From Paeniglutamicibacter psychrophenolicus (GTDB lineage: Bacteria > Actinomycetota > Actinomycetes > Actinomycetales > Micrococcaceae), in the NCBI RefSeq assembly GCF_017876575.1, contig NZ_JAGIOE010000001.1, positions 3,700,443 through 3,764,442 of the forward strand: 64,000 bases of DNA, written 5' to 3'. Of the stretch, positions 1 through 64,000 are shown piece after piece. A program made the position numbers and the translations under genes. How positions within the stretch are numbered: position 1 is the first letter of the stretch; each line of letters starts with the position of its first letter. A model generated the notes under the pieces. It did not search any database. It saw only the letters and a program-made list of their open reading frames with translations, and had not been told where the DNA came from.

Positions 1-624
1 GTGGCGCGGACGCAGCACGGCCTGCTCGACGAACATCGTGTCATCGCCAAAGGCGCTTGCGGCTTCGCGCATCGCCGCGGAGAGCGACTCGGCCAGTTGG
101 TCGCGGGTGTCCACGCGGCGCATGCCGCGGCCGCCTCCGCCGGCCACCGCCTTGACGAAGACCGGGAAACCAATCTTGTCCGCTTCCGCGGTGAGGTACT
201 CGACGTCGGAGCTGGGCTCCGAGGACTTCAGCACGGGGATGCCCGCCGCGCGGGCAGCCCGCAGGGCTTCGACCTTGTTTCCTGCCAATTCAAGGATCTC
301 GGCCGCCGGGCCAATGAACTTGATGCCCGCTTCCGCCGCTGCACGCGAGAGGTCGGGGTTTTCGGCCAGGAATCCGTAGCCGGGGTAAATGGCGTCCGCG
401 CCGGCTTCCTTGGCGACACGGATGACTTCGGCAACATCCAGGTACGCACGGACCGGATGTCCCTCCTGGCCGATCTGGTACGCCTCGTCTGACTTCTGGC
501 GATGGATCGAGTTGCGATCCTCGTACGGGTAAACGGCGACGGTCTTCGCGCCCAGCTCATAGCCGGCACGGAAGGCGCGAATTGCGATCTCGCCGCGGTT
601 GGCTACCAAGATCTTCTTAAACAT
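1..624 (-). CDS. pyc: Pyruvate carboxylase, N-terminal part (runs off window)
   Basis: Only the first 208 residues are inside the window; the gene continues past base 1. They form the start of a biotin carboxylase domain: ILVANRGEIA at residues 5-14, the IYPGYGFLAENP segment at about 79-90, and the Gly-rich ATP-grasp loop KAVAGGGGRGMR at about 158-169. In pyruvate carboxylase this domain carboxylates biotin using ATP and bicarbonate, and the missing C-terminal domains make oxaloacetate from pyruvate (anaplerosis, cytoplasm). The opening MFKKILVANRGEIAIRAFRA and the PYEDRNSIH segment resemble actinobacterial Pyc more than the acetyl-CoA carboxylase alpha subunit. That choice rests on family knowledge because the C-terminus is not visible. 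The gene is divergent from the ParA-like gene to its right. Confidence 0.85.
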   Translation of the reverse strand, partial: MFKKILVANRGEIAIRAFRAGYELGAKTVAVYPYEDRNSIHRQKSDEAYQIGQEGHPVRAYLDVAEVIRVAKEAGADAIYPGYGFLAENPDLSRAAAEAGIKFIGPAAEILELAGNKVEALRAARAAGIPVLKSSEPSSDVEYLTAEADKIGFPVFVKAVAGGGGRGMRRVDTRDQLAESLSAAMREAASAFGDDTMFVEQAVLRPRH

Positions 625-892
625 GGCGCTCCTGCGAAATGATAATGGGGGTGAAAACACACGCGGTTCTGGGTCCGAACCGGTGCCTCGTAGCGGGTGT
701 CTGCCTAAGTGCGGGCGTCCCAAAATCACACCCTACCGTGATCGGCCACACGTACGGCAAAAGATTGCGCCGGGCACGAAACAGTGGTGTCAATCGGTCG
801 TTTTGCCCCGTGGCGGCAAAGGATGCAGAACCCGATTATGATGTTATGGGAACCAATCGTTACATCGCGAGCAACTAACAGTAGAAAAGGGC
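625..892. other. Divergent intergenic region pyc / parA-like gene
   Basis: About 270 bases lie between the divergent starts of pyc and the ParA-type ATPase, so both promoters must be here. I see no convincing open frame and no clear -35/-10 pair or operator that I would defend. Confidence 0.5.
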
Positions 893-1723
893 GTGGTCCG
901 TTCAGTGCAGGTAGTGAGCATTAGCAGCCTTAAAGGTGGCGTAGGCAAGACCTCCGTTACATTGGGGCTCGCTTCGGCCGCCCTCGCAGCTGGTATCCCC
1001 ACACTCGTCATCGATCTGGATCCCCATGCCGATGCCAGCACCGGCCTGGGTGTGCGTGCCGACGGCAAGATGACCATCGGGCGGATGCTCAAGGCCTCGC
1101 GCAAGGCGAGTTTGTCCGACAACATCGTCTCCAGCTCCTGGCAGGCCAAGGCCGTCTCCAAACGTTCGCTGACCCGGGTTCCGGTGCTCGATGTGGCCGT
1201 GGGCGATGCCTACACCGGCATCTACGACCGTCCCGACCTGCGCGCCCGCGACCTGCGCCGATTGACGCAACTGCTGGGCAAGACCTCCGGCTACTCCTTG
1301 GTCCTCATCGATTGCCCGCCCTCGCTCAACGGCTTGACCCGGATGGCGTGGAGCGCCAGCGACCGCATCCTGCTCGTTGCGGAGCCTTCGCTGTTCTCCG
1401 TCGCGGGAACCGAACGCACGCAGCGTGCCCTGGAAATGTTCCGCAAGGAGTACGCCCCGGACCTCGGGCGCATCGACGTGGTGGCCAACCGCGTGCGCAA
1501 GGATTCGGACGAGCACCGCTTCCGGTTGACCGAGATGCGCTCCATGTTCGGCGCCTCCGTGTTGAGCCCCGAACTTCCGGAGTTCTCGGACTGGCAGCAG
1601 ATCCAGGGAGCTGCGTACTCCGTGCACCAATGGCCGGGACAGCCGGCCCAGAGGACCGCGGGACTCTTTGACGAGTTGCTGCGCAACATCACCGACACCG
1701 CAGCAAAGCCCGGGCGCGCATAG
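893..1723 (+). CDS. ParA/MinD-type ATPase, orphan
   Basis: A 276-residue P-loop ATPase of the ParA/Soj family. A deviant Walker A motif KGGVGKTS lies at residues 14-21, the switch I-like IDLDPHADAST segment at about 41-51, and the Walker B-like VLIDCPPS segment at about 140-147. Such ATPases position cargo such as chromosomes, plasmids or protein clusters by ATP-dependent binding to DNA or surfaces. No ParB partner or parS-like repeat is visible next to it, so the cargo is unknown. It is separate from the second ParA gene at 12294-13202. The GTG start is uncertain: an in-frame GTG at 905 would remove four residues, and the AAAGG at 886-890 sits very close to the first GTG. A hairpin terminator follows. 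Confidence 0.85.
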   Translation: MVRSVQVVSISSLKGGVGKTSVTLGLASAALAAGIPTLVIDLDPHADASTGLGVRADGKMTIGRMLKASRKASLSDNIVSSSWQAKAVSKRSLTRVPVLDVAVGDAYTGIYDRPDLRARDLRRLTQLLGKTSGYSLVLIDCPPSLNGLTRMAWSASDRILLVAEPSLFSVAGTERTQRALEMFRKEYAPDLGRIDVVANRVRKDSDEHRFRLTEMRSMFGASVLSPELPEFSDWQQIQGAAYSVHQWPGQPAQRTAGLFDELLRNITDTAAKPGRA

Positions 1724-1764
1724 CCCAGGCAGGTTGCCGCCTCCGGACCAGCGTCCGAAACACG

Positions 1765-1820
1765 AAAACCGCTCCATGGGCCACCGGCATTGCCGGGGCG
1801 GACATGGGGCGGTTTCTTGT
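1765..1820 (+). terminator. Terminator of the ParA-like gene
   Basis: The arms AAACCGCTCCATG (1766-1778) and CATGGGGCGGTTT (1803-1815) pair with one mismatch or bulge, followed by CTTGTT. The hairpin lies about 40 bases after the stop codon of the ParA-like gene. Confidence 0.6.
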
Positions 1821-1860
1821 TGGCGGGCCGTCTTGTTCCGGCACGGCCGGCCCAATCGTT

Positions 1861-1936
1861 AAAAGGATGCAGGCCGGATGCCACCGGTTGGCGCCCAAGG
1901 GCGCGCTTCGGTGGCTTCCGGCCTGCGTTCGTGGAT
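1861..1936 (-). terminator. Terminator of the MerR gene cluster (leftward)
   Basis: Read leftward, GCAGGCCGGA plus GCCACCG pairs with CGGTGGC plus TCCGGCCTGC around a loop, followed by ATCCTTTT. It begins just after the MerR stop codon at 1953, so it closes the garA-ftsR-DUF151-MerR cluster. Confidence 0.7.
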
Positions 1937-1952
1937 TCGCGGGTGCTCGGGC

Positions 1953-2534
1953 CTAGCTGGCCGAACGCTTTGCGGCCCGACGCTGGGCCAGCTCATCTTC
2001 CGGGAAGTCCGAGGCGCGCTCGCTGGGCAGCTGCGACAGAGATCCCTCAACCTCACGCCACACGCGGCCCACGGCGATTCCGAACACTCCCTGGCCGCCC
2101 TGCACCAAATCAATGACTTCATCTGCCGAGGTGCACTCGTACACGGAGGCGCCGTCGCTCATCAACGTGATCTGGGCCAGATCCTCGACACCGTGCTCGC
2201 GCAGGTGTCCGACAGCGGTCCGGATCTGCTGCAGCGAGACGCCGGTGTCCAGCAGACGCTTGACCACCTTGAGGACCAGGATGTCTCGGAAGCCGTAAAG
2301 GCGTTGGGTGCCCGAGCCGCTGGCCCCGCGCACGGCCGGTTCCACCAGACCGGTGCGTGCCCAGTAGTCGAGCTGGCGGTAGGTGATGCCTGCGGCCTTG
2401 CAGACGATGGGGCCCCGGTACCCGGCGTCTTCGTCGAGAACCGGCAGGTCCTCGGTGAACAGGAGCCCCTGGGTATTGTGGTGAGACGCGGCATGCCTCA
2501 GGGGCGTCGCGTGTTGGTCGTCCGTGGGATTCAT
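1953..2534 (-). CDS. MerR-family transcriptional regulator (Rv1830 type)
   Basis: A 193-residue protein with an N-terminal MerR winged helix: the VCKAAGITYRQLDYWARTGL segment followed by an RLYGFRDILVLKVVKRLLD wing/helix. It ends in a C-terminal region unlike the metal-binding MerR regulators. The ATG at 2534 is preferred because AAGGAG lies six bases upstream; an in-frame TTG at 2552 would place that ribosome site inside the gene. It is the last gene of a cluster that also holds GarA, FtsR and a bifunctional-nuclease protein, the same set and order as Rv1827-Rv1830. The target genes cannot be read from this window. Confidence 0.85.
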   Translation of the reverse strand: MNPTDDQHATPLRHAASHHNTQGLLFTEDLPVLDEDAGYRGPIVCKAAGITYRQLDYWARTGLVEPAVRGASGSGTQRLYGFRDILVLKVVKRLLDTGVSLQQIRTAVGHLREHGVEDLAQITLMSDGASVYECTSADEVIDLVQGGQGVFGIAVGRVWREVEGSLSQLPSERASDFPEDELAQRRAAKRSAS

Positions 2535-2723
2535 TGGAATCTCCTTGCTCAAGCATCCCCGTGAGGGAAGGAGGGCTGCCGGGGCGTCGAGCGACTTCGT
2601 TGCGAGTGAAACCGAAAACCGACCGTGGCATTCCTTGGGAAACTTATGCTTCGACGGTACGACTACATTGGGGCTGCGTCAAAGACCTTCAAGCTTTACT
2701 TGAGGCGTGTCGCGGACGGTCGT

Positions 2724-3206
2724 CTATTTATCGAAATCTTCGGGCTCGACCTCGTTGAGGAATTCACGGAATTCCCGCACCTGGTCTTCTTCGCCCTCGG
2801 CGACCTCGGAATCGTCGGAAACCATCACGGAGGCCTCGTCAAGAACCCGCTCGTCGCACAGGATCGGGCATTGCGCGCGCAGCGCCAGCGCGATGGCGTC
2901 CGAGGACCGTGCGTCGACACGGACGTCGTCGGCAAAGACCAACTCAGCGGTGAACACCGCGTTGAGGACGGAGACGATTTCCACGCGCACCAGGGGCGCG
3001 TGCAGCGCCTGCAAGGTGGAAATCATCAGGTCGTGGGTCAGCGGACGCGGTGGGATGATTCCTTGCTGGAACATGGCAATGGCCGAGGCCTCCGGGGCCC
3101 CGATCCAGATCGGCAGGTGGCGTTGGGTGTTGGCTTCCTTGAGCAGGACAAGCGGCTGGTTGGAGGGAAGTTCAATGCGAACTCCCACAACTTCAAGTTC
3201 ATGCAT
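2724..3206 (-). CDS. Bifunctional nuclease family protein (DUF151)
   Basis: 160 residues, the usual length for the DUF151 bifunctional nuclease family. Hallmarks are the start MHELEVVGVR, the LPIWIGAPEASAIAM segment and the DARSSDAIALALR segment, which is the most conserved part of the family. The C-terminus is acidic. Plant and bacterial members have been reported to have DNase/RNase activity; a function in actinobacteria is not established, so the nuclease label is by family only. The start at 3206 gives the family-typical N-terminus and follows a GGAGCGA-type ribosome site. The gene sits between two MerR regulators, a conserved arrangement in actinobacteria. Confidence 0.88.
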   Translation of the reverse strand: MHELEVVGVRIELPSNQPLVLLKEANTQRHLPIWIGAPEASAIAMFQQGIIPPRPLTHDLMISTLQALHAPLVRVEIVSVLNAVFTAELVFADDVRVDARSSDAIALALRAQCPILCDERVLDEASVMVSDDSEVAEGEEDQVREFREFLNEVEPEDFDK

Positions 3207-3255
3207 GGTTCGCTCCTTACTCGCGCGGCTGCAAGCTGCAGCCGCCGTGACCGAC

Positions 3256-4005
3256 CTAATGATCCAGTTTGGCAATCGCCCCGTTGACGAGCGCACCGTG
3301 CAACGCCATGCACGCATCGCTGATTTCGCGGGCGGTCTCGGCGGCACGGGCACGCGATGCCACATCGCCCCTGCTCATGTGCGGTGCCACGACCCGCTCG
3401 ACCAGGCCGACCTCGCGGTCGGCGGCCGCGCGGAAGGCGCGCAAGTGGCGTGGTTCGATGCCGTGCGCCGCCAGTGCCGCTGAGGCCGCGGCGATCCTTT
3501 GAGCATGCTCATCGAAGCGGTCGTTCTCCGGCACGATCATGCCAAAAGCCAGCAGGTCATCGACCAATTCGGTGCTGGCGCCGCACAGGCCCTGCAATTC
3601 GGCCTTGGTCACCGGCCGGGTGCGGGCCACCAGGTCCTGGGTCATCTGTTCGCTGATGCTGCGAGGAGCCAGCGTGTGGCCACCGGGCAGCTGGTCGGGG
3701 CGTTCACCCCGGTCAACGGCGTCCAGGTAGTCCTTGATGACCTTCAGCGGCAGGTATTGGTCCCGCTGCAGGCCCAGGATGAAGCGCAGTCGACCCACGT
3801 CGTCGGGCAGGTACTTGCGGTACCCCGCCGAGGTGCGTTGCGGAGTCAGCAGTCCCTTTTCCTCGAGGAAACGGATTTTCGACGCAGTCACCTGCGGGAA
3901 TTCGTCATGAAGCTCCGACAGCACCTCACCGATATTGAGCGCGACGGCGCGTTGGCCGTCGCCGGCCACTACTGCCAGTCGCGGGTTTCGGGCTGCCTGA
4001 TTCAC
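3256..4005 (-). CDS. ftsR: MerR-family regulator FtsR
   Basis: 249 residues with an N-terminal MerR helix-turn-helix: VTASKIRFLEEKGLLTPQRT, then SAGYRKYLPDDVGRLRFIL. A long C-terminal region of about 150 residues follows. The orthologue in Corynebacterium glutamicum (FtsR) activates ftsZ and links growth to division; the Mycobacterium orthologue is Rv1828. I infer the same role from sequence and from its place directly after garA, with a gap of only 13 bases. The start is a GTG at 4005. Co-transcription with garA and the downstream DUF151 gene is likely. Confidence 0.85.
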   Translation of the reverse strand: MNQAARNPRLAVVAGDGQRAVALNIGEVLSELHDEFPQVTASKIRFLEEKGLLTPQRTSAGYRKYLPDDVGRLRFILGLQRDQYLPLKVIKDYLDAVDRGERPDQLPGGHTLAPRSISEQMTQDLVARTRPVTKAELQGLCGASTELVDDLLAFGMIVPENDRFDEHAQRIAAASAALAAHGIEPRHLRAFRAAADREVGLVERVVAPHMSRGDVASRARAAETAREISDACMALHGALVNGAIAKLDH

Positions 4006-4018
4006 TACGTTGTCCTGC

Positions 4019-4483
4019 TTAGTCGCGGGCGTTGGCCGGGTTGTTGGGCAGCGAGTTGTAGAAGGTCAGGCGGAACTTGCCGATCTGCACTTCCGCTCCG
4101 TTGGCCAAGCGCACCGAGTCGACCCGGTCGTTGTTGACGTAGGTCCCGTTCAGCGAACCGCTGTCCACGACGCTGAACCCGTCGGCGTCTCGAATGAACT
4201 GCGCATGCTTGCGCGAGACCGTGACGTCGTCGAGGAACACTGCCGCGTCCGGGTGGCGACCGGCCTGGGTCACGTCCTGGTCCAGGAGGAAGCGTGCGCC
4301 CTGGTTCGGTCCGGAATGTGCGATCAGCAACGCGGAACCATGCGGCAGTGCGGAAACGGCTGCGCGCTCTTCGGGGCTCAGGCCATAGAAAACTACAGGT
4401 TCACGCGTCACCGGTGGCAATGCAATTCCCGTAGTTTCGGTTGACGTCTCTTGCTGCTGGTTAGGCACCTGAGCTTCAGCCAT
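4019..4483 (-). CDS. garA: FHA-domain regulator GarA/OdhI
   Basis: 154 residues. The C-terminal two thirds is an FHA phosphothreonine-binding domain with the canonical GRHPDA loop, VTVSRKHAQF and GSLNGTYVN motifs. The N-terminal tail contains an ETT triplet (in TSTETTGIAL, residues about 14-23). It matches the threonine pair phosphorylated by Pkn kinases in GarA/OdhI, although the flanking residues differ. In known members the unphosphorylated protein inhibits 2-oxoglutarate dehydrogenase and NAD-glutamate dehydrogenase, and phosphorylation makes the FHA domain bind its own tail. It therefore controls the fate of 2-oxoglutarate. The ATG at 4483 follows a GGAGG-type site (CCGGAA in context). 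It is the first gene of its cluster. Confidence 0.88.
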   Translation of the reverse strand: MAEAQVPNQQQETSTETTGIALPPVTREPVVFYGLSPEERAAVSALPHGSALLIAHSGPNQGARFLLDQDVTQAGRHPDAAVFLDDVTVSRKHAQFIRDADGFSVVDSGSLNGTYVNNDRVDSVRLANGAEVQIGKFRLTFYNSLPNNPANARD

Positions 4484-4652
4484 TTCCGGTCCTCCCAAAA
4501 TTCTTTCTCGTAATTCCCTTTGGACGCTGCCCCACCCCAAATCGGGGCAATCGTCCCATCACCAGATTAGCCTACTAGCCGCCAGCGGGTTTTCGAGAAT
4601 AACGTCGCAGTAAATCTCTGCGGTTGCGCGTTCGGCATGGGAGGATGCACTT

Positions 4653-5351
4653 ATGGCTGATTCCGAGAAGCAAGATCCGTCCCCTACGACGGCCTCGCGC
4701 AAAAGCGACCCTAAGCCCCGGTGGGGCCTCCGCATTGGACTCGGTGCCGCAGCGCTGGTGTTGCTGGCAATTGTCTACTTGGTTGTGCGCCTTTTCCTGC
4801 CCGTTTGGTGGGCCACCCGAATTGGAAATCAAACGCAGGGCTCGATCACCAGCGGGATCCTCCTTGGCCTCATCTACGGCTTTGTATTCACCTTTGTTCC
4901 GTTGCTCATTGCGTGGCAGGCCCGGTACAAGAAAGTGTCGTGGCCTTGGAAGGCCGTGATCGTGTTGGTGGCCGTCCTAGTGGCGATACCCAACCTGCTG
5001 ACCCTGAGCATCTACGCAAACTCCTCCAGCTCGGCCACCAAGGCCAGGACCATGATCGACACCAGCGCAACGTGGTTCCCGTCGTGGAGCATTGGCGGGG
5101 CTATTGCCGGTTTCGTGCTGTTCGTGGGGATTGCCGCGTTCTGGCACCTGTGGCACTCGCGCGGCAAGAAGATGAAGGCCATGAAGTCCGACATCAAGGC
5201 GCGGAGCACCGCTCAGGCGACAGCGCCGAACCCCGAGTTGCCGAACACCCCGGAGCGCCCGGCTCCGAGCTCCGAGGCGGGCCAGGGCGACGCACAGCTC
5301 CCCTCCCTGTCGCCGGACGAGGGCACCGGCGACTCCAGGCCGTCCAGCTAG
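4653..5351 (+). CDS. Four-helix membrane protein of unknown function
   Basis: 232 residues. The N-terminal 23 residues are hydrophilic and Lys/Ser-rich. Four hydrophobic segments follow, at about 25-50, 66-92, 97-118 and 139-163. A basic stretch (KKMKAMKSDIKAR) follows the last helix, and the tail is Pro/Ser/Glu-rich and low complexity, probably cytoplasmic and disordered. I recognise no catalytic or transport motif. Membrane proteins of this layout occur next to garA-like loci in Arthrobacter-type genomes, but I cannot name a function. It is transcribed alone, divergent from garA. Confidence 0.75.
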   Translation: MADSEKQDPSPTTASRKSDPKPRWGLRIGLGAAALVLLAIVYLVVRLFLPVWWATRIGNQTQGSITSGILLGLIYGFVFTFVPLLIAWQARYKKVSWPWKAVIVLVAVLVAIPNLLTLSIYANSSSSATKARTMIDTSATWFPSWSIGGAIAGFVLFVGIAAFWHLWHSRGKKMKAMKSDIKARSTAQATAPNPELPNTPERPAPSSEAGQGDAQLPSLSPDEGTGDSRPSS

Positions 5352-5949
5352 CCGCCACGGCCCCAAGCAACACCCCAGGGCGTCCCGCCAAGCCTCTCCC
5401 CCGTTGACGACGGAGAGCCGCATGTGGCGGGGCGCCTTATTGCTGCCCTCATGGAGTCGCATCCACCGACTGATGGGACCACCTGACGGCGATGTCCAGC
5501 TCGAACTTGCCGCAAATGCCGCCAGCCATTTGATGAGCTCGCCACCGCCTGCCAAAAACCGCAGCCGGCCCGTATGCACGGCAGGTCGCGGATACGGCGC
5601 AGCGAGCCGGCACGCAATTCCGTCCCTCCACTGCTCGCACCCGCCGGGACGTCACTGGGGCTGTGGCGGGGAGCCCGGCGAGCCGGAGCCCGGCCCAACC
5701 GCGCGGCGGGTTCTGACGGCATTCCACGCGGCGCTGGTCGGCGAGGTGTGCCTCGTGGAGGGCGGACAATGCACGCGAGTTGGTTCGCGGGCCCGTTTCG
5801 TACTGCGCCAGCTTCCCCAAGAGCGGAACCGGGAAAATGCTGGCGGCTTAGTTCGTCGAAATCCGTGGGCAATCCGTGGGCAATGAGTCCACGTAGAGAA
5901 TTAGAAACCCGCAGAAGTACGCGGAGGCGGCAAATCGCCCCGGACATGG
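5352..5949. other. Gene-free stretch of about 600 bases
   Basis: Between the membrane protein and the tRNA-Pro terminator there is no frame with plausible coding character. The open frames on both strands give Arg/Pro/Ser-rich, non-domain sequence and start without ribosome sites. It may be decayed DNA beside a tRNA gene, but I see no integrase remnant and no direct repeat of the tRNA 3' end. Confidence 0.5.
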
Positions 5950-5993
5950 AAAAACCCCGGCAGTTCAACGCTACTTCGTTGATCTGCCGGGGC
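5950..5993 (-). terminator. Terminator of tRNA-Pro
   Basis: Read leftward, CCCCGGCAG pairs with CTGCCGGGG around an inner CAACG/CGTTG arm and is followed by TTTTT. It lies directly downstream of the tRNA gene. Confidence 0.85.
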
Positions 5994-6002
5994 TGTAACC
6001 GG

Positions 6003-6076
6003 TCGGGCTAGCGGGATTCGAACCCACGGCCTCCTGACCCCCAGTCAGGCGCGCTACCAAGCTGCGCCATAGCCCG
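6003..6076 (-). tRNA. tRNA-Pro (anticodon GGG)
   Basis: The leftward strand folds into a full cloverleaf. The acceptor arms CGGGCTA and TAGCCCG pair perfectly, the anticodon arm CCTGA-CTGGGGG-TCAGG presents GGG, and the T arm carries GGTTCGAATCC. The discriminator base is A at 6003. The next two bases are CC, so a complete CCA end is not encoded. Confidence 0.95.
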
Positions 6077-6160
6077 GTTGCTTTCGCAGCCGTTCTCCCT
6101 CATTTTCATGAAGGTGCCGTCTGCGAAAAGCTCCGTGATTACCCTACCCTATTTTTTCGA

Positions 6161-7696
6161 CTACTTCGAACGCTGGCGCTTTTCGCGCACCCGCATCGCC
6201 ACTTCAATGGGCGTGCCCTCGAAGCCGAATGTCTCGCGAAGCCTGCGGGTAATGAACCTGCGGTACCCGGGATCCAAGAAACCTGTGGTGAACAGCACAA
6301 AACGTGGTGGTCGCGAGGACACCTGGGTGCCGAAGAGAATGCGTGGCTGCTTGCCTCCGCGCAGGGGGTGCGGGTGGGCCCCCACGAGCTCGCCCAGGAA
6401 GGTGTTGAGCTTGCCGGTGGAGATGCGCTTGTCCCAGGATTCCAGGGCCGTGTGCAGGGCGGGAACGAGCTTGTCCTTGTGCCAGCCGGTCTTCGCCGAG
6501 ATGTTCACCCGGGGTGCCCACTCCACGTGCGCCAGGTCGGTTTCGATCTCGCGCTCCAGGTAGCGGCGGCGGTCGTCGTCCATCAGGTCCCACTTGTTGA
6601 AGGCAAGCACCAGGGCACGGCCCGAATCGATGGTCATCTGCAGGATGCGCACATCCTGCTCGGAGAGGACCTCGTCCACGGCAACGAGCACGACGGCGAC
6701 CTCGGCCTTTTCCAGTGCGGCCTGGGTACGCAGCGAGGCGTAGTAGTCCGAGCCCTGGGCCATGTGCTGGCGGCGGCGGATGCCGGCGGTGTCCACAAAG
6801 CGGAAGACCTCGCCGCCGAGCTCCACGAGCTCGTCGACCGGGTCGCGGGTGGTGCCGGCGAGGGTGTCGACGACCACGCGCTCGGAGCCGGCCATCTTGT
6901 TCAGCAGCGAGGACTTGCCCACGTTCGGGCGTCCGATCAGCGCGATGCGGCGCGGGCCGCCGCGCGGGATGATGCCGCCGAAGGCGGAGAACTCGGGAAG
7001 CTTGGCCACCACGGCGTCCAGCAGGTCGGCCGCGCCGCGGCCGTGCAGGGCCGAAACCGGCCAGGGTTGGCCGAAGCCCAGGCCCCAAAGGAATGAGGCC
7101 TCGGATTCCTGGTTGAAGTCGTCGACCTTGTTGGCCACCAGCAGCACCGGCTTCTTCTTCCGGCGCAGCATCTTCACCACGGCCTCGTCGGTGGCGGTTG
7201 CGCCGACGCGCGAGTCCACGACAAAGAGGATGACGTCGGCCAGGTCCGCTGCGACCTCGGCCTGCTCGGCGACGCGGGCGTGGATGCCCTTGGCGTCGTG
7301 CTCCCAGCCGCCGGTGTCAACGATGGTGAACTTCTTGCCCAGCCACTCGGCCTGGTAGGACACGCGGTCGCGGGTCACGCCCGGGACGTCCTCCACGACG
7401 GCCTCGCGGCGGCCCAGGATGCGGTTGACCAGCGTGGACTTGCCCACGTTGGGGCGCCCGATGATGGCCACCACCGGCGGGATGACCTCGTCGGCGTCGT
7501 CGTCGAAGTCATCGCCGAGGTGCGCCAGCAGTTCGGCGTCCTCCGGGTCCAGCTCGTAGTCGTCGAGGCCGGCCAGCAGCGCGGTGGCGCGTGCGTCGGC
7601 ATCCTCGTCGCTGATCTCGGCCAGGCGGTCGGCGATGTGGTCCTCGTTGAACGGGACGTACTCGGCGCCCTCGTCCGGAAGCAGGCTCTCACTCAT
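6161..7696 (-). CDS. der: Ribosome-assembly GTPase Der (EngA)
   Basis: 511 residues with two tandem GTPase domains. The first P-loop GRPNVGKS is at about residues 79-86, the second copy of the same motif is in the middle of the protein, and each has DxxG and NKxD-type motifs ([12 protein letters not shown]). A KH-like domain ends the protein. Der binds the 50S precursor and is essential for large-subunit maturation. An acidic extension of about 74 residues precedes the first domain; typical Der proteins of about 440 residues lack it, and such extensions are common in actinobacteria. It is the last gene of the leftward operon after cmk, with about 150 bases between them. Confidence 0.96.
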
Positions 7697-7846
7697 GGTG
7701 TGGTTCCTTTGCGTTGCGTGCCTCCACCAAACGCGGAAGCCGGTATCAATTCAAGCATGTCTCCCGCCCGCGCATTTCGGTGCCTGGGCACCGCTGCCGC
7801 GGGCGGGGATGGTGTGATCCGTTGGTGCTGGATCGAAGTGGTGGAG

Positions 7847-8509
7847 CTAGGCGGCCTGGGCCTTGATGGCTTCGAGGACGGTTTCAACCGTTTGCTCGAA
7901 GTCCAGGTCCGAGGAATCCACGGTCACCACGCCGTCGGCGGCGACCTGGAAGTTGACCACGGTCGAGTCCTTGGCGTCGCGGGCGAGCACCTGGGCCTCG
8001 AGCTCGGCGGCGGACTGGGTGCCGCCCAGCTGCAGTCCGCGGCGGCGCAGGCGCGCCTCCTCGGAGGCGGTGAGCAGGATGCGGGCATCCGCGTCGGGTG
8101 CCACCACGGTGGTGATGTCCCGGCCCTCGGCCACGATGCGCCCGTGTGCCGCGATGATGGCGCGCTGGCGCGCCACCAGCTCCGCGCGTGCCTCAAGGTT
8201 CGTCGCGACGGCCGAGACGGCCTCGGAGACGAACGGCTCGCGGATCGCCTCGGTCACGTCGGTGCCGTGGATCGTCACCTTCTCCACGTCGGGATCGGTG
8301 GAGATGAACAGGTCGGCGGCCTTCACCGCCGCGGCGACCGCGTCGGCATCGGCCAGGTCGGTGCCGGCATCCAGCGCATGCCAGGTCACGGCGCGGTACA
8401 TCGCACCGGTGTCCAGGTAGGCGGCACCCAGGCGGCGGGCGGCCTCCTTGGAGACCGAGGACTTGCCGCTTCCGGAGGGGCCGTCGATGGCCACCGTGAT
8501 TTTCTGCAT
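7847..8509 (-). CDS. cmk: Cytidylate kinase
   Basis: 220 residues, the normal length for Cmk. The P-loop GPSGSGKSS lies at residues 10-18, DTGAMYRAVTW follows at about 33-43, and the GRDITTVV segment is in the middle. The enzyme phosphorylates CMP and dCMP with ATP to feed CTP and dCTP synthesis. The ATG at 8509 shares its A with the TAA stop of tyrA (TAATG), so translation of the two is probably coupled. The next gene downstream is der; cmk-der is a widely conserved pair. Confidence 0.96.
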   Translation of the reverse strand: MQKITVAIDGPSGSGKSSVSKEAARRLGAAYLDTGAMYRAVTWHALDAGTDLADADAVAAAVKAADLFISTDPDVEKVTIHGTDVTEAIREPFVSEAVSAVATNLEARAELVARQRAIIAAHGRIVAEGRDITTVVAPDADARILLTASEEARLRRRGLQLGGTQSAAELEAQVLARDAKDSTVVNFQVAADGVVTVDSSDLDFEQTVETVLEAIKAQAA

Positions 8510-9612
8510 TACTGCGCAACCTTCCAGCCAAGTGCACTGAGCACTGTGATCAATTCTTCGCGACGTCCCGGGATGACCGAGACATCGACCAGGCCGACCT
8601 GGTGGCCGGCGGAGTGTTCGACCCGGAGGTCCTCGACGTTGATGCCGGCATCCCCGATGTCGGCCAGCAGCTTGGCGACCTGCCCGGGCTTGTCCTTCAC
8701 CACGATGGTGACCAGCGCGAAGGCCTGCGGCGGTGCGCCGTGTTTGCCCGGGATCCGCGCCTGCCCGGCGTTGCCCTCCCCCATCAGCTGGGCGAGGTCC
8801 AGCAGCGCGCCGGAGGCCGTCGGGTCCGAGAGGGTGGCCACAAGGCGGTCCAGGTCCTCGCGCATGCCGCGCAGGATCGGGACCAGCGCCCCGGCGTTGT
8901 GGCTGAGGATCTGGATCCACAGCTTCGGGTCCGAGGCGGCGATCCGGGTGGTGTCGCGCAGCCCGTTGCCGGCCAGTGCCAGCGAGTGCCCCGGCGCGTT
9001 CAGCAGCCGCGAGGCGATCAGCGAGGACGCGACCTGCGGGAAGTGCGAGATCAGCGCGACCGAGGAGTCGTGGTCCTGCGCGTTCATGCGCGAGACCGTG
9101 GCTCCCAGGTCGATGGCCAGCGCCTCGGCGGTCTTCACCGAGTCGCCGCGCGACCCCGCGTGCGCGCAGATGACCCACGGCATCGAGGTGAACAGCTCAC
9201 CGCGGGCCGAGGCCGGGCCTGAGCGTTCGCGCCCGGCCATCGGGTGGGTGCCCACGTAGCGGGCCAGGTGCTCGTCGGTGATGCGTGCATCGGCACGCAC
9301 CGCCTCGAGGATCGAGCCCTTGACGGAGGCGATGTCCACCACGGTGGACATCGGGTACTCCAGCAACGCCTGGGTGACCACGGCGGCTGTGACATCCGGC
9401 GGCGCGGCAACCACCACGAGCTCGGGGGCCAGCGGGCGCCCCGGGACGTGGATGGTGCCGGCGCCGATGTCCTGTGCGACGGTTTGCGCGCTGGGCGAGG
9501 GGTCGATGAGCCAGACGTTCAGTCCGCGCTGGCTCAGCCCCAGCCCGACGCTGGTGCCCAGCAGCCCGGTGCCGATGACCAGGATCGGTCCGGCAAGGTG
9601 CGTGGTGGGCAT
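8509..9612 (-). CDS. tyrA: Prephenate dehydrogenase with ACT domain
   Basis: 367 residues. The N-terminal Rossmann domain begins VIGTGLLGTSVGLGL (about 12-26). The central helical dehydrogenase domain contains GTHPMAGRERSG. A C-terminal ACT domain starts near residue 296 (ALVTIVVKDKPGQVAKLLADIG). The enzyme oxidatively decarboxylates prephenate to 4-hydroxyphenylpyruvate with NAD(P), committing to tyrosine. The ACT domain is expected to bind an amino-acid effector such as tyrosine; that is inference. The gene lies four bases after rluB and overlaps cmk by one base. Confidence 0.94.
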   Translation of the reverse strand: MPTTHLAGPILVIGTGLLGTSVGLGLSQRGLNVWLIDPSPSAQTVAQDIGAGTIHVPGRPLAPELVVVAAPPDVTAAVVTQALLEYPMSTVVDIASVKGSILEAVRADARITDEHLARYVGTHPMAGRERSGPASARGELFTSMPWVICAHAGSRGDSVKTAEALAIDLGATVSRMNAQDHDSSVALISHFPQVASSLIASRLLNAPGHSLALAGNGLRDTTRIAASDPKLWIQILSHNAGALVPILRGMREDLDRLVATLSDPTASGALLDLAQLMGEGNAGQARIPGKHGAPPQAFALVTIVVKDKPGQVAKLLADIGDAGINVEDLRVEHSAGHQVGLVDVSVIPGRREELITVLSALGWKVAQ

Positions 9613-9616
9613 GTGG

Positions 9617-10690
9617 CTACATCCCCACCATTGCCAGCAGGTGCCCGACTTCCTGGTTGCCCAGCGGGCGGATGGTGCCCTGCTTCTGGTCGCCCAGGCG
9701 GATCGGCCCGACCTGCACGCGGACCAGGCGGGTGACCGGGTGGCCGACCTCGTCGAAGAGCCGGCGGACGATGCGGTTGCGCCCGGAGTGCAGGATGACC
9801 TCCACGAGCACGTGCCCGGGGGTGGAGTCGATCAGCCGGAAGGAGTCGACCGAGGCCCACCCGTCCTCGAGCTTGATGCCCTTCTTCATCTGCGCGCCAA
9901 TGCCCGAGGGCAGCGTTCCGCGGACCTGCACCAGGTAGGTCTTGGGGACCTCGTAGGACGGGTGGGCCAGGCGGTTGGCGGCCTCGCCGTCGTTGGTCAG
10001 CAGCAGCAGGCCCTCGGTCTGGTAGTCCAGCCGGCCCACGTGGAAGAGCCGTGACTGGCCCTGCTTGCGCAGGAAGTCGGCGATGCACTTGCGGCCCTCG
10101 GGGTCCTCCATGGTGGAGACCACGTTGCGCGGCTTGTTGAAGACGAAGTACTTCATGTCGGCGTTCAGCTGCAGGCGCATGCCGTCCACGTGCACGGCAT
10201 CGCGCTCGGGGTCGATGCGGATGCCGGGTTCGGTGATGAGCACGCCGTTGACCTCGACGCGGCCGTTGGCGATCATTTCCTCGCAGACGCGGCGCGAGGC
10301 CACACCCGCGTTGGCCATGGCCTTCTGCAGGCGCACGCCCTCGAGGTCCGAGTTCGCGGCGACGGCCTGTGCCCGCTGGGTCGGCCTGGTGCGCACGGCG
10401 TCGACCGGGCCCAGGTTCTTCCCGAAGCGTTCCTTGCCGAAGGCCTGGGGTCCGCCGTACTTCTTCTTGCCCGGGGCCCCGGTCTTCTTGGACTGCTTGG
10501 GTCCGCCGTGGGCCTTGGACCAGGAACCGGCCGAGGACTCGGTGCCGCGCTCCGAGCCGGATCGCGGGGTGGAGGAGCGTGGGTTTTGGTCGGAACGGCC
10601 AGCACCGGTTGCTCCGCGGCCGCGGCCGTTGCCGGAGCCGGAGCCTTGTGGGCGCTGGTTGCCGCGGCTTGGGCGGGATCCCTGGGTCAT
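9617..10690 (-). CDS. rluB: Pseudouridine synthase, RluB/RsuA family
   Basis: 357 residues. An S4 RNA-binding domain (VRLQKAMANAGVASRRVCEE at about 119-138, then NGRVEVNG) is followed by the catalytic domain with the signature GRLDYQTEGLLLLTNDG, whose Asp is the catalytic residue. It isomerises a uridine in 23S rRNA (RluB) or a related site; the exact target cannot be assigned from sequence. The first 115 residues are a basic, Gly/Ser/Arg/Lys-rich low-complexity extension that is absent from E. coli RluB and resembles extensions in other actinobacterial homologues. Its place between scpB and cmk is the conserved one. Confidence 0.92.
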   Translation of the reverse strand: MTQGSRPSRGNQRPQGSGSGNGRGRGATGAGRSDQNPRSSTPRSGSERGTESSAGSWSKAHGGPKQSKKTGAPGKKKYGGPQAFGKERFGKNLGPVDAVRTRPTQRAQAVAANSDLEGVRLQKAMANAGVASRRVCEEMIANGRVEVNGVLITEPGIRIDPERDAVHVDGMRLQLNADMKYFVFNKPRNVVSTMEDPEGRKCIADFLRKQGQSRLFHVGRLDYQTEGLLLLTNDGEAANRLAHPSYEVPKTYLVQVRGTLPSGIGAQMKKGIKLEDGWASVDSFRLIDSTPGHVLVEVILHSGRNRIVRRLFDEVGHPVTRLVRVQVGPIRLGDQKQGTIRPLGNQEVGHLLAMVGM

Positions 10691-10699
10691 GATCTGTCC

Positions 10700-11383
10700 T
10701 TATGTTGTTTCGTGGTTCGCCGATTGCCAGGGCGAATCAACGTCGTAGTCGTCGATGTCACCCACTCCGGGAAGATGCGGGGAGATCCTGGGCAGCTCGG
10801 AGATACTGCCCAGTCCCAATCTTTCCAGAAAGTACGAGGTGGTCTGATACAACGTGGCACCACTTTCACCGTCGTCGGGTGCTTCGTGGATCAGCCCGCG
10901 CGTGAGTAAGGTGCGCACCACCGAATCGACGTTGACCCCGCGAATCGCCGCGATCCTGCCGCGGGAGACCGGTTGCCGGTAGGCGATCACTGCCAAAGTT
11001 TCCAGCGCTGCCTGGGTAAGTCTTGCCGTTTGGCCGTCGATGACGAAGCGTGAAACGAAGGGAGCAAATTCACGTCGGGAGAAGATGCGCCAGCCGCCGG
11101 CCAATTCACGCAGCTCAAAACCGCGTGGTGTATCCCCACCATCATACTGTGCCCGCAGCTTTTCAAGGGCCGCTGTGACGCGTTCCTCACCGACCTCGAA
11201 CACGCCGGCGAGGTGGCCGGCGGAGATCGGTTCGTCGATGACCATCAGCACCGCCTCGAGGCCCGCTTCCAGTCCCCCGGGCAGCGAATCAACGGCGCCT
11301 TGGCCCTCGGGGACCTCCCGCGGCGGGGCCGGGGCCTGTGCCGCGGGGTGTGCCGCGGCCGGGGCGGTGACGGGTTCGTTCAT
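10700..11383 (-). CDS. scpB: Segregation and condensation protein B
   Basis: 227 residues with the two winged-helix domains of ScpB. Hallmarks are LEAVLMVIDEPISAGHLAGV near residue 43 and ETLAVIAYRQPVSRGRIAAIRGVNVDSVVRTLL in the second domain. ScpB binds ScpA, and together they bridge the SMC heads to form the chromosome condensin. The N-terminal 35 residues are Ala/Pro-rich and probably disordered. The start ATG overlaps the scpA stop by four bases (ATGA), so the two subunits are translationally coupled. Confidence 0.95.
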   Translation of the reverse strand: MNEPVTAPAAAHPAAQAPAPPREVPEGQGAVDSLPGGLEAGLEAVLMVIDEPISAGHLAGVFEVGEERVTAALEKLRAQYDGGDTPRGFELRELAGGWRIFSRREFAPFVSRFVIDGQTARLTQAALETLAVIAYRQPVSRGRIAAIRGVNVDSVVRTLLTRGLIHEAPDDGESGATLYQTTSYFLERLGLGSISELPRISPHLPGVGDIDDYDVDSPWQSANHETT

Positions 11384-12294
11384 GGATTTTCCCCCTGTGC
11401 GGGTGGTGCCAACGTGGCGGATGTCTCGGATTCGATGCCGGGCCCGGGCCCGTATTCCTCGTGCAGCGCGGCCGGATCCCAGTCGGCGTCGGCCGCCAGC
11501 CAGCGCACGGCCAGCTCCTGGAGCGGGGCGTCCTGCGAAAAGGCGATGACCCGCTCGCGGTACATCTCCAGCAGGGCGAGGAACCGGGCGACGACCACCA
11601 GGTGGCTGGCGGCGTCGGCAACCAGCTCGCCGAAGACCAGCGTCCCGCGTTCCTTGAGCATCGAGGCCAAGATGGCGGCCTGCTCGCGCACCGAGACGTT
11701 TCCGCCGTGCAAGTGCGCGATGCCGACCTCGGTGGGCTCGGGGGCCTTGGGCGCCAGGGCCGCGACGGCCAGCTGGGCCAGCTCCCCCGGGGTGGTCTTG
11801 AAGAGCAGCTCCGGCAGCAGTGCGGCGAAGTGCGCCTCGAGCCCCGCCTGGCGCGGGAAGCTGGAGGCCTCGTCGAGCAGTTTTTCGGAGATCCAGCCGG
11901 CGGCGTGCTTGAACGCCTTGTACTGCAGCAGCCGGGCAAAGAGCAGGTCGCGGGCCTCGAGCAGCGCCATGTCCTCGTCGGACTCGGCATCGGTGTTCGG
12001 CAGCAGGCGGGCGGCCTTCAGGTCCAGCAGCGTGGAGGCGATGACCAGGAACTCGGTGGTCTCATCGAGCGCCTTGGCACCTCCGCGGGCCTGGAGGGCC
12101 TTGAGGTAGGCGATGAACTCGTCGGTGACCTCGGCCATGGCGATCTGGGTGATGTCCAGCTCCCGCTTGGCGATCAGCGAGAGCAACAGGTCGAAGGGCC
12201 CGGTGAAATTTTCCAGCGAAACCCGAAAGCCACCGGCCGGTTCCTTCTCGGGGACCGGCGCGGTGGCCAGGGGGTCGGCGGCGGGTGCCGTCAT
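11380..12294 (-). CDS. scpA: Segregation and condensation protein A
   Basis: 304 residues. The N-terminal motif FTGPFDLLLSLIAKRELDI is the kleisin region that binds the SMC neck; the C-terminal winged helix binds the SMC cap. The central part binds ScpB. It is the kleisin of the SMC-ScpAB condensin. It overlaps the upstream ParA gene by one base and scpB by four, so the three genes form one translation-coupled unit (parA-scpA-scpB), the same order as in Mycobacterium. Confidence 0.95.
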   Translation of the reverse strand: MTAPAADPLATAPVPEKEPAGGFRVSLENFTGPFDLLLSLIAKRELDITQIAMAEVTDEFIAYLKALQARGGAKALDETTEFLVIASTLLDLKAARLLPNTDAESDEDMALLEARDLLFARLLQYKAFKHAAGWISEKLLDEASSFPRQAGLEAHFAALLPELLFKTTPGELAQLAVAALAPKAPEPTEVGIAHLHGGNVSVREQAAILASMLKERGTLVFGELVADAASHLVVVARFLALLEMYRERVIAFSQDAPLQELAVRWLAADADWDPAALHEEYGPGPGIESETSATLAPPAQGENP

Positions 12295-13202
12295 TACGGG
12301 GCGCCGCCACGGGCGATCAGTTCCTTGGCCAGCTGGCGGTAGGCCTCGGCGCCGGGGTGGTTGGTCGCGTAGGACGTGATCGGTTCGGCGGCCACGTTGG
12401 CGTCGGCGAACTTGATGGTCCGGCGGATCACGGTCTCGAAGACGGTGTCCCCGAACGCCTCCACCAGCCGGCCCACGACCTCGCGGCCGTGCAGCGTGCG
12501 CGGGTCGTACATCGTGGCCAGCACCCCGTCGATGGACAGTGCCGGGTTCAACCGGTCCTGGACCTTCTCGATGGTTTCCACCAGCAGGGCCACCGCGCGC
12601 AGCGCGAAGAACTCCGCGGTCAACGGGATGATCACGCCGTGGGCGGCGGTCAGCGCGTTGACGGTGAGCAGTCCCAGGGACGGCTGGCAGTCGATGAGCA
12701 CGATGTCGTAGTCGTCGGTGACCGAGCGCAGCGCGCGCTCGAGGACCTGTTCGCGGGCGACCTCGTTGACCAGCTGGACCTCGGCGGCAGAAAGGTCGAT
12801 GTTGGCCGGCAGCAAATCGACGTTTTCCACGTCGGTGGTGATGATGGCGTCACGGATGGTGGTCTTGCGGTCCATCAGCACGTTGTAGACGGTGACGTCC
12901 AGCTCGTGCGGGTTTGTCCCGAAGCCGGCGGACAGTGCGCCCTGCGGGTCGAAGTCGACCAGCAGCACCTTGCGGCCGTATTCGGCCAGCGCCGCGGCCA
13001 GGTTGATGGTGGAGGTCGTCTTGCCGACCCCGCCCTTCTGGTTGACCATGGCGATCACGCGGGCCGGGCCGTGGGATTCCAGGGGCAAGGGCTCGGGGAA
13101 AATCGTCATCGGGCGACCCGTGGGTCCCAAGGGGGTTGGCTCCTTGAGCAAACCCGCGCCTCGCGACTTGCTGCCCTGTTCCTCGCTCACGGTATGAACC
13201 AC
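12294..13202 (-). CDS. ParA/Soj-family ATPase of the scpAB operon
   Basis: 302 residues. The deviant Walker A QKGGVGKTT is at about residues 55-63, the DFDPQGALSAGFG segment at about 85-97, and the Walker B-like IVLIDCQPSLGLLTVN further on. This is the well-conserved ParA homologue that precedes scpA in actinobacteria (Rv1708 type), not the oriC-linked parA that pairs with parB. Its position suggests a role in chromosome organisation with SMC-ScpAB, which is inference. The GTG at 13202 is one possible start; another in-frame GTG lies at 13190. The first 45 residues before the ATPase core look unstructured. Confidence 0.9.
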   Translation of the reverse strand: MVHTVSEEQGSKSRGAGLLKEPTPLGPTGRPMTIFPEPLPLESHGPARVIAMVNQKGGVGKTTSTINLAAALAEYGRKVLLVDFDPQGALSAGFGTNPHELDVTVYNVLMDRKTTIRDAIITTDVENVDLLPANIDLSAAEVQLVNEVAREQVLERALRSVTDDYDIVLIDCQPSLGLLTVNALTAAHGVIIPLTAEFFALRAVALLVETIEKVQDRLNPALSIDGVLATMYDPRTLHGREVVGRLVEAFGDTVFETVIRRTIKFADANVAAEPITSYATNHPGAEAYRQLAKELIARGGAP

Positions 13203-13344
13203 GCTTCCGTTCGTTGTGCGATTTGGTTGACTGTTTGTTTCAAGGGTATAGGTTTCGCACCGGGCTTTGCCCCACCGGGGTCACGGCGAGCCTTTACCTT
13301 GAAGTTGAAGTCCAATGTTGGTCGCGGGGTGTTTCCTCGGCGCT

Positions 13345-13845
13345 TCAGCGCTGGCCGTTCTCCGCGGTCCTGGCCGTGGACTGCGCCCAGGCGGTGTGCT
13401 CGGCACCCAGCACCTCGTCGATGAACCGCGCCAGCCTCGCCCGCCGCTTCCCGGGGTCGGCATAGCCCCCGGCGCCGGCCGCATAAAAGAATCCCTCGTG
13501 GCGCATCCGTTCGTTGGTGCCGCGGTAATTCAGCCACTTGGCATGGACCTGCCCGATCTGCGCCAGCCCTTCGACGAGCACTATCAGCGCACCGAGCCCC
13601 GCGGTCAGCGGGGCCGGGGCGGCCAGTGCCGCCAGCGCCGTGACGGCCGCCGCGCAGCCCAGGGTGAGGATCCGCAGGCCCTGATGGGCACGGCGGGCAC
13701 GCGTTGCCGCGGACTCGTACCAGCGGAACCGGGCACAGAATTCGCGCCACAACAAGTCCTCGGCGTCGCGGGCCTCCTGCGGGGAGGGCAACTCGGGGCC
13801 AAGGCTTTCCCAGGCGGGCCGTCGGGGCCCCTTCGCTCGTGCCAT
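13345..13845 (-). CDS. DUF4231/SLATT-like two-helix membrane protein
   Basis: 166 residues. Two hydrophobic segments lie close together at about 58-75 and 80-98 (LTLGCAAAVTALAALAAP, then LTAGLGALIVLVEGLAQI). A C-terminal soluble helical region follows, with WLNYRGTNERMRHEGFFYAAGAGGY. That motif and the layout match the DUF4231 family, related to SLATT-type membrane sensors or pore formers proposed in bacterial conflict systems. The family assignment comes from the WxxYRxTxERLxxExxxY pattern; no function is established. It is a single leftward gene downstream of the dctA terminator. I see no partner effector gene beside it. Confidence 0.7.
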   Translation of the reverse strand: MARAKGPRRPAWESLGPELPSPQEARDAEDLLWREFCARFRWYESAATRARRAHQGLRILTLGCAAAVTALAALAAPAPLTAGLGALIVLVEGLAQIGQVHAKWLNYRGTNERMRHEGFFYAAGAGGYADPGKRRARLARFIDEVLGAEHTAWAQSTARTAENGQR

Positions 13846-13952
13846 GGCATCCTCCCACTCGGTTCCGCTGCCGCGTCAAGACCACTATGCACCCGCCATC
13901 CGGCACCGTCCATGGGCGCGAAGAAGCGGGAAGCGCATGTGCGCCCAACGGG

Positions 13953-13992
13953 CGAACGCCAGGGGCCCCGGCCTGCGGGTCCCTGGCGTTCG
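13953..13992 (-). terminator. Terminator of dctA
   Basis: A 12-bp perfect stem, CGAACGCCAGGG with CCCTGGCGTTCG, lies about 30 bases after the dctA stop. It lacks a long U-tract and could act in both directions. Confidence 0.6.
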
Positions 13993-14023
13993 TGCGGAGG
14001 TTCGTGCGGAAGTTCCGAGCCGC

Positions 14024-15340
14024 TTAGTGCTCGTTGGCGGTCAGCGAGAGCTCGTCGAAGGGACGGTCCCCGGCGAGCACGGCGCGGGCCTGCTCCATGT
14101 CGATTTCCTTGGTCCACTTGCCGATCAGCAGCGTGGCCACGGCGTTGCCGGTGAAGTTGGTCAGCGCGCGGGCCTCGGACATGAACTTGTCGATGCCCAC
14201 GATCACGCCCATGCCGTCAAGCAGTTCCGGGCGGTGCGACTGCAGGCCGGCGGCCAGCGTTGCAAGGCCTGCGCCGGTGACCCCGGCGGCGCCCTTGGAA
14301 GCGATGATCATGAAGACCAGCAGGGAGATCTGCTCGCCGAGGTTCATCGGCATGCCCATGGCGGTGGAGACGAACAGCGCGCTCATGGTCAGGTAGATGG
14401 CGGTGCCGTCAAGGTTGAAGGAGTAGCCGGTGGGAACCGTGATGCCCACGACCGGCTTGGAGACGCCCACGTGTTCCATCTTGGCGATCAAACGCGGCAG
14501 GGCCGATTCGGAAGACGAGGTGGAGAAGATCAGCAGGTACTCGCGGGCCAGGTACTTCAGCAGCGAGAAGATGTTCAGCCCGGTCACGGCGCGCAGCAGC
14601 GAGCCGAGGATGACCACGATGAACAGGGCGCAGGTGGCGTAGAAGGCGCCCATGAGGATGGCCATGGAGCCGATGGCGGCCCAGCCGGTGGCGCCGACGA
14701 CCGCGGCGATGGCACCGAAGGCGCCGATCGGGGCGATCCACATGATCATCATCATCAGGCGGAAGACCACGGCCTGGATGTGGCGGATGGCGCCGAGGAC
14801 CGGTTCGCCGCTCTTGCCCATGGACTGCAGGGCGAAGCCGACGAACAGTGCCAGCACCAGGGTGGGCAGCACCGGGATGTCGCCCGGGATCATTTCAAGC
14901 AGGAAGTTCACCGTGGCGTTTCCGCCGCCGGCACCTGCGCTCTCGTAGCGCTCCAGCTTCAGCCCGGCCCCGGGGTGGATCAGGTTGCCGACGAACAGGC
15001 CGATGGCCAGGGCGAAGGTGGACATGGTGATGAAGTAGAGCAGCGCAAGGCCGCCGACCTTGCCGACCGTTGCGGCCTTGGCGATCGAGCCGATGCCCAA
15101 GACTATGGTGCAGAAGATGACCGGCGCGATGATCATCTTGATCAGTGCGACGAACCCGGTGCCAAGCGGCTTCAGTGCCTTGCCGAGGTCCGGGGCCAGC
15201 AGTCCGATCGCGGCACCGGCAACCACGGCAATGATCACCATGATGTACAGCCAGTGGGTGCGGTCCTTCTTGACGGGTGCTTCCTGGTTCTCGATCGGGT
15301 CCCGGTCCAGGACTCCTGTCGATGTTGGCGTCGTTGCCAT
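14024..15340 (-). CDS. dctA: C4-dicarboxylate/H+ or Na+ symporter DctA
   Basis: 438 residues, typical of the dicarboxylate/amino acid:cation symporter family. There are about eight hydrophobic segments and two re-entrant hairpins. The family-typical serine-rich motif SSSESALPRL lies in the middle, and the transport-domain motif SFNLDGTAIYLTMSALFV follows. It imports succinate, fumarate or malate. The neighbouring divergent two-component system resembles CitA/DcuS-type carboxylate sensors, which supports dicarboxylate over glutamate as substrate. About 220 bases separate the two divergent starts. Confidence 0.92.
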   Translation of the reverse strand: MATTPTSTGVLDRDPIENQEAPVKKDRTHWLYIMVIIAVVAGAAIGLLAPDLGKALKPLGTGFVALIKMIIAPVIFCTIVLGIGSIAKAATVGKVGGLALLYFITMSTFALAIGLFVGNLIHPGAGLKLERYESAGAGGGNATVNFLLEMIPGDIPVLPTLVLALFVGFALQSMGKSGEPVLGAIRHIQAVVFRLMMMIMWIAPIGAFGAIAAVVGATGWAAIGSMAILMGAFYATCALFIVVILGSLLRAVTGLNIFSLLKYLAREYLLIFSTSSSESALPRLIAKMEHVGVSKPVVGITVPTGYSFNLDGTAIYLTMSALFVSTAMGMPMNLGEQISLLVFMIIASKGAAGVTGAGLATLAAGLQSHRPELLDGMGVIVGIDKFMSEARALTNFTGNAVATLLIGKWTKEIDMEQARAVLAGDRPFDELSLTANEH

Positions 15341-15560
15341 GGGGGTGGCTCCTTCTGAATGAATGTCTGCTGCGGGGAGGCGGTGCGTGAGGGGGGCGGT
15401 GGCGCTTGGTGTGCCCGGGCTTCTTCATCCATGGTGGGGTCGAACGTGATCGATATCTCTCTTGTGTTCATAATGGTCATGGCGCGCTTGCCCGCGTGCC
15501 ACCCTTGAAGGCAGCGCCCGTGCACCCGGCACAGGGCACCTCGGACGGAAGGGGGCATCG
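15341..15560. promoter_or_regulatory. Divergent regulatory region dctA / sensor kinase
   Basis: This 220-base region lies between the divergent dctA and sensor kinase starts. It should hold the target of the response regulator if the system controls dctA as in relatives. I cannot point to a convincing repeat. A GGAAGGGGG ribosome site lies just before the kinase ATG. Confidence 0.4.
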
Positions 15561-17267
15561 ATGCCACCGCCCTCAGTCGGCAGTTCCGCCCCCGCGCCCA
15601 GGGAACGCAGCGCGAACCCGGCGCGTTCCTCCTACTCGCTGGCCACCCGAATCTTCGTCGCGCAGCTGGCCCTGGTGGCCCTGGTGGTGTTGGTGGTCAG
15701 CACCGCCAGCTACCTCAACGCCCGGACCCAGGCCCACGAATTCGCCGCCAAGCGCGTGCTCTCCGTCGCCGAGACCCTGTCCCACGACCCCTTCGTCATC
15801 AACGCGGTGCAGCGCCCGGACCCCTCCGGGACGCTGGTGCCCTTTGCCGACAACATCGTGTCCCACGCGGCGGTGGACTTCGTGACCATCATGGACACCG
15901 ACCGCACCCGCTACACCCACCCCACCGCCAGCGAGATCGGCCGCAAGTACGTCGGCAGCGTCGAGCAGGCGCTGGCCGGGCACAGCCAGGTCGAGGACTA
16001 CCGCGGCACCCTGGGTCCCTCGGTGCGTGCCATCGCCCCGATCCGGGATGCGGGCGGAAACGTCACCGCGATGGTGGCGGTGGGCGTCACGCTGCAGTCC
16101 CTGGGCGCCACCCAGGCCGCACTGGTTCCGGCGACCCTGGCCGTGGGCCTGCTGGCGGTGGGCCTGGGCGCGGTGTTCACCTATGCGCTGTCTAGGTACC
16201 TGCGCCGCGCCACCCTGGGCTACGGACCCGAGGAGCTGCGCCGGCTCTACGCCTACTACTTCTCCGCCCTGCATTCGGTGCGCGAGGGCCTGGTGCTTGT
16301 CGATGCGAAGGGCCGCCTGGTGCTTTACAACGACCAGGCCGCGGGACTGCTGGGCCTGCCGCCCGCCGGTTCGCTGCGCCCGCTGCCGGTGGACCAGGTC
16401 GGGCTGCCGGAGACCGTGGCCGAGCTCTTTGCCTCGGGCCGGCGCGCCACCGACGAGATCCACCTGACCAACAACCGGGTGCTGGTGATCTCCCAGCAGA
16501 ACGCCGAGCAGCCCGATTCCGCTCCCGCCGCCCGCGTGCCCTGGCCGTTGCGCCGCCGTCAGGTGGAAGGCAAGCTGGGCACCGTGGCGACGCTGCGCGA
16601 CCACACCGAGGTCCAGGCGCTGACCGGGCAGCTGGAATCGATGCGCACGCTCACCGAGGCGTTGCGTGCCCAGACCCACGAGCACGCCAACCGGCTGCAC
16701 ACCGTGGCGACGCTGATCGAGCTGGGCCGCGAGCGCGAGGCCCTGGAGTTCGCGGTGGCCGACCGGCAGGAATCCCAGCGGCTGACCGACGAGTTCGTGC
16801 TGGCGGTCGACGAGCCGTACCTGACCTCGTTGCTGGTGGGCAAGGCCGCCCAGGCCCACGAGCGCGGCATCACCCTGACCATGACCGCCTCCGGGCAGCT
16901 GCCCACCGGTACCCTGGATGCCCGGGACCTGGTCACCATCACCGGGAACCTGCTGGACAACGCGTTCGACGCGGCGGCCGGCTCCGAGCTGCGCCGGGTG
17001 TGGGCGGACTTCGCCGCGGACGCGGAATCCGTGGTGATCTCGATCGCCGATTCGGGCCCCGGCGTGGACCCCGACCTGCTCGACGAGTTCTTCCGGCTGG
17101 GGGTCTCCTCCAAGCCGGTGGTCCCCGGCTCCGGTTCGCGCGGGCTGGGCCTGGCACTGGTGCGCCAGGCGGTCGCGCGTCTGGGCGGGTCCCTGGAAGT
17201 GGATAATGATGCCGGGGCGATCTTCACCGTGACCCTGCCGATGTCCCCGGGCCGCAGCGGGCCCTGA
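15561..17267 (+). CDS. CitA/DcuS-type sensor histidine kinase
   Basis: 568 residues. The first membrane helix is at about 36-52 (FVAQLALVALVVLVVSTAS) and the second at about 190-213. Between them is a periplasmic PAS-like sensor of the CitA/DcuS kind (GRKYVGSVEQALAGH and IAPIRDAGGNVTAMVAVG segments). A cytoplasmic PAS domain follows. The kinase has the His box HEHANRLHTVATLIELGRE, the N box NLLDNAFDAA and the G boxes DSGPGVD and GSRGLGLALV. It probably senses extracellular carboxylates and phosphorylates the response regulator encoded 65 bases downstream. The divergent dctA suggests C4-dicarboxylates as ligand. Confidence 0.92.
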   Translation: MPPPSVGSSAPAPRERSANPARSSYSLATRIFVAQLALVALVVLVVSTASYLNARTQAHEFAAKRVLSVAETLSHDPFVINAVQRPDPSGTLVPFADNIVSHAAVDFVTIMDTDRTRYTHPTASEIGRKYVGSVEQALAGHSQVEDYRGTLGPSVRAIAPIRDAGGNVTAMVAVGVTLQSLGATQAALVPATLAVGLLAVGLGAVFTYALSRYLRRATLGYGPEELRRLYAYYFSALHSVREGLVLVDAKGRLVLYNDQAAGLLGLPPAGSLRPLPVDQVGLPETVAELFASGRRATDEIHLTNNRVLVISQQNAEQPDSAPAARVPWPLRRRQVEGKLGTVATLRDHTEVQALTGQLESMRTLTEALRAQTHEHANRLHTVATLIELGREREALEFAVADRQESQRLTDEFVLAVDEPYLTSLLVGKAAQAHERGITLTMTASGQLPTGTLDARDLVTITGNLLDNAFDAAAGSELRRVWADFAADAESVVISIADSGPGVDPDLLDEFFRLGVSSKPVVPGSGSRGLGLALVRQAVARLGGSLEVDNDAGAIFTVTLPMSPGRSGP

Positions 17268-17332
17268 CCCCACCCTCCGGCACCCCGCCACAGTTTTGAA
17301 GCCCCTACCCAGACACGAGGAACCACCGGTCC

Positions 17333-18043
17333 ATGGATACGCACAGAAACCTCCGCGTCCTGGTCGTGGACGACGAACCCACCACCGCCGCCGCGCACGC
17401 GAAGTTCGTGGCCCGCGTGCCGGGCTTCAGCGTGCATTCGATCGCGCACAGCGGCAACGAGGTCTTCGCGGCCCTGGATGCGGCGCAGGCAGCGGGCACC
17501 CCGATCGACCTGGTGCTGCTGGACATGAACCTGCCGGACCTGCACGGCCTGGACGTGGCCCGGCGGGTGCGCGGGCGCGGGAACACCGTGGACATCATCG
17601 CCATCACCGCGATCCGGGACCTGAACGTGGTGCGCACCGCGATCTCCGCCGGGGTGACCCAGTACCTGATCAAGCCCTTCGGTTTCGCGGCGTTTGCCGA
17701 GAAGCTGGAGAACTACCGGCAGTTCCGCTTCAACCTGGGCAACGCCGGGCAGGCCGCCTCCCAGTCCTCGATCGACAACGCATTTGCCGCGCTGCGCTCG
17801 GTGGGCCCGGCTCCCCTGCCCAAGGGGTTGATCACCGAGACCCTCGGCTCGATCTCGGAGGCGCTGCGCTCGGCGAGCGCCGCGCTCTCGGCCACCGAGG
17901 TCTCCGAGCTGCTGGACCTTTCCCGGGTCACCGCCAGGCGCTACCTGGAGCACCTGGCCGACACCGGGGACGCGGCCAAGGCCCCGCGCCACGGGACCCG
18001 CGGCCGGCCCGAGTACGAGTACCGCTGGGTCGCCAAGGGCTGA
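17333..18043 (+). CDS. CitB/DcuR-type response regulator
   Basis: 236 residues. The receiver domain shows the acidic pair in VVDDEPTT, the phosphorylation site in VLLDMNLPDLHGL and the conserved lysine in YLIKPFGF. A linker and a C-terminal helix-turn-helix follow (ALSATEVSELLDLSRVTARR), ending in EYRWV, as in CitB/DcuR regulators. It forms a pair with the upstream kinase and probably activates dctA. The gene ends 12 bases from the convergent prpE stop. Confidence 0.92.
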   Translation: MDTHRNLRVLVVDDEPTTAAAHAKFVARVPGFSVHSIAHSGNEVFAALDAAQAAGTPIDLVLLDMNLPDLHGLDVARRVRGRGNTVDIIAITAIRDLNVVRTAISAGVTQYLIKPFGFAAFAEKLENYRQFRFNLGNAGQAASQSSIDNAFAALRSVGPAPLPKGLITETLGSISEALRSASAALSATEVSELLDLSRVTARRYLEHLADTGDAAKAPRHGTRGRPEYEYRWVAKG

Positions 18044-18055
18044 CCGGCCACCCGG

Positions 18056-19957
18056 TCACCGGGCGGGGCGCAGGAACGGGAGCAGGTCCTCGATGACGCC
18101 CGGGTCCTCGATGGTGGAGGGCACCGTGTACGGCTTGCCGTCGGCGATCTGCCGCATGGTCTTGCGCAGGATCTTTCCCGAGCGGGTCTTGGGCAGCGCC
18201 GCGACGATGCGCACCTCGCGGAAGTCCGCAACCGGGCCGATGTGCGCGCGCACCATGGACACCAGCTCGCCGCGCAGCTGCTCCTCGGTGATCCGGGTGC
18301 CGCTCTTGAGCACCACGTAGCCGCTGGGGCGCTGGCCCTTGAGCTCGTCCGCGACGCCGATCACCGCGCACTCGGCAACCGCCGGGTGGGAACCGAGCAC
18401 CTGTTCCATGGCGCCGGTGGACAGCCGGTGCCCCGAGACGTTGATGACGTCGTCGGTCCGTCCCATGACAAACAGGTAGCCGTCCGCATCCAGGTAGCCG
18501 GAGTCCCCTGTGGCGTAGTGGCCGGGGAACTGTTCCAGGTAGGTGGCGATGTAGCGGGCGTCGTTGCCCCAGAGCGTGGCCAGGGTGCCCGGGGGCAGCG
18601 GCAGCCTGATGGCGATGTTCCCCTCCTGGTTTGGGCCCAGCTCGGCGCCGAACCCGTCGAGGATCCGCACGTCGTAGCCGGGCACCGGGACCGTGGGAGA
18701 GCCGGCCTTGGGTTCGAGGGTTTCCAGGCCCACGCAGTTCGAGGCGATGGGCCACCCGGTCTCGGTCTGCCACCAGTTGTCGATCACCGGCACCCCGAGC
18801 TTCTCCCGCGCCCAGGCGTAGGTGTCAGGGTCCAGGCGTTCACCGGCCACGAAGAAGTTGCGCAGGGAAGAGATGTCGTGCCCGGCCAGCAGCGCCGCCT
18901 CCGGGTCGGCCTTGCGGATGGCCCGCAGCGCGGTGGGGGCGGTGAAGAAGGTGTCGACCTGATGGTCCTCGATGAGCCGCCAGAAGGCCCCGGCGTCGGG
19001 GGTGCCCACGGGCTTGCCCTCGTAGAGCACCGTGGTGGCCCCGGCGATCAGCGGCCCGTAGACGATGTAGGAGTGGCCCACGACCCAGCCCACGTCCGAG
19101 GCCGTGAGCATGGTGGAACCGGGCCCCACGCCGTAGATGTTGCGCATCGACCAATCCATGGCCACCGCGTAGCCGCCCGAGTCCCGCACCACGCCCTTGG
19201 GCGATCCGGTGGTGCCGGAGGTGTACAGGATGTACAGCGGGTGGGTCGAGGGCACCGGGACCGCCTCCGCGGGTTCGGCCGTGGAGGTGAGATAGTCCCA
19301 GTGGTGCCAGGCGGTGCCGGCCCCGGTGAATTCGGCCGGAGAGTGCTCGAAGCCGTCACGGTGGGCGACGATGACGGTGCGGATCTTGTGCGCGGCCATG
19401 GCGATGGCTTCGGCAACCGCCGGCAGGTATTCGATGCGGCGGGCGGGCTCGATGCCGCCGGTGGCGGTGATGATGACGTCCGGGGTCGCGTCGTCGATGC
19501 GGGCGGCGAGTTCCTTGGGCGCGAAGCCGCCGAAGACCACCGAGTGGATGGCCCCGAGCCGGGCGCAGGCGAGCATCGCGATGTGGGCCTGCGGGATCAT
19601 CGGCAGGTAGATCAGCACCCGGTCCCCGGTTCCTATCCCCTGGTCGCGCAGCGCGCCGGCGAAGCGTGCTACCCGCTCCAGCAGTTCGGCATAGCTGTAG
19701 CGTTCCTGGATGCCCAGGAGTGCGGAGTCGTAGATTAGTGCGGTGGCATCCCCGCGGCCGGCGGCCACGTGGCGGTCCAATGCGTTGTGGCAGACGTTGA
19801 GCATCCCGTCGGGGAACCAGGCGTTGATCGGGGCGCGGCTGGCATCGAGTCCGGTGGCCGGCTCCCGTTCCCAGTCGATCGAGGTGGCGGCCCGGAGCCA
19901 GAAGGCCGCCGGGTCGCTGGTGGATTCGGCAAAGGTCTGCGCGTAGGAAAGTGCCAT
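18056..19957 (-). CDS. prpE: Propionyl-CoA synthetase (acyl-CoA synthetase family)
   Basis: 633 residues, the length of PrpE/Acs proteins. The AMP-binding P-loop YTSGTTGSPKG lies near residue 247 and NWWQTETGWPI near 392. The C-terminal catalytic lysine is in KTRSGKILRKTM. It activates propionate, or acetate, to the CoA thioester by way of an acyl-adenylate. Its place divergent from a GntR regulator and the prpDBC genes argues for propionate. The lysine is a known acetylation site in the family. Several operator-like TGTATACA boxes lie in the shared upstream region. Confidence 0.9.
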   Translation of the reverse strand: MALSYAQTFAESTSDPAAFWLRAATSIDWEREPATGLDASRAPINAWFPDGMLNVCHNALDRHVAAGRGDATALIYDSALLGIQERYSYAELLERVARFAGALRDQGIGTGDRVLIYLPMIPQAHIAMLACARLGAIHSVVFGGFAPKELAARIDDATPDVIITATGGIEPARRIEYLPAVAEAIAMAAHKIRTVIVAHRDGFEHSPAEFTGAGTAWHHWDYLTSTAEPAEAVPVPSTHPLYILYTSGTTGSPKGVVRDSGGYAVAMDWSMRNIYGVGPGSTMLTASDVGWVVGHSYIVYGPLIAGATTVLYEGKPVGTPDAGAFWRLIEDHQVDTFFTAPTALRAIRKADPEAALLAGHDISSLRNFFVAGERLDPDTYAWAREKLGVPVIDNWWQTETGWPIASNCVGLETLEPKAGSPTVPVPGYDVRILDGFGAELGPNQEGNIAIRLPLPPGTLATLWGNDARYIATYLEQFPGHYATGDSGYLDADGYLFVMGRTDDVINVSGHRLSTGAMEQVLGSHPAVAECAVIGVADELKGQRPSGYVVLKSGTRITEEQLRGELVSMVRAHIGPVADFREVRIVAALPKTRSGKILRKTMRQIADGKPYTVPSTIEDPGVIEDLLPFLRPAR

Positions 19958-20040
19958 GCGAACCGTCCATCCGTTCGGGTCTGGGGGGGTGTTCGGGTGG
20001 AGTCGAGCCTACGACCAGCACCACGGAATTTCAAGGGCCA

Positions 20041-20052
20041 TGTATACAGTTG
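20041..20052. promoter_or_regulatory. GntR operator copy 1 (prpE side)
   Basis: The 12-base word TGTATACAGTTG contains the palindrome TGTATACA, a typical GntR/FadR-type half-site arrangement. It is repeated exactly 63 bases further on and lies in the prpE/prpR divergent region. Confidence 0.75.
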
Positions 20053-20103
20053 GCGAAAATTTAGCCGCATTATTCCGATCTCGACGTGACATTTGGCAAT
20101 TTC

Positions 20104-20115
20104 TGTATACAGTTG
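20104..20115. promoter_or_regulatory. GntR operator copy 2 (at the regulator start)
   Basis: Exact second copy of TGTATACAGTTG, ending five bases before the ATG of the GntR gene. A protein bound here would block transcription or translation initiation of the prp operon, which suggests autorepression. The 63-base spacing is close to six helical turns, allowing dimers on the same DNA face. Confidence 0.75.
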
Positions 20116-20120
20116 ATGTC

Positions 20121-20765
20121 ATGAGAGCAAGCGACAAGGCCTACGAGGAGCTGCGGACGGACATCGTCGAATGGCGGTTGCGTCCCGGTGCCGTCCTGGG
20201 CGAGGTCGAGCAGGCCGAACGCCTGGGCGTCTCACGCACCCCGTTGCGCGAGGCCCTTGCGCGGCTGGTGGCCGACGGGCTGGCCGTGCAGCAGCGCGGA
20301 CGCGGCGCAGTGGTCTCGGACGTCTCGCTCGAACACATCGATGACCTCTTTGCCTTGCGCCGCGCCTTGGAGATCGAATCCGCCCGCATTGCCGCCCGCC
20401 GCGCGGACCCGGCGGTCTTCACCGACCTGCGCACCCGCTTCCTGGACGCGGGGAAGGGAGCCGATCCGGAATCCCGGGAATCCTTCTACCACCTGGCCGC
20501 CGAGCTCGATCACCGCATCGACGCCGCGGTGGCCAACCCCTACATCCAGCAGTCGTTGCGCTCCCTGCGCGTGCACCTGGCCCGGGTCCGCCGCCTGGCC
20601 CAGGACGACCCGGCGCGCCTGGCCGTCTCGGCGCTCGAGCACGCAGCGATCGCCGAGGGCATTGCCGCCCGAAACCCCGACATCGCCGCCGCGGCGACCC
20701 AGTTGCACCTGCACCACAGCCTTGAACACATCAAAGCCCATTCCGGCACCCGAGAGGACACCTAA
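20121..20765 (+). CDS. GntR/FadR-type regulator of the prp operon
   Basis: 214 residues. The N-terminal winged helix has the GntR signature (LGVSRTPLREALARLVADGL at about 33-52), followed by an all-helical FCD ligand domain with LEIESARIAARRA and HRID-type metal/ligand residues. It most likely represses prpE and prpDBC and responds to a methylcitrate-cycle intermediate; the ligand is inference. The ATG at 20121 lies just after the second operator copy. The TAA stop is immediately followed by the ATG of prpD, so expression is coupled to the operon. Genes of this kind are often just labelled GntR; I avoid prpR because that name is used for unrelated regulators. Confidence 0.88.
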   Translation: MRASDKAYEELRTDIVEWRLRPGAVLGEVEQAERLGVSRTPLREALARLVADGLAVQQRGRGAVVSDVSLEHIDDLFALRRALEIESARIAARRADPAVFTDLRTRFLDAGKGADPESRESFYHLAAELDHRIDAAVANPYIQQSLRSLRVHLARVRRLAQDDPARLAVSALEHAAIAEGIAARNPDIAAAATQLHLHHSLEHIKAHSGTREDT

Positions 20766-22283
20766 ATGATCAACCACCCAGTACGCGTGTACCGCAGTGA
20801 AGAAAACCTGGCCCACGAGGACCAGCTAGCGCACAAGATCGCCGTTGTCGCCGCCGACCCCGTCGAGGTCCCCGCGGACGTCACCGAGATGATCATCAAC
20901 CGCGTCATCGACAACGCCTCGGTGGCCATTGCCTCGCTGAACCGCGGCCCGATCGTTGCGGCCCGCGCCCAGGCACTGACCCACGCCCCGTCCACCGGCG
21001 GCAAGGGCGCCTCGGTATTCGGGATTTCCGAGAAGGTCTCCCCCGAATGGGCGGCCTGGGCCAACGGCGTGGCGGTGCGCGAGCTCGACTACCACGACAC
21101 CTTCCTGTCCGCCGACTACTCCCACCCGGGTGACAATATTCCCCCGATCCTGGCCGTCGCCCAGCACACCGGAGCCAGCGGCAAGGACCTGATCCGCGGC
21201 CTGGCCACCGGATACGAAATCCAGGTCGACCTGGTCAAGTCCATCTGCCTGCACGAGCACAAGATCGACCACGTCGCGCACCTGGGCCCCTCGGCCGCCG
21301 CCGGCATCGGCACCCTGCTGGGCCTGGATGTCGAGACCATCTTCCAGGCCGTCGGCCAGGGCCTGCACACCACCACCGCCACCCGCCAGTCGCGCAAGGG
21401 CGAGATCTCCACCTGGAAGGCCCACGCCCCGGCCTTCGCCGGCAAGATGGCCGTTGAGGCAGCGGACCGCGCAATGCGCGGCCAGACCTCCCCGGTGCCG
21501 ATCTACGAGGGCGAGGACGGCGTCATCGCCTGGATGCTCGACGGACCGGACGCCGCCTACACGGTCCCGCTGCCCGAGGCCGGCGAGGCCAAGCGCGCCA
21601 TCCTTGACACCTACACCAAGGAGCACTCGGCCGAGTACCAGGCGCAGGCCTGGATCGATTTGGCCCGCAAGCTCAACCGCGAACACCCCGAGGCCACCGA
21701 CCCGAAGAACGTCGCCTCGATCCTGATCCAGACCTCCCACCACACCCACTACGTGATCGGCTCGGGCGCCAACGACCCGCAGAAGTACGACCCGACCGCC
21801 TCGCGCGAGACCCTGGACCACTCGATCCCGTACATCTTCGCCGTGGCCCTGCAGGACGGCTCCTGGCACCATGTGGATTCCTACGCCCCGGAGCGTGCCG
21901 GCCGGCCCGACACCGTGGAACTGTGGAACAAGATCACCACCGAGGAAGACGCCGAGTGGACCCGCCGCTACCACTCGCTGGACATCAGCGAAAAGGCCTT
22001 CGGCGGCACCGTGGTCATCACCCTGGCCGACGGCACAGTGATCACCGATGCGATCGCGGTGGCCGACGCGCACCCGCTGGGGGCCCGCCCGTTCGCCCGC
22101 GAGCAGTACATCAACAAGTTCCGCACGCTGGCCGCCGGCCTGGTCGAGGAGACCGAGATCAACCGCTTCATCACCGCCGCGCAGGACCTTGAAAACCTCG
22201 GGGCCGGGGACCTGGACCAGCTGAACATCGTCGCCGCACCCGGTGTCATCGACCTCGCCGCCGCACCCAAGGGCCTGTTCTAA
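20766..22283 (+). CDS. prpD: 2-methylcitrate dehydratase
   Basis: 505 residues, a full-length MmgE/PrpD protein. Typical segments are [18 protein letters not shown] near residue 100, the [22 protein letters not shown] region and the [19 protein letters not shown]-like stretch around 200. It dehydrates 2-methylcitrate to 2-methyl-cis-aconitate in propionate degradation. It starts directly after the regulator stop (TAA then ATG) and ends the same way before prpB. No separate spacer or ribosome site is present, so reading is probably by termination-reinitiation. Confidence 0.95.
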
Positions 22284-23213
22284 ATGCTGTACTCAACCAC
22301 CACCCCGGAGCAGAAGCGCAGGGACCTGCGCGAGATGCTCGTTCCCGGGGCCGCACGCCAGTTCCCCGGCGCCTTCAACCCGCTCTCGGCAAGGCTGATC
22401 GCCGAGAAGGGCTTTGACGGGGTCTACGTCTCCGGCGCCGTGTTGGCCAACGACCTGGGCCTGCCCGACATCGGGCTGACCACGCTCACCGAGGTCGCCA
22501 CCCGTGCCGGGCAGATCGCCCGGATGACCGACCTGCCAACCCTGGTGGATGCCGACACCGGCTTCGGCGAGCCGATGAACGTGGCCCGCACCATCCAGGA
22601 ACTCGAGCACGCGGGCCTGGCCGGCTGCCACATCGAGGACCAGTTCAACCCCAAGCGCTGCGGCCACCTGGACGGCAAGAACGTCGTCGACCTGGACACC
22701 ATGGTCAAGCGCATCGCCGCCGCGGCCGACGCTCGCCGGGATGCGAACTTCCTGATCATGGCGCGCACCGACGTGCGCGCGGTGGAGGGGCTGGATGCCG
22801 CCATCGACCGGGCCAAGGCGCTGGTGGATGCCGGGGCCGATTCGATCTTCCCGGAGGCCATGAAGGACCTTTCGGAGTTCGAGGCGGTCTGCAAGGCCGT
22901 GGATGTGCCGGTGCTGGCGAACATGACGGAGTTCGGGAAATCCGAGCTCTTCACCCGGCAGCAGCTGGCCGATGTCGGGGTGGCATTGGTCATCTACCCG
23001 GTGACATTGCTGCGCAGTGCCATGGGCGAGGCGGAGCGCGTCCTGGACGCGATTGCTGCCCACGGAACGCAGGAGTCTCGGGTAGATTCAATGTTGACGC
23101 GTGCTCGTCTGTACGAGCTGGTTGACTATGAGGCGTACAACCGCTTCGACACCGGGATCTTCAACTTCCAGGTCCCGGATCTGGATATCCACTCAAACAA
23201 CGCGGATCTGTAG
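22284..23213 (+). CDS. prpB: 2-methylisocitrate lyase
   Basis: 309 residues of the PEP mutase/isocitrate lyase superfamily. The active-site signature KRCGH is in DQFNPKRCGHLDGK near residue 126. DADTGFGEPMNVARTI carries metal and substrate ligands. It splits 2-methylisocitrate to pyruvate and succinate. It follows prpD with no spacer. A GGAAACAGGAGCG stretch after its stop supplies the ribosome site for prpC. Confidence 0.95.
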   Translation: MLYSTTTPEQKRRDLREMLVPGAARQFPGAFNPLSARLIAEKGFDGVYVSGAVLANDLGLPDIGLTTLTEVATRAGQIARMTDLPTLVDADTGFGEPMNVARTIQELEHAGLAGCHIEDQFNPKRCGHLDGKNVVDLDTMVKRIAAAADARRDANFLIMARTDVRAVEGLDAAIDRAKALVDAGADSIFPEAMKDLSEFEAVCKAVDVPVLANMTEFGKSELFTRQQLADVGVALVIYPVTLLRSAMGEAERVLDAIAAHGTQESRVDSMLTRARLYELVDYEAYNRFDTGIFNFQVPDLDIHSNNADL

Positions 23214-23229
23214 GAAACAGGAGCGAGTG

Positions 23230-24369
23230 ATGACTGAAACAACAGAGATCAAGAAGGGCCTGGCCGGGGTGGTCGTCGACTACACCGCCATTTCCAAGGT
23301 CAACCCGGACACCAATTCGCTGCTCTACCGCGGCTACCCGGTCCAGGACCTGGCCGCCAGCAAGAGCTTCGAAGAGGTGGCGCTGCTCCTGTGGACCGGC
23401 GAGCTGCCGACGCAGATCGAGCTGACCGACTTCATCGCCGCCGAGCGTGCCGGGCGCGCCCTGGCCTCCAACGTGAAGGCGGCGATCGACCTGCTGCCGC
23501 TGGATTGCCACCCGATGGACGTGGGCCGCACCGCGGTCTCGGTCCTGGGCGCCAACCACGCGCTGGCGGAAGACTCCTCCCCCGAGGCGGAGTTCATCAA
23601 GGCCAAGGAGCTCTTTGCCGCGTTCCCCGCGGTGGTCGCCTACGACCAGCGCCGCCGCCGCGGCCTGAGCGTCGTGGAACCGCGGGAAGACCTGGACTAC
23701 TCGCAGAACTTCCTCTGGATGACCTTCGGCGAGGAGGCCGCCCCCGAGGTGGTCGACGCGTTCCGGGTCTCGATGGTGCTCTACGCGGAGCACTCCTTCA
23801 ACGCCTCCACGTTCACCGCCCGCGTGGTCACCTCCACGCTCTCGGACCTGCATTCGGCCGTCACCGCCGCCATCGGTGCACTGAAGGGCCCCCTGCACGG
23901 AGGCGCCAACGAGGCGGTCATGCACACCTTCCAGGAGATCGGGATCGACAAGAACGAATCCCGCGAGGACGCCGCGGCGCGTGCCAAGGCCTGGATGGAG
24001 CAGGCCCTGGCTGCGAAGAAGAAGGTCATGGGCTTCGGGCACCGCGTCTACAAGCACGGCGACTCCCGGGTCCCGACCATGAAGGCCGCCTTGGACAAGA
24101 TGGTCGCGTACTACGACCGCGGCGAACTGCTGGGGCTGTATGACGGGCTGGAGACGGCCATGGACGAGGCCAAGGCCATCAAGCCGAACCTCGACTACCC
24201 GGCGGGCCCGACCTACCACCTGATGGGCTTCGACACCGACATGTTCACGCCCATCTTCATTGCCTCGCGCATCGTGGGCTGGACCGCGCACATTGCCGAA
24301 CAGCGCGCCTCAAACGCGTTGATCCGCCCGCTCTCGGCCTACAACGGCCCGGAACAGCGCGCCCTGTAG
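23230..24369 (+). CDS. prpC: 2-methylcitrate synthase
   Basis: 379 residues, the length of the short citrate synthase family. Typical motifs are SLLYRGYPVQDLA near the start, the GPLHGGANEAVM loop with a catalytic histidine, and MGFGHRVYKHGDSR with the second one. It condenses propionyl-CoA with oxaloacetate. PrpC-type enzymes may also accept acetyl-CoA. The chosen ATG at 23230 is preceded by ACAGGAGCG. It is the last gene of the operon, and a strong hairpin terminator follows. Confidence 0.94.
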   Translation: MTETTEIKKGLAGVVVDYTAISKVNPDTNSLLYRGYPVQDLAASKSFEEVALLLWTGELPTQIELTDFIAAERAGRALASNVKAAIDLLPLDCHPMDVGRTAVSVLGANHALAEDSSPEAEFIKAKELFAAFPAVVAYDQRRRRGLSVVEPREDLDYSQNFLWMTFGEEAAPEVVDAFRVSMVLYAEHSFNASTFTARVVTSTLSDLHSAVTAAIGALKGPLHGGANEAVMHTFQEIGIDKNESREDAAARAKAWMEQALAAKKKVMGFGHRVYKHGDSRVPTMKAALDKMVAYYDRGELLGLYDGLETAMDEAKAIKPNLDYPAGPTYHLMGFDTDMFTPIFIASRIVGWTAHIAEQRASNALIRPLSAYNGPEQRAL

Positions 24370-24390
24370 GCGCACGCCGGAGCACCGCAA

Positions 24391-24431
24391 CGGGGGTGCC
24401 GGGACCACGTGGTCCCGGCACCCCCGTTTTT
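24391..24431 (+). terminator. Strong terminator of the prp operon
   Basis: A perfect 18-bp palindrome (24391-24426) whose arms begin CGGGGGTGCCGGGACCAC has no unpaired loop base, and TTTT follows on the plus strand. It also separates the prp operon from the convergent protease operon, and may stop transcription from either side. Confidence 0.9.
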
Positions 24432-24457
24432 GCGTGTTGCGCCGGTGACAGGCAATC

Positions 24458-25483
24458 TCACCAGTACATGATCGCGCTCGTGCCGGTTCCGCCGGCCCAG
24501 TACAGGCGCAGGCGCACCACGTAGCGTCGCCCGGCCAGCAGCCGCAGGTGCAACCTGGCGTTCAGGCCGGTCCCGCCGTCGTCGTCCCCGCCCAGGTAGC
24601 GCAGCGTCCCGGCGTCGTCCTCGAAGAGCACCATCACCACGTCCGAGGTGCCGAAGGTGGAGATCGTGTAGGGGCGTGATTCGTCCGGTTCCAGGGCGAA
24701 ATCGGCTTGCTCCCCCGGCCCCAGGGTGAACGGGCGGGAGGTGAACGGCTCGAGCACCTTCGGCCCCGGTGCCTGCCCGGGATAGAACTTCTTGGCCCAC
24801 TCGATGTCCTGTGCCGACAGGCCGCCGGCGGGCATGAGCCCGGCGGCATACTGTGCCGGTTCGATGATCAACCCTGCGGGGAACCAGTACTCCATCACCG
24901 AATCCGGGTCCCAGGCCGAGCCGTCGACCTCGGTGGTGGAGAACTTGTGCAAGACGTTGGAATCGGTCTGTGCCCGGGACCAGTTGTTCGGGGACCCGGT
25001 GAAATAGGCGTAGACCTTCTCCACGTCCCACTGGATGCCGGAGAACGGGTTCTGGTGCTCATGCGGCAGCCCCAGGGTGTGCCCGATCTCGTGCAGCGCG
25101 GTGGTGTGCCCGTAGTCGTCGGTCAGGTCCCAGCCGAAGTTCATGGTGGCCTGGGTGTTGGGGATGCCCAGCACGTCCCTGCCCACGTAGGACCAGGAAC
25201 CGTCGGCCGCATCGAAGGAGATGCGCACCTCCGCGGCCGCACGGTTGGTCGTCTCGGTGAACTTCAGGCCCAGCGGCAGCCCCTTCCATTCGGTGAAGGC
25301 GTCGCGCACGGCCTGGCGCTGGGGCTCGGGACCCTGGATGAGGAAGTAGTGCAGCTCGGTGCCGTTGACCCAGACGTTGGCCAGGACCCGCAGCAGGCGG
25401 TCGCGTTCGAACGGCATTCCGGGGGGCAGCGGGCGGGGCGCCGGGTTCCGCGGGACGCAGAGGCGTTGGTTCTCGTACTTCAT
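24458..25483 (-). CDS. Astacin-like metzincin protease with PPC-like C-terminal domain
   Basis: 341 residues. The zinc site HEIGHTLGLPH occupies residues 131-141 with Glu at 142, which is the extended metzincin motif HExxHxxGxxHE. The Met-turn SVMEY at 195-199, ending in Tyr, matches the astacin (M12A) or matrixin group. From about 243 to the end lies a beta-sandwich resembling bacterial pre-peptidase C-terminal domains (PYTISTFGTSDVVMVLFEDD). No signal peptide or prodomain cysteine switch is visible: the protein starts MKYENQRLCVPRN. That is unusual for this class and suggests cytoplasmic action or a non-classical exit. The ATG at 25483 follows AAAGGAACC. The gene lies 115 bases after the coiled-coil protein gene and is probably co-transcribed with it. 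Substrate unknown. Confidence 0.85.
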   Translation of the reverse strand: MKYENQRLCVPRNPAPRPLPPGMPFERDRLLRVLANVWVNGTELHYFLIQGPEPQRQAVRDAFTEWKGLPLGLKFTETTNRAAAEVRISFDAADGSWSYVGRDVLGIPNTQATMNFGWDLTDDYGHTTALHEIGHTLGLPHEHQNPFSGIQWDVEKVYAYFTGSPNNWSRAQTDSNVLHKFSTTEVDGSAWDPDSVMEYWFPAGLIIEPAQYAAGLMPAGGLSAQDIEWAKKFYPGQAPGPKVLEPFTSRPFTLGPGEQADFALEPDESRPYTISTFGTSDVVMVLFEDDAGTLRYLGGDDDGGTGLNARLHLRLLAGRRYVVRLRLYWAGGTGTSAIMYW

Positions 25484-25541
25484 GGTGGTTCCTTTCGAAC
25501 CGGTGGTGCTGAGGTGGTGTGCAACAAGGATGGCGGGGAAC

Positions 25542-25590
25542 GGCGGCCGGTGCGGCGCCGGGCTGTGGGCCCTGCGCCGCACCGGCCGCC
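25542..25590 (-). promoter_or_regulatory. Large stem-loop between coiled-coil gene and metzincin gene
   Basis: A perfect 17-bp GC-rich stem (25542-25558 with 25574-25590) encloses a 15-base loop. No U-tract follows leftward, so it may be an mRNA stabiliser or partial attenuator that sets the ratio of the two proteins rather than a full terminator. It starts just nine bases after the upstream stop codon. Confidence 0.55.
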
Positions 25591-25598
25591 GACGGGCG

Positions 25599-26483
25599 TC
25601 AGCTGACGTAGACCAGCGGAACTCCCAGGTAGTTGGCGTTGCCGGTGGAGAAGTCCAGCTGGGCGGTTGAACCGCCGCCGCGCGCGTACACGTAGAGCCT
25701 CGCGCTCACCAACAGGTAGGCCTGGTCGGCGCCCAAGAGGTCGGCATAGTACATCGTGCGCCAGCCGTCGAAACGGTCGTTGACGTTGATGTTGTCGTTG
25801 CCGACCGAAAGCACGTTGGCACTGCCCGCGGGCTTGTAGTTGTACTGGTATCCCCTCGCCGTCAGCGAGATATTGACCTTGGCTTCCTTCGAGTCGAACC
25901 ATCCGTCGTCGGCGCGCACGATGTAGAAGCCGTTGAACGGCACGTACACCTGATGCGAATAGTTGCGGTTCTCCGGAGCCCTGAAGGTGAACCACCAGTC
26001 CATGTACACCGAGAACGATGCCGCGCCGGTGCCGAAGATGCCCGAACCACCGCCGTTGGCGTAGCACGAGGCGTTGATGTTTCCCGGGTTGTAGCCCTGC
26101 CAGTACACCGATCCGTCCGAGCCGTGCAGGGTCCCGTAGTACGGGCTGAGCCAGCCCACGGCCGCGGCGGCCGGGCCATTGCCCAGAACCAGCTGAAGCG
26201 CGGTGGACTCGGCCGGGTCGGCCTCCGCCAGCCGGGCGGCCACCGCTTCGGAGTCCTTCGCTGCGGCGGCTGTTGCCTTGGGTTCCGCTTCCTCGGCCCT
26301 GGCCAGGTAGGCAGCCAGTTCCTTGGGCAACGACTTCTTCAGGTCGGCCAGCCTGCCCTGCCCGCGGGCCTCGATGTCCGCCAGCTCCTCGGCCTGCGCC
26401 TTTTGGAGGGCAACGACCTGCTCGCGCCGGGCGGCCAGCAGCCGCTCGAAGACGACGTCGGTGCCCGCTTGGATGTTATCCAT
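25599..26483 (-). CDS. Unrecognised protein: coiled-coil N-terminus, beta-rich C-terminal domain
   Basis: 294 residues, not recognised. Residues 1-100 are helical and charged, with heptad-like spacing and strong coiled-coil character (QVVALQKAQAEELADIEARG, then AAYLARAEEAEPKA). From about 105 the protein changes to aromatic, Gly- and Asn-rich beta sequence (WLSPYYGTLHGSDGSVYWQG, MDWWFTFRAP, FNGFYIVRADDGWF, WRTMYYADLLGADQAYLL), probably a jelly-roll or other sandwich. There is no signal peptide. Its upstream region carries three 11-bp-spaced heptamers like those before the caspase gene, so the SARP next door probably controls it. It may be a structural or targeting partner, or a substrate, of the proteases; that is speculation. 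Confidence 0.75.
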   Translation of the reverse strand: MDNIQAGTDVVFERLLAARREQVVALQKAQAEELADIEARGQGRLADLKKSLPKELAAYLARAEEAEPKATAAAAKDSEAVAARLAEADPAESTALQLVLGNGPAAAAVGWLSPYYGTLHGSDGSVYWQGYNPGNINASCYANGGGSGIFGTGAASFSVYMDWWFTFRAPENRNYSHQVYVPFNGFYIVRADDGWFDSKEAKVNISLTARGYQYNYKPAGSANVLSVGNDNINVNDRFDGWRTMYYADLLGADQAYLLVSARLYVYARGGGSTAQLDFSTGNANYLGVPLVYVS

Positions 26484-26585
26484 GGTTCTCTCCCATTTTT
26501 GTACCCCGCCGCGCCCGACTCCCACGGTGTCGGAACCGCCCTCTTGCCCCTGGCGGTCCCCACCCGCCGGCCGCGGTGGTGCTCC

Positions 26586-26631
26586 AATGTAGGAGGGAGG
26601 GCGTTATCGGTTGGTTATCGCCGCATTACCT
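26586..26631 (-). promoter_or_regulatory. Candidate SARP-dependent promoter of the coiled-coil/metzincin operon
   Basis: Reading leftward, three heptamers AGGTAAT (26631-26625), CGATAAC (26620-26614) and CGATAAC (26609-26603) begin exactly 11 bases apart. After an 11-base spacer comes TACATT (26591-26586), a -10-like hexamer. Direct heptamer repeats at 11-bp period next to the -10 are the hallmark of SARP targets. The same geometry is found before the caspase gene. The start codon is about 100 bases downstream. Confidence 0.7.
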
Positions 26632-26673
26632 CGCCATGATTTTCCACTGCCCGCGTGTCGGCCCCGGTTTGGC

Positions 26674-27426
26674 TCAGATGTTGAATGGTTCCGGAGCGCC
26701 GCGAAACCCGGCCAGGGAGACATTCGTGGCACCCCGCACGCGGGCCTCGAGCCGGTCCAGCGCCGGGGAACCCGACATGCCAAGTTCATGGCGGGCCGTA
26801 CGGCGGAATGCGGCAATGGCCCCCATCGCCGAGATGGACTGGCCCAGGGCGAGCTGGGCGGTGACCATGATTTCCAGCGCCGCCTCGTCCAGCATGTCAA
26901 GGCGCAGCACGCGGGCCGCCGCTTCCACGGCGCCGCGGCAATCGTCATGCCGCAGGCAGCGGGCGGCCACCTGGTGCCAGTACGCCGTGCGGGCCTGCAA
27001 CAACCCCATCTGCTCTTCGAGGACCCAGTCCTCGTACCAGCCCATCAGCAGTGGCTCGTTGCGTGGGCGGGATGTCCGCCCCTCCCCGTCGAAGCCTTCG
27101 AGCGCTGCCCGCTCCCGGTGCAGGTCCACCCGTGCCGTCGGGGAGATGCCCACCGAATGCCTGTCCACGGTGAGCATCCCGGGCAGGGAGTGGGTGACAT
27201 GGTGGATGCTCACGCGCAGGTTGTCCTGCGCCGAGCGGTCGCAGGATTCGGGCCACAGCAATCCTGCCACCCGGTCGCGCTTGCTCGGTCCGTGGATCGC
27301 CAGCACGGCCAGCAGCCGTTGCTCGCGCAGGCACACATGGAGCCTGATGCCGTTGCCCCACAGCTCCCACAGCGGCATCAGGTGCAACGAATACCCGGTT
27401 TGTGGCATCTTTGACGTATCGCCCAT
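26674..27426 (-). CDS. SARP/BTAD-type transcriptional activator
   Basis: 250 residues. Residues about 10-100 form an OmpR-like winged helix of the SARP kind (NGIRLHVCLREQRLLAVLAI, RVAGLLWPESCDRSAQDNLR, VSIHHVTHSLPG). The rest is a bacterial transcriptional activator domain of TPR-like helices (AALEIMVTAQLALGQSISAM, AFRRTARHELGM). There is no NB-ARC or other sensor domain, so it is a short SARP. Family members bind direct repeats overlapping -35 and recruit RNA polymerase. The ATG at 27426 is preferred because GGGGGAG lies nine bases upstream; an ATG at 27483 would add 19 residues. It follows the gluzincin gene and probably activates its own operon and the coiled-coil/metzincin operon. Confidence 0.85.
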   Translation of the reverse strand: MGDTSKMPQTGYSLHLMPLWELWGNGIRLHVCLREQRLLAVLAIHGPSKRDRVAGLLWPESCDRSAQDNLRVSIHHVTHSLPGMLTVDRHSVGISPTARVDLHRERAALEGFDGEGRTSRPRNEPLLMGWYEDWVLEEQMGLLQARTAYWHQVAARCLRHDDCRGAVEAAARVLRLDMLDEAALEIMVTAQLALGQSISAMGAIAAFRRTARHELGMSGSPALDRLEARVRGATNVSLAGFRGAPEPFNI

Positions 27427-27563
27427 GGCGGACAGCTCCCCCTTGGTCCCTGCACCCTGGACCATTTCTTTCTTCGCTCCCATTCGAATCGTCCGCCAAC
27501 AGCGGGTGCAGGTCAATAGCGATGCGGCGAGATTCTCCAATGGTTCGACATGGGGTCCGCGCC

Positions 27564-29186
27564 TCATCGTCCGTGCTGTTGCGTTTCCGCCATCGGGTGG
27601 AACAACGAGGCGCCGATCCGCTGTGCGGCAATGCGGGCGTCGGCCGCACCGTCGAGCAGTTCCTGCTGCCGTTGGACGTCGAGCACGGGCTTCAGCGCGG
27701 AAAAGGCCAGCCGCCCGCCTTCGTCGAACCGCAGAAGCCCCCCGCCACGCAACACCACTGCCGAGCGGCTGCGCAATCCCCGTTTCCTGGCCGCGGCGGC
27801 ATCCAGCCGCAGTTCCTGCACGAAGGACACCTCGATCTCGGACACCGCGAATCCGTCGGGGCTGATGCGCTGGCTGGGCCGCACCCGGTCCAGCACGATC
27901 CGTCCCGCCGGATCCAATTTGGCCGCATCCATGAGCCGCGGGTTGTCCCAGATAAAACGGAGCACCTCGTCGGAATCCGAGACCAGTGCCGAGAGCCGCA
28001 CCGGGTAGTTCAACTCCCTCAGGTCGAAGAGTCCATCCAGGGCGCCATCGGCTCCGGCGACGATTCCGACCTCGGCAAAGCACGCGCGCAGGGTGCCGCG
28101 GTAGTTGTGCTCATCGCCCGGAACAACGACGGCGTCGGCGGCCAGGATCCCGCGCAGCAGGTCCTCCCAGAGAACATCCACCGGCGCCATGTATGCCAAC
28201 CCGCGAAGGAGCATGTTCAGCACCCGCTCCCCGATCCGGGAACCGGCCGCGGCAACCTGGTAGACACTGGCCCGGCGGCCCGGCCTCCCCAGTTCCGCCC
28301 GCCACAGCCGCAGCACGGTTCCCAGCACCGCATGCACGGCACCGGCGGCCCGGCGATGCGGCTCCATGTCCGAGCGCCAGTCCGGCGGTGGGCTGCCCGA
28401 CATCGGGCTGCGTCCCGCCCCGCCGCGGCTGAACAGGTTGTCGGCAAAGCGGAAAAGCCCCGAGGCCAGCAGTGTCGAATCGATCGATTCCAGGGTTGCC
28501 CCGGAGGCCTTCAGCTGACCGGCAATGATTCCTTCGACCACCGGTACCGCCGTGAAGACCCCCAGCATCGCCAGCAGGTCGGCCAACGCCTCATGCAGCG
28601 CAAGCTGGTCGGCACCGGCCAGGGCATCGGCCCAACGCGGACGGTAGCCGTCGATGACGGCATGGGCAACCTCGTGGGCGACCAGGTCCCGATAGAGCAC
28701 CAATGGCAGCCTCTCCGCATGCCGGGAATCCTCGATCAACCCGAACCTGATGGAGCAGTCGCTACGGGTGTAGCCGGAGTTGCGGTAGTCGATGGGGTCG
28801 TTGGCGTAGAGCCGGAGCCTGCCCGCCGAGGCCCATCCCATGCGCCGGCCCAGCGCGCGTTCAACCGATTCCAGGGTGTCGGCGGCGACCCCGTATGCCT
28901 GCTGGGCCAGGAAACGCCGGTCGCGCGGCAGGTCCTCCGGGTTCGGGATCCCAAGATCACGGGCACCCCAGTCGCCGTCGCCCAGCACCTGGTTCTCCCG
29001 GCGCCCGCTCGAATCGAGCACCACCACCTCGAGGCGGGCACCCAGCGGGCCGGAGACCAGCCGCTCGCTGGGAACCCGCATGACTTGGGTCATCAACCGC
29101 CCGTCGGACGTGAACGAGTGTGGTCCCTGGGCCAGCACCTCCAGCGGACTCAGGTCCCCGGCACGGTGCGGGGGAAGGACTGCCAC
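27564..29186 (-). CDS. Gluzincin-like metallopeptidase (M4-like)
   Basis: 540 residues from the GTG at 29186. The zinc motif HEVAH lies at 171-175 and a second motif ALHEALADLLA, with the presumed third ligand Glu at 199, follows 24 residues later. This matches thermolysin-type gluzincins (HExxH plus NExxSD-like). The flanks (DPIDYRNSGYTRSDCSIRFG before, a long helical region after) are not standard M4, and no signal peptide or FTP/PepSY propeptide is visible. It may therefore be a divergent intracellular branch. It starts two bases after the caspase stop, so translation is coupled. An ATG at 29222 inside the caspase gene is an alternative start. Substrate unknown. Confidence 0.75.
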   Translation of the reverse strand: MAVLPPHRAGDLSPLEVLAQGPHSFTSDGRLMTQVMRVPSERLVSGPLGARLEVVVLDSSGRRENQVLGDGDWGARDLGIPNPEDLPRDRRFLAQQAYGVAADTLESVERALGRRMGWASAGRLRLYANDPIDYRNSGYTRSDCSIRFGLIEDSRHAERLPLVLYRDLVAHEVAHAVIDGYRPRWADALAGADQLALHEALADLLAMLGVFTAVPVVEGIIAGQLKASGATLESIDSTLLASGLFRFADNLFSRGGAGRSPMSGSPPPDWRSDMEPHRRAAGAVHAVLGTVLRLWRAELGRPGRRASVYQVAAAGSRIGERVLNMLLRGLAYMAPVDVLWEDLLRGILAADAVVVPGDEHNYRGTLRACFAEVGIVAGADGALDGLFDLRELNYPVRLSALVSDSDEVLRFIWDNPRLMDAAKLDPAGRIVLDRVRPSQRISPDGFAVSEIEVSFVQELRLDAAAARKRGLRSRSAVVLRGGGLLRFDEGGRLAFSALKPVLDVQRQQELLDGAADARIAAQRIGASLFHPMAETQQHGR

Positions 29187-29188
29187 CT

Positions 29189-31264
29189 TTACCCCGCGGC
29201 ACCCGCGAAGGCGCTGCCCCACGGGGTGGACTTGGCCGCGGCCGGGCCCTCGAGCTGGGCGCGCTGGTCGAAGCGGCCCTTGGCCAGCGACTTGGTGACG
29301 GCGGCCAAGATCGACCGGCGGCTGCGGGTGGGATCGGTGCGCAACTCCTCAAGCAGGTAATACGTGAACGCACCGTTGTAGCGCCCGTCGAACACCGCAT
29401 CCGCGGAGGTCTGGTCGGACCGGCAGCCGGCCAGCAGCACCGGGCGGGCGCCCCGTCCGGAGCGGGACACCAGGTCGCGGAAGGCGCGCGGGTCCGCGGT
29501 GGCCGTCAGGTCAAGGCCGATCGGCGTGGGCGGGGGCAGGAAGCGCGGCCGTCGCCCGGGCAACAGATCCAGCGCCTTCAGTCCGTCGCCGCTGTGGCAG
29601 GTGTCCAGCACGACCTCCACCAGCATGCCGCTCCCGGCCCGCGAAATGAGGGCGTGCAGCTCGTCGTCGGAGATCAGCGTGGCCGGGTCCCACTGGTCCC
29701 CGGCCTGGTTCAGGTCGTAGGTGGCAAAGGCCTCGTCGGCCTGGTCGGATTCGTCGCCGGAGGAATCCGGGATCTGGGTCCCGTGGCTGGAGAAGGTGAA
29801 GACCAGGTGCTTGAGCCCGTCGGACGCGGCCCGGTCCATGGCCTCGCCGAGGCGTCCCATGACCGCTTCCTTGGTCGCCGCGGCGTCGGTGAGCACCTCG
29901 ATCTGGTCATCGGCGAAGCCGAACCCCTCTCCCAGCACGGCGGCGAAGTCGTTGGCGTCGTTCACGCAGCCGTTGAGCCAGGACCCGCGCGGCAGGTTCA
30001 GGAAGTCGTTGATGCCCACGCACAAGGCGTATTTGTCCCCGGCGCCGACCCGCAGGGGCGTGCTGGCCACGTGCTGCACCGCCGGCGCGGGTGCGGGAGC
30101 AGGTTGGGGTTCGGCGGCCGGCTCCGGCTCCGGCTCCGTGGATGGGCGCACCGATCTATAGGAAATGACGTCTTCGCGGCCCAGCACCCGGCACAGCACG
30201 CTGGTCATGGTGTCCGGGTCCTCGTCGAAGGACCGGTGGGAGGTTGCGGAGCTGCGGGCGGATTTCGGGCCATCGGCGGTTGTCGACCAGATCGCTTCCG
30301 CCCGCGCCGAGGCGAAAAGGTCTGTCAGCTGGGAGTCCGCGGCCACGGATTCGGCCAGGCCGAGGATCGGGGTGTCGGGTTGGACCTCCAGGGAGGCGCG
30401 GATCAGGCACAGCAGCGAGCGCTGGTAGACCCCGATGACGTTGTCCGCTTCCTCCAGGTCCCGCTTCATGGAGAACATCGCCAGGTGCTCCACACCATTG
30501 GCGCTGCCCAGCAACGGGGCAAGCCGCGCCTTGAAGTCAGCGACGGTGATGGCGGGAGCCAGGAGGTTCAGGGTATCGAAACCTGCCTCCGGTTCAAGGT
30601 CGGAGTAGGCCGAGAGGAAATGTGACAGGAAGATCGATCCGGCCGAATGCCCGGCCGCGTGCAACCGGAGGGCCTGCGGGTTGCCGCCGATGTAGTCGGC
30701 GAGCGCGCGGGCCACATACAGGGCCCCGCCGTCCTGGGACACCGCCTGGGCGGCACTGAGCTTCATCTGGCCCCAGATCTTGGGTCCCAGCGGGCGGGCG
30801 AGCAGTTCGAAGGCCTTGTTCCACGCGTCCTGGAGGAATCCGCGCTCGGTCGGGACCCCGCGGAGCACATCGCGCACCGGGGCGCCGAGCAGCGAACCGA
30901 TGGCATCGAAGAGCCCGGTTTCCCAGATGAAGAAGATCGGATAGACCCCGTTGGCCTTCCACCAGGGGATTTGCCGAGCGGCACCGGTGATGCCGGCGGT
31001 CTCGTTCACCAGTCCCCCGTGGGCCCAGAACAGCAGCGGGACATCCCGTCCGCCGTTGGCCGCCACGAACTCGGGCAGGTGCTTGGAGAAGATCGCCTGG
31101 ATGTCTTCGGGGCTGGTGCGCAATTGCCCGCCGCTGGAGAAGCGGCCGTCCGAGAGGTTGACCAGATGCGGCTTGAGCGCCGACATGTCGATTCCCGCCG
31201 GGAGGTCCCGGGTGGGGTCGCCCATGTCAAACGGGTCGTGGCTGGGGGAAATCAGCAGTACCAT
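29189..31264 (-). CDS. Caspase-family protease fused to an alpha/beta-hydrolase-like domain
   Basis: 691 residues in two parts. Residues 1-370 resemble an alpha/beta-hydrolase: LLFWAHGGLVNE at 77-88 as oxyanion region and AGHSAGS at 204-210, with Ser207 in a GxSxG nucleophile elbow. After a Pro/Glu/Ala linker (about 375-397), residues 411-691 form a peptidase C14 (metacaspase-type) domain: KYALCVGIND, the catalytic FSSHGTQ with His494 and VVLDTCHSGD with Cys556. The acidic DSSGDESDQADEA segment after the His is typical of metacaspases with Asp-rich substrate or calcium sites. No signal peptide is visible. Such proteases often act in regulated cell death or defence. It is the first gene of the operon and has SARP-type repeats upstream. 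Confidence 0.88.
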   Translation of the reverse strand: MVLLISPSHDPFDMGDPTRDLPAGIDMSALKPHLVNLSDGRFSSGGQLRTSPEDIQAIFSKHLPEFVAANGGRDVPLLFWAHGGLVNETAGITGAARQIPWWKANGVYPIFFIWETGLFDAIGSLLGAPVRDVLRGVPTERGFLQDAWNKAFELLARPLGPKIWGQMKLSAAQAVSQDGGALYVARALADYIGGNPQALRLHAAGHSAGSIFLSHFLSAYSDLEPEAGFDTLNLLAPAITVADFKARLAPLLGSANGVEHLAMFSMKRDLEEADNVIGVYQRSLLCLIRASLEVQPDTPILGLAESVAADSQLTDLFASARAEAIWSTTADGPKSARSSATSHRSFDEDPDTMTSVLCRVLGREDVISYRSVRPSTEPEPEPAAEPQPAPAPAPAVQHVASTPLRVGAGDKYALCVGINDFLNLPRGSWLNGCVNDANDFAAVLGEGFGFADDQIEVLTDAAATKEAVMGRLGEAMDRAASDGLKHLVFTFSSHGTQIPDSSGDESDQADEAFATYDLNQAGDQWDPATLISDDELHALISRAGSGMLVEVVLDTCHSGDGLKALDLLPGRRPRFLPPPTPIGLDLTATADPRAFRDLVSRSGRGARPVLLAGCRSDQTSADAVFDGRYNGAFTYYLLEELRTDPTRSRRSILAAVTKSLAKGRFDQRAQLEGPAAAKSTPWGSAFAGAAG

Positions 31265-31307
31265 GTTCTGCTCCTGTGTCGAGCCGCGCGGCGGTTGCGG
31301 CAACAGG

Positions 31308-31342
31308 AGTATGGTCCCGGGGGCATTACCGGCGCGTTACCG
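31308..31342 (-). promoter_or_regulatory. Candidate SARP-dependent promoter of the caspase operon
   Basis: Reading leftward, CGGTAAC (31342-31336) and CGGTAAT (31331-31325) begin 11 bases apart. An 11-base spacer leads to CATACT (31313-31308), four of six matches to TATAAT. The geometry equals that before the coiled-coil gene. The caspase ATG is 43 bases further on, with CAGGAGCAG as ribosome site. Confidence 0.7.
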
Positions 31343-31402
31343 GTCGGTGTGCCGCAGGCCGGCGGCCACCGGGATTGCACCGATTGGCCGCCGGCCGGCT
31401 GC

Positions 31403-32767
31403 TCAGCGCAGTTGAAGCGATGCCGCGACTGCCCTGGCCCGCTGGTATTCGGTCGAGTCCAGGTAGGCGTTGCGTTCGGCCGCGTCCTTGAATCCGAGGT
31501 ACCCGGTCCAGGCATCGGACTGGAGCATCTTGCCGCCCAGGTGGAAGGCGGTGGGCAGGTCGCAGAGCTTGCCTTCGGCCGGGCTGCCGGCCGGGACCAA
31601 TCCCACCGAGGAACGGTTGATCCCGAAGTAGTCCTTCTCGGTGAGCAGGCCCAGGGACAGCGTGCCCTCCCGGACCACCAGGGAGGTGGGTGCCAATCCG
31701 TGCAGCGTGTAGGTTGCCGCAGGGTCGTTGCAGGTCTCGTCCGCGCCATCCCCGGCACGGTCGTCGGGGAACAGGGCCAGGTTGAAGACCGCCTTGCCGT
31801 GCGAGTCGAAGAACATCAGCTGGTAGGTGGCTGCATCCTTCGGGTCCGTGGCGGCAGGCTCAAGCGACTTGCCGCCGGTGCCGTACATGGATTCGTGCAT
31901 GGTCCATGCCGGGTGGGTGACCTCCAGCACCGAGTTGGAATAGGTCACGGGTTCGGCACCGGAGTCGGATTCCATCCATGAGGGCACGTTGGGGCCGAAG
32001 AGGGTCTTGGCGACCTGCTCGTCGATGCCCAGATCCTTGATGGCCAGGTCCATGCGCTGCTCGGGGGTTTGGTCCGGTTCGTAGGTGTAGCCACGCAGCA
32101 GCGGCCATGACAGGTATTCGGGGTGCACTTCGACTCCGTCGGCGCCGATCTCCGACGGGGAACTGATCCACTGCTTGGCTTCCGGGTTCCATTTGGCCAC
32201 CAGCATGCCTCCGGAGGTGTCGTCGATGTTCTGTTCGACGCGGAACCGGTCCGTCGGGGTGAAGGCGGCGAAGCCTTCCTGGCAGCCGATGAGCGAGAAG
32301 GCCTTGGCGTCGAAGCCGGGGTCGGAGAGCTTTCCCTTGGCGTCTTCAACCATGATCCCGGGCAAGGACAGCGCGCTGCAGGCCGCGTCGTCGGCGAAGT
32401 GGGCGCCGTCCCAGGCCGGGAAGAGCCCGTTGGGCCAGGCGGCGGGTGCCGGCGTCCCCGTGGGGTCCGCGGCGCCGGATTCCGAGGGTTCGGGAATCGT
32501 GGTGGATTGCGTGGGCGGGGTCGCCGGCAGCGGATCGGGTGCCGGGGCAGTCCAGGGCGCCCACACCACGACCGCCGCCACGGCCGTGGCCGTGGCCATC
32601 GCGCCCACGGCCACCGGCCACCAGTTCCTCCGTTCCCTCGGGGGCTCGGCAACCGGGCGTTGGATGAACACCGGGGCGGGGTCCGAGAGGTCCAGGGGAA
32701 GCGGCGCACCGGAGTCCTGCGCCGCGCGGGGATCGGCGTCGCGAAGAAGCCTTTCAATGTTGTCCAT
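31403..32767 (-). CDS. Membrane anti-sigma-like protein, copy 1
   Basis: 454 residues. A cytoplasmic N-terminus of about 50 residues (MDNIERLLRD) is followed by one membrane helix at about 52-70 (WWPVAVGAMATATAVAAVVV). A Pro/Thr/Ser linker leads to a large extracytoplasmic domain. Four cysteines (in DAACSALS, LIGCQEG, DETCNDP, GKLCDLP) are placed as in the paralogue at 33518-34882, so two disulfides are likely. Its start overlaps the sigma gene stop by 14 bases, the classic sigma/anti-sigma coupling. No HCC zinc motif is present. It is therefore called anti-sigma-like from topology and context, and the extracytoplasmic fold is not recognised. It is exactly as long as its paralogue. Confidence 0.75.
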   Translation of the reverse strand: MDNIERLLRDADPRAAQDSGAPLPLDLSDPAPVFIQRPVAEPPRERRNWWPVAVGAMATATAVAAVVVWAPWTAPAPDPLPATPPTQSTTIPEPSESGAADPTGTPAPAAWPNGLFPAWDGAHFADDAACSALSLPGIMVEDAKGKLSDPGFDAKAFSLIGCQEGFAAFTPTDRFRVEQNIDDTSGGMLVAKWNPEAKQWISSPSEIGADGVEVHPEYLSWPLLRGYTYEPDQTPEQRMDLAIKDLGIDEQVAKTLFGPNVPSWMESDSGAEPVTYSNSVLEVTHPAWTMHESMYGTGGKSLEPAATDPKDAATYQLMFFDSHGKAVFNLALFPDDRAGDGADETCNDPAATYTLHGLAPTSLVVREGTLSLGLLTEKDYFGINRSSVGLVPAGSPAEGKLCDLPTAFHLGGKMLQSDAWTGYLGFKDAAERNAYLDSTEYQRARAVAASLQLR

Positions 32768-33272
32768 GATCGGTTCCACCCTTCAACATCTGGTTCGGGG
32801 TCTTGCGGGAGAAGGCCTTGCGGGCCCTGAAGAGCCGGGATTTCGCCGAGTCGGCCGAGCAGCCCAGGATGGCGGCGATTTCGGCCAGGGACAGCGAATC
32901 CCAGTAGGCGAGCATGAGGATCTCGCGTTCCGCCTCGCGCAGGGTCGCCAGCACCTCACGGACCTCGTGGCTGGTTCCATCCGGCTCGGCGGGCCGGCGC
33001 GAGAGCTCGGCGCTGCCGAGCTTTTCCACCAGGCTGCGCCGGCGCTGTTGGGCGCGCAGCTCGTTGGCCACCAGGTTCCGTGCGGTGACCAGCAGCCACG
33101 CCAACGCATCGTCGCCGGGTTCCTTCTGCTGCTGCCAGGCGATCCGGAACACGTCGTTGGTGATTGATTGGGCCAACGGCACATCCCGCAGCCGCCGGAA
33201 AACGTAGCCATAGACGCGTCCGGAGTGCTGGCGGTGCAGCTCTTCCACATGCGAGGCGGTCTTCGCTCCCAT
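32754..33272 (-). CDS. ECF RNA polymerase sigma factor, copy 1
   Basis: 172 residues from the ATG at 33272 (MGAKTASHVEELHRQHS). Region 2 includes VYGYVFRRLRDVPLAQSITNDVFRIAWQQ and LAWLLVTARNLVANELR. Region 4 includes LREAEREILMLAYWDSLSLAEIAAILGCSADSAKSRLFRARKAF. There are no extra domains. It likely directs RNA polymerase to a small envelope-stress regulon and is held by the membrane protein encoded next. It shares length, ends (MLKGG....GQH) and most of its sequence with the sigma factor at 34869-35387. Confidence 0.92.
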   Translation of the reverse strand: MGAKTASHVEELHRQHSGRVYGYVFRRLRDVPLAQSITNDVFRIAWQQQKEPGDDALAWLLVTARNLVANELRAQQRRRSLVEKLGSAELSRRPAEPDGTSHEVREVLATLREAEREILMLAYWDSLSLAEIAAILGCSADSAKSRLFRARKAFSRKTPNQMLKGGTDHGQH

Positions 33273-33517
33273 GGGTTTCCCCCTCCTGCACCTTGCGGCG
33301 CACCCGTCCTTCATGCGGGTACGTCCTGTTGCATAGGTAATGTCCGGGACCTTGGTTTAGGTGACGCGGACTGCGGGAAAACCTTCACCGGGCGGGGTAC
33401 CGGCAAAGAAACATGCCGCGGACGCCTGGCCGTGGGAAATGCCGACATGACTGAGCGTACCGTTGCCGCTCTGTCGAAGCCGGCCAGCTGACCTGCCGGG
33501 TGCATGGTGTGGCGGAC
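33273..33517. promoter_or_regulatory. Upstream region of sigma factor copy 1
   Basis: 245 bases without a gene. Leftward, CCGGACATTACCTA (33337-33350) is nearly identical to CCGGACATTACATA before the other sigma gene, at a similar distance from the start. No other repeat is visible. This is the likely promoter region of the second pair. Confidence 0.5.
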
Positions 33518-34882
33518 CTACCCCAGGTCTTGGATCACCAAGGACTTGGCCACCGCCTTGGCCTGCGTGTATTCAACCGAGGCCAGGTACGCGTTGATTT
33601 CGCCTTGGTTCTTGAAACCCATGGGGTCGTTCCATTGGGTGAGCATCAAGGTGCGATCCCCGATGTCGACGCCGAAGTGCACGTCGCAGGTCTTCCCGGT
33701 GGACGGGAGGTCCGCGGGATAGAGCCCAATCACCGAACGGCGGTTTCCTTCGGCGTCCGTGACCGTGCTCAGGGCCAGCTTCAGCGGACCGGCGGCGGTG
33801 AGGACCCCGCTGGGCGATTCGCCGTCGAGCGTGTAGGTGGATCCCGGTTCGGCACAGTCGGTGGGTTCGTGCACGGCGCCCTTTCTCAGGCTCGTGAGGC
33901 TGAATACTTTTTTGCCCCTGAGGTCGTAGAAGAGCAGATCGTACCTGTCCACGTCATTGGGGCCGATCATCGGATCGTCGATGGGGTTGCCGATCTCGTC
34001 CATCTTCCACTCGCGTTCTTCCCACGCGGGATGGTCCACCGTCAACAATTCGTTGCCGAAGGCGTGGCGTTCCTCCGTTGCATTGGCGCCCATCCAGGAC
34101 GGAACATCGGGCCCCAGGAGCCTGCCCAGGCTGGTGTCGTCAAGATCCAGGACCTTGAGCTTTCGCAGCTGTTCGGGCTTGAGGATGGGGTCGGACGGAT
34201 TGTCCAGCGACCGCAGCTGGGGATTCGTGAAGAAGGGCATGCTGCCAACGCCGTTGATGCCCGTGTCGTCATCCGCCTTGATGCTCCAAGATCCGTCCTG
34301 CCAACGGGCAAGCCAAATGCCGGAACCGTCTCCGGTGGGGTTGCCGGCCTCGGCCAGGTCCGACCGCAGGATCGTCGCCAGGGAATCGACGCAGCCGATC
34401 ACGGGGTACGCGTTGGCGTTGTCAGGCAGCTTGGTCCGGATTCCGTTGGCGTCCACGAGGTCCAGGGTCCGCAGGTCAAGGGCGTTGCAGGCGGGCGAAT
34501 CCTCGAAGTAGACGTCCTGGTTGGCCGGGACCAGGAAGTTGGGCAGCCCGTAATCGATGCGCGGCAGCGCCGATCCATCCGCGGATGAGCTGGGCGAGGG
34601 ACCGGTGGTGGGATTTCCCGTGATCGGAAGCGTTGGCGATGCCGGGCCGGTTCCCGTCGGGGCCTGCCAGGGAGCCCAGACGACGAGGCCGACAGCAGCT
34701 GCGGCGATGGCCGTTCCTGCCGCAAGGATCCGCCATTTGCCCCAGGAATTTCCAGGTTTGACCTGTACTGGCCGCTGGCTGAAGACCGGGACGGGATCTT
34801 GGAGTTGCAGCGGACCGGGATCGCCGATGTTGTCGCGCTCGGCCGGATCGATGCCGGAAATGAGCTTCTCAATGTTGTCCAT
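33518..34882 (-). CDS. Membrane anti-sigma-like protein, copy 2
   Basis: 454 residues, paralogue of the product of 31403-32767. It starts MDNIEKLISG, has one membrane helix at about 52-70 (WRILAAGTAIAAAAVGLVVW), a Gly/Thr/Pro/Ser linker and a large extracytoplasmic domain. Its four cysteines (SPACNAL, VIGCVDS, PTDCAEP, GKTCDVH) sit in the same positions as in copy 1. Other shared words are DVPSWM/NVPSWM, VDHPAW/VTHPAW, TYTLDG/TYTLHG and YLASVEY/YLDSTEY near the C-terminus. The gene overlaps its sigma partner by 14 bases. The role as sensor and sigma inhibitor is inferred from context. Confidence 0.75.
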   Translation of the reverse strand: MDNIEKLISGIDPAERDNIGDPGPLQLQDPVPVFSQRPVQVKPGNSWGKWRILAAGTAIAAAAVGLVVWAPWQAPTGTGPASPTLPITGNPTTGPSPSSSADGSALPRIDYGLPNFLVPANQDVYFEDSPACNALDLRTLDLVDANGIRTKLPDNANAYPVIGCVDSLATILRSDLAEAGNPTGDGSGIWLARWQDGSWSIKADDDTGINGVGSMPFFTNPQLRSLDNPSDPILKPEQLRKLKVLDLDDTSLGRLLGPDVPSWMGANATEERHAFGNELLTVDHPAWEEREWKMDEIGNPIDDPMIGPNDVDRYDLLFYDLRGKKVFSLTSLRKGAVHEPTDCAEPGSTYTLDGESPSGVLTAAGPLKLALSTVTDAEGNRRSVIGLYPADLPSTGKTCDVHFGVDIGDRTLMLTQWNDPMGFKNQGEINAYLASVEYTQAKAVAKSLVIQDLG

Positions 34883-35387
34883 TGGAGCCGCCGCCCTTCA
34901 ACATGCTCGTTGGTGCCTTGCGTTCAAAGGCCTTGCGGGCCCGGAACAGCCGCGATTTAGCCGATTCATGCGAGCATTCCAGCATCGCGGCGATCTCGGC
35001 GATCGAGAGCGCATCCCAGTAGGCGAGGATGAGCACCTCGCGGTCCTTGGCACGCAGTGCGTCCAGGACCTCGTGCACCTGCTCGTCCAGTCCGGAGTCG
35101 TGGCCGCCGCGCTCGGCGAGCTGGGCGGCCGCGGCCTTGAACACGAGGTTCTTTTCCCGGCCCATGGAGCGCAGCTCGTTGCCGACAAGGTTCCGGGCCG
35201 TCACCAACAGCCACCCAAGCGCATCCTCTCCCGGCGAGATGCCGCGTTGCCAGGCCAGCCGGAAGGCGTCGTTGCTGATTTGCCGGGCGACCTCGACGTC
35301 CAGGATCCGGCGATAGACGTACCGGTAAACGTTCTTGGAATGCAGGCGGTGCAATTCCTCCACGGCCGCTGATGCCTGTGTCTCCAC
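34869..35387 (-). CDS. ECF RNA polymerase sigma factor, copy 2
   Basis: 172 residues from a GTG at 35387, preceded eight bases upstream by GGGGGAGG. Region 2 (VYRYVYRRILDVEVARQISNDAFRLAWQR, LGWLLVTARNLVGNELRS) and region 4 (LRAKDREVLILAYWDALSIAEIAAMLECSHESAKSRLFRARKAF) are intact. It is the close paralogue of the sigma factor at 32754-33272 and has the same C-terminal MLKGG....GQH tail, in which the anti-sigma start codon is embedded. It follows the Nudix gene by 58 bases, and transcription may begin upstream of that gene or inside its 3' end. Confidence 0.92.
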   Translation of the reverse strand: METQASAAVEELHRLHSKNVYRYVYRRILDVEVARQISNDAFRLAWQRGISPGEDALGWLLVTARNLVGNELRSMGREKNLVFKAAAAQLAERGGHDSGLDEQVHEVLDALRAKDREVLILAYWDALSIAEIAAMLECSHESAKSRLFRARKAFERKAPTSMLKGGGSNGQH

Positions 35388-35445
35388 CGACGCCCCCTCC
35401 CCCTGTAGCCGCCCGTGGGCCCCGCAGATGCGGGCCCCTTGTTGG

Positions 35446-36003
35446 CTATGTAATGTCCGGAAAGCCGGCTTCGGTTGCAGTTGTCGCAGGAATCTTTTTG
35501 TCCGCCCAGTCGACGGTGGAAAAGCGGGCCACCGATTCGTTGTCTTCGTCCAGCACCACCAGGGCGTCGAAGCGTTCCCCGACCAGCAGCCGTCCGAGCC
35601 ACATTGCCGAGTCGTCCCACATCCGCGCCAGCGGCAGGTGTCCCACCGGGTACCAGGCAGGGACCAATTCCTCCGAGGCTGTGGCCATGCCGGCAAAGGC
35701 GGAGGTGAGGAAGACTGTGCAATCCATGTCGGCGGCCGGCCTGGAGGGAAAGCGGAAGAAGACCCGCGCTGCGGGCTCCAAGGAGGAGATCTCTGCGACG
35801 AGCGAGGTTTCCTCGAAGAGCTCTCGCACCGCGGCCTGCTCGGGGCTCTCCCCCGGCTCGATCTTCCCGCCCGGCGCCACGACGCGTCCTGCACCGAAGC
35901 CGCGCTGCTTGTGGCCCAGCAGCACCTGGGTGCCGGTCAACCCGCGCAACAGCGGCAGGCACAGGACGACTTGGGTGGGTGTTGCCGCAAAGCTCTGTGC
36001 CAT
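35446..36003 (-). CDS. Nudix hydrolase (MutT-like)
   Basis: 185 residues. The Nudix box runs GGKIEPGESPEQAAVRELFEETSLV (given here in parts: GGKIEPGE, then AAVRELFEETSLV). It keeps the metal-binding REx3EE core but has Ser instead of the usual Gly before the final hydrophobic residue. LCLPLLRGLTGTQVLLGHKQ and a GFGAGRVVAPGGK stretch resemble MutT/8-oxo-dGTP-type enzymes that hydrolyse oxidised nucleotides, but the substrate cannot be set from sequence. It is preceded by xerD with a 16-base gap. It may be an unrelated housekeeping gene or the first gene of the sigma cluster. Confidence 0.85.
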   Translation of the reverse strand: MAQSFAATPTQVVLCLPLLRGLTGTQVLLGHKQRGFGAGRVVAPGGKIEPGESPEQAAVRELFEETSLVAEISSLEPAARVFFRFPSRPAADMDCTVFLTSAFAGMATASEELVPAWYPVGHLPLARMWDDSAMWLGRLLVGERFDALVVLDEDNESVARFSTVDWADKKIPATTATEAGFPDIT

Positions 36004-36019
36004 GGTGGGGGGTGCTTCC

Positions 36020-37141
36020 TTAGAGGTTCGCGCGCGGATGCGCCGCGGCGTAGATTTCGCGCAGGGTGTCGGCGGTGACCAGCGTGTAGACCTGCGTGGT
36101 GGTGACCGAGGCGTGCCCCAGCAATTCCTGGACCACACGCACGTCGGCCCCGCCCTCGAGCAGGTGCGTGGCGAAGGAGTGGCGCAGGGTGTGCGGGGAA
36201 ACGTCTTGTTCGATGCCGGCCCGCTCGGCGGCCTTGGTGAGCACCGACCAGGCGGATTGGCGCGAGAGCCGTCCGCCGCGTTGGTTCAGGAAGAGCGCGG
36301 CGGTGCCCTTGCCCTTGGCGACCAGCTCGGGCCGTCCGCGGACCAGGTACGCGTTCAGGGCGTCGATGGCGTAGGAGCCCAGCGGCACGATGCGTTCCTT
36401 GGAGCCCTTGCCAAAGAGGCGCACCACCGCGGGGCCATCGGCGGGGCGTTCCAGGTGCAGGTCATCGACGTCCAGGCCCACGGCCTCGGAGATGCGGGCG
36501 CCGGTGGAGTACAGGAATTCCAGTATGGCCTTGTCGCGCAGGCCGGCGGAGGTCTCGATGGAGACCGAGTCAAGGATCGCGGTGACCTCGGCGACGGAGA
36601 TGGCCTTGGGCAGGCGGCGGCCGGCCTGCGGCGGGTGCAGGTCCACGGCGGGGTTGGTGGGTGCCAGACCCTCGAGTTCCCAGAACTTGTGCACGCCGCG
36701 CACCGCGACAATGGTGCGGGCTGCCGAGCGGGCGCTCAGGGGTGCGGCGCCGTCGGCCCCGTCGCGCACCGCCTGGGCGAACGAGGTCAGGTGCCCCAGG
36801 GTCACCTGGTCCGGGGCGTGCACGTCCTGTCCATGCAGGTAGGCCGCATAGCGGTACAGGTCGCGCCGGTAGGCGCTGACGGTGTTTCGCGCCATGCCGC
36901 GTTCCACCGCCAGGTGCTGCAGGTAGCTGGCCAGGTGCTTGCCGATGGGCAGTTCCGCCGGATCCGGTCCGGGCAGCGGAACCGGGTCGGGAACCGGAAC
37001 AGGGTCGGGAACCGTTTCCAGCCGCAGTGTCGCGTCGACGGGGCTGATTCGCACCGTCGGTGCGACGTCCGGGCGCGGCAGCGAGACCGTCTCGGGAACC
37101 ACCGCAAGGCGCAAGGTGGCGTCGTCGGTTCCTGTGTGCAT
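36020..37141 (-). CDS. xerD: Tyrosine recombinase XerD
   Basis: 373 residues; XerD is usually about 300. The core-binding SAM-like domain starts near 68 (YLQHLAVERGMARNTVSAYR). The catalytic domain holds the active-site Arg in STGARISEAVGL, the Lys in GKGSKERIVPLG, the HTLRHSFATHLLEGG motif, the His in LLGHASVTTTQVY and the Tyr nucleophile in TQVYTLV. With XerC it resolves chromosome dimers at dif. An unusual N-terminal extension of about 65 residues has two copies of a DATLRL.. VPE/D word and a Pro-Asp/Val repeat. A shorter start further in is possible. It follows nudF by 17 bases. Confidence 0.92.
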   Translation of the reverse strand: MHTGTDDATLRLAVVPETVSLPRPDVAPTVRISPVDATLRLETVPDPVPVPDPVPLPGPDPAELPIGKHLASYLQHLAVERGMARNTVSAYRRDLYRYAAYLHGQDVHAPDQVTLGHLTSFAQAVRDGADGAAPLSARSAARTIVAVRGVHKFWELEGLAPTNPAVDLHPPQAGRRLPKAISVAEVTAILDSVSIETSAGLRDKAILEFLYSTGARISEAVGLDVDDLHLERPADGPAVVRLFGKGSKERIVPLGSYAIDALNAYLVRGRPELVAKGKGTAALFLNQRGGRLSRQSAWSVLTKAAERAGIEQDVSPHTLRHSFATHLLEGGADVRVVQELLGHASVTTTQVYTLVTADTLREIYAAAHPRANL

Positions 37142-37158
37142 GTTCTTTTCCGTGCCCC

Positions 37159-37824
37159 TTAGAGCCGTGGCTCGGCGGAGCGCAGGCGCGGGTGGGCCTC
37201 GAACGGGACATCGACCGGACGCAGCGAGGCGTAGCCGCCGACGCGAGCCGCGGCGGCGGCCAGCAGGCCCGCCACTGCGGATGGGTTGTGGATCCGTCCG
37301 GCCAGCACGCCGGCGACGGCCTCGTCCAGCGGAACCCAGGCGATGGCCATGTCCGCTTCCTCGTCGGTGCGTTCGTGGCGTTCGTGCTCCGGGACCGGGC
37401 TCGCGTTGCGGGCGAGGTAGATGCGGATCGCCTCGGAGGAGGACCCCGGGGAGAGGAACAGGTCGACCAGCACTGCCCAGTCGGCGGCAACAAGGTCCGC
37501 TTCCTCGGCCAGTTCGCGTGCGGCGGCCAGATGCGGCGCCTCACCGTCGATGTCCATGAGGCCGGCGGGGATTTCCCACAGGTTCATGCGCACGGGGTGG
37601 CGGTACTGGTTGATCATCAGCACTTCGTCGGCGTCGTTGAGCACGAGCACCGCGACGGCGCCGGGATGGTCGATGTAGTCGCGAACCAGCGGCGCCGTGT
37701 CCGGCGCAAATTCAAAGGTGTCCTGCACAACGTCCCAGATGCGTCCGTCGTAGACGGTTTCGGACGAAAGCAGGCGGCGAGGGCTGAACGTATCGCCCAG
37801 CGCCTCGCCGTCTGTCATTGCCAT
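37159..37824 (-). CDS. ADP-ribose pyrophosphatase-type Nudix hydrolase
   Basis: 221 residues. The Nudix box is GLMDIDGEAPHLAAARELAEE, written here as GLMDIDGE and AARELAEEADLVA. An upstream YRHPVRMNLWEIPAG strand is typical of ADP-ribose pyrophosphatases of the NudF type (RQYRHP...WElPAG). The family hydrolyses ADP-ribose to AMP and ribose 5-phosphate. The order pyrG - NUDIX - xerD is conserved in actinobacteria (Rv1699-Rv1701). It starts four bases after pyrG. Confidence 0.9.
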   Translation of the reverse strand: MAMTDGEALGDTFSPRRLLSSETVYDGRIWDVVQDTFEFAPDTAPLVRDYIDHPGAVAVLVLNDADEVLMINQYRHPVRMNLWEIPAGLMDIDGEAPHLAAARELAEEADLVAADWAVLVDLFLSPGSSSEAIRIYLARNASPVPEHERHERTDEEADMAIAWVPLDEAVAGVLAGRIHNPSAVAGLLAAAAARVGGYASLRPVDVPFEAHPRLRSAEPRL

Positions 37825-37828
37825 GATG

Positions 37829-39523
<1,695 letters not shown>

Positions 39524-39602
39524 CTACCCTATCACCATTTCGTTGCTGGACGGTTGGGAAAGACTCTACAGGCTTGCGGGATGGACCACGGGAAATCCAT
39601 GG

Positions 39603-41336
39603 CTAGGAAAGCGAACTGACGAGCAACTGGGCCTCGCCCAGCAGCTCCTCGGCGTGGGCCTGGGCGGTGGAGGAGTCCTCCTGGCCCGCCAGCATCCGCG
39701 CCAATTCGCGCACCCGCTCGGCCTCATCCAGCAGCACGACGTCGCTGGCGGTGAAGCCCGCACCGTCCGCGGCCGTCGCATTCGAGGACTTGATCACGCG
39801 TACGTGGCGGTCCGCGTAGGCGGCCACCTGCGGCAGGTGGGTGACAACTATCACCTGCACGTGCTTGGCCAGCATGGCCAGGCGCTTGCCGATCTCCACG
39901 GCGGCCTTTCCGCCGACCCCTGCGTCCACTTCGTCGAAGACGAAGGTCGGCACGGGGTCCACGGCGGCCAGCACCACTTCGATGGCCAGCATCACCCGGG
40001 AGAGCTCGCCGCCCGAGGCTCCCTTGCCCAGCGGGCGCGGGGTGGTTCCGGCGTGGGGCTGCAGCAGCATGGTGATCGCGTCGATGCCGTAGCGGTTGGG
40101 CTCGGGCAGCTTTTCAATCTCGAGAACGAACTTCGCGTCCGGCATGGCCAGTGCGGCAAGCTCCGAGGTCACCCGGGCCGCCAGGTCCTTGGCGGCCTTG
40201 GCACGCAGCTTGGAGAGCTTGGCCGCCGTCTCGGCGACCTCCAGGCGCAGCGACTCGGTTTCGGCCCGCAGCGCCTCAATGCGCCCGTCGTCCCCCTGGA
40301 TCTCGGTCAACCGGGTCCGTGCGGTATCCGCCCAGGCGATGACCTGGTCGATGTCCGGAGCGTACTTGCGGATCAGCCGGTTCAAATCTGCGCGGCGCTC
40401 CTCGAGCGCGGCCAAGCGGTCCGGGCCCTCGGAATCGAGGTCGGAGAGGTAGCCGGCCAGATCGGTGGAAACCTCGGCGGCGAGGATCCCGATTTCCCCC
40501 AGCCGCTCGGCCAGCGCCTTGATGTCGGCATCGTCGGCGGCGACCTGTTCCAGGGCGTGCTGCGCGGCTTCCACCAGCGAGACCACGCTGCTGGTCTCGT
40601 AGTCCTCGCTGTTCAGCGCCTCGTGGGCGAGATTCGCATTGGAACGCAGCGCCTCGACGTTGGAGAGCTTCAGCGACTGGTTCTTCAGCTCGATGTCTTC
40701 GGCCGGCTGGGGTTCGACGGCGTCGATTTCCTCAAGTGCGGCCTGCAGGGATTCGGCCTCGCGGATCCGCTCGCGGGAAGCGGCAACCAGTTCCTCGAGT
40801 TCGCTCGAGGCGTTGCCCCACTTCTCGAAGGTCTCCTGGTAGGAGGACAGCACCTTTGCCAGCGGGGCGCCGGCGAACTTGTCCAGCGAGTCGCGCTGTG
40901 CGGCGGCTCCCTTGAGGCGCAGCTGGTCGGTTTGCCCGTGGATGGCAATCAGGTCCTCGCCCAGCTCGACCAGCACGCCCACCGGCGCGGCCCGCCCGCC
41001 GACGGAGGCGCGGCTGCGCCCCTCCGCGGAAAGGGTGCGGGTGATGATCAGCTCGGCCTCGTTATCGAAGCGTTCGACCAGGGCTCCGGCTTCCTCGGCG
41101 CGGTCCAGCACCTTGCTGGTGGCCGGCAAAACGAGCGTGGCATCGGCCACCGCCTGCTTGGCACCGTGGCGCACAGCCCCGGCGTCGGCACGGCGGCCCA
41201 GCAACAGCCCCAGTGCGGTGATGACCATGGTCTTTCCTGCGCCGGTTTCGCCGGTGACCACGCTGAAGCCCGGGCCCAGTGGCAATGTTGCCTGGGAGAT
41301 GACGCCCAGGTCCTTGATGCGTATTTCCTGAATCAC
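39603..41336 (-). CDS. recN: DNA repair protein RecN
   Basis: 577 residues of the SMC-like ATPase family. The P-loop GETGAGKTMV is near residue 30. A coiled-coil middle of about 180-330 follows (helical segments rich in Glu, Leu and Ala). The ABC signature is GASGGELSRVMLAIEVV and the Walker B is TFVFDEVDAGVGG. RecN acts in double-strand break repair. The GTG start overlaps the stop of nadK by four bases, so they are translated together. Confidence 0.95.
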   Translation of the reverse strand: MIQEIRIKDLGVISQATLPLGPGFSVVTGETGAGKTMVITALGLLLGRRADAGAVRHGAKQAVADATLVLPATSKVLDRAEEAGALVERFDNEAELIITRTLSAEGRSRASVGGRAAPVGVLVELGEDLIAIHGQTDQLRLKGAAAQRDSLDKFAGAPLAKVLSSYQETFEKWGNASSELEELVAASRERIREAESLQAALEEIDAVEPQPAEDIELKNQSLKLSNVEALRSNANLAHEALNSEDYETSSVVSLVEAAQHALEQVAADDADIKALAERLGEIGILAAEVSTDLAGYLSDLDSEGPDRLAALEERRADLNRLIRKYAPDIDQVIAWADTARTRLTEIQGDDGRIEALRAETESLRLEVAETAAKLSKLRAKAAKDLAARVTSELAALAMPDAKFVLEIEKLPEPNRYGIDAITMLLQPHAGTTPRPLGKGASGGELSRVMLAIEVVLAAVDPVPTFVFDEVDAGVGGKAAVEIGKRLAMLAKHVQVIVVTHLPQVAAYADRHVRVIKSSNATAADGAGFTASDVVLLDEAERVRELARMLAGQEDSSTAQAHAEELLGEAQLLVSSLS

Positions 41337-42367
41337 AGCTGCCTCCGATGATCCTTGTCCCCGAGGGTTTCCGGTTCGGGTTTGGGCGCGTGGTGTCGCG
41401 GCTCGATGACCTGCATTGCCGGGGTGATGACCGGAAGCGCGCTCGTGGCGGTCACGCGGTCACCGGGTTCCACCGGTCCGCGCCAGCCTTGGATGGGAAG
41501 TTCGAACTTGTTGACCAGCCGCTCGGAAAACGGGGTCTGGTTGACTCGGGCCAGGCGCACCGGCTTGGTGGAGCGGGTGACCTCGATGCGGGCCCCCGGT
41601 GGCAGCTCGATGGTGCGTCGCCCGTCGCACCAGAGCACCGCACCGGCGTCGGTGCGGGTGAGGATCTCGATGGCGAGCACCGAGGTGGGTGCCACGACCA
41701 GGGGCTTGGCGAAGAGCGCGTGCGCGCTGATGGGCACCATGACCAGGGCCTCGACCTCGGGCCAGACCACCGGTCCCCCGGCGGAGAAGGCGTAGGCGGT
41801 GGAACCGGTGGGCGTGGCCATGACCACGCCGTCGCAGCCGAAGGTGCTCAGCGGCCTGCCGTCGACCTCCATGACCACCTCGATCATGCGTTCGCGGTTG
41901 GCTTTTTCGATGGCGGCCTCGTTCAGCGCCCAGGTGTGGGCGATGCGCCTGTTGTCGAGCCAGACCTGCACGTCGATGGTCATGCGTTCCTCGACGGTGT
42001 AGCGGCGCTCCACGATCCACTGCACGGTCTCCTGCAGGGCGGCGCGTTCGCTTTCGGCCAGGAAGCCCACATGCCCCAGGTTCACGCCAAGCAGCGGGAC
42101 CCCGGCGTTGCGGACAAGTTCCGCGGCGCGCAGCACGCTGCCGTCTCCCCCGAGCACCACGCCGAGGTCGATGGCCTCGAGGCTGGTGTCTTCGTCGAGG
42201 ACCTCCACATCGAGGTTTTCGCCCTCCGGGGTGTTGCGGACGGCCTGCATTTCCAGTCGCCGCATCACCGGGATGAGCCCGGCCAGGCGCAGGCGTGAGC
42301 ACGTGTCCACGGCCGCCATGAGGGCGTCGGTGCGACCGGTGTGGGTGAGGACCAAAATCCTGCGCAT
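41333..42367 (-). CDS. nadK: NAD kinase
   Basis: 344 residues. The signature GGDG lies in LGGDGSVLRAAELV, and the NAD-binding PTGSTAYAFSAGGPVVWP follows. It phosphorylates NAD to NADP with ATP or polyphosphate. The C-terminal 50 residues (ITPAMQVIEPRHHAPKPEPET) are beyond the conserved core and look unstructured. The tlyA-nadK-recN order matches Rv1694-Rv1696. Confidence 0.95.
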   Translation of the reverse strand: MRRILVLTHTGRTDALMAAVDTCSRLRLAGLIPVMRRLEMQAVRNTPEGENLDVEVLDEDTSLEAIDLGVVLGGDGSVLRAAELVRNAGVPLLGVNLGHVGFLAESERAALQETVQWIVERRYTVEERMTIDVQVWLDNRRIAHTWALNEAAIEKANRERMIEVVMEVDGRPLSTFGCDGVVMATPTGSTAYAFSAGGPVVWPEVEALVMVPISAHALFAKPLVVAPTSVLAIEILTRTDAGAVLWCDGRRTIELPPGARIEVTRSTKPVRLARVNQTPFSERLVNKFELPIQGWRGPVEPGDRVTATSALPVITPAMQVIEPRHHAPKPEPETLGDKDHRRQL

Positions 42368-42421
42368 GGGTTCCTTCCTCGGCGGACCGAAGGTTAGGAC
42401 ATCTGTTCTGATGCCGCCAGT

Positions 42422-43228
42422 CTAAGAATAGTCAACACCGGGCCACGCGTCTGTGCCGACGCGGGGTTGTGGAGAAGCATCGGGATTGTGACCGGCGGCC
42501 TTTCCCAGCCACAGGAAGAACTCGACGTTGCCGTCCTGGCCCGGCAGCGGGCTCCGGGCAAGGCCCAACACCCCAAGCCCTGCCGCGGCTGCCGAGGCCA
42601 TCACCGCATCCACCGCCTTGCGCCGCTGGGTGGGGCTGGAAACGACCCCTGTGCGGGAAAGTTGTTCGCGGCCGATCTCGAATTGGGGCTTGACCATCAG
42701 CACCAGGTCCCCGGCCGGTTCGGTGGCCCCGGCCAGGGCCCGCATGACCATGGTCAGCGAAATGAAGGAAAGGTCGGCCACGACCAGGGACACCACTCCC
42801 CCGATGTCCGCGGGGTCGAGGTAGCGCACGTTCATGCCTTCGTGCACGTGCACGCGGGGGTCCTGGCGCAGTTCGGAGACCAGTTGGCCGTGTCCGACAT
42901 CAACGGCTTCTACGTGGTCGGCGCCGCGGCGCAGCAGCACGTCGGTGAAGCCTCCCGTGGAGGCGCCGGCGTCGAGGCAGCGTCTTCCGGCTACCTCGAT
43001 TCGGGAGAATGCTTCCAGGGCCCCGGCGAGCTTGTGCCCGGCCCGGCTGACGAATTCCTCGCCCGCGGGGGCCTTGACCGTGATTTCGGAGGTGTCCGAG
43101 ACGCTCTTGGCGGCCTTGGCCGCGATGGTGCCGTCCACGCTCACGCGTAGTTCGGCGATGAGCCGGGCCGCATCGGTGCGCGAGCGGGCCAGGGAACGGG
43201 TGACCAGTTCCTGGTCGAGTCGGCTCAT
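42422..43228 (-). CDS. tlyA: TlyA-type rRNA 2'-O-methyltransferase
   Basis: 268 residues. An N-terminal S4-type RNA-binding domain (MSRLDQELVTRSLARSRTDA) is followed by a Rossmann methyltransferase with the SAM motif DAGASTGGFTDVLLRRGA and the KPQFEIGRE segment. TlyA methylates 16S and 23S rRNA at C1409 and C1920 (E. coli numbering) and makes ribosomes sensitive to capreomycin in mycobacteria. The ATG overlaps the preceding small gene by four bases. Confidence 0.94.
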   Translation of the reverse strand: MSRLDQELVTRSLARSRTDAARLIAELRVSVDGTIAAKAAKSVSDTSEITVKAPAGEEFVSRAGHKLAGALEAFSRIEVAGRRCLDAGASTGGFTDVLLRRGADHVEAVDVGHGQLVSELRQDPRVHVHEGMNVRYLDPADIGGVVSLVVADLSFISLTMVMRALAGATEPAGDLVLMVKPQFEIGREQLSRTGVVSSPTQRRKAVDAVMASAAAAGLGVLGLARSPLPGQDGNVEFFLWLGKAAGHNPDASPQPRVGTDAWPGVDYS

Positions 43229-43437
43229 GGGTGCTCCTGCGAGGTCGAATCAAGGTCTGCGGCCAGCGAGGCCTGCAGGCTCTCGAAGATGGCCAGGTGC
43301 TCGGCGACGGGGACCTCGGCCAGGGTTTCCAGGACGTCGAGGTCGGTTGTCTCCCGGGCGGTTTCCGGCGGGGAGGCGGGTCGCGGTCCGGGGACCGGGA
43401 GGCTGCTGGCAGGTGGTGTGTGGTTGTTGCTCATCAT
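43225..43437 (-). CDS. Small hypothetical protein (conserved position before tlyA)
   Basis: A 70-residue protein starting MMSNNHTPPA, with a Pro-rich first half and a helical acidic second half (TDLDVLETLAEVPVAEHLAIFESLQASLAADLD). No known motif. A short ORF at this place is common in actinobacteria (Rv1693 type). It overlaps tlyA by four bases and follows the HAD gene by 11, so it belongs to the operon. The function is unknown. A GTG at 43440 would add one residue. Confidence 0.7.
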   Translation of the reverse strand: MMSNNHTPPASSLPVPGPRPASPPETARETTDLDVLETLAEVPVAEHLAIFESLQASLAADLDSTSQEHP

Positions 43438-43448
43438 CACCCTAGAGC

Positions 43449-44441
43449 CTATGGCTTGGCGGCGACGGTTTGGGAAAAATTGAGCGTCGGTTCGACGGCG
43501 TGTTCCTGGTGCGGGTGTGCCAGCCACCAGGCAGCGCATGCCGCGCGCCAGGAATCCAGGTCGGATTCGTCGCCGTTGACGGTGATGGCATCGCCATTGA
43601 CCGAGGCCAGTGCGCCGCCGCAGCGGATGCCGAAGCCGGTGACCTCCACCACGGGGTAATTCTCGTAGAGCCCGGAGAGGTCCGCGATGATGTAGTCGGG
43701 ACGCTCCGCGGTGCGGGCGGCCAGGGCCGAGCGGGCCGAGTCAACCCCGGTGAGCACCAGGACGGTGTTGTAGCCGGCGTTGTTGCCGCCGAGGATGTCG
43801 GTGTCGAGCCGGTCCCCGACCACCAGCGGCCGGGTGGCCTCGAAGGTTTCGGCCGCGCGGCGGAAGAGCAGTGGTTCGGGCTTGCCTGCCACCAGCGGCT
43901 GCACATTGGTGGCGGCGCTGACGGCCTCAACCAATGCGCCGTTGCCGGGGGCGATGCCCTCGGCGCGCGGGATGGTCCGGTCGGTGTTGGTGGCAACCCA
44001 GATCGCACCGCCATTGATCGCGAATGCCGCTTCGGCAAGGTCCTTCCAGCCAAGGGAAGGGTCGAAGCCCTGGATGACGCCCTGGGGCAGGTCGCGATGG
44101 CTGGCGACGATTTCCATGCCGAAGGAGCTGACGCAGTCGCGCAGGTAGGCGCTTCCCACGACCAAGACCTTGGAGCCCAGGGGTAGTTCTTGTGCAAGGA
44201 GCTCGGCTCCGGCGTCTGCAGAACCAAATACTTGTTCTGCAGACGCCGGGGCACCCAGCTGAATCAGGTGCTCGGCGACGGCACCCGGTGACCTGGAGGC
44301 GTTGTTGGTGACATACGCCAGGGAAACCGAGTTTTCATCCAATCGGTTCAAGGCCTCGATGGCCTTGGGGATTGCACCGTCGCCGGCATAGACGACGCCG
44401 TCAAGATCGGCGAGCAGCGCGTCAAAACCTGAGATCAGCAT
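43449..44441 (-). CDS. HAD-IIA (NagD-like) phosphatase
   Basis: 330 residues. Motif I is LADLDGVVYAGDG near residue 10, motif II AYVTNNASRSPG near 40, motif III/IV VVGDRLDTDILGGNNAG near 220. The cap is of type C2, as in NagD and 4-nitrophenyl phosphatases. It removes phosphate from small sugars or nucleotides; glycerol 3-phosphate phosphatase is the activity known for Rv1692, its likely orthologue by position. The C-terminal region past 270 is an unusual extension. Confidence 0.9.
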   Translation of the reverse strand: MLISGFDALLADLDGVVYAGDGAIPKAIEALNRLDENSVSLAYVTNNASRSPGAVAEHLIQLGAPASAEQVFGSADAGAELLAQELPLGSKVLVVGSAYLRDCVSSFGMEIVASHRDLPQGVIQGFDPSLGWKDLAEAAFAINGGAIWVATNTDRTIPRAEGIAPGNGALVEAVSAATNVQPLVAGKPEPLLFRRAAETFEATRPLVVGDRLDTDILGGNNAGYNTVLVLTGVDSARSALAARTAERPDYIIADLSGLYENYPVVEVTGFGIRCGGALASVNGDAITVNGDESDLDSWRAACAAWWLAHPHQEHAVEPTLNFSQTVAAKP

Positions 44442-44456
44442 GGGTGAATCGAATTC

Positions 44457-47009
44457 CTAGCGTTCGTCGTTTTCGTCCTGGTCGATGACCGGGGACGCTC
44501 CGTTGGGTTCCTCGGCGACAGGTGCTTCCTCGTCGAGTTCCGGGTTCGTTTCCTCGGCCGGATCGTTGAGCGATTCGGCTTCGACAACCTCGACGGCGTC
44601 TTCATCGGCCAGTGATTCGACGGCTTCGTCCGACGGGGTTTCCGCGTCGTCTTCTGCCTTGGCGGTTTCCGGCTCCACGATGTCGCGGGCACGCGGGCGG
44701 CGTGCATCGGTTTCGTCGTCTTCACCGAGGTCGATGATATCCGGTTCGGCGAATTCGCCGGTGCCGAGGGCTTCCTCTGCCACCGAGATCTGCTTGCGCC
44801 AGGTTGCGGCTTCCTCGCCGCGACCCAGGTTCTCCAGTGCGTCCGCATATGCGGAGAACAGACGCGGGCTGTAGCTGAACGCGCGGTTCAGGTCCAGCTG
44901 CGGGATCTCGAGTTCCGCCAAGGCAGCCTCGAGGTTGCCCAAGTCGTGCTGGGCACCCGCAGCAACCATGGCCATTTCGACCTTGCCGTTGGTATCCAGG
45001 GTCTCAACGACTTCGCTGTGTGCAATTTCCAGCGTCTTTTCCGGACGACCGATGCCGCGTTCGGCGTCGGCAATCAGTGGAAGGTGCAGGTTGGAACCGC
45101 TGATGCGGCGGTGCGTGCGGAACTCGCGCAGGGCTTCGGCAAACTCGCCGGCAGCATATGCGGCCAGGCCGACTGCTTCGCGAACCACTGCCACGCGGCC
45201 GCCACGACGGCTGGCTGCGATGGTGTGCTCGTAGGCAAGCTGCGGATCGATATCGATCAAGCGGCCGGCCATGACCAGGTGCTTGGAAACCCATTCGTTG
45301 TTCGTATCGTCAAGGTAGCGCAGTTCCGCACGGGTGATGCGGTCAAGTTCCTTGCCGGTTACGTCATCATCGATTTCCGGGGAACGGCCACGTTCCGGGC
45401 TGTTCGAGCTACGCAGGTCTGCCGGGTTGTGGTTACGGCGTGCGGTCTCTTCGTCGCGCAGCGCCTCGAGGTCAGCAGTGCTGGTCTTGGTGCGCGGCTT
45501 GAATCCGCCACGGTCTTCACGAGGCTTGAACCCACCGCGATCTTCACGGGGCTTGAAGCCGCCACGGTCTTCGCGGGGCTTGAAGCCGCCTTCACGACGG
45601 TCTCCACCCTGGAAACCACCGCGGTCGTTGCCGCCGCGGAATCCTCCACGGTCTTCGCGGGGCTTGAAGCCGCCTTCACGACGATCGTCGCCGCCACGGA
45701 AACCGCCGCGATCTTCGCGGGGCTTGAAACCGCCTTCACGACGGTCCCCACCCTGGAATCCACCGCGATCTTCGCGAGGCTTGAAGCCGCCTTCACGGCG
45801 ATCGTCGCCGCCACGGAAACCACCGCGGTCTTCACGGGGCTTGAAACCGCCTTCACGGCGATCGTCGCCGCCACGGAAACCGCCGCGGTCGTTGCCGCCG
45901 CGGAATCCTCCACGGTCTTCGCGAGGCTTGAAGCCGCCTTCACGACGGTCTCCACCCTGGAAACCGCCGCGATCTTCGCGGGGCTTGAAACCGCCTTCAC
46001 GGCGATCGTCGCCGCCACGGAAACCGCCGCGGTCTTCACGGGGCTTGAAGCCGCCGCGGTCATCGCCGCCACGGAATCCACCGCGATCTTCGCGGGGTTT
46101 GAAGCCACCTTCACGACGGTCGCCACCCTGGAATCCACCGCGGTCTTCGCGGGGCTTGAAGCCGCCTTCGCGACGGTCGCCACCCTGGAAACCGCCGCGG
46201 TCGTTACCGCCGCGGAATCCACCGCGATCTTCCCGGGGCTTGAAGCCGCCTTCACGGCGATCGTCGCCGCCACGGAATCCACCGCGGTCTTCACGGGGCT
46301 TGAAGCCACCTTCACGGCGATCGTCGCCGCCACGGAATCCACCGCGGTCTTCACGGGGCTTGAAGCCACCTTCACGACGGTCGCCACCCTGGAAACCACC
46401 GCGGTCGTTGCCGCCGCGGAATCCACCGCGATCTTCGCGGGGCTTGAAGCCACCGCGGTCATCGCCGCCACGGAATCCACCGCGGTCTTCGCGGGGCTTG
46501 AAGCCGCCTTCGCGACGGTCGCCACCCTGGAATCCTCCACGGTCGTTGCCGCCGCGGAATCCTCCACGGTCTTCGCGGGGCTTGAAGCCGCCTTCTCGGC
46601 GGTCTCCACCCTGGAATCCGCCACGGTCTTCGCGGGGCTTGAAGCCGCCTTCGCGACGGTCGCCACCCTGGAATCCTCCACGGTCGTTGCCGCCGCGGAA
46701 TCCTCCACGGTCTTCGCGGGGCTTGAAGCCGCCCTCACGGCGGTCGCCGCCCTGGAATCCACCGCGGTCTTCACGGGGCTTGAAACCGCCACGGTCATCG
46801 CCGCCACGGAATCCACCGCGATCTTCGCGGGGCTTGAAGCCGCCTTCTCGACGGTCGCCGCCCTGGAATCCACCACGGTCTTCGCGCGGCTTGAAACCAC
46901 CCGCATTGCGATCGTCGCCACCGCGACGGAAGCCTCCGCTGTTGTTCGACTTAGAATCATTCCGGTCGCGGTTGTCCTTCGACCCGAAGCCCTTGTTTTC
47001 GTTTGACAC
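44457..47009 (-). CDS. RGG-like repeat protein with TPR-like C-terminal domain
   Basis: 850 residues from the GTG at 47009 (AGAGGA lies 10 bases upstream). Residues about 25-510 are made of repeats of the form GGFKPREDR-GGF(R/Q)GG(D/N)(D)R(RE); the FKPRED word occurs about 23 times. The result is an Arg/Gly/Asp/Phe-rich disordered region resembling RNA-binding RGG boxes. Residues about 540-790 form helical TPR-like repeats (HLVMAGRLIDIDPQLAYEHT, GLAAYAAGEFAEALREFRTH), and the tail is very acidic. The TPR part matches the conserved gene before nagD-tlyA-nadK in actinobacteria (Rv1691). The repeats at DNA level are 57-60 bases long and nearly identical. Confidence 0.8.
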   Translation of the reverse strand: MSNENKGFGSKDNRDRNDSKSNNSGGFRRGGDDRNAGGFKPREDRGGFQGGDRREGGFKPREDRGGFRGGDDRGGFKPREDRGGFQGGDRREGGFKPREDRGGFRGGNDRGGFQGGDRREGGFKPREDRGGFQGGDRREGGFKPREDRGGFRGGNDRGGFQGGDRREGGFKPREDRGGFRGGDDRGGFKPREDRGGFRGGNDRGGFQGGDRREGGFKPREDRGGFRGGDDRREGGFKPREDRGGFRGGDDRREGGFKPREDRGGFRGGNDRGGFQGGDRREGGFKPREDRGGFQGGDRREGGFKPREDRGGFRGGDDRGGFKPREDRGGFRGGDDRREGGFKPREDRGGFQGGDRREGGFKPREDRGGFRGGNDRGGFRGGDDRREGGFKPREDRGGFRGGDDRREGGFKPREDRGGFQGGDRREGGFKPREDRGGFRGGDDRREGGFKPREDRGGFRGGNDRGGFQGGDRREGGFKPREDRGGFKPREDRGGFKPREDRGGFKPRTKTSTADLEALRDEETARRNHNPADLRSSNSPERGRSPEIDDDVTGKELDRITRAELRYLDDTNNEWVSKHLVMAGRLIDIDPQLAYEHTIAASRRGGRVAVVREAVGLAAYAAGEFAEALREFRTHRRISGSNLHLPLIADAERGIGRPEKTLEIAHSEVVETLDTNGKVEMAMVAAGAQHDLGNLEAALAELEIPQLDLNRAFSYSPRLFSAYADALENLGRGEEAATWRKQISVAEEALGTGEFAEPDIIDLGEDDETDARRPRARDIVEPETAKAEDDAETPSDEAVESLADEDAVEVVEAESLNDPAEETNPELDEEAPVAEEPNGASPVIDQDENDER
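45480..46935 (-). repeat. Tandem 57/60-bp coding repeat array
   Basis: The unit encodes FKPRED-type repeats in the leftward gene. About 23 full units with variants GGFQGGDRRE, GGFRGGDDR and GGFRGGNDR alternate in mixed order. Near-identity of units implies recent expansion by slippage or unequal recombination. Because the unit length is a multiple of three and lacks stops in any frame, long false open frames appear on both strands here. Confidence 0.9.
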
Positions 47010-47666
47010 TAGATGTGTTCCTCTCAAAAGGGTCTTCAGTTTTGGACCCCACGCATGAATCAGTGGACCTCCGCATCTCACGGAAGCCCACGCTAAAATC
47101 TTTTTGCCCTCACCAGGGCATTGAACGCCTGCATCTATCTTAGTCGAGGGTACCCAGTCGCCTCCGTGATTTACACCAATAGTGCGCAACGCAACTGATC
47201 CATACTACGGCAACAGAATGCCAACCATCTCGAGGAATACTCGTCCACTCGGCCCTTATGGAGCCAAATTGCCAATCACATGTATGCGAAAGACCGCTCG
47301 GGATCAAAAGCGCAGAGCCCCCCGAACAATCAGATGAATTGATTCACCTAACGCGGAAACTGGTTTCCGGCCAGGGCATACAAATTGAGGTGAGAGTTAC
47401 TTTGGGTTGTGGCAGCTATCGTCACACACATCATTTGGTGGCACTCCGCTTTTCGTTGATGACATCCGCCCTTGCCAGCACAGTTTTTTAGAGTTCGCGA
47501 TGCTACGGCGTAAACGACCATGCGCCGGGAAGCATAAGCGCAGGAATAGGCAGATCTACATTCAGAATATTCACCAAACGCGCTCAAAAAGGCGCTGTGG
47601 CAATTAGACGATGGCTTCTTCGGTGCCAAACCACGTTTTTGGCGTTATTAAGGATGCTTAAACATC
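47010..47666. other. Gene-free region between rRNA terminator and the repeat-protein gene
   Basis: About 650 bases of lower GC than the surroundings. The open frames have no ribosome sites or recognisable sequence. The promoter of the repeat-protein gene must lie in the left part, but I cannot point to a convincing -35/-10 pair. Confidence 0.5.
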
Positions 47667-47697
47667 GGAACCCCCAAGCCAGGGGCCTGGGGGTTCC
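47667..47697 (-). terminator. Terminator of the rRNA operon
   Basis: Leftward, GGAACCCCC pairs with GGGGGTTCC around a 13-base loop, just downstream of the 5S gene. Confidence 0.8.
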
Positions 47698-47707
47698 GGG
47701 ACAAGTT

Positions 47708-47825
47708 GTCCGGCGGTGACCTACTCTCCCACACCCTCCCGAGTGCAGTACCATCGGCGCGGTGGGTCTTAGCTTCCGGGTTCGGTATGGGACCGGGCGT
47801 TTCCCCCACGCTATGACCGCCGTAA
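47708..47825 (-). rRNA. rrf: 5S ribosomal RNA
   Basis: About 118 bases. The leftward sequence begins GTTACGGCGGTCATAGCGTG and ends GTCACCGCCGGAC. It contains the conserved CCGAACCCGGAAGCTAAG loop. Confidence 0.95.
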
Positions 47826-48000
47826 CTCTAGCCACGCACGCCCCGGCGGTGCCGGGGGTGGTGAAAATCGGGTTACGACCACAATAGTGGTTGTTGTTGT
47901 TGTGGTTCCGCGAAAAACAATGGGTTGTTGTTTCGGGACCGCATAGTGGACGCAGCGTATCTTGCCACCCACCCCGCAAGGTGCTGTGGTGTTTGTGGTT

Positions 48001-53229
<5,229 letters not shown>

Positions 53230-53479
53230 AAAAAATACAGACACAACCAACACGACCCTGGAAAAAGGGTTGCGGGTTGCACCAAGTAAAAAAATCCCGG
53301 CAAATTGCCCCAGGCATCCACACGGGGGTGCGGACCCTGAAACCATTCACCAATAAAATAAATAAATTGGTATCAACAAATTTGGCACACTATTGAGTTC
53401 TCAAACAACAGACAGCTCCCGGTTCGGCATCCGTGCGATCAAATGATCAGTCGGTGTTTCTTCCGGGGTGATGTGTAAT
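53230..53479 (-). other. rRNA leader region
   Basis: Transcribed leader between promoter and 16S. It contains the TGTTTGAGAACTCAATAGTG word (leftward, about 53384-53403), typical of actinobacterial rRNA leaders and likely part of the antitermination box region. No gene is visible. Confidence 0.6.
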
Positions 53480-53508
53480 AATTTAATACATGTTCTTCGC
53501 GATGTCAA
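53480..53508 (-). promoter_or_regulatory. rRNA operon promoter
   Basis: Leftward, a perfect -35 TTGACA (53508-53503) is separated by 17 bases from TAAATT (53485-53480), a fair -10. It sits about 250 bases before the 16S 5' end. Confidence 0.75.
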
Positions 53509-53744
53509 ATCGGCTTTCCGCTGATTTTCATTTCGATAAACACATGATTTCTTTCAACGAATCAACGTTGTTAGAAGAATGTTTGTCATTCGCGGCTGGA
53601 AGCTTTTCGCTTGCCTTGGCCGCGGCGACTTAGAAAACAATACACAGGTTTTCCGGGCACGGCAAATCGTAGGTTCCTGCACCCAACAGCCGTGGAATCC
53701 CCCGTAATCAAGAGGATTTTGAACGATTCCGCACCCAAATAACG

Positions 53745-53800
53745 AAAAACCGGGGCGAGGTCGTTGCCGTGATCCACAGCACTTCCCTCACCCCGGTTTA
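53745..53800 (-). terminator. Terminator of tyrS
   Basis: Leftward, AAACCGGGGTGAGG pairs with CCTCGCCCCGGTTT (one G-T pair) around a loop and is followed by TTT. It lies about 35 bases after the tyrS stop. Confidence 0.8.
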
Positions 53801-53835
53801 TTGCCTTCAAAAAAACCCGGTAATACGTCGCCTAA

Positions 53836-55152
53836 TTACGCGACTTCAACAACGGCCAGATTCTTCTTTCCGCGGCGAACCAAGAGGTATCGGCCGTGCA
53901 AGAGATCGTCCCGGCTAACCACCGAATCGATGTCCGAGTACTTCACGTTGTTGATGTACGCACCGCCCTCGCTGACCGTTCGGCGTGCAGCCGACTTGGA
54001 TTCCGAAAGTCCCGATGCCATCAAGACGGAGATGATGTCCAGTTCTTCACCGTCGACGGTGGTGCTGTTCAGCTCCTGGGTCGCCGCACGCAACGTTGCC
54101 TCGTCCATGTCGCGCAACTCGCCCTGTCCGAAAAGAGCAGCCGAAGCGGCAATGACCTTTTCGGTGGCTTCGACGCCGTGAACCAATGAGGTTACGAGGT
54201 ATGCCAGCTCCTTCTGTCCCTTGCGTGCGAACGGACGATCGGCGACCTCCTGTTCCAGGGCTTCGATCTCCGCACGTGTCAGGAACGTGAAGATCTTCAA
54301 ACGCGCAGCAACATCGGCGTCGGCGGTGTTGAGCCAGAACTGGTAGAAGGTGTACGGGCTGCACATCTCCGCATCCAGCCAAATGGCGTTGCCTTCGGAC
54401 TTGCCGAACTTGGTGCCGTCGGAGTTGGTGATCAACGGCGTGCCGTAGGCGTAGGCGCTCTTGCCTTCAACCTTCCGGATCAGGTCCGTGCCGCTGGTGA
54501 GGTTGCCCCACTGGTCCGAGCCGCCGGTCTGCAGGGAGCAGCCGTACAGCTGGTGCAGCTTCAGGTAGTCGTAGCCCTGGAGGACCTGGTAGCTGAACTC
54601 GGTGTAGCTGATGCCCTCGTCGGAATTCAGCCGCGCGGCAACTGTTTCCTTCTTGACCATGGTGCCCACGCGGAAGTACTTGCCGACCTCGCGCAGGAAG
54701 TCGATGGCGCTCAGCTGCGCGGTCCAGTCCAGGTTGTTGACCATGCGCGCGGCGGACTCGCCCTCGAAGGACAGGAAGCGGGCGACCTGCGCCTGCAGCT
54801 TGCCGACCCACTCGGCCACGGTTTCCTTGGTGTTCAACACCCGCTCGGCGGTCTGGCGCGGATCACCGATCAAGCCGGTGGAGCCGCCGACCAGGCCCAG
54901 GGGCTTGTGGCCGGCCAGCTGCAGGCGGCGCATGTTCAGCAACTGGACCAGGTTGCCCAGATGCAGCGACGGCGCGGTGGGGTCGAAACCGCAGTAATAG
55001 GTAATGGACTCCTCGGAGAGCACCTTTTCCAGCTCGGCCTCATCGGTGGACACGTGGACCAGGCCACGCCACTTCAGCTCCTGCCAGATGTTGGCAAACG
55101 ACGGATCATTACTTTGTCCCACCAGTGCGGGATTCTGCTCAATTTCAGACAC
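53836..55152 (-). CDS. tyrS: Tyrosyl-tRNA synthetase
   Basis: 438 residues. The class I signature appears as YCGFDPTAPSLHLGNLVQ near 53-70. The KMSKS-equivalent KFGKSEGN is near 245. An S4-type anticodon arm-binding domain ends the protein (SKSAARRTVSEGGAYINN). It charges tRNA-Tyr with tyrosine. The gene follows the HelD-type gene by 29 bases in the same direction. Confidence 0.96.
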   Translation of the reverse strand: MSEIEQNPALVGQSNDPSFANIWQELKWRGLVHVSTDEAELEKVLSEESITYYCGFDPTAPSLHLGNLVQLLNMRRLQLAGHKPLGLVGGSTGLIGDPRQTAERVLNTKETVAEWVGKLQAQVARFLSFEGESAARMVNNLDWTAQLSAIDFLREVGKYFRVGTMVKKETVAARLNSDEGISYTEFSYQVLQGYDYLKLHQLYGCSLQTGGSDQWGNLTSGTDLIRKVEGKSAYAYGTPLITNSDGTKFGKSEGNAIWLDAEMCSPYTFYQFWLNTADADVAARLKIFTFLTRAEIEALEQEVADRPFARKGQKELAYLVTSLVHGVEATEKVIAASAALFGQGELRDMDEATLRAATQELNSTTVDGEELDIISVLMASGLSESKSAARRTVSEGGAYINNVKYSDIDSVVSRDDLLHGRYLLVRRGKKNLAVVEVA

Positions 55153-55181
55153 CCTACTAAATTAGCAGTCTCCGCGCCGGA

Positions 55182-57470
55182 TTACGCTTCCGTGTCAATG
55201 CCCGCCGGGATCGCGCCCTCGGCCAGGATCCGCAGCCGCTGGGTGGTTCGGGTCATGGCAACGTACAGGTCGCCGACGCTTCCCTCGACTTCGTCGATCA
55301 GTTCCTGCGGTTCGATCACGAGCACCACGTCGAACTCCAGGCCCTTGGCCTCGCGTGCGCCAAGCACCACGATGTCCTGGCTTAGTCCGCCGGAGCCTGT
55401 CCCCACGCGGCGGCCGAACTGCCCAACCACTGCGGCGCGCACCTGTGCCAGGCGAGGTTCCGGCACGATGACTGCCAACAGGCCGCCGTCGGCAATGGCC
55501 ACCTCGCCGGGCAGCACCTCGTGCAGCTTGGCCAGCAGCCGGCCGGGAGCCAGCCGGTCCACCAGCGGCGGCCACTGGCCCTCGCGCACGGCCTTGGGCG
55601 TGGAGATGGTCAGCCCCGCGGCGTGCGCGACCCGGGTTGCGGCTTCGGCGATCTGCATGGGGGTGCGGTAGTTGACGGTCAGTTCCTCGAGCGTGAAGCG
55701 CTCGGCCACGAACGGCTTCATGGCCTGGGCCCAGCTGTTGGCGCCGGAGGCCGAGGAGGTCTGGGCGATGTCCCCGACCACGGTGAAGGACTTCAGCGGG
55801 CAACGGCGCATCAGCAGGCGCCACTGCATCGGGGAAAGTTCCTGGGCCTCGTCAACCACCACGTGCCCGTAGGCCCAGTTCCGGTCGGCCACCGCGCGCT
55901 CGGCTGCGGTTTGGCGTGCCTCGGTCTCCTGGTTCATGGCGGCCAGGTCCTCGGCATCGACCAGTCCGTCGATGCCGGCGTTGAAGAGCATCTCGTTGAC
56001 GTTGCGCAGGGTCGCCTCGGCGTTTTCCACATCGCGCTTCAGTTGCGCCTCGACCCCGGCGTCCTTGTTGCCCACTGCCTTGAAATCGCCCAGCAGGTCC
56101 GCTGCCTCGTCCAGCAGCGGGACGTCCGACTCGGTCCACGGCGCCCCGGGCTCCCGGTGCAGCGCCTTGAGCTCCTTGGCATTCAGCTGCGGGGCGGCGG
56201 CCGCAAGCAGGTGCTCCTTGGCGAAGAGTTCCTCGAGCAGCGACTGCGGGGTCAGCGGCATCCAGCAGAGGTTCAGCGCGATGCGGACATCGCGCGATTC
56301 GCGCACTTCCTGGACAAGATAGCTGCGGTCCACGGCGTTGCCGGTGCCCGAGGAATCCTCGAGGACCTGCTGCAGCTGCTCGGCGAGCTCGCGCACCAGG
56401 GTCTTGGTGAAGATCTCGCGGGCCTCGTTGTGCGGCTTGCGGGAGGAACGTGCCCTCTCGCGCGCATGGCGCACCGCACCGCGGGTGAGCACCAGCCGGG
56501 TGCCCTCGACCACGACGCGGCGGTCCTCGGCCAGCAGCCGCTGGCGGTTGGACACGGCCCTGGCCACGACCTTGGCCATGAAGGCCTTGCCCTTGATGCG
56601 GGCGGCCTCGCGGCTGTGCTCGGGCACCGCGTGGATCCCGGGGTACAGCTCCCCCACCGAGGACATCACCACGCCGGTCTCGCCCAGCGAGGGCAGGACG
56701 CGTTCGATGTAGCGCATGAAGGAGTTCGAGGGGCCGACCAGCAGCACGCCGGCGCTCTTGAGCCGTTCGCGGTGTTCGTAGAGCAGGAAGGCCGCGCGGT
56801 GCAGCGCCACGGCGGTCTTGCCGGTGCCCGGCCCGCCCTGGACCACCAGCACCCCTGCCAGCGGGGAGCGGATGATCCGGTCCTGCTCGGCCTGGATGGT
56901 GCCCACGATGTCGCCCATGCGCCCGGTGCGCTTCTGGGTCAGGGCCGCCATCAGCGCGCCCTCGCCCTGCAGGCTGCCGTTTTCACTGAAGAGATCGGTG
57001 TCCAGGACCTCGTCGTCGATGCCCAGCACGGTGCGCCCGCGCAGCATCAGGTGCCTGCGTCGGCGCACGCCCTGGCGGTGCAGGGCGGTGGCCTGGTAGA
57101 AGGCCGCGGCCTCGGGGGCACGCCAGTCGACCATCAGCCGGGTGAGGTCCTCGTCGGTCATCCCGATGCGCCCGATGTAGCGCGGGGATCCTGCTTCCTC
57201 CCCGGCCCGGTTGGCGTCGTCGTCCAGGTCCAGCCGGCCGAAGACCAGGCGGTCCTCCACGGCGTTGAGCTGGGCCAGGCGGTCCTCGTAGAGTGCTGCG
57301 AAGGAGTCGCGTTCGGACACGTTCTGGATGGAGCCCTGCGGGCCGGTGCGGCGGGTGCGGGTCAGCTGCTCGACCTTCTCGGCGCGCAGCTCGTCAAGGC
57401 GGCTGTAGAGCATCGAAACGTAGTTGCGTTCGGCTTCGAGCTCCGGTTGAACGGTCGTGGACTCTGGCAT
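55182..57470 (-). CDS. helD: HelD-type RNA polymerase-associated ATPase (UvrD-like)
   Basis: 762 residues, typical for actinobacterial HelD. The N-terminal arm is a long charged coiled coil (LEAERNYVSMLYSRLDELRA) that reaches into the RNA polymerase channel in known structures. UvrD-like motifs follow: the Walker A GGPGTGKTAVALHR near 215, the DEAQ-type VVVDEAQELSPMQW, and the EAKGLEFDVVLV motif near the C-terminus. HelD family proteins remove stalled RNA polymerase from DNA, and some, such as HelR, give rifamycin tolerance; which type this is cannot be told here. It is upstream of tyrS. Confidence 0.9.
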   Translation of the reverse strand: MPESTTVQPELEAERNYVSMLYSRLDELRAEKVEQLTRTRRTGPQGSIQNVSERDSFAALYEDRLAQLNAVEDRLVFGRLDLDDDANRAGEEAGSPRYIGRIGMTDEDLTRLMVDWRAPEAAAFYQATALHRQGVRRRRHLMLRGRTVLGIDDEVLDTDLFSENGSLQGEGALMAALTQKRTGRMGDIVGTIQAEQDRIIRSPLAGVLVVQGGPGTGKTAVALHRAAFLLYEHRERLKSAGVLLVGPSNSFMRYIERVLPSLGETGVVMSSVGELYPGIHAVPEHSREAARIKGKAFMAKVVARAVSNRQRLLAEDRRVVVEGTRLVLTRGAVRHARERARSSRKPHNEAREIFTKTLVRELAEQLQQVLEDSSGTGNAVDRSYLVQEVRESRDVRIALNLCWMPLTPQSLLEELFAKEHLLAAAAPQLNAKELKALHREPGAPWTESDVPLLDEAADLLGDFKAVGNKDAGVEAQLKRDVENAEATLRNVNEMLFNAGIDGLVDAEDLAAMNQETEARQTAAERAVADRNWAYGHVVVDEAQELSPMQWRLLMRRCPLKSFTVVGDIAQTSSASGANSWAQAMKPFVAERFTLEELTVNYRTPMQIAEAATRVAHAAGLTISTPKAVREGQWPPLVDRLAPGRLLAKLHEVLPGEVAIADGGLLAVIVPEPRLAQVRAAVVGQFGRRVGTGSGGLSQDIVVLGAREAKGLEFDVVLVIEPQELIDEVEGSVGDLYVAMTRTTQRLRILAEGAIPAGIDTEA

Positions 57471-57559
57471 TCAGCACTCCGATGAGGTAACGAAATCGTG
57501 GACAGACCAGTTTACGCTCTGCGGCGCCGGCCAATTGACCGGGCCGGGCAACCGGCGGG

Positions 57560-58096
57560 TTAGACGAGCTGGAGGGAATGGACCTTCAGGCCGGCGAGCT
57601 TCTCGCGACCGCCCAGGCCCGCGAGCTCCAGGACCACCCCGACACCGACGACCTTGGCCCCGACCTTTTCCAGCAGCCGGGCCGCGGATCCGACGGTGCC
57701 GCCGGTGGCCAGCACGTCGTCGAGGATCAGCACCCGGGTGCCCGGGGCGACGTCGTCGCGGTGCAGTTCCAGGGTTCCGGTGCCGTATTCGAGCGTGTAT
57801 TCATCCCGGTGCACCGGCCGCGGCAGCTTGCCCGCCTTGCGGATGGTGATCATTCCGGTGCCGGTGGCGTAGGCGGCGGCCGCGGCCATCACGAATCCGC
57901 GGGCCTCGAGCCCGGCAATGACGTCGAATTGGCCGGCGAAGGGCGCGATGACCTCGTCGACGATTCGGCGCAGCCCGGCGGGGTCGGCAAACACCGGGGT
58001 CAGGTCCTTGAACGAGATACCCTCCGCGGGGTAGTCGGGGACGATGGCGCTCAGGCGGTCAAGGAGGTCGCTAATGCTTTCAGGCTCTGGAATCAC
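57560..58096 (-). CDS. apt: Adenine phosphoribosyltransferase
   Basis: 178 residues. The PRPP-binding motif is VLILDDVLATGGTVGSA; the N-terminal part has the PGISFKD-like PAEGISFKDLTPVF word. It salvages adenine to AMP with PRPP. The start GTG at 58096 is two bases short of a longer frame; no relA gene follows, unlike in mycobacteria. Confidence 0.94.
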   Translation of the reverse strand: MIPEPESISDLLDRLSAIVPDYPAEGISFKDLTPVFADPAGLRRIVDEVIAPFAGQFDVIAGLEARGFVMAAAAAYATGTGMITIRKAGKLPRPVHRDEYTLEYGTGTLELHRDDVAPGTRVLILDDVLATGGTVGSAARLLEKVGAKVVGVGVVLELAGLGGREKLAGLKVHSLQLV

Positions 58097-58105
58097 CCGT
58101 CAAGT

Positions 58106-58759
58106 CTAGTCCCTGCGGGCCCGGGTCCTTGGCCCTGCCGCCCGGCGGTAGGTCGAGACGCTGGGTTCGCCCGGCAGCCAGAAGCGCCACGGGTACTCCT
58201 CGGTGCCCCCGGCCCCGGCAACCCCGGTGCGCGGGCCGGCCAGGAACCGGAGCGGGGAGCCTGACAGGTTCTCCAGGCCCAGCTCCGGACCCGGGGGCCC
58301 GGCCACGCCATTGCGGTAGCCGGATGTGTTGTTGGCCAGGGTCAGGCCCAGGCCCTGGGCCAGTCGCGCCGGGCCGCTGAGCAGCTTGGCGTCCGGTCCC
58401 CTGGGGTGCCCGCGCCGGGCCAGGACCGTTTCCAGGCCCGCGACGACCTCGCCGGCACGCATCAGCACCGCCGAGGCGGTGCCTTCGGCCCCGCACACCA
58501 CGTTGGCGCAATGGTGCATTCCGTAGGTGAAGTAGACGTAGGCGGTGCCCGGCGGGCCGAAGAGCCCGGCGTTTCGGGCGGTCCGTCCGCGGTAGGCGTG
58601 GGATCCGGGGTCCCTGGACCCGTCGTAGGCCTCGACCTCCGTCAGCCGCACCACCACCAGCTGCCCGCCGATGTAGCTCGAGACGCGCGCGCCGAGCAGG
58701 TGCGGGGCCAATTGCATCGATGGCAGTGCCAGCAGTTCGTCCCGCGTGCCCGTTCCCAC
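58106..58759 (-). CDS. DNA-3-methyladenine glycosylase (AAG family)
   Basis: 217 residues. LTEVEAYDGSRDPGSHAYRG near 47 and YVYFTYGMHHCANVVC near 82 are the signature of alkyladenine glycosylases of the mammalian AAG/MPG type. It removes alkylated purines from DNA in base excision repair. The GTG at 58759 has GGAGG eight bases before it. The stop lies nine bases before apt. Confidence 0.92.
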   Translation of the reverse strand: MGTGTRDELLALPSMQLAPHLLGARVSSYIGGQLVVVRLTEVEAYDGSRDPGSHAYRGRTARNAGLFGPPGTAYVYFTYGMHHCANVVCGAEGTASAVLMRAGEVVAGLETVLARRGHPRGPDAKLLSGPARLAQGLGLTLANNTSGYRNGVAGPPGPELGLENLSGSPLRFLAGPRTGVAGAGGTEEYPWRFWLPGEPSVSTYRRAAGPRTRARRD

Positions 58760-58800
58760 GGCGTTTTCCTCCCTGGAGCCCCCGGTTGCCTGCTTCCTGG

Positions 58801-59538
58801 TTACTGGTTGGTGGCCTTCAGCTTCACGAGCCAGGGGCCGAGCTCGGGAAGGTCGGTGCCGTCCGCGTCGGCGGTGGCCTGCACCGGTCCCAGCGGCGTG
58901 CGGCCGGCCAGCCATGCGGCCAGGTCGAAGGCCGTGCCGCTGAGCACCGTGGCGTCGTCCCCGCTGCCCAGGGTGATGCGCTGGGCGCCGTGGGGCTGGA
59001 GGATGTAGCGGCGGGATTCGGGCACCCGGGCCTCGAGCGCCTCGAAGAGGTGCGCGCAGAATTCCGGATCCCAGTCGGCGACCGAATTCGACAGGGCCAG
59101 ATCCGAGGTGTGGATGACCAGTTCGCGCCAGATCGCGTAGCAGAGGTCTTCCACGGTGCCGTTGCGGAACCCTGTGGCCAGGTGCCACTGACCCGCGCTG
59201 ATCCCGCGGAGGCTGGTCTCCAGCGCGTCGAGGGACTCGGTGGCGCGGGCCGCCAGCGCGTCGGGGCGCATCAACGCCGTCATCTCGATGGCGTCGTGGC
59301 GCGCATCCATTCCCCCGTCGTACATCTCGAAGGGTTCCTCGGCGCCGGCGGTGTCCAGCTGGCGTGCCGCGGCGCGGGAAAAGCCGTCGATGTGGGCCAC
59401 GACGTGGGCGCGGTCCCAGCCGGGCAGCGCGCTGGGTCCGGACGCGGCGGCATCGTCCACGGTGTCGATGATCTGGCGGGCGGTGGACAAGGCGGCGAGG
59501 ATCCGGGTTGTCAGGTCCTGTTGTGTGAGCTCGGTCAT
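58801..59538 (-). CDS. Mycothiol-dependent maleylpyruvate isomerase family protein
   Basis: 245 residues. The N-terminal DinB-like four-helix bundle includes GWDRAHVVAHIDGFSRA with the metal-binding histidines, followed by a MDMPI C-terminal domain (PHGAQRITLGSGDDATVLSG). Members use mycothiol, the actinobacterial thiol, and some isomerise maleylpyruvate. The substrate here is unknown. It is separated from argH by a strong hairpin. Confidence 0.82.
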   Translation of the reverse strand: MTELTQQDLTTRILAALSTARQIIDTVDDAAASGPSALPGWDRAHVVAHIDGFSRAAARQLDTAGAEEPFEMYDGGMDARHDAIEMTALMRPDALAARATESLDALETSLRGISAGQWHLATGFRNGTVEDLCYAIWRELVIHTSDLALSNSVADWDPEFCAHLFEALEARVPESRRYILQPHGAQRITLGSGDDATVLSGTAFDLAAWLAGRTPLGPVQATADADGTDLPELGPWLVKLKATNQ

Positions 59539-59588
59539 GCCCCCAGCCTATCTCCAATGCGTAGTGGCAGGCCCGCGAAAATCACGCA

Positions 59589-59617
59589 GGCGGGGCCCAC
59601 CCTCGGTGGGCCCCGCC
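59589..59617 (-). terminator. Terminator of argH
   Basis: A perfect 13-bp stem, GGCGGGGCCCACC with GGTGGGCCCCGCC, has a three-base loop. Leftward it is followed by TGCGTGATTTTC. It lies 24 bases after the argH stop. Confidence 0.8.
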
Positions 59618-59640
59618 CGGGGATCGTGGATCGGGGTGCG

Positions 59641-61164
<1,524 letters not shown>

Positions 61165-61250
61165 CTAATACTTATTCATAAGTCTACATAAATATTCACA
61201 ACCCGCATTCACGGGCCAATCCCTCCCACGCCAGCCGGTACGATTTGGAT

Positions 61251-61661
61251 ATGACTGATTCGAGCGCCCCCGATTCCTTGAACGACGAAGAGATCGCGTT
61301 CCTGCACTCCATTTTCGACCTGGCCCGCGAGGGCAGCACCGCGAAGCTGATGACCCTGCTTGACCAGGGAATCCCTGCCGACCTGACGGACCCCAAGGGC
61401 GACACGCTGATGATCCTGGCCGCCTACAACGGCCACAACGACATCGTTGAAGGCCTGCTCGAGCGCGGCGCGGACATCAACCGGCTCAACGACAAGGGCC
61501 AGGGCGCACTGACCTGTGCGGTGTTCCGCAAGAACGAACCGCTCGCCCGGCTCCTGCTCTCCAAGGGCGCCGATCCGCGCCTCGGGGCGCAGAACGCGAT
61601 CGCCGTCGCCAAGATGTTCGACCTGCCCGAGTTCGAGGCAGTGATCGCGGAATACCTGTAG
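61251..61661 (+). CDS. Ankyrin-repeat protein
   Basis: 136 residues. Three ankyrin repeats fill residues about 20-130: DLAREGSTAKLMTLLDQGIPADL, GDTLMILAAYNGHNDIVEGLLERGADIN and GALTCAVFRKNEPLARLLLSKGADP (these run to full repeats of about 33 residues). It is a protein-binding scaffold with unknown partners. Small ankyrin proteins of this length occur singly in actinobacteria, sometimes beside catalase or macrodomain genes. The ATG at 61251 is used; an in-frame TTG at 61245 is possible. Confidence 0.85.
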   Translation: MTDSSAPDSLNDEEIAFLHSIFDLAREGSTAKLMTLLDQGIPADLTDPKGDTLMILAAYNGHNDIVEGLLERGADINRLNDKGQGALTCAVFRKNEPLARLLLSKGADPRLGAQNAIAVAKMFDLPEFEAVIAEYL

Positions 61662-61841
61662 GCCTCCTCGGCCGCCGCGGCCCGCACCGCGGGCACTATA
61701 CGGCCACGGGTTGCAGTTGGACAGGGGGCCCGCGCGCATCGGTACACAACCGTGACCGCCCCTCGGCCGGCCCCCGGCCCGACCCCTGTCACACAAGCCC
61801 CCCGAGACCCGGCTTTTGGCACCCTTTTCGGCTTTGCGCTA

Positions 61842-61868
61842 GTCACACCTGAGAATCCCCTGTGTGAC
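61842..61868. repeat. Inverted repeat GTCACAC...GTGTGAC before the macrodomain gene
   Basis: Seven-base arms GTCACAC (61842-61848) and GTGTGAC (61862-61868) are separated by 13 bases. A third GTCACAC lies at 61789-61795. Possible operator of the macrodomain gene, 75 bases upstream of its start. Confidence 0.4.
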
Positions 61869-61941
61869 CCTCCACAAGAGCAGGGCTGACGCGTATCGTG
61901 GTGCTTATCAGGTGTATTGGATCACTGACAGGAGCGAACAA

Positions 61942-62502
61942 ATGCATATCGACATCGTGCGAGGGGACATCACCGAACAAAAGGTCGATGCGATCGTCAA
62001 TGCTGCAAATCCCTCCCTTCTTGGTGGCGGTGGCGTTGACGATGCCATTCACGTGGCGGCGGGCCCGTCCCTGCTGGCCGAATGCCGGAAGCTGAGGGCC
62101 ACGACCCACCCGGACGGGCTGGCCTCCGGGCTCGCCCTGGCCACTGGCGCCGGAAATCTTCCCGCGCGTTGGGTCATCCACACCCCTGGGCCCAACCGCC
62201 ATGTGGGGCAGACGAACCCCAAGACGCTGGACAAATGCTTCACCAATTCCTTGTACGTCGCCTCGCGGCTGGGAGCCACCAGCATTGCGTTTCCGGCCAT
62301 CGGCGCCGGGGCCTACGGCTGGACCCCGGAAGACGTCGCCTCGATCGCTGCCCACGCCATCAGCGCGTGGTTCGAGCTGTACGTGCACTCGACATCGATC
62401 CACCGGGTCGTGCTGGTTGCATACAACGACGAGGTCGAAGCCGCCTTCCGCGAGGCCTTTGACACACCGCGCACCGAGAGCCAGCTCGTCCACGGACCGT
62501 AG
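61942..62502 (+). CDS. Macrodomain protein (O-acetyl-ADP-ribose deacetylase type)
   Basis: 186 residues. The N-terminal block HIDIVRGDITEQKVDAIVNA carries the conserved Asp/Asn pair, NPSLLGGGGVDDAIHVAAGP is the glycine-rich loop, and AFPAIGAGAYGWTP the second ligand loop. Such macrodomains remove ADP-ribose or acetyl from ADP-ribose derivatives. The ATG at 61942 follows AGGAGCGAACA. It is monocistronic, and a two-way terminator follows. Confidence 0.93.
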   Translation: MHIDIVRGDITEQKVDAIVNAANPSLLGGGGVDDAIHVAAGPSLLAECRKLRATTHPDGLASGLALATGAGNLPARWVIHTPGPNRHVGQTNPKTLDKCFTNSLYVASRLGATSIAFPAIGAGAYGWTPEDVASIAAHAISAWFELYVHSTSIHRVVLVAYNDEVEAAFREAFDTPRTESQLVHGP

Positions 62503-62537
62503 TGCGCCTCGGCGCACCCACTGGCAGTGCATGGTTC

Positions 62538-62579
62538 CTTGGGGGGCTGCCCGCGCATCGCGCGGGCAGCCCCCCCAAG
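62538..62579. terminator. Bidirectional terminator between macrodomain and ArsR genes
   Basis: Arms CTTGGGGGGCTGCCCGCGC (62538-62556) and GCGCGGGCAGCCCCCCCAAG (62560-62579) pair over 19 bp with one extra C, around ATC. The convergent genes end on either side. Confidence 0.8.
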
Positions 62580-62641
62580 TACTTCGCGGGCGCCGGACGC
62601 ATTCGCCTTTCGCGCGCCGACGCGTATTCCGAAGCCGGGCA

Positions 62642-62962
62642 CTACCGGGAATCGCTGGCGCTCGAGTCCGGTCCCCCGGCCCCGGAGCCCAGGGCATTGA
62701 TGTAGCCGATTGCCGGCCCCAGCCCGTCCACGACCAGCTCGAAGACAACCTCCCGGCCTTCCCTGCGCCTGTGGGCCAGGCCGGCCTCCACGAGGATCCT
62801 CAGGTGCTTGGCCACGGCCTGCCTGCTGATCCCCAGGGGCGCACTCAGTCGCGACGCACTGGCCGCCTTCTCTCCTAGTAGTGCAAGCACCTGCCGCCGG
62901 GTCTCATCCGACAGCGCCGCAAAGATCGGCTGTGTCGATTCGGCGCCCGGCAGCCCATTCAT
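62642..62962 (-). CDS. ArsR-family transcriptional repressor
   Basis: 106 residues with a full winged helix: FAALSDETRRQVLALLGEKA, SASRLSAPLGISRQAVAKHL and the HRRREGREVVFELV wing. No metal-binding ELCVC motif is present, as in the SRPBCC-linked ArsR subgroup. The ATG overlaps the SRPBCC gene by four bases (ATGA). A palindrome before that gene is its likely operator. Confidence 0.92.
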   Translation of the reverse strand: MNGLPGAESTQPIFAALSDETRRQVLALLGEKAASASRLSAPLGISRQAVAKHLRILVEAGLAHRRREGREVVFELVVDGLGPAIGYINALGSGAGGPDSSASDSR

Positions 62963-63399
62963 TTACCGCTCAAATATCGTTGCGCCGCGAGCATCTCGGC
63001 ATTCCAGCCCCGGGTGTTGGCGCTGATGACACGGGCATGTTCGTCCTGGTCGAAGGCCGCGAATCCGCTCTCCATGACCCGGAGCCTCACCGCACCGGAG
63101 TTGGTGCTTTCCACCCAGAACTCAACGAGCGTGTTGGGGACCGGGTCGTCCCATTCGTCCCCGCCCAGCGAACGGAAGGCCGCGTAGCGCGGAGCCTCGA
63201 GGGTGACCGTCTCGAATTCGAATTGGCCGTAGATGGCGTCATGGACGATGGAGAAGGCGCCGTTGGTTTCGATGCGATGGGGTGTGATCGCCCCGCCATT
63301 GATGAACCAGCCAGGTTCGCTGACCAGCTCCCAGACGGATTCCGCGGTGGCGGTGATGTCGATGGTTGCCTCGATGGCATCCTGTCGTTCGGTGTCCAT
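62959..63399 (-). CDS. SRPBCC/AHSA1-type protein
   Basis: 146 residues. IEATIDITATAESVWELVSEPGWFIN is the N-terminal helix-grip start, and WDDPVPNTLVEFWVES-type strands and a long C-terminal helix (NAEMLAAQRYL) complete the fold. The fold binds hydrophobic ligands. Pairs of an ArsR regulator and an SRPBCC protein are common; the ligand is unknown. The ATG follows GAGGGGAAACAC. Confidence 0.9.
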   Translation of the reverse strand: MDTERQDAIEATIDITATAESVWELVSEPGWFINGGAITPHRIETNGAFSIVHDAIYGQFEFETVTLEAPRYAAFRSLGGDEWDDPVPNTLVEFWVESTNSGAVRLRVMESGFAAFDQDEHARVISANTRGWNAEMLAAQRYLSGK

Positions 63400-63419
63400 G
63401 TGTTTCCCCTCAAGATGCA

Positions 63420-63470
63420 AAGCCCTTGTGCAACAAAATGGTTGCACAAGGGCTTGCGTTGCACAAGGGG
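63420..63470 (-). promoter_or_regulatory. Palindromic operator of the ArsR-SRPBCC operon
   Basis: A perfect 15-bp inverted repeat, AAGCCCTTGTGCAAC (63420-63434) and GTTGCACAAGGGCTT (63441-63455), with a six-base centre AAAATG, and a third half-site GTTGCACAAGGGG (63458-63470). It lies immediately upstream of the SRPBCC gene. The core CAAC.ATTTT.GTTG is the type bound by ArsR regulators of this subgroup. Confidence 0.75.
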
Positions 63471-63471
63471 C

Positions 63472-63648
63472 CTACGGACCGGTAGCCGCCATGGGTTCGA
63501 CGGCCCTCCATGCACTGGAAGGATCCGGGCCGACGGCACCTGAAGCCAGGATGCCGGTCGTCCCGATGATGATGCCGGCCAGGATCACCAGCAGCACCAG
63601 GGCAAGCAGGATCGAGCCAAGCACCGCCGCTCTCTTGCGTGGTTCCAA
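63472..63648 (-). CDS. Small single-helix membrane protein
   Basis: 58 residues from a TTG at 63648, with GGAGG six bases upstream. After EPRKRAA it has one membrane helix at about 9-31 (VLGSILLALVLLVILAGIII), then a short polar tail. It lies between argR (35 bases before) and the ArsR operator. No family recognised. Confidence 0.6.
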   Translation of the reverse strand: MEPRKRAAVLGSILLALVLLVILAGIIIGTTGILASGAVGPDPSSAWRAVEPMAATGP

Positions 63649-63683
63649 GTTTGCCTCCTGGGGCCCGGAATCCGGTGTGCCGG

Positions 63684-64000
63684 CTACTGCGGGTCGGCCA
63701 ATGCCAAGAACCGGGCTGCGACCTCGGCGCCGCCGTCGACCTCGCGCGTCACCATCATGACGGTGTCGTCCCCGGCAATGCAGCCCAGGATCTGCGGCAT
63801 CGTGGAGTGGTCGATGGACAGGGCCAGGAAATTTGCGGCCCCCGGCGGGGTACGCAGCACCACGATGTTCCCCGAGGCCTCGGCGGTTATCAGCAGTTCG
63901 GCGCATTGCTTGGCGAGCTTGGCGTCATGGATTTCCTGGCTGACCCCTGCCTGCGGGCTGCGGTCTCCACCCTCCTGGCGCACCGCATAGACCAGCCCGC
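63684..64000 (-). CDS. argR: Arginine repressor, C-terminal part (runs off window)
   Basis: About 105 residues of the C-terminal half. The typical arginine-binding core is present: VVLRTPPGAANFLALSIDHS, then ILGCIAGDDTVMMVTR with the GDDT arginine-contact motif. The DNA-binding N-terminal domain lies beyond the window edge. In known ArgR this domain trimerises and binds arginine to repress arginine synthesis genes, such as argH nearby. Confidence 0.92.
   Translation of the reverse strand, partial: GLVYAVRQEGGDRSPQAGVSQEIHDAKLAKQCAELLITAEASGNIVVLRTPPGAANFLALSIDHSTMPQILGCIAGDDTVMMVTREVDGGAEVAARFLALADPQ

Follow-up and report, generated by a model that had tools for sequence, protein, structure and literature searches.

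Genes and features of the locus

The window, i.e., the whole stretch of 64,000 nucleotides that was analyzed, revealed five adjacent open reading frames on the minus strand between positions 24458 and 31264, encoding a hydrolase-caspase, a gluzincin, a small SARP, a coiled-coil (CC) protein, and a metzincin (Table 1). An earlier sequence-only reading had described five leftward genes here, all of which were recovered, together with the two-base gap that was seen between the caspase stop and the gluzincin start. The catalytic motifs it had listed were likewise present, namely His494/Cys556 as stated, HEVAH plus HEALAD, and HEIGHTLGLPH plus SVMEY. Loss of catalytic residues, which it had named as speaking against its proposal, was looked for in aligned relatives, and the residues were found to be kept. 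In line with a further claim, none of the five proteins displayed a signal-like N-terminus, as judged by hydropathy only (Kyte-Doolittle means over 11 residues peaked at 0.7–1.2 within the 45 N-terminal residues). Profile scans covered nine proteins, i.e., these five and four flanking ones, and no defense gene was found among the latter. The chromosomal neighbor of the cassette is a 2-methylcitrate operon.

Table 1. Features of the cassette (positions in the window).
Feature	Position	Strand	Details
Presence/absence cassette	24370..31402	.	between prpC (ends 24369) and next leftward gene (31403-32779)
AbsR1/SCO6992-type metzincin	24458..25483	-	ATG 25483, 341 aa; HEIGHTLGLPH, SVMEY
CC protein, orphan family	25599..26483	-	ATG 26483, 294 aa
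SARP-type CC-metzincin promoter	26586..26630	-	three 11-bp-spaced repeats + TACATT -10-like hexamer
Small SARP activator	26674..27426	-	~250 aa
Thermolysin-like gluzincin	27564..29186	-	GTG 29186, 540 aa; HEVAH 171-175, HEALAD (Glu199, Asp203), His277
Alpha/beta-hydrolase + metacaspase-type caspase fusion	29189..31264	-	ATG 31264, 691 aa
SARP-type caspase-operon promoter	31308..31341	-	GGTAACG-N4-GGTAATG-N10-CATACT

In the hydrolase-caspase, a Pro/Ala linker joins a hydrolase half (approximately residues 25–375, with HGG at 82–84, GHSAG with Ser207, and His343) to a caspase half (approximately residues 408–685). The protein matched Peptidase_C14 (Pfam, 4e-20) and carries the His-Cys dyad of that family, His494 and Cys556 being present in all 13 domain-bearing proteins of alignment A3; solved metacaspases matched the caspase with 1.7e-37 (hmmsearch). 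The hydrolase half was also found alone or fused to papain, and elsewhere it occurs with other proteases, i.e., papain or an adjacent caspase plus a trypsin-like protease.

Within the gluzincin, residues H171, E172, H175, E199, D203, and H277 are invariant in 11 of 11 sequences (alignment A6). No Pfam M4 match was obtained for the protein itself; its match to thermolysin was marginal (E 0.17), and a homologue matched Peptidase_M4 below the cut-off (E 0.018). A Foldseek search with its structure model (pLDDT 69, pTM 0.75) gave no significant match, the best one (E 0.026) being to a protein that was taken as unrelated.

Pfam, NCBIfam, PADLOC, PHROGs, and plasmid searches all failed to match the CC protein, and sequence searches of solved structures resulted in nothing usable. 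Its N-terminal coiled coil (approximately residues 1–90) is followed by a beta-rich domain (approximately residues 105–294), a layout also seen in an AlphaFold2 model of low confidence (pLDDT 46), which was too poor for a fold search. The metzincin matched Astacin (Pfam, 8e-8) and, with 412 bits (E 1.6e-123), NF050131 (AbsR1); since the curated cut-off of the latter is 650, we regard the protein as a relative of the AbsR1 family and not as an equivalog. Its C-terminal part is beta-rich and, by eye, PPC-like.

A promoter box common to both operons

SARP-type repeats, noted previously before both operons, were found upstream of the caspase and CC genes and are conserved at these promoters in relatives. 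The BTAD domain of the small SARP scored 21.4 bits, just below the Pfam cut-off of 22.1, with two homologues reaching 38.4 and 56.9 bits; its DNA-binding domain, which in SARPs is OmpR-like and precedes the BTAD domain, gave no Pfam match. Orthologues sit at the same place in eight of the nine cassette-bearing congeners (all but G007) and also in genome G031. Both the BTAD domain and direct repeats of 11/22 bp just upstream of the -10 element are features of AfsR-type SARPs, with a spacing of 11 or 22 bp and a distance of about 8 bp between the 3' repeat and the -10 element (PMC10936776). The sequence follows this rule; the heptamers drawn in Table 1 end 10 bp from the -10 element, and shifting the repeat unit by two bases gives 8.

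GRTAAY repeats with 11-bp spacing matched the window twice, one of these sites having one mismatch, and were absent from 100 shuffles; the pattern was derived from these two sites, and therefore the comparative tests carry the weight. In the 4.9-Mb genome, it occurs exactly at two places only, both of them cassette promoters, and at one further place with one mismatch (reversed control, one). A stricter box, allowing up to one mismatch, was found at 14 places in 119 genomes (reversed control, 1), 12 of which precede a caspase (8), hydrolase (2), or CC gene (2), the other two being located in G035 and G051. Among 21 island loci, 26 repeat pairs were spaced by 11 bp and four by 22 bp, and no further spacing between 7 and 25 bp exceeded three pairs, which is the pattern expected of SARPs (PMC10936776). 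A binomial value calculated for the promoters is purely descriptive, since the loci are related and the promoters were listed after boxes had already been seen in some.

The box is also retained where the modules are unlinked, i.e., before the CC gene in Glutamicibacter and Paenarthrobacter and the metzincin gene in G012, and it precedes an M6-like protease gene in the loci L145, L146, and L161. There are exceptions: in G007, the caspase is boxed but a close SARP is lacking (31% identity for the best match, E 1.6e-9), and G020 and the cyanobacterium Kovacikia carry caspase and gluzincin with neither SARP nor boxes. As a predicted regulon, control of both cassette operons by one SARP is well supported by the comparison of genomes.

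A general association of small SARPs with proteases was followed in 18 further SARP loci and reduced to a tendency. In five of them (L143, L145, L146, L148, and L152), 11-bp repeats lie no more than 0.5 kb ahead of an HExxH gene, but L143 and L148 encode what by eye are S2P-like membrane proteins, and unrelated genes are boxed as well, namely a sigma-54-type activator in L137 and a PLP enzyme in L141.

Two modules in a presence/absence cassette

The cassette belongs to a soil bacterium of the genus Paeniglutamicibacter. Five congeners (G001, G002, G003, G009, and G014) displayed clean empty sites, and the caspase is patchily distributed, being present in nine of 15 congeners. It adjoins the gluzincin in all 13 genomes with a close gluzincin, and this pair, with SARP and boxes, also occurs in another family (L203 and L204). 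Similarly, of 12 CC loci from actinobacteria, 10 have the metzincin gene next to the CC gene. The gluzincin was absent from 6 of 17 relatives matched by the caspase-protein query, and 12 of 21 metzincin genomes had no CC gene. Glutamicibacter harbors CC-metzincin and a lone hydrolase but no caspase, and G006, G007, G012, and G031 possess caspase-gluzincin without CC. The compared loci are related, so that these counts are not independent, and gene calls in the fetched loci came from a crude G+C-based script, some open reading frames being shadows. The co-occurrence survey proposed with the sequence-only reading thus had a divided outcome: the pairs recur, whereas the five-gene set splits, and judged by gene content it consists of two modules that can be separated, caspase-gluzincin and CC-metzincin. 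This content, like the catalytic residues, promoter boxes, cassette boundaries, and recurrent pairing, can be read from the sequence.

Each module being found without the other would fit two unrelated units that are functional alone and lie side by side by chance. We consider this hardly probable, since one and the same rare box is found at the promoters of both, even where unlinked, and metzincin, hydrolase-caspase, and gluzincin are found together again in a cyanobacterium.

Distant relatives and neighboring defense genes

In that cyanobacterium, Kovacikia minuta, plasmid pA carries a metzincin, an amidase-hydrolase-caspase, and a gluzincin within 7.4 kb, the caspase protein displaying an Amidase_2 and the metzincin a PPC domain. 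Moreover, M6-like, M10, and M12A proteases were detected near related small SARPs. Such outside-acting families, together with the description of SARPs as activators of antibiotic biosynthesis (PMC10936776), would agree with a leaderless lytic arsenal, whose proteins would be kept inside the cell in the cytosol until, freed by lysis or an unrecognized route, they kill competitors or digest prey. This appears rather unlikely to us given the N-termini, which are not signal-like by hydropathy, the lack of a recognized secretion or immunity gene in the cassette, and the intracellular systems from which caspases and protease-MBL pairs are known (PMC7159879, PMC12799240).

In two genera the cassette is located next to Wadjet genes, namely JetA in G012 (1.2e-217) and both JetA and JetC in G031 (2.5e-219 and 0, respectively). 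G064 has JetA (1.9e-186) in the vicinity of a lone hydrolase. The base rate of JetA is 62 of 119 genomes. Three proteins beside JetA of G012 had no PADLOC match, so that a complete Wadjet system is not shown in this genome. On plasmids, the gene after a distant gluzincin had an MBL-fold or LmuA-type match in six of eight loci viewed (six scanned), and several of these gluzincins have genes for a CBASS cyclase, SIR2, a helicase, WYL, or ThiF nearby. The recurrence of portions of the set in distantly related bacteria, in some cases beside virus-defense genes, suggests a role in controlled death or defense. Ordinary inducible protein turnover during stress or starvation, with neither suicide nor defense, would be in keeping with several proteases under one regulator and with the neighboring 2-methylcitrate operon; it is very unlikely in view of the patchy cassette, the unrelated proteases swapped around one hydrolase, and the defense genes near some relatives.

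Searches for an origin from phages or other viruses led nowhere: no CC or gluzincin relative was confirmed in viral contigs, no convincing PHROGs match was obtained, and comparison of the gluzincin with 50,697 phage records resulted in one weak match (26%).

Comparison with described systems

The sequence-only reading had known of no described system with this composition. Hydrolase-caspase pairs, canu, and SCO6992 are in fact described; a report of the SARP-controlled combination was not found among the literature matches listed.

Pairs of alpha/beta-hydrolase and caspase occur in VMAP (MoxR-vWA) ternary NTPase conflict systems, which likewise include peptidases (Kaur et al. 2020, PMC7159879). 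The cassette caspase is also accompanied by an alpha/beta-hydrolase, but SARP control, gluzincin, CC protein, and metzincin set the cassette apart; no MoxR ATPase, vWA, or VMAP component was detected among the nine proteins scanned and no sensor NTPase in the cassette. Caspase and MBL-nuclease loci were described as canu, among protease-MBL pro-nuclease pairs (PMC12799240). The cassette is a similarly compact locus combining a caspase with a partner enzyme, and gluzincin relatives on plasmids are followed by MBL-fold-like genes as in protease-MBL pairs. Unlike in canu, with its MBL pro-nuclease beside the caspase, the partner is a second protease, and none of the five cassette and four flanking proteins had an MBL match.

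The metzincin shares its family with SCO6992/AbsR1 (NF050131, below cut-off), and a regulator gene is adjacent in both cases. SCO6992 had no caseinolytic activity when assayed, beta-glucuronidase activity is claimed, and the gene raises antibiotic production on a multicopy plasmid (PMC9705864). The idea that its neighbor in Streptomyces coelicolor, SCO6993, is a SARP proved wrong, this protein being a LuxR-type (LAL) repressor (PMC9628970); in this respect SCO6992 differs from the cassette metzincin, and only these two open reading frames are described in the clone in the text available. The multicopy effect and the classical role of SARPs as activators of secondary metabolism would be compatible with control of development or secondary metabolism, in which SARP-induced proteases and the hydrolase remodel regulators or metabolites. 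This is distinctly unlikely, as the cassette lacks biosynthetic genes and is patchy; no wider regulon was seen, because the box has no other exact genomic match. Unlike in the described SARPs, the predicted targets are proteases and a hydrolase and not antibiotic biosynthesis genes (PMC10936776).

Predicted function

With somewhat better than even confidence, we read the cassette as an inducible intracellular protease and hydrolase arsenal for regulated death or defense, organized as a self-regulated unit that is mobile, or at least gained and lost. From the features above we infer SARP binding, intracellular action, a death or defense outcome, and an order of events. The SARP would bind the direct repeats, spaced by 11 bp, across the -35 region and recruit RNA polymerase to two promoters, the first driving hydrolase-caspase and gluzincin and, since transcription would read through, also the SARP gene, a positive feedback that the gene order suggests, and the second driving CC protein and metzincin. 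Metacaspases are activated by Ca2+ or self-processing, and the caspase would probably be activated likewise. Caspase and gluzincin may then act together as initiator and executor, while the hydrolase domain would attack a lipid or another ester. A cascade, or a common target of the proteases, as proposed in the sequence-only reading, is putative in the same sense. Most likely, a cell under stress or invasion would die in a regulated manner or stop growing.

The CC protein may be a partner, scaffold, or substrate of a neighboring protease. In bacterial gasdermin-protease loci, a non-enzymatic protein lies beside cytosolic proteases, and by analogy the putatively non-enzymatic CC protein might take a comparable place. 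Unlike gasdermin, it has no PADLOC match, and its layout is a coiled coil followed by a beta domain.

The arsenal reading would link a transcription factor family of antibiotic clusters to caspase-type conflict proteins, in a compact testable unit of one regulator, two promoters, and four effectors, for which precise empty sites and culturable hosts with names exist. Attention is further drawn to an orphan coiled-coil/beta protein that is found alongside leaderless-looking proteases, and to an unnamed gluzincin family with a caspase as partner and, on plasmids, an MBL-fold-like partner, some members lying beside known defense genes.

A bolder and doubtful version of this reading is a new inducible class of immunity or suicide systems, in which the SARP arms the two-promoter cassette, the hydrolase-caspase activates a new family of cytosolic thermolysin-like gluzincins, the CC protein serves as executioner or substrate, and gluzincins of the same family activate MBL pro-nucleases on plasmids. 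If true, these gluzincins would join trypsin and caspase as another class of proteases for gated nucleases. No caspase adjoins the distant gluzincins of G092 and G229; caspase partners of the family are seen in one cyanobacterium and in four genera of actinobacteria, and a planctomycete gluzincin has a caspase two genes away.

Gene content and conserved active sites

All five leftward genes proposed in the sequence-only reading were present at the coordinates it had assigned, and the motifs it had read, His494/Cys556 (caspase), HEVAH/HEALAD (gluzincin), and HEIGHTLGLPH/SVMEY (metzincin), could be verified. Hydropathy revealed a signal-like N-terminus in none of the five proteins, in agreement with the claimed absence of signal peptides. 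The nearest solved structures to the product of gene (a) were metacaspases. In an alignment of hydrolase-caspase relatives, which also takes in three stand-alone hydrolases without caspase domain, the caspase His and Cys were kept in all 13 domain-bearing proteins, and the hydrolase residues HGG, Ser207, and His343 in 9/9 aligned relatives. The gluzincin residues H171, E172, H175, E199, D203, and H277 were retained in 11/11 close relatives and in 11/11 of a wider set spanning Alphaproteobacteria, Planctomycetota, Cyanobacteriota, Bacteroidota, and Deinococcota, while the metzincin HExxH was found in 18/18 loci examined (weak partial matches in G009, G014, and G056 stand outside this count). 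Loss of catalytic residues across homologues, named beforehand as refuting the proposal, was thus not seen in the aligned caspase, hydrolase, gluzincin, and metzincin sets, so that one of its refutation tests was passed.

Features of the window and of fetched loci (L-numbers)
Feature	Location	Residues	Remarks
Cassette	window 24458-31264, leftward		genes (a)-(e), transcription order
(a) hydrolase-caspase		691	alpha/beta-hydrolase half and metacaspase-type half (Peptidase_C14, 4e-20)
(b) gluzincin		540	start 2 bases past caspase stop
(c) small SARP			
(d) orphan coiled-coil/beta protein (CC)		294	N-terminal coiled coil, beta-rich domain
(e) metzincin		341	AbsR1/SCO6992 family
Two tandem gene pairs	window 31403-35400		each consists of a sigma-factor-like gene (by eye) plus one encoding a large membrane-anchored protein (weak CU044_5270-like match); pair number differs among congeners
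rRNA operon	window 47708-53231, minus strand		complete (16S, 23S, 5S)
Loose box	window 53122		sits within 16S; chance
Kovacikia metzincin	L221:10913-11978		two overlapping ORFs; sequencing error or decay
M6-like proteases (HENGH)	L145:13565-15379, L146:5661-7547, L161:7936-9693		SARP-type boxes; about 70% identical, Glutamicibacter vs Arthrobacter
Small-SARP locus type	L143:5211-8720, L148:5464-9292, L151:6682-11987		Micrococcales
Small-SARP locus	L152:5760-9480		boxed M10-type metzincin with peptidoglycan-binding domain nearby
Small-SARP locus	L154:6420-8775		M12A astacin nearby, without box

Two modules and their distribution

On sequence grounds, the cassette is a composite of two modules, A with hydrolase-caspase, gluzincin, and usually SARP, and B with CC and metzincin. 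The survey of co-occurrence suggested as a check supported the pairing within each module in one direction: a caspase gene adjoins the gluzincin in all 11 of 119 relatives that carry it (in G020 as a separate gene without hydrolase), and the metzincin adjoins CC in 9/9 CC-bearing relatives. The reverse pairings fail, however, since 6/17 relatives matched by the caspase-protein query lack the gluzincin and CC is absent from 12/21 relatives with a metzincin match. A class-level set of 394 genomes added two close gluzincins (G306, G441), both adjoining caspase, hydrolase-caspase, and SARP genes, and weak gluzincin relatives in four further genomes, with a caspase neighbour in neither of the two examined (G092, G229). 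Among 84,980 species scanned, CC loci numbered 16, of which 12 lie in Micrococcaceae-type records (metzincin adjacent in 10/12, SARP in 7/12). The remaining four belong to a Dyadobacter, a Chloroflexi MAG, a Planctomycetota MAG, and an unassigned MAG; no metzincin was found near CC in these four, two of them at contig ends, and in Dyadobacter a trypsin-like protease gene (sub-threshold Trypsin_2 and NAL1_N) lies directly past CC.

Within the genus, the caspase was detected in 9/15 genomes, and the CC scan returned Paeniglutamicibacter psychrophenolicus, P. terrestris, and P. antarcticus as named members. G001, G002, G003, G009, and G014 revealed an empty site with unchanged flanking gene order, prpC standing beside the gene otherwise found past the cassette or, in G002, beside a paralogue of that gene. 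The gap is about 75–100 bp in four genomes and 0.64 kb in G002. The sixth caspase-less congener, G005, is fragmented and stands outside these five. In G011, the usual site was matched on one side only. At 0.681, the cassette's G+C content differs little from the window's (0.659), and composition therefore offers no hint that it arrived recently.

A shared promoter repeat

According to PMC10936776, SARPs bind direct repeats that recur every 11 or 22 bp, with the final repeat lying about 8 bp from the -10 element. The caspase promoter (GGTAACG-N4-GGTAATG-N10-CATACT) and the CC promoter, with three such repeats, both fit this rule. Half-site pairs numbered 26 at 11 bp, 4 at 22 bp, and at most 3 per other spacing (7–25 bp) in 21 island loci, and 12, 5, and at most 1, respectively, in 18 other SARP loci, while eight metzincin-only or control loci gave two pairs in total, at 11 bp and at 20 bp. 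Genome-wide, the exact full pattern occurs at the two cassette promoters only, with one further place at one mismatch; the reversed control matched once. Allowing one mismatch over 119 genomes yielded 14 places, of which 12 precede a caspase, lone hydrolase, or CC gene; the reversed control again matched once. Across 31 loci (636,787 bp), 38/47 loose boxes lie 20–260 bp before system genes (0.9% of positions) and 32/48 system-gene starts are preceded by a box, counts that are descriptive only, as the loci are related.

In Glutamicibacter, where the modules are unlinked and the SARP lies about 15–17 kb from CC, boxes are kept at the lone hydrolase, CC, and M6-like protease genes, as they are at the Paenarthrobacter CC and at the G012 metzincin far from its caspase. 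No close SARP was found for the boxed caspase of G007, and neither SARP nor box in G020 (caspase and gluzincin present), L166, L169, or Kovacikia. Altogether, the repeats argue strongly for a genuine SARP regulon over both cassette promoters, with binding predicted. The M6-like proteases of L145, L146, and L161 probably belong to the same regulon in Glutamicibacter and Arthrobacter.

Other hydrolase partners and plasmid loci

The hydrolase half stands alone in G036, G063, and G064, and is fused to second-type caspases in L083, L087, L089, L203, and L204. Fusions to a papain-type C1 protease were identified in Arthrobacter sp. Leaf141, a Micrococcaceae MAG, and several rhizobial and burkholderial plasmids; the PF00112 match exceeds its cut-off in Leaf141 and falls below it in the MAG. 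The Leaf141 fusion adjoins M6-like protease, CC, metzincin, and SARP genes, CC and the protease being boxed. A partial hydrolase match from Mesorhizobium onobrychidis adjoins a caspase gene, with phospholipase D-like and trypsin-like genes.

Searching 72,556 plasmid records resulted in 16 hydrolase and 15 metzincin matches (complete lists) and 26 gluzincin matches (best 20 of 26 listed). Kovacikia minuta plasmid pA is the sole record common to the hydrolase and metzincin lists and also appears in the gluzincin list; within 7.4 kb it carries a metzincin, an Amidase_2-hydrolase-caspase fusion, and a gluzincin. Simple multiplication, ignoring record size, predicts 0.003 joint hydrolase-metzincin records versus the one observed.

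Relation to known systems and defence-gene neighbours

The claim that no such system has been described appears to hold for the full SARP/hydrolase-caspase/gluzincin/CC/metzincin combination, of which the literature search found no report among the matches listed, but not for its parts: hydrolase-caspase pairing (PMC7159879) and caspase-based defence loci (PMC12799240) are described, and SARPs as such are known. The cassette failed membership tests for canu and VMAP, two known caspase-containing conflict or defence systems, which counts against those names and not against its working like them.

Distant plasmid gluzincins (24–31% identity among the matches listed) were inspected in 8 of the 26 records (L213-L220). 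The following gene gave an MBL-fold or LmuA-type match in 6/8 loci, L214 and L220 being outside the scan. PADLOC matches were to LmuA (best 2e-20) and Avs1a, and some of the Pfam matches fell below cut-off. A DUF2235 gene (PF09994, Tle1-like; confirmed for A. vitis) follows in two loci, and two loci have the gluzincin as part of a protein that carries an S8 peptidase annotation. Genes near these gluzincins include a CBASS cyclase, SIR2, helicases, WYL, MoxR, ThiF, or a caspase, not all at each locus. With their CBASS, SIR2, helicase, or WYL genes, several sites have the appearance of defence islands. Such an arrangement is similar to that of the protease-activated MBL pro-nucleases reported in 2025, for which PMC12799240 mentions proteases of other families; by analogy, the plasmid pairs could possibly be a metalloprotease version.

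Two genera carry caspase-gluzincin-SARP by a Wadjet-type JetA gene. In G031, JetA and JetC are neighbours of the cassette, with caspase-gluzincin-SARP (L084) divergent from and directly adjoining JetA; in G012, the trio (L080) occupies a different site from the usual one, divergent to JetA with two called ORFs between, and three proteins past JetA gave no PADLOC match. Both arrangements may share one old origin. A lone hydrolase lies near JetA in G064. Though JetA occurs in 62/119 genomes, this nearness is notable, since there are usually only 1–2 such genes per about 4 Mb.

Proposed mechanism

Upon a signal, the SARP would switch on both cassette promoters, including its own gene, which lies downstream of the first. 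The products would remain intracellular, where caspase and gluzincin, the conserved pair, would probably work one after the other or share a set of target proteins; a caspase-gluzincin cascade proper seems rather doubtful. The hydrolase would attack an ester, perhaps a lipid, and CC would most likely be partner, scaffold, or target of the adjacent protease. The affected cell would likely die or arrest, and we lean slightly towards an intracellular death or defence role. The cassette metzincin need not be a protease, since its relative SCO6992 is reported to bind zinc and to show glucuronidase activity without digesting casein (PMC9705864).

Among the other small-SARP loci, the Micrococcales type combines the SARP with a HELGH-bearing membrane protein (S2P-like by eye) and a secreted-looking repeated-CxxC protein, the HELGH gene being preceded by 11-bp boxes in L143 and L148 and by none in L151.
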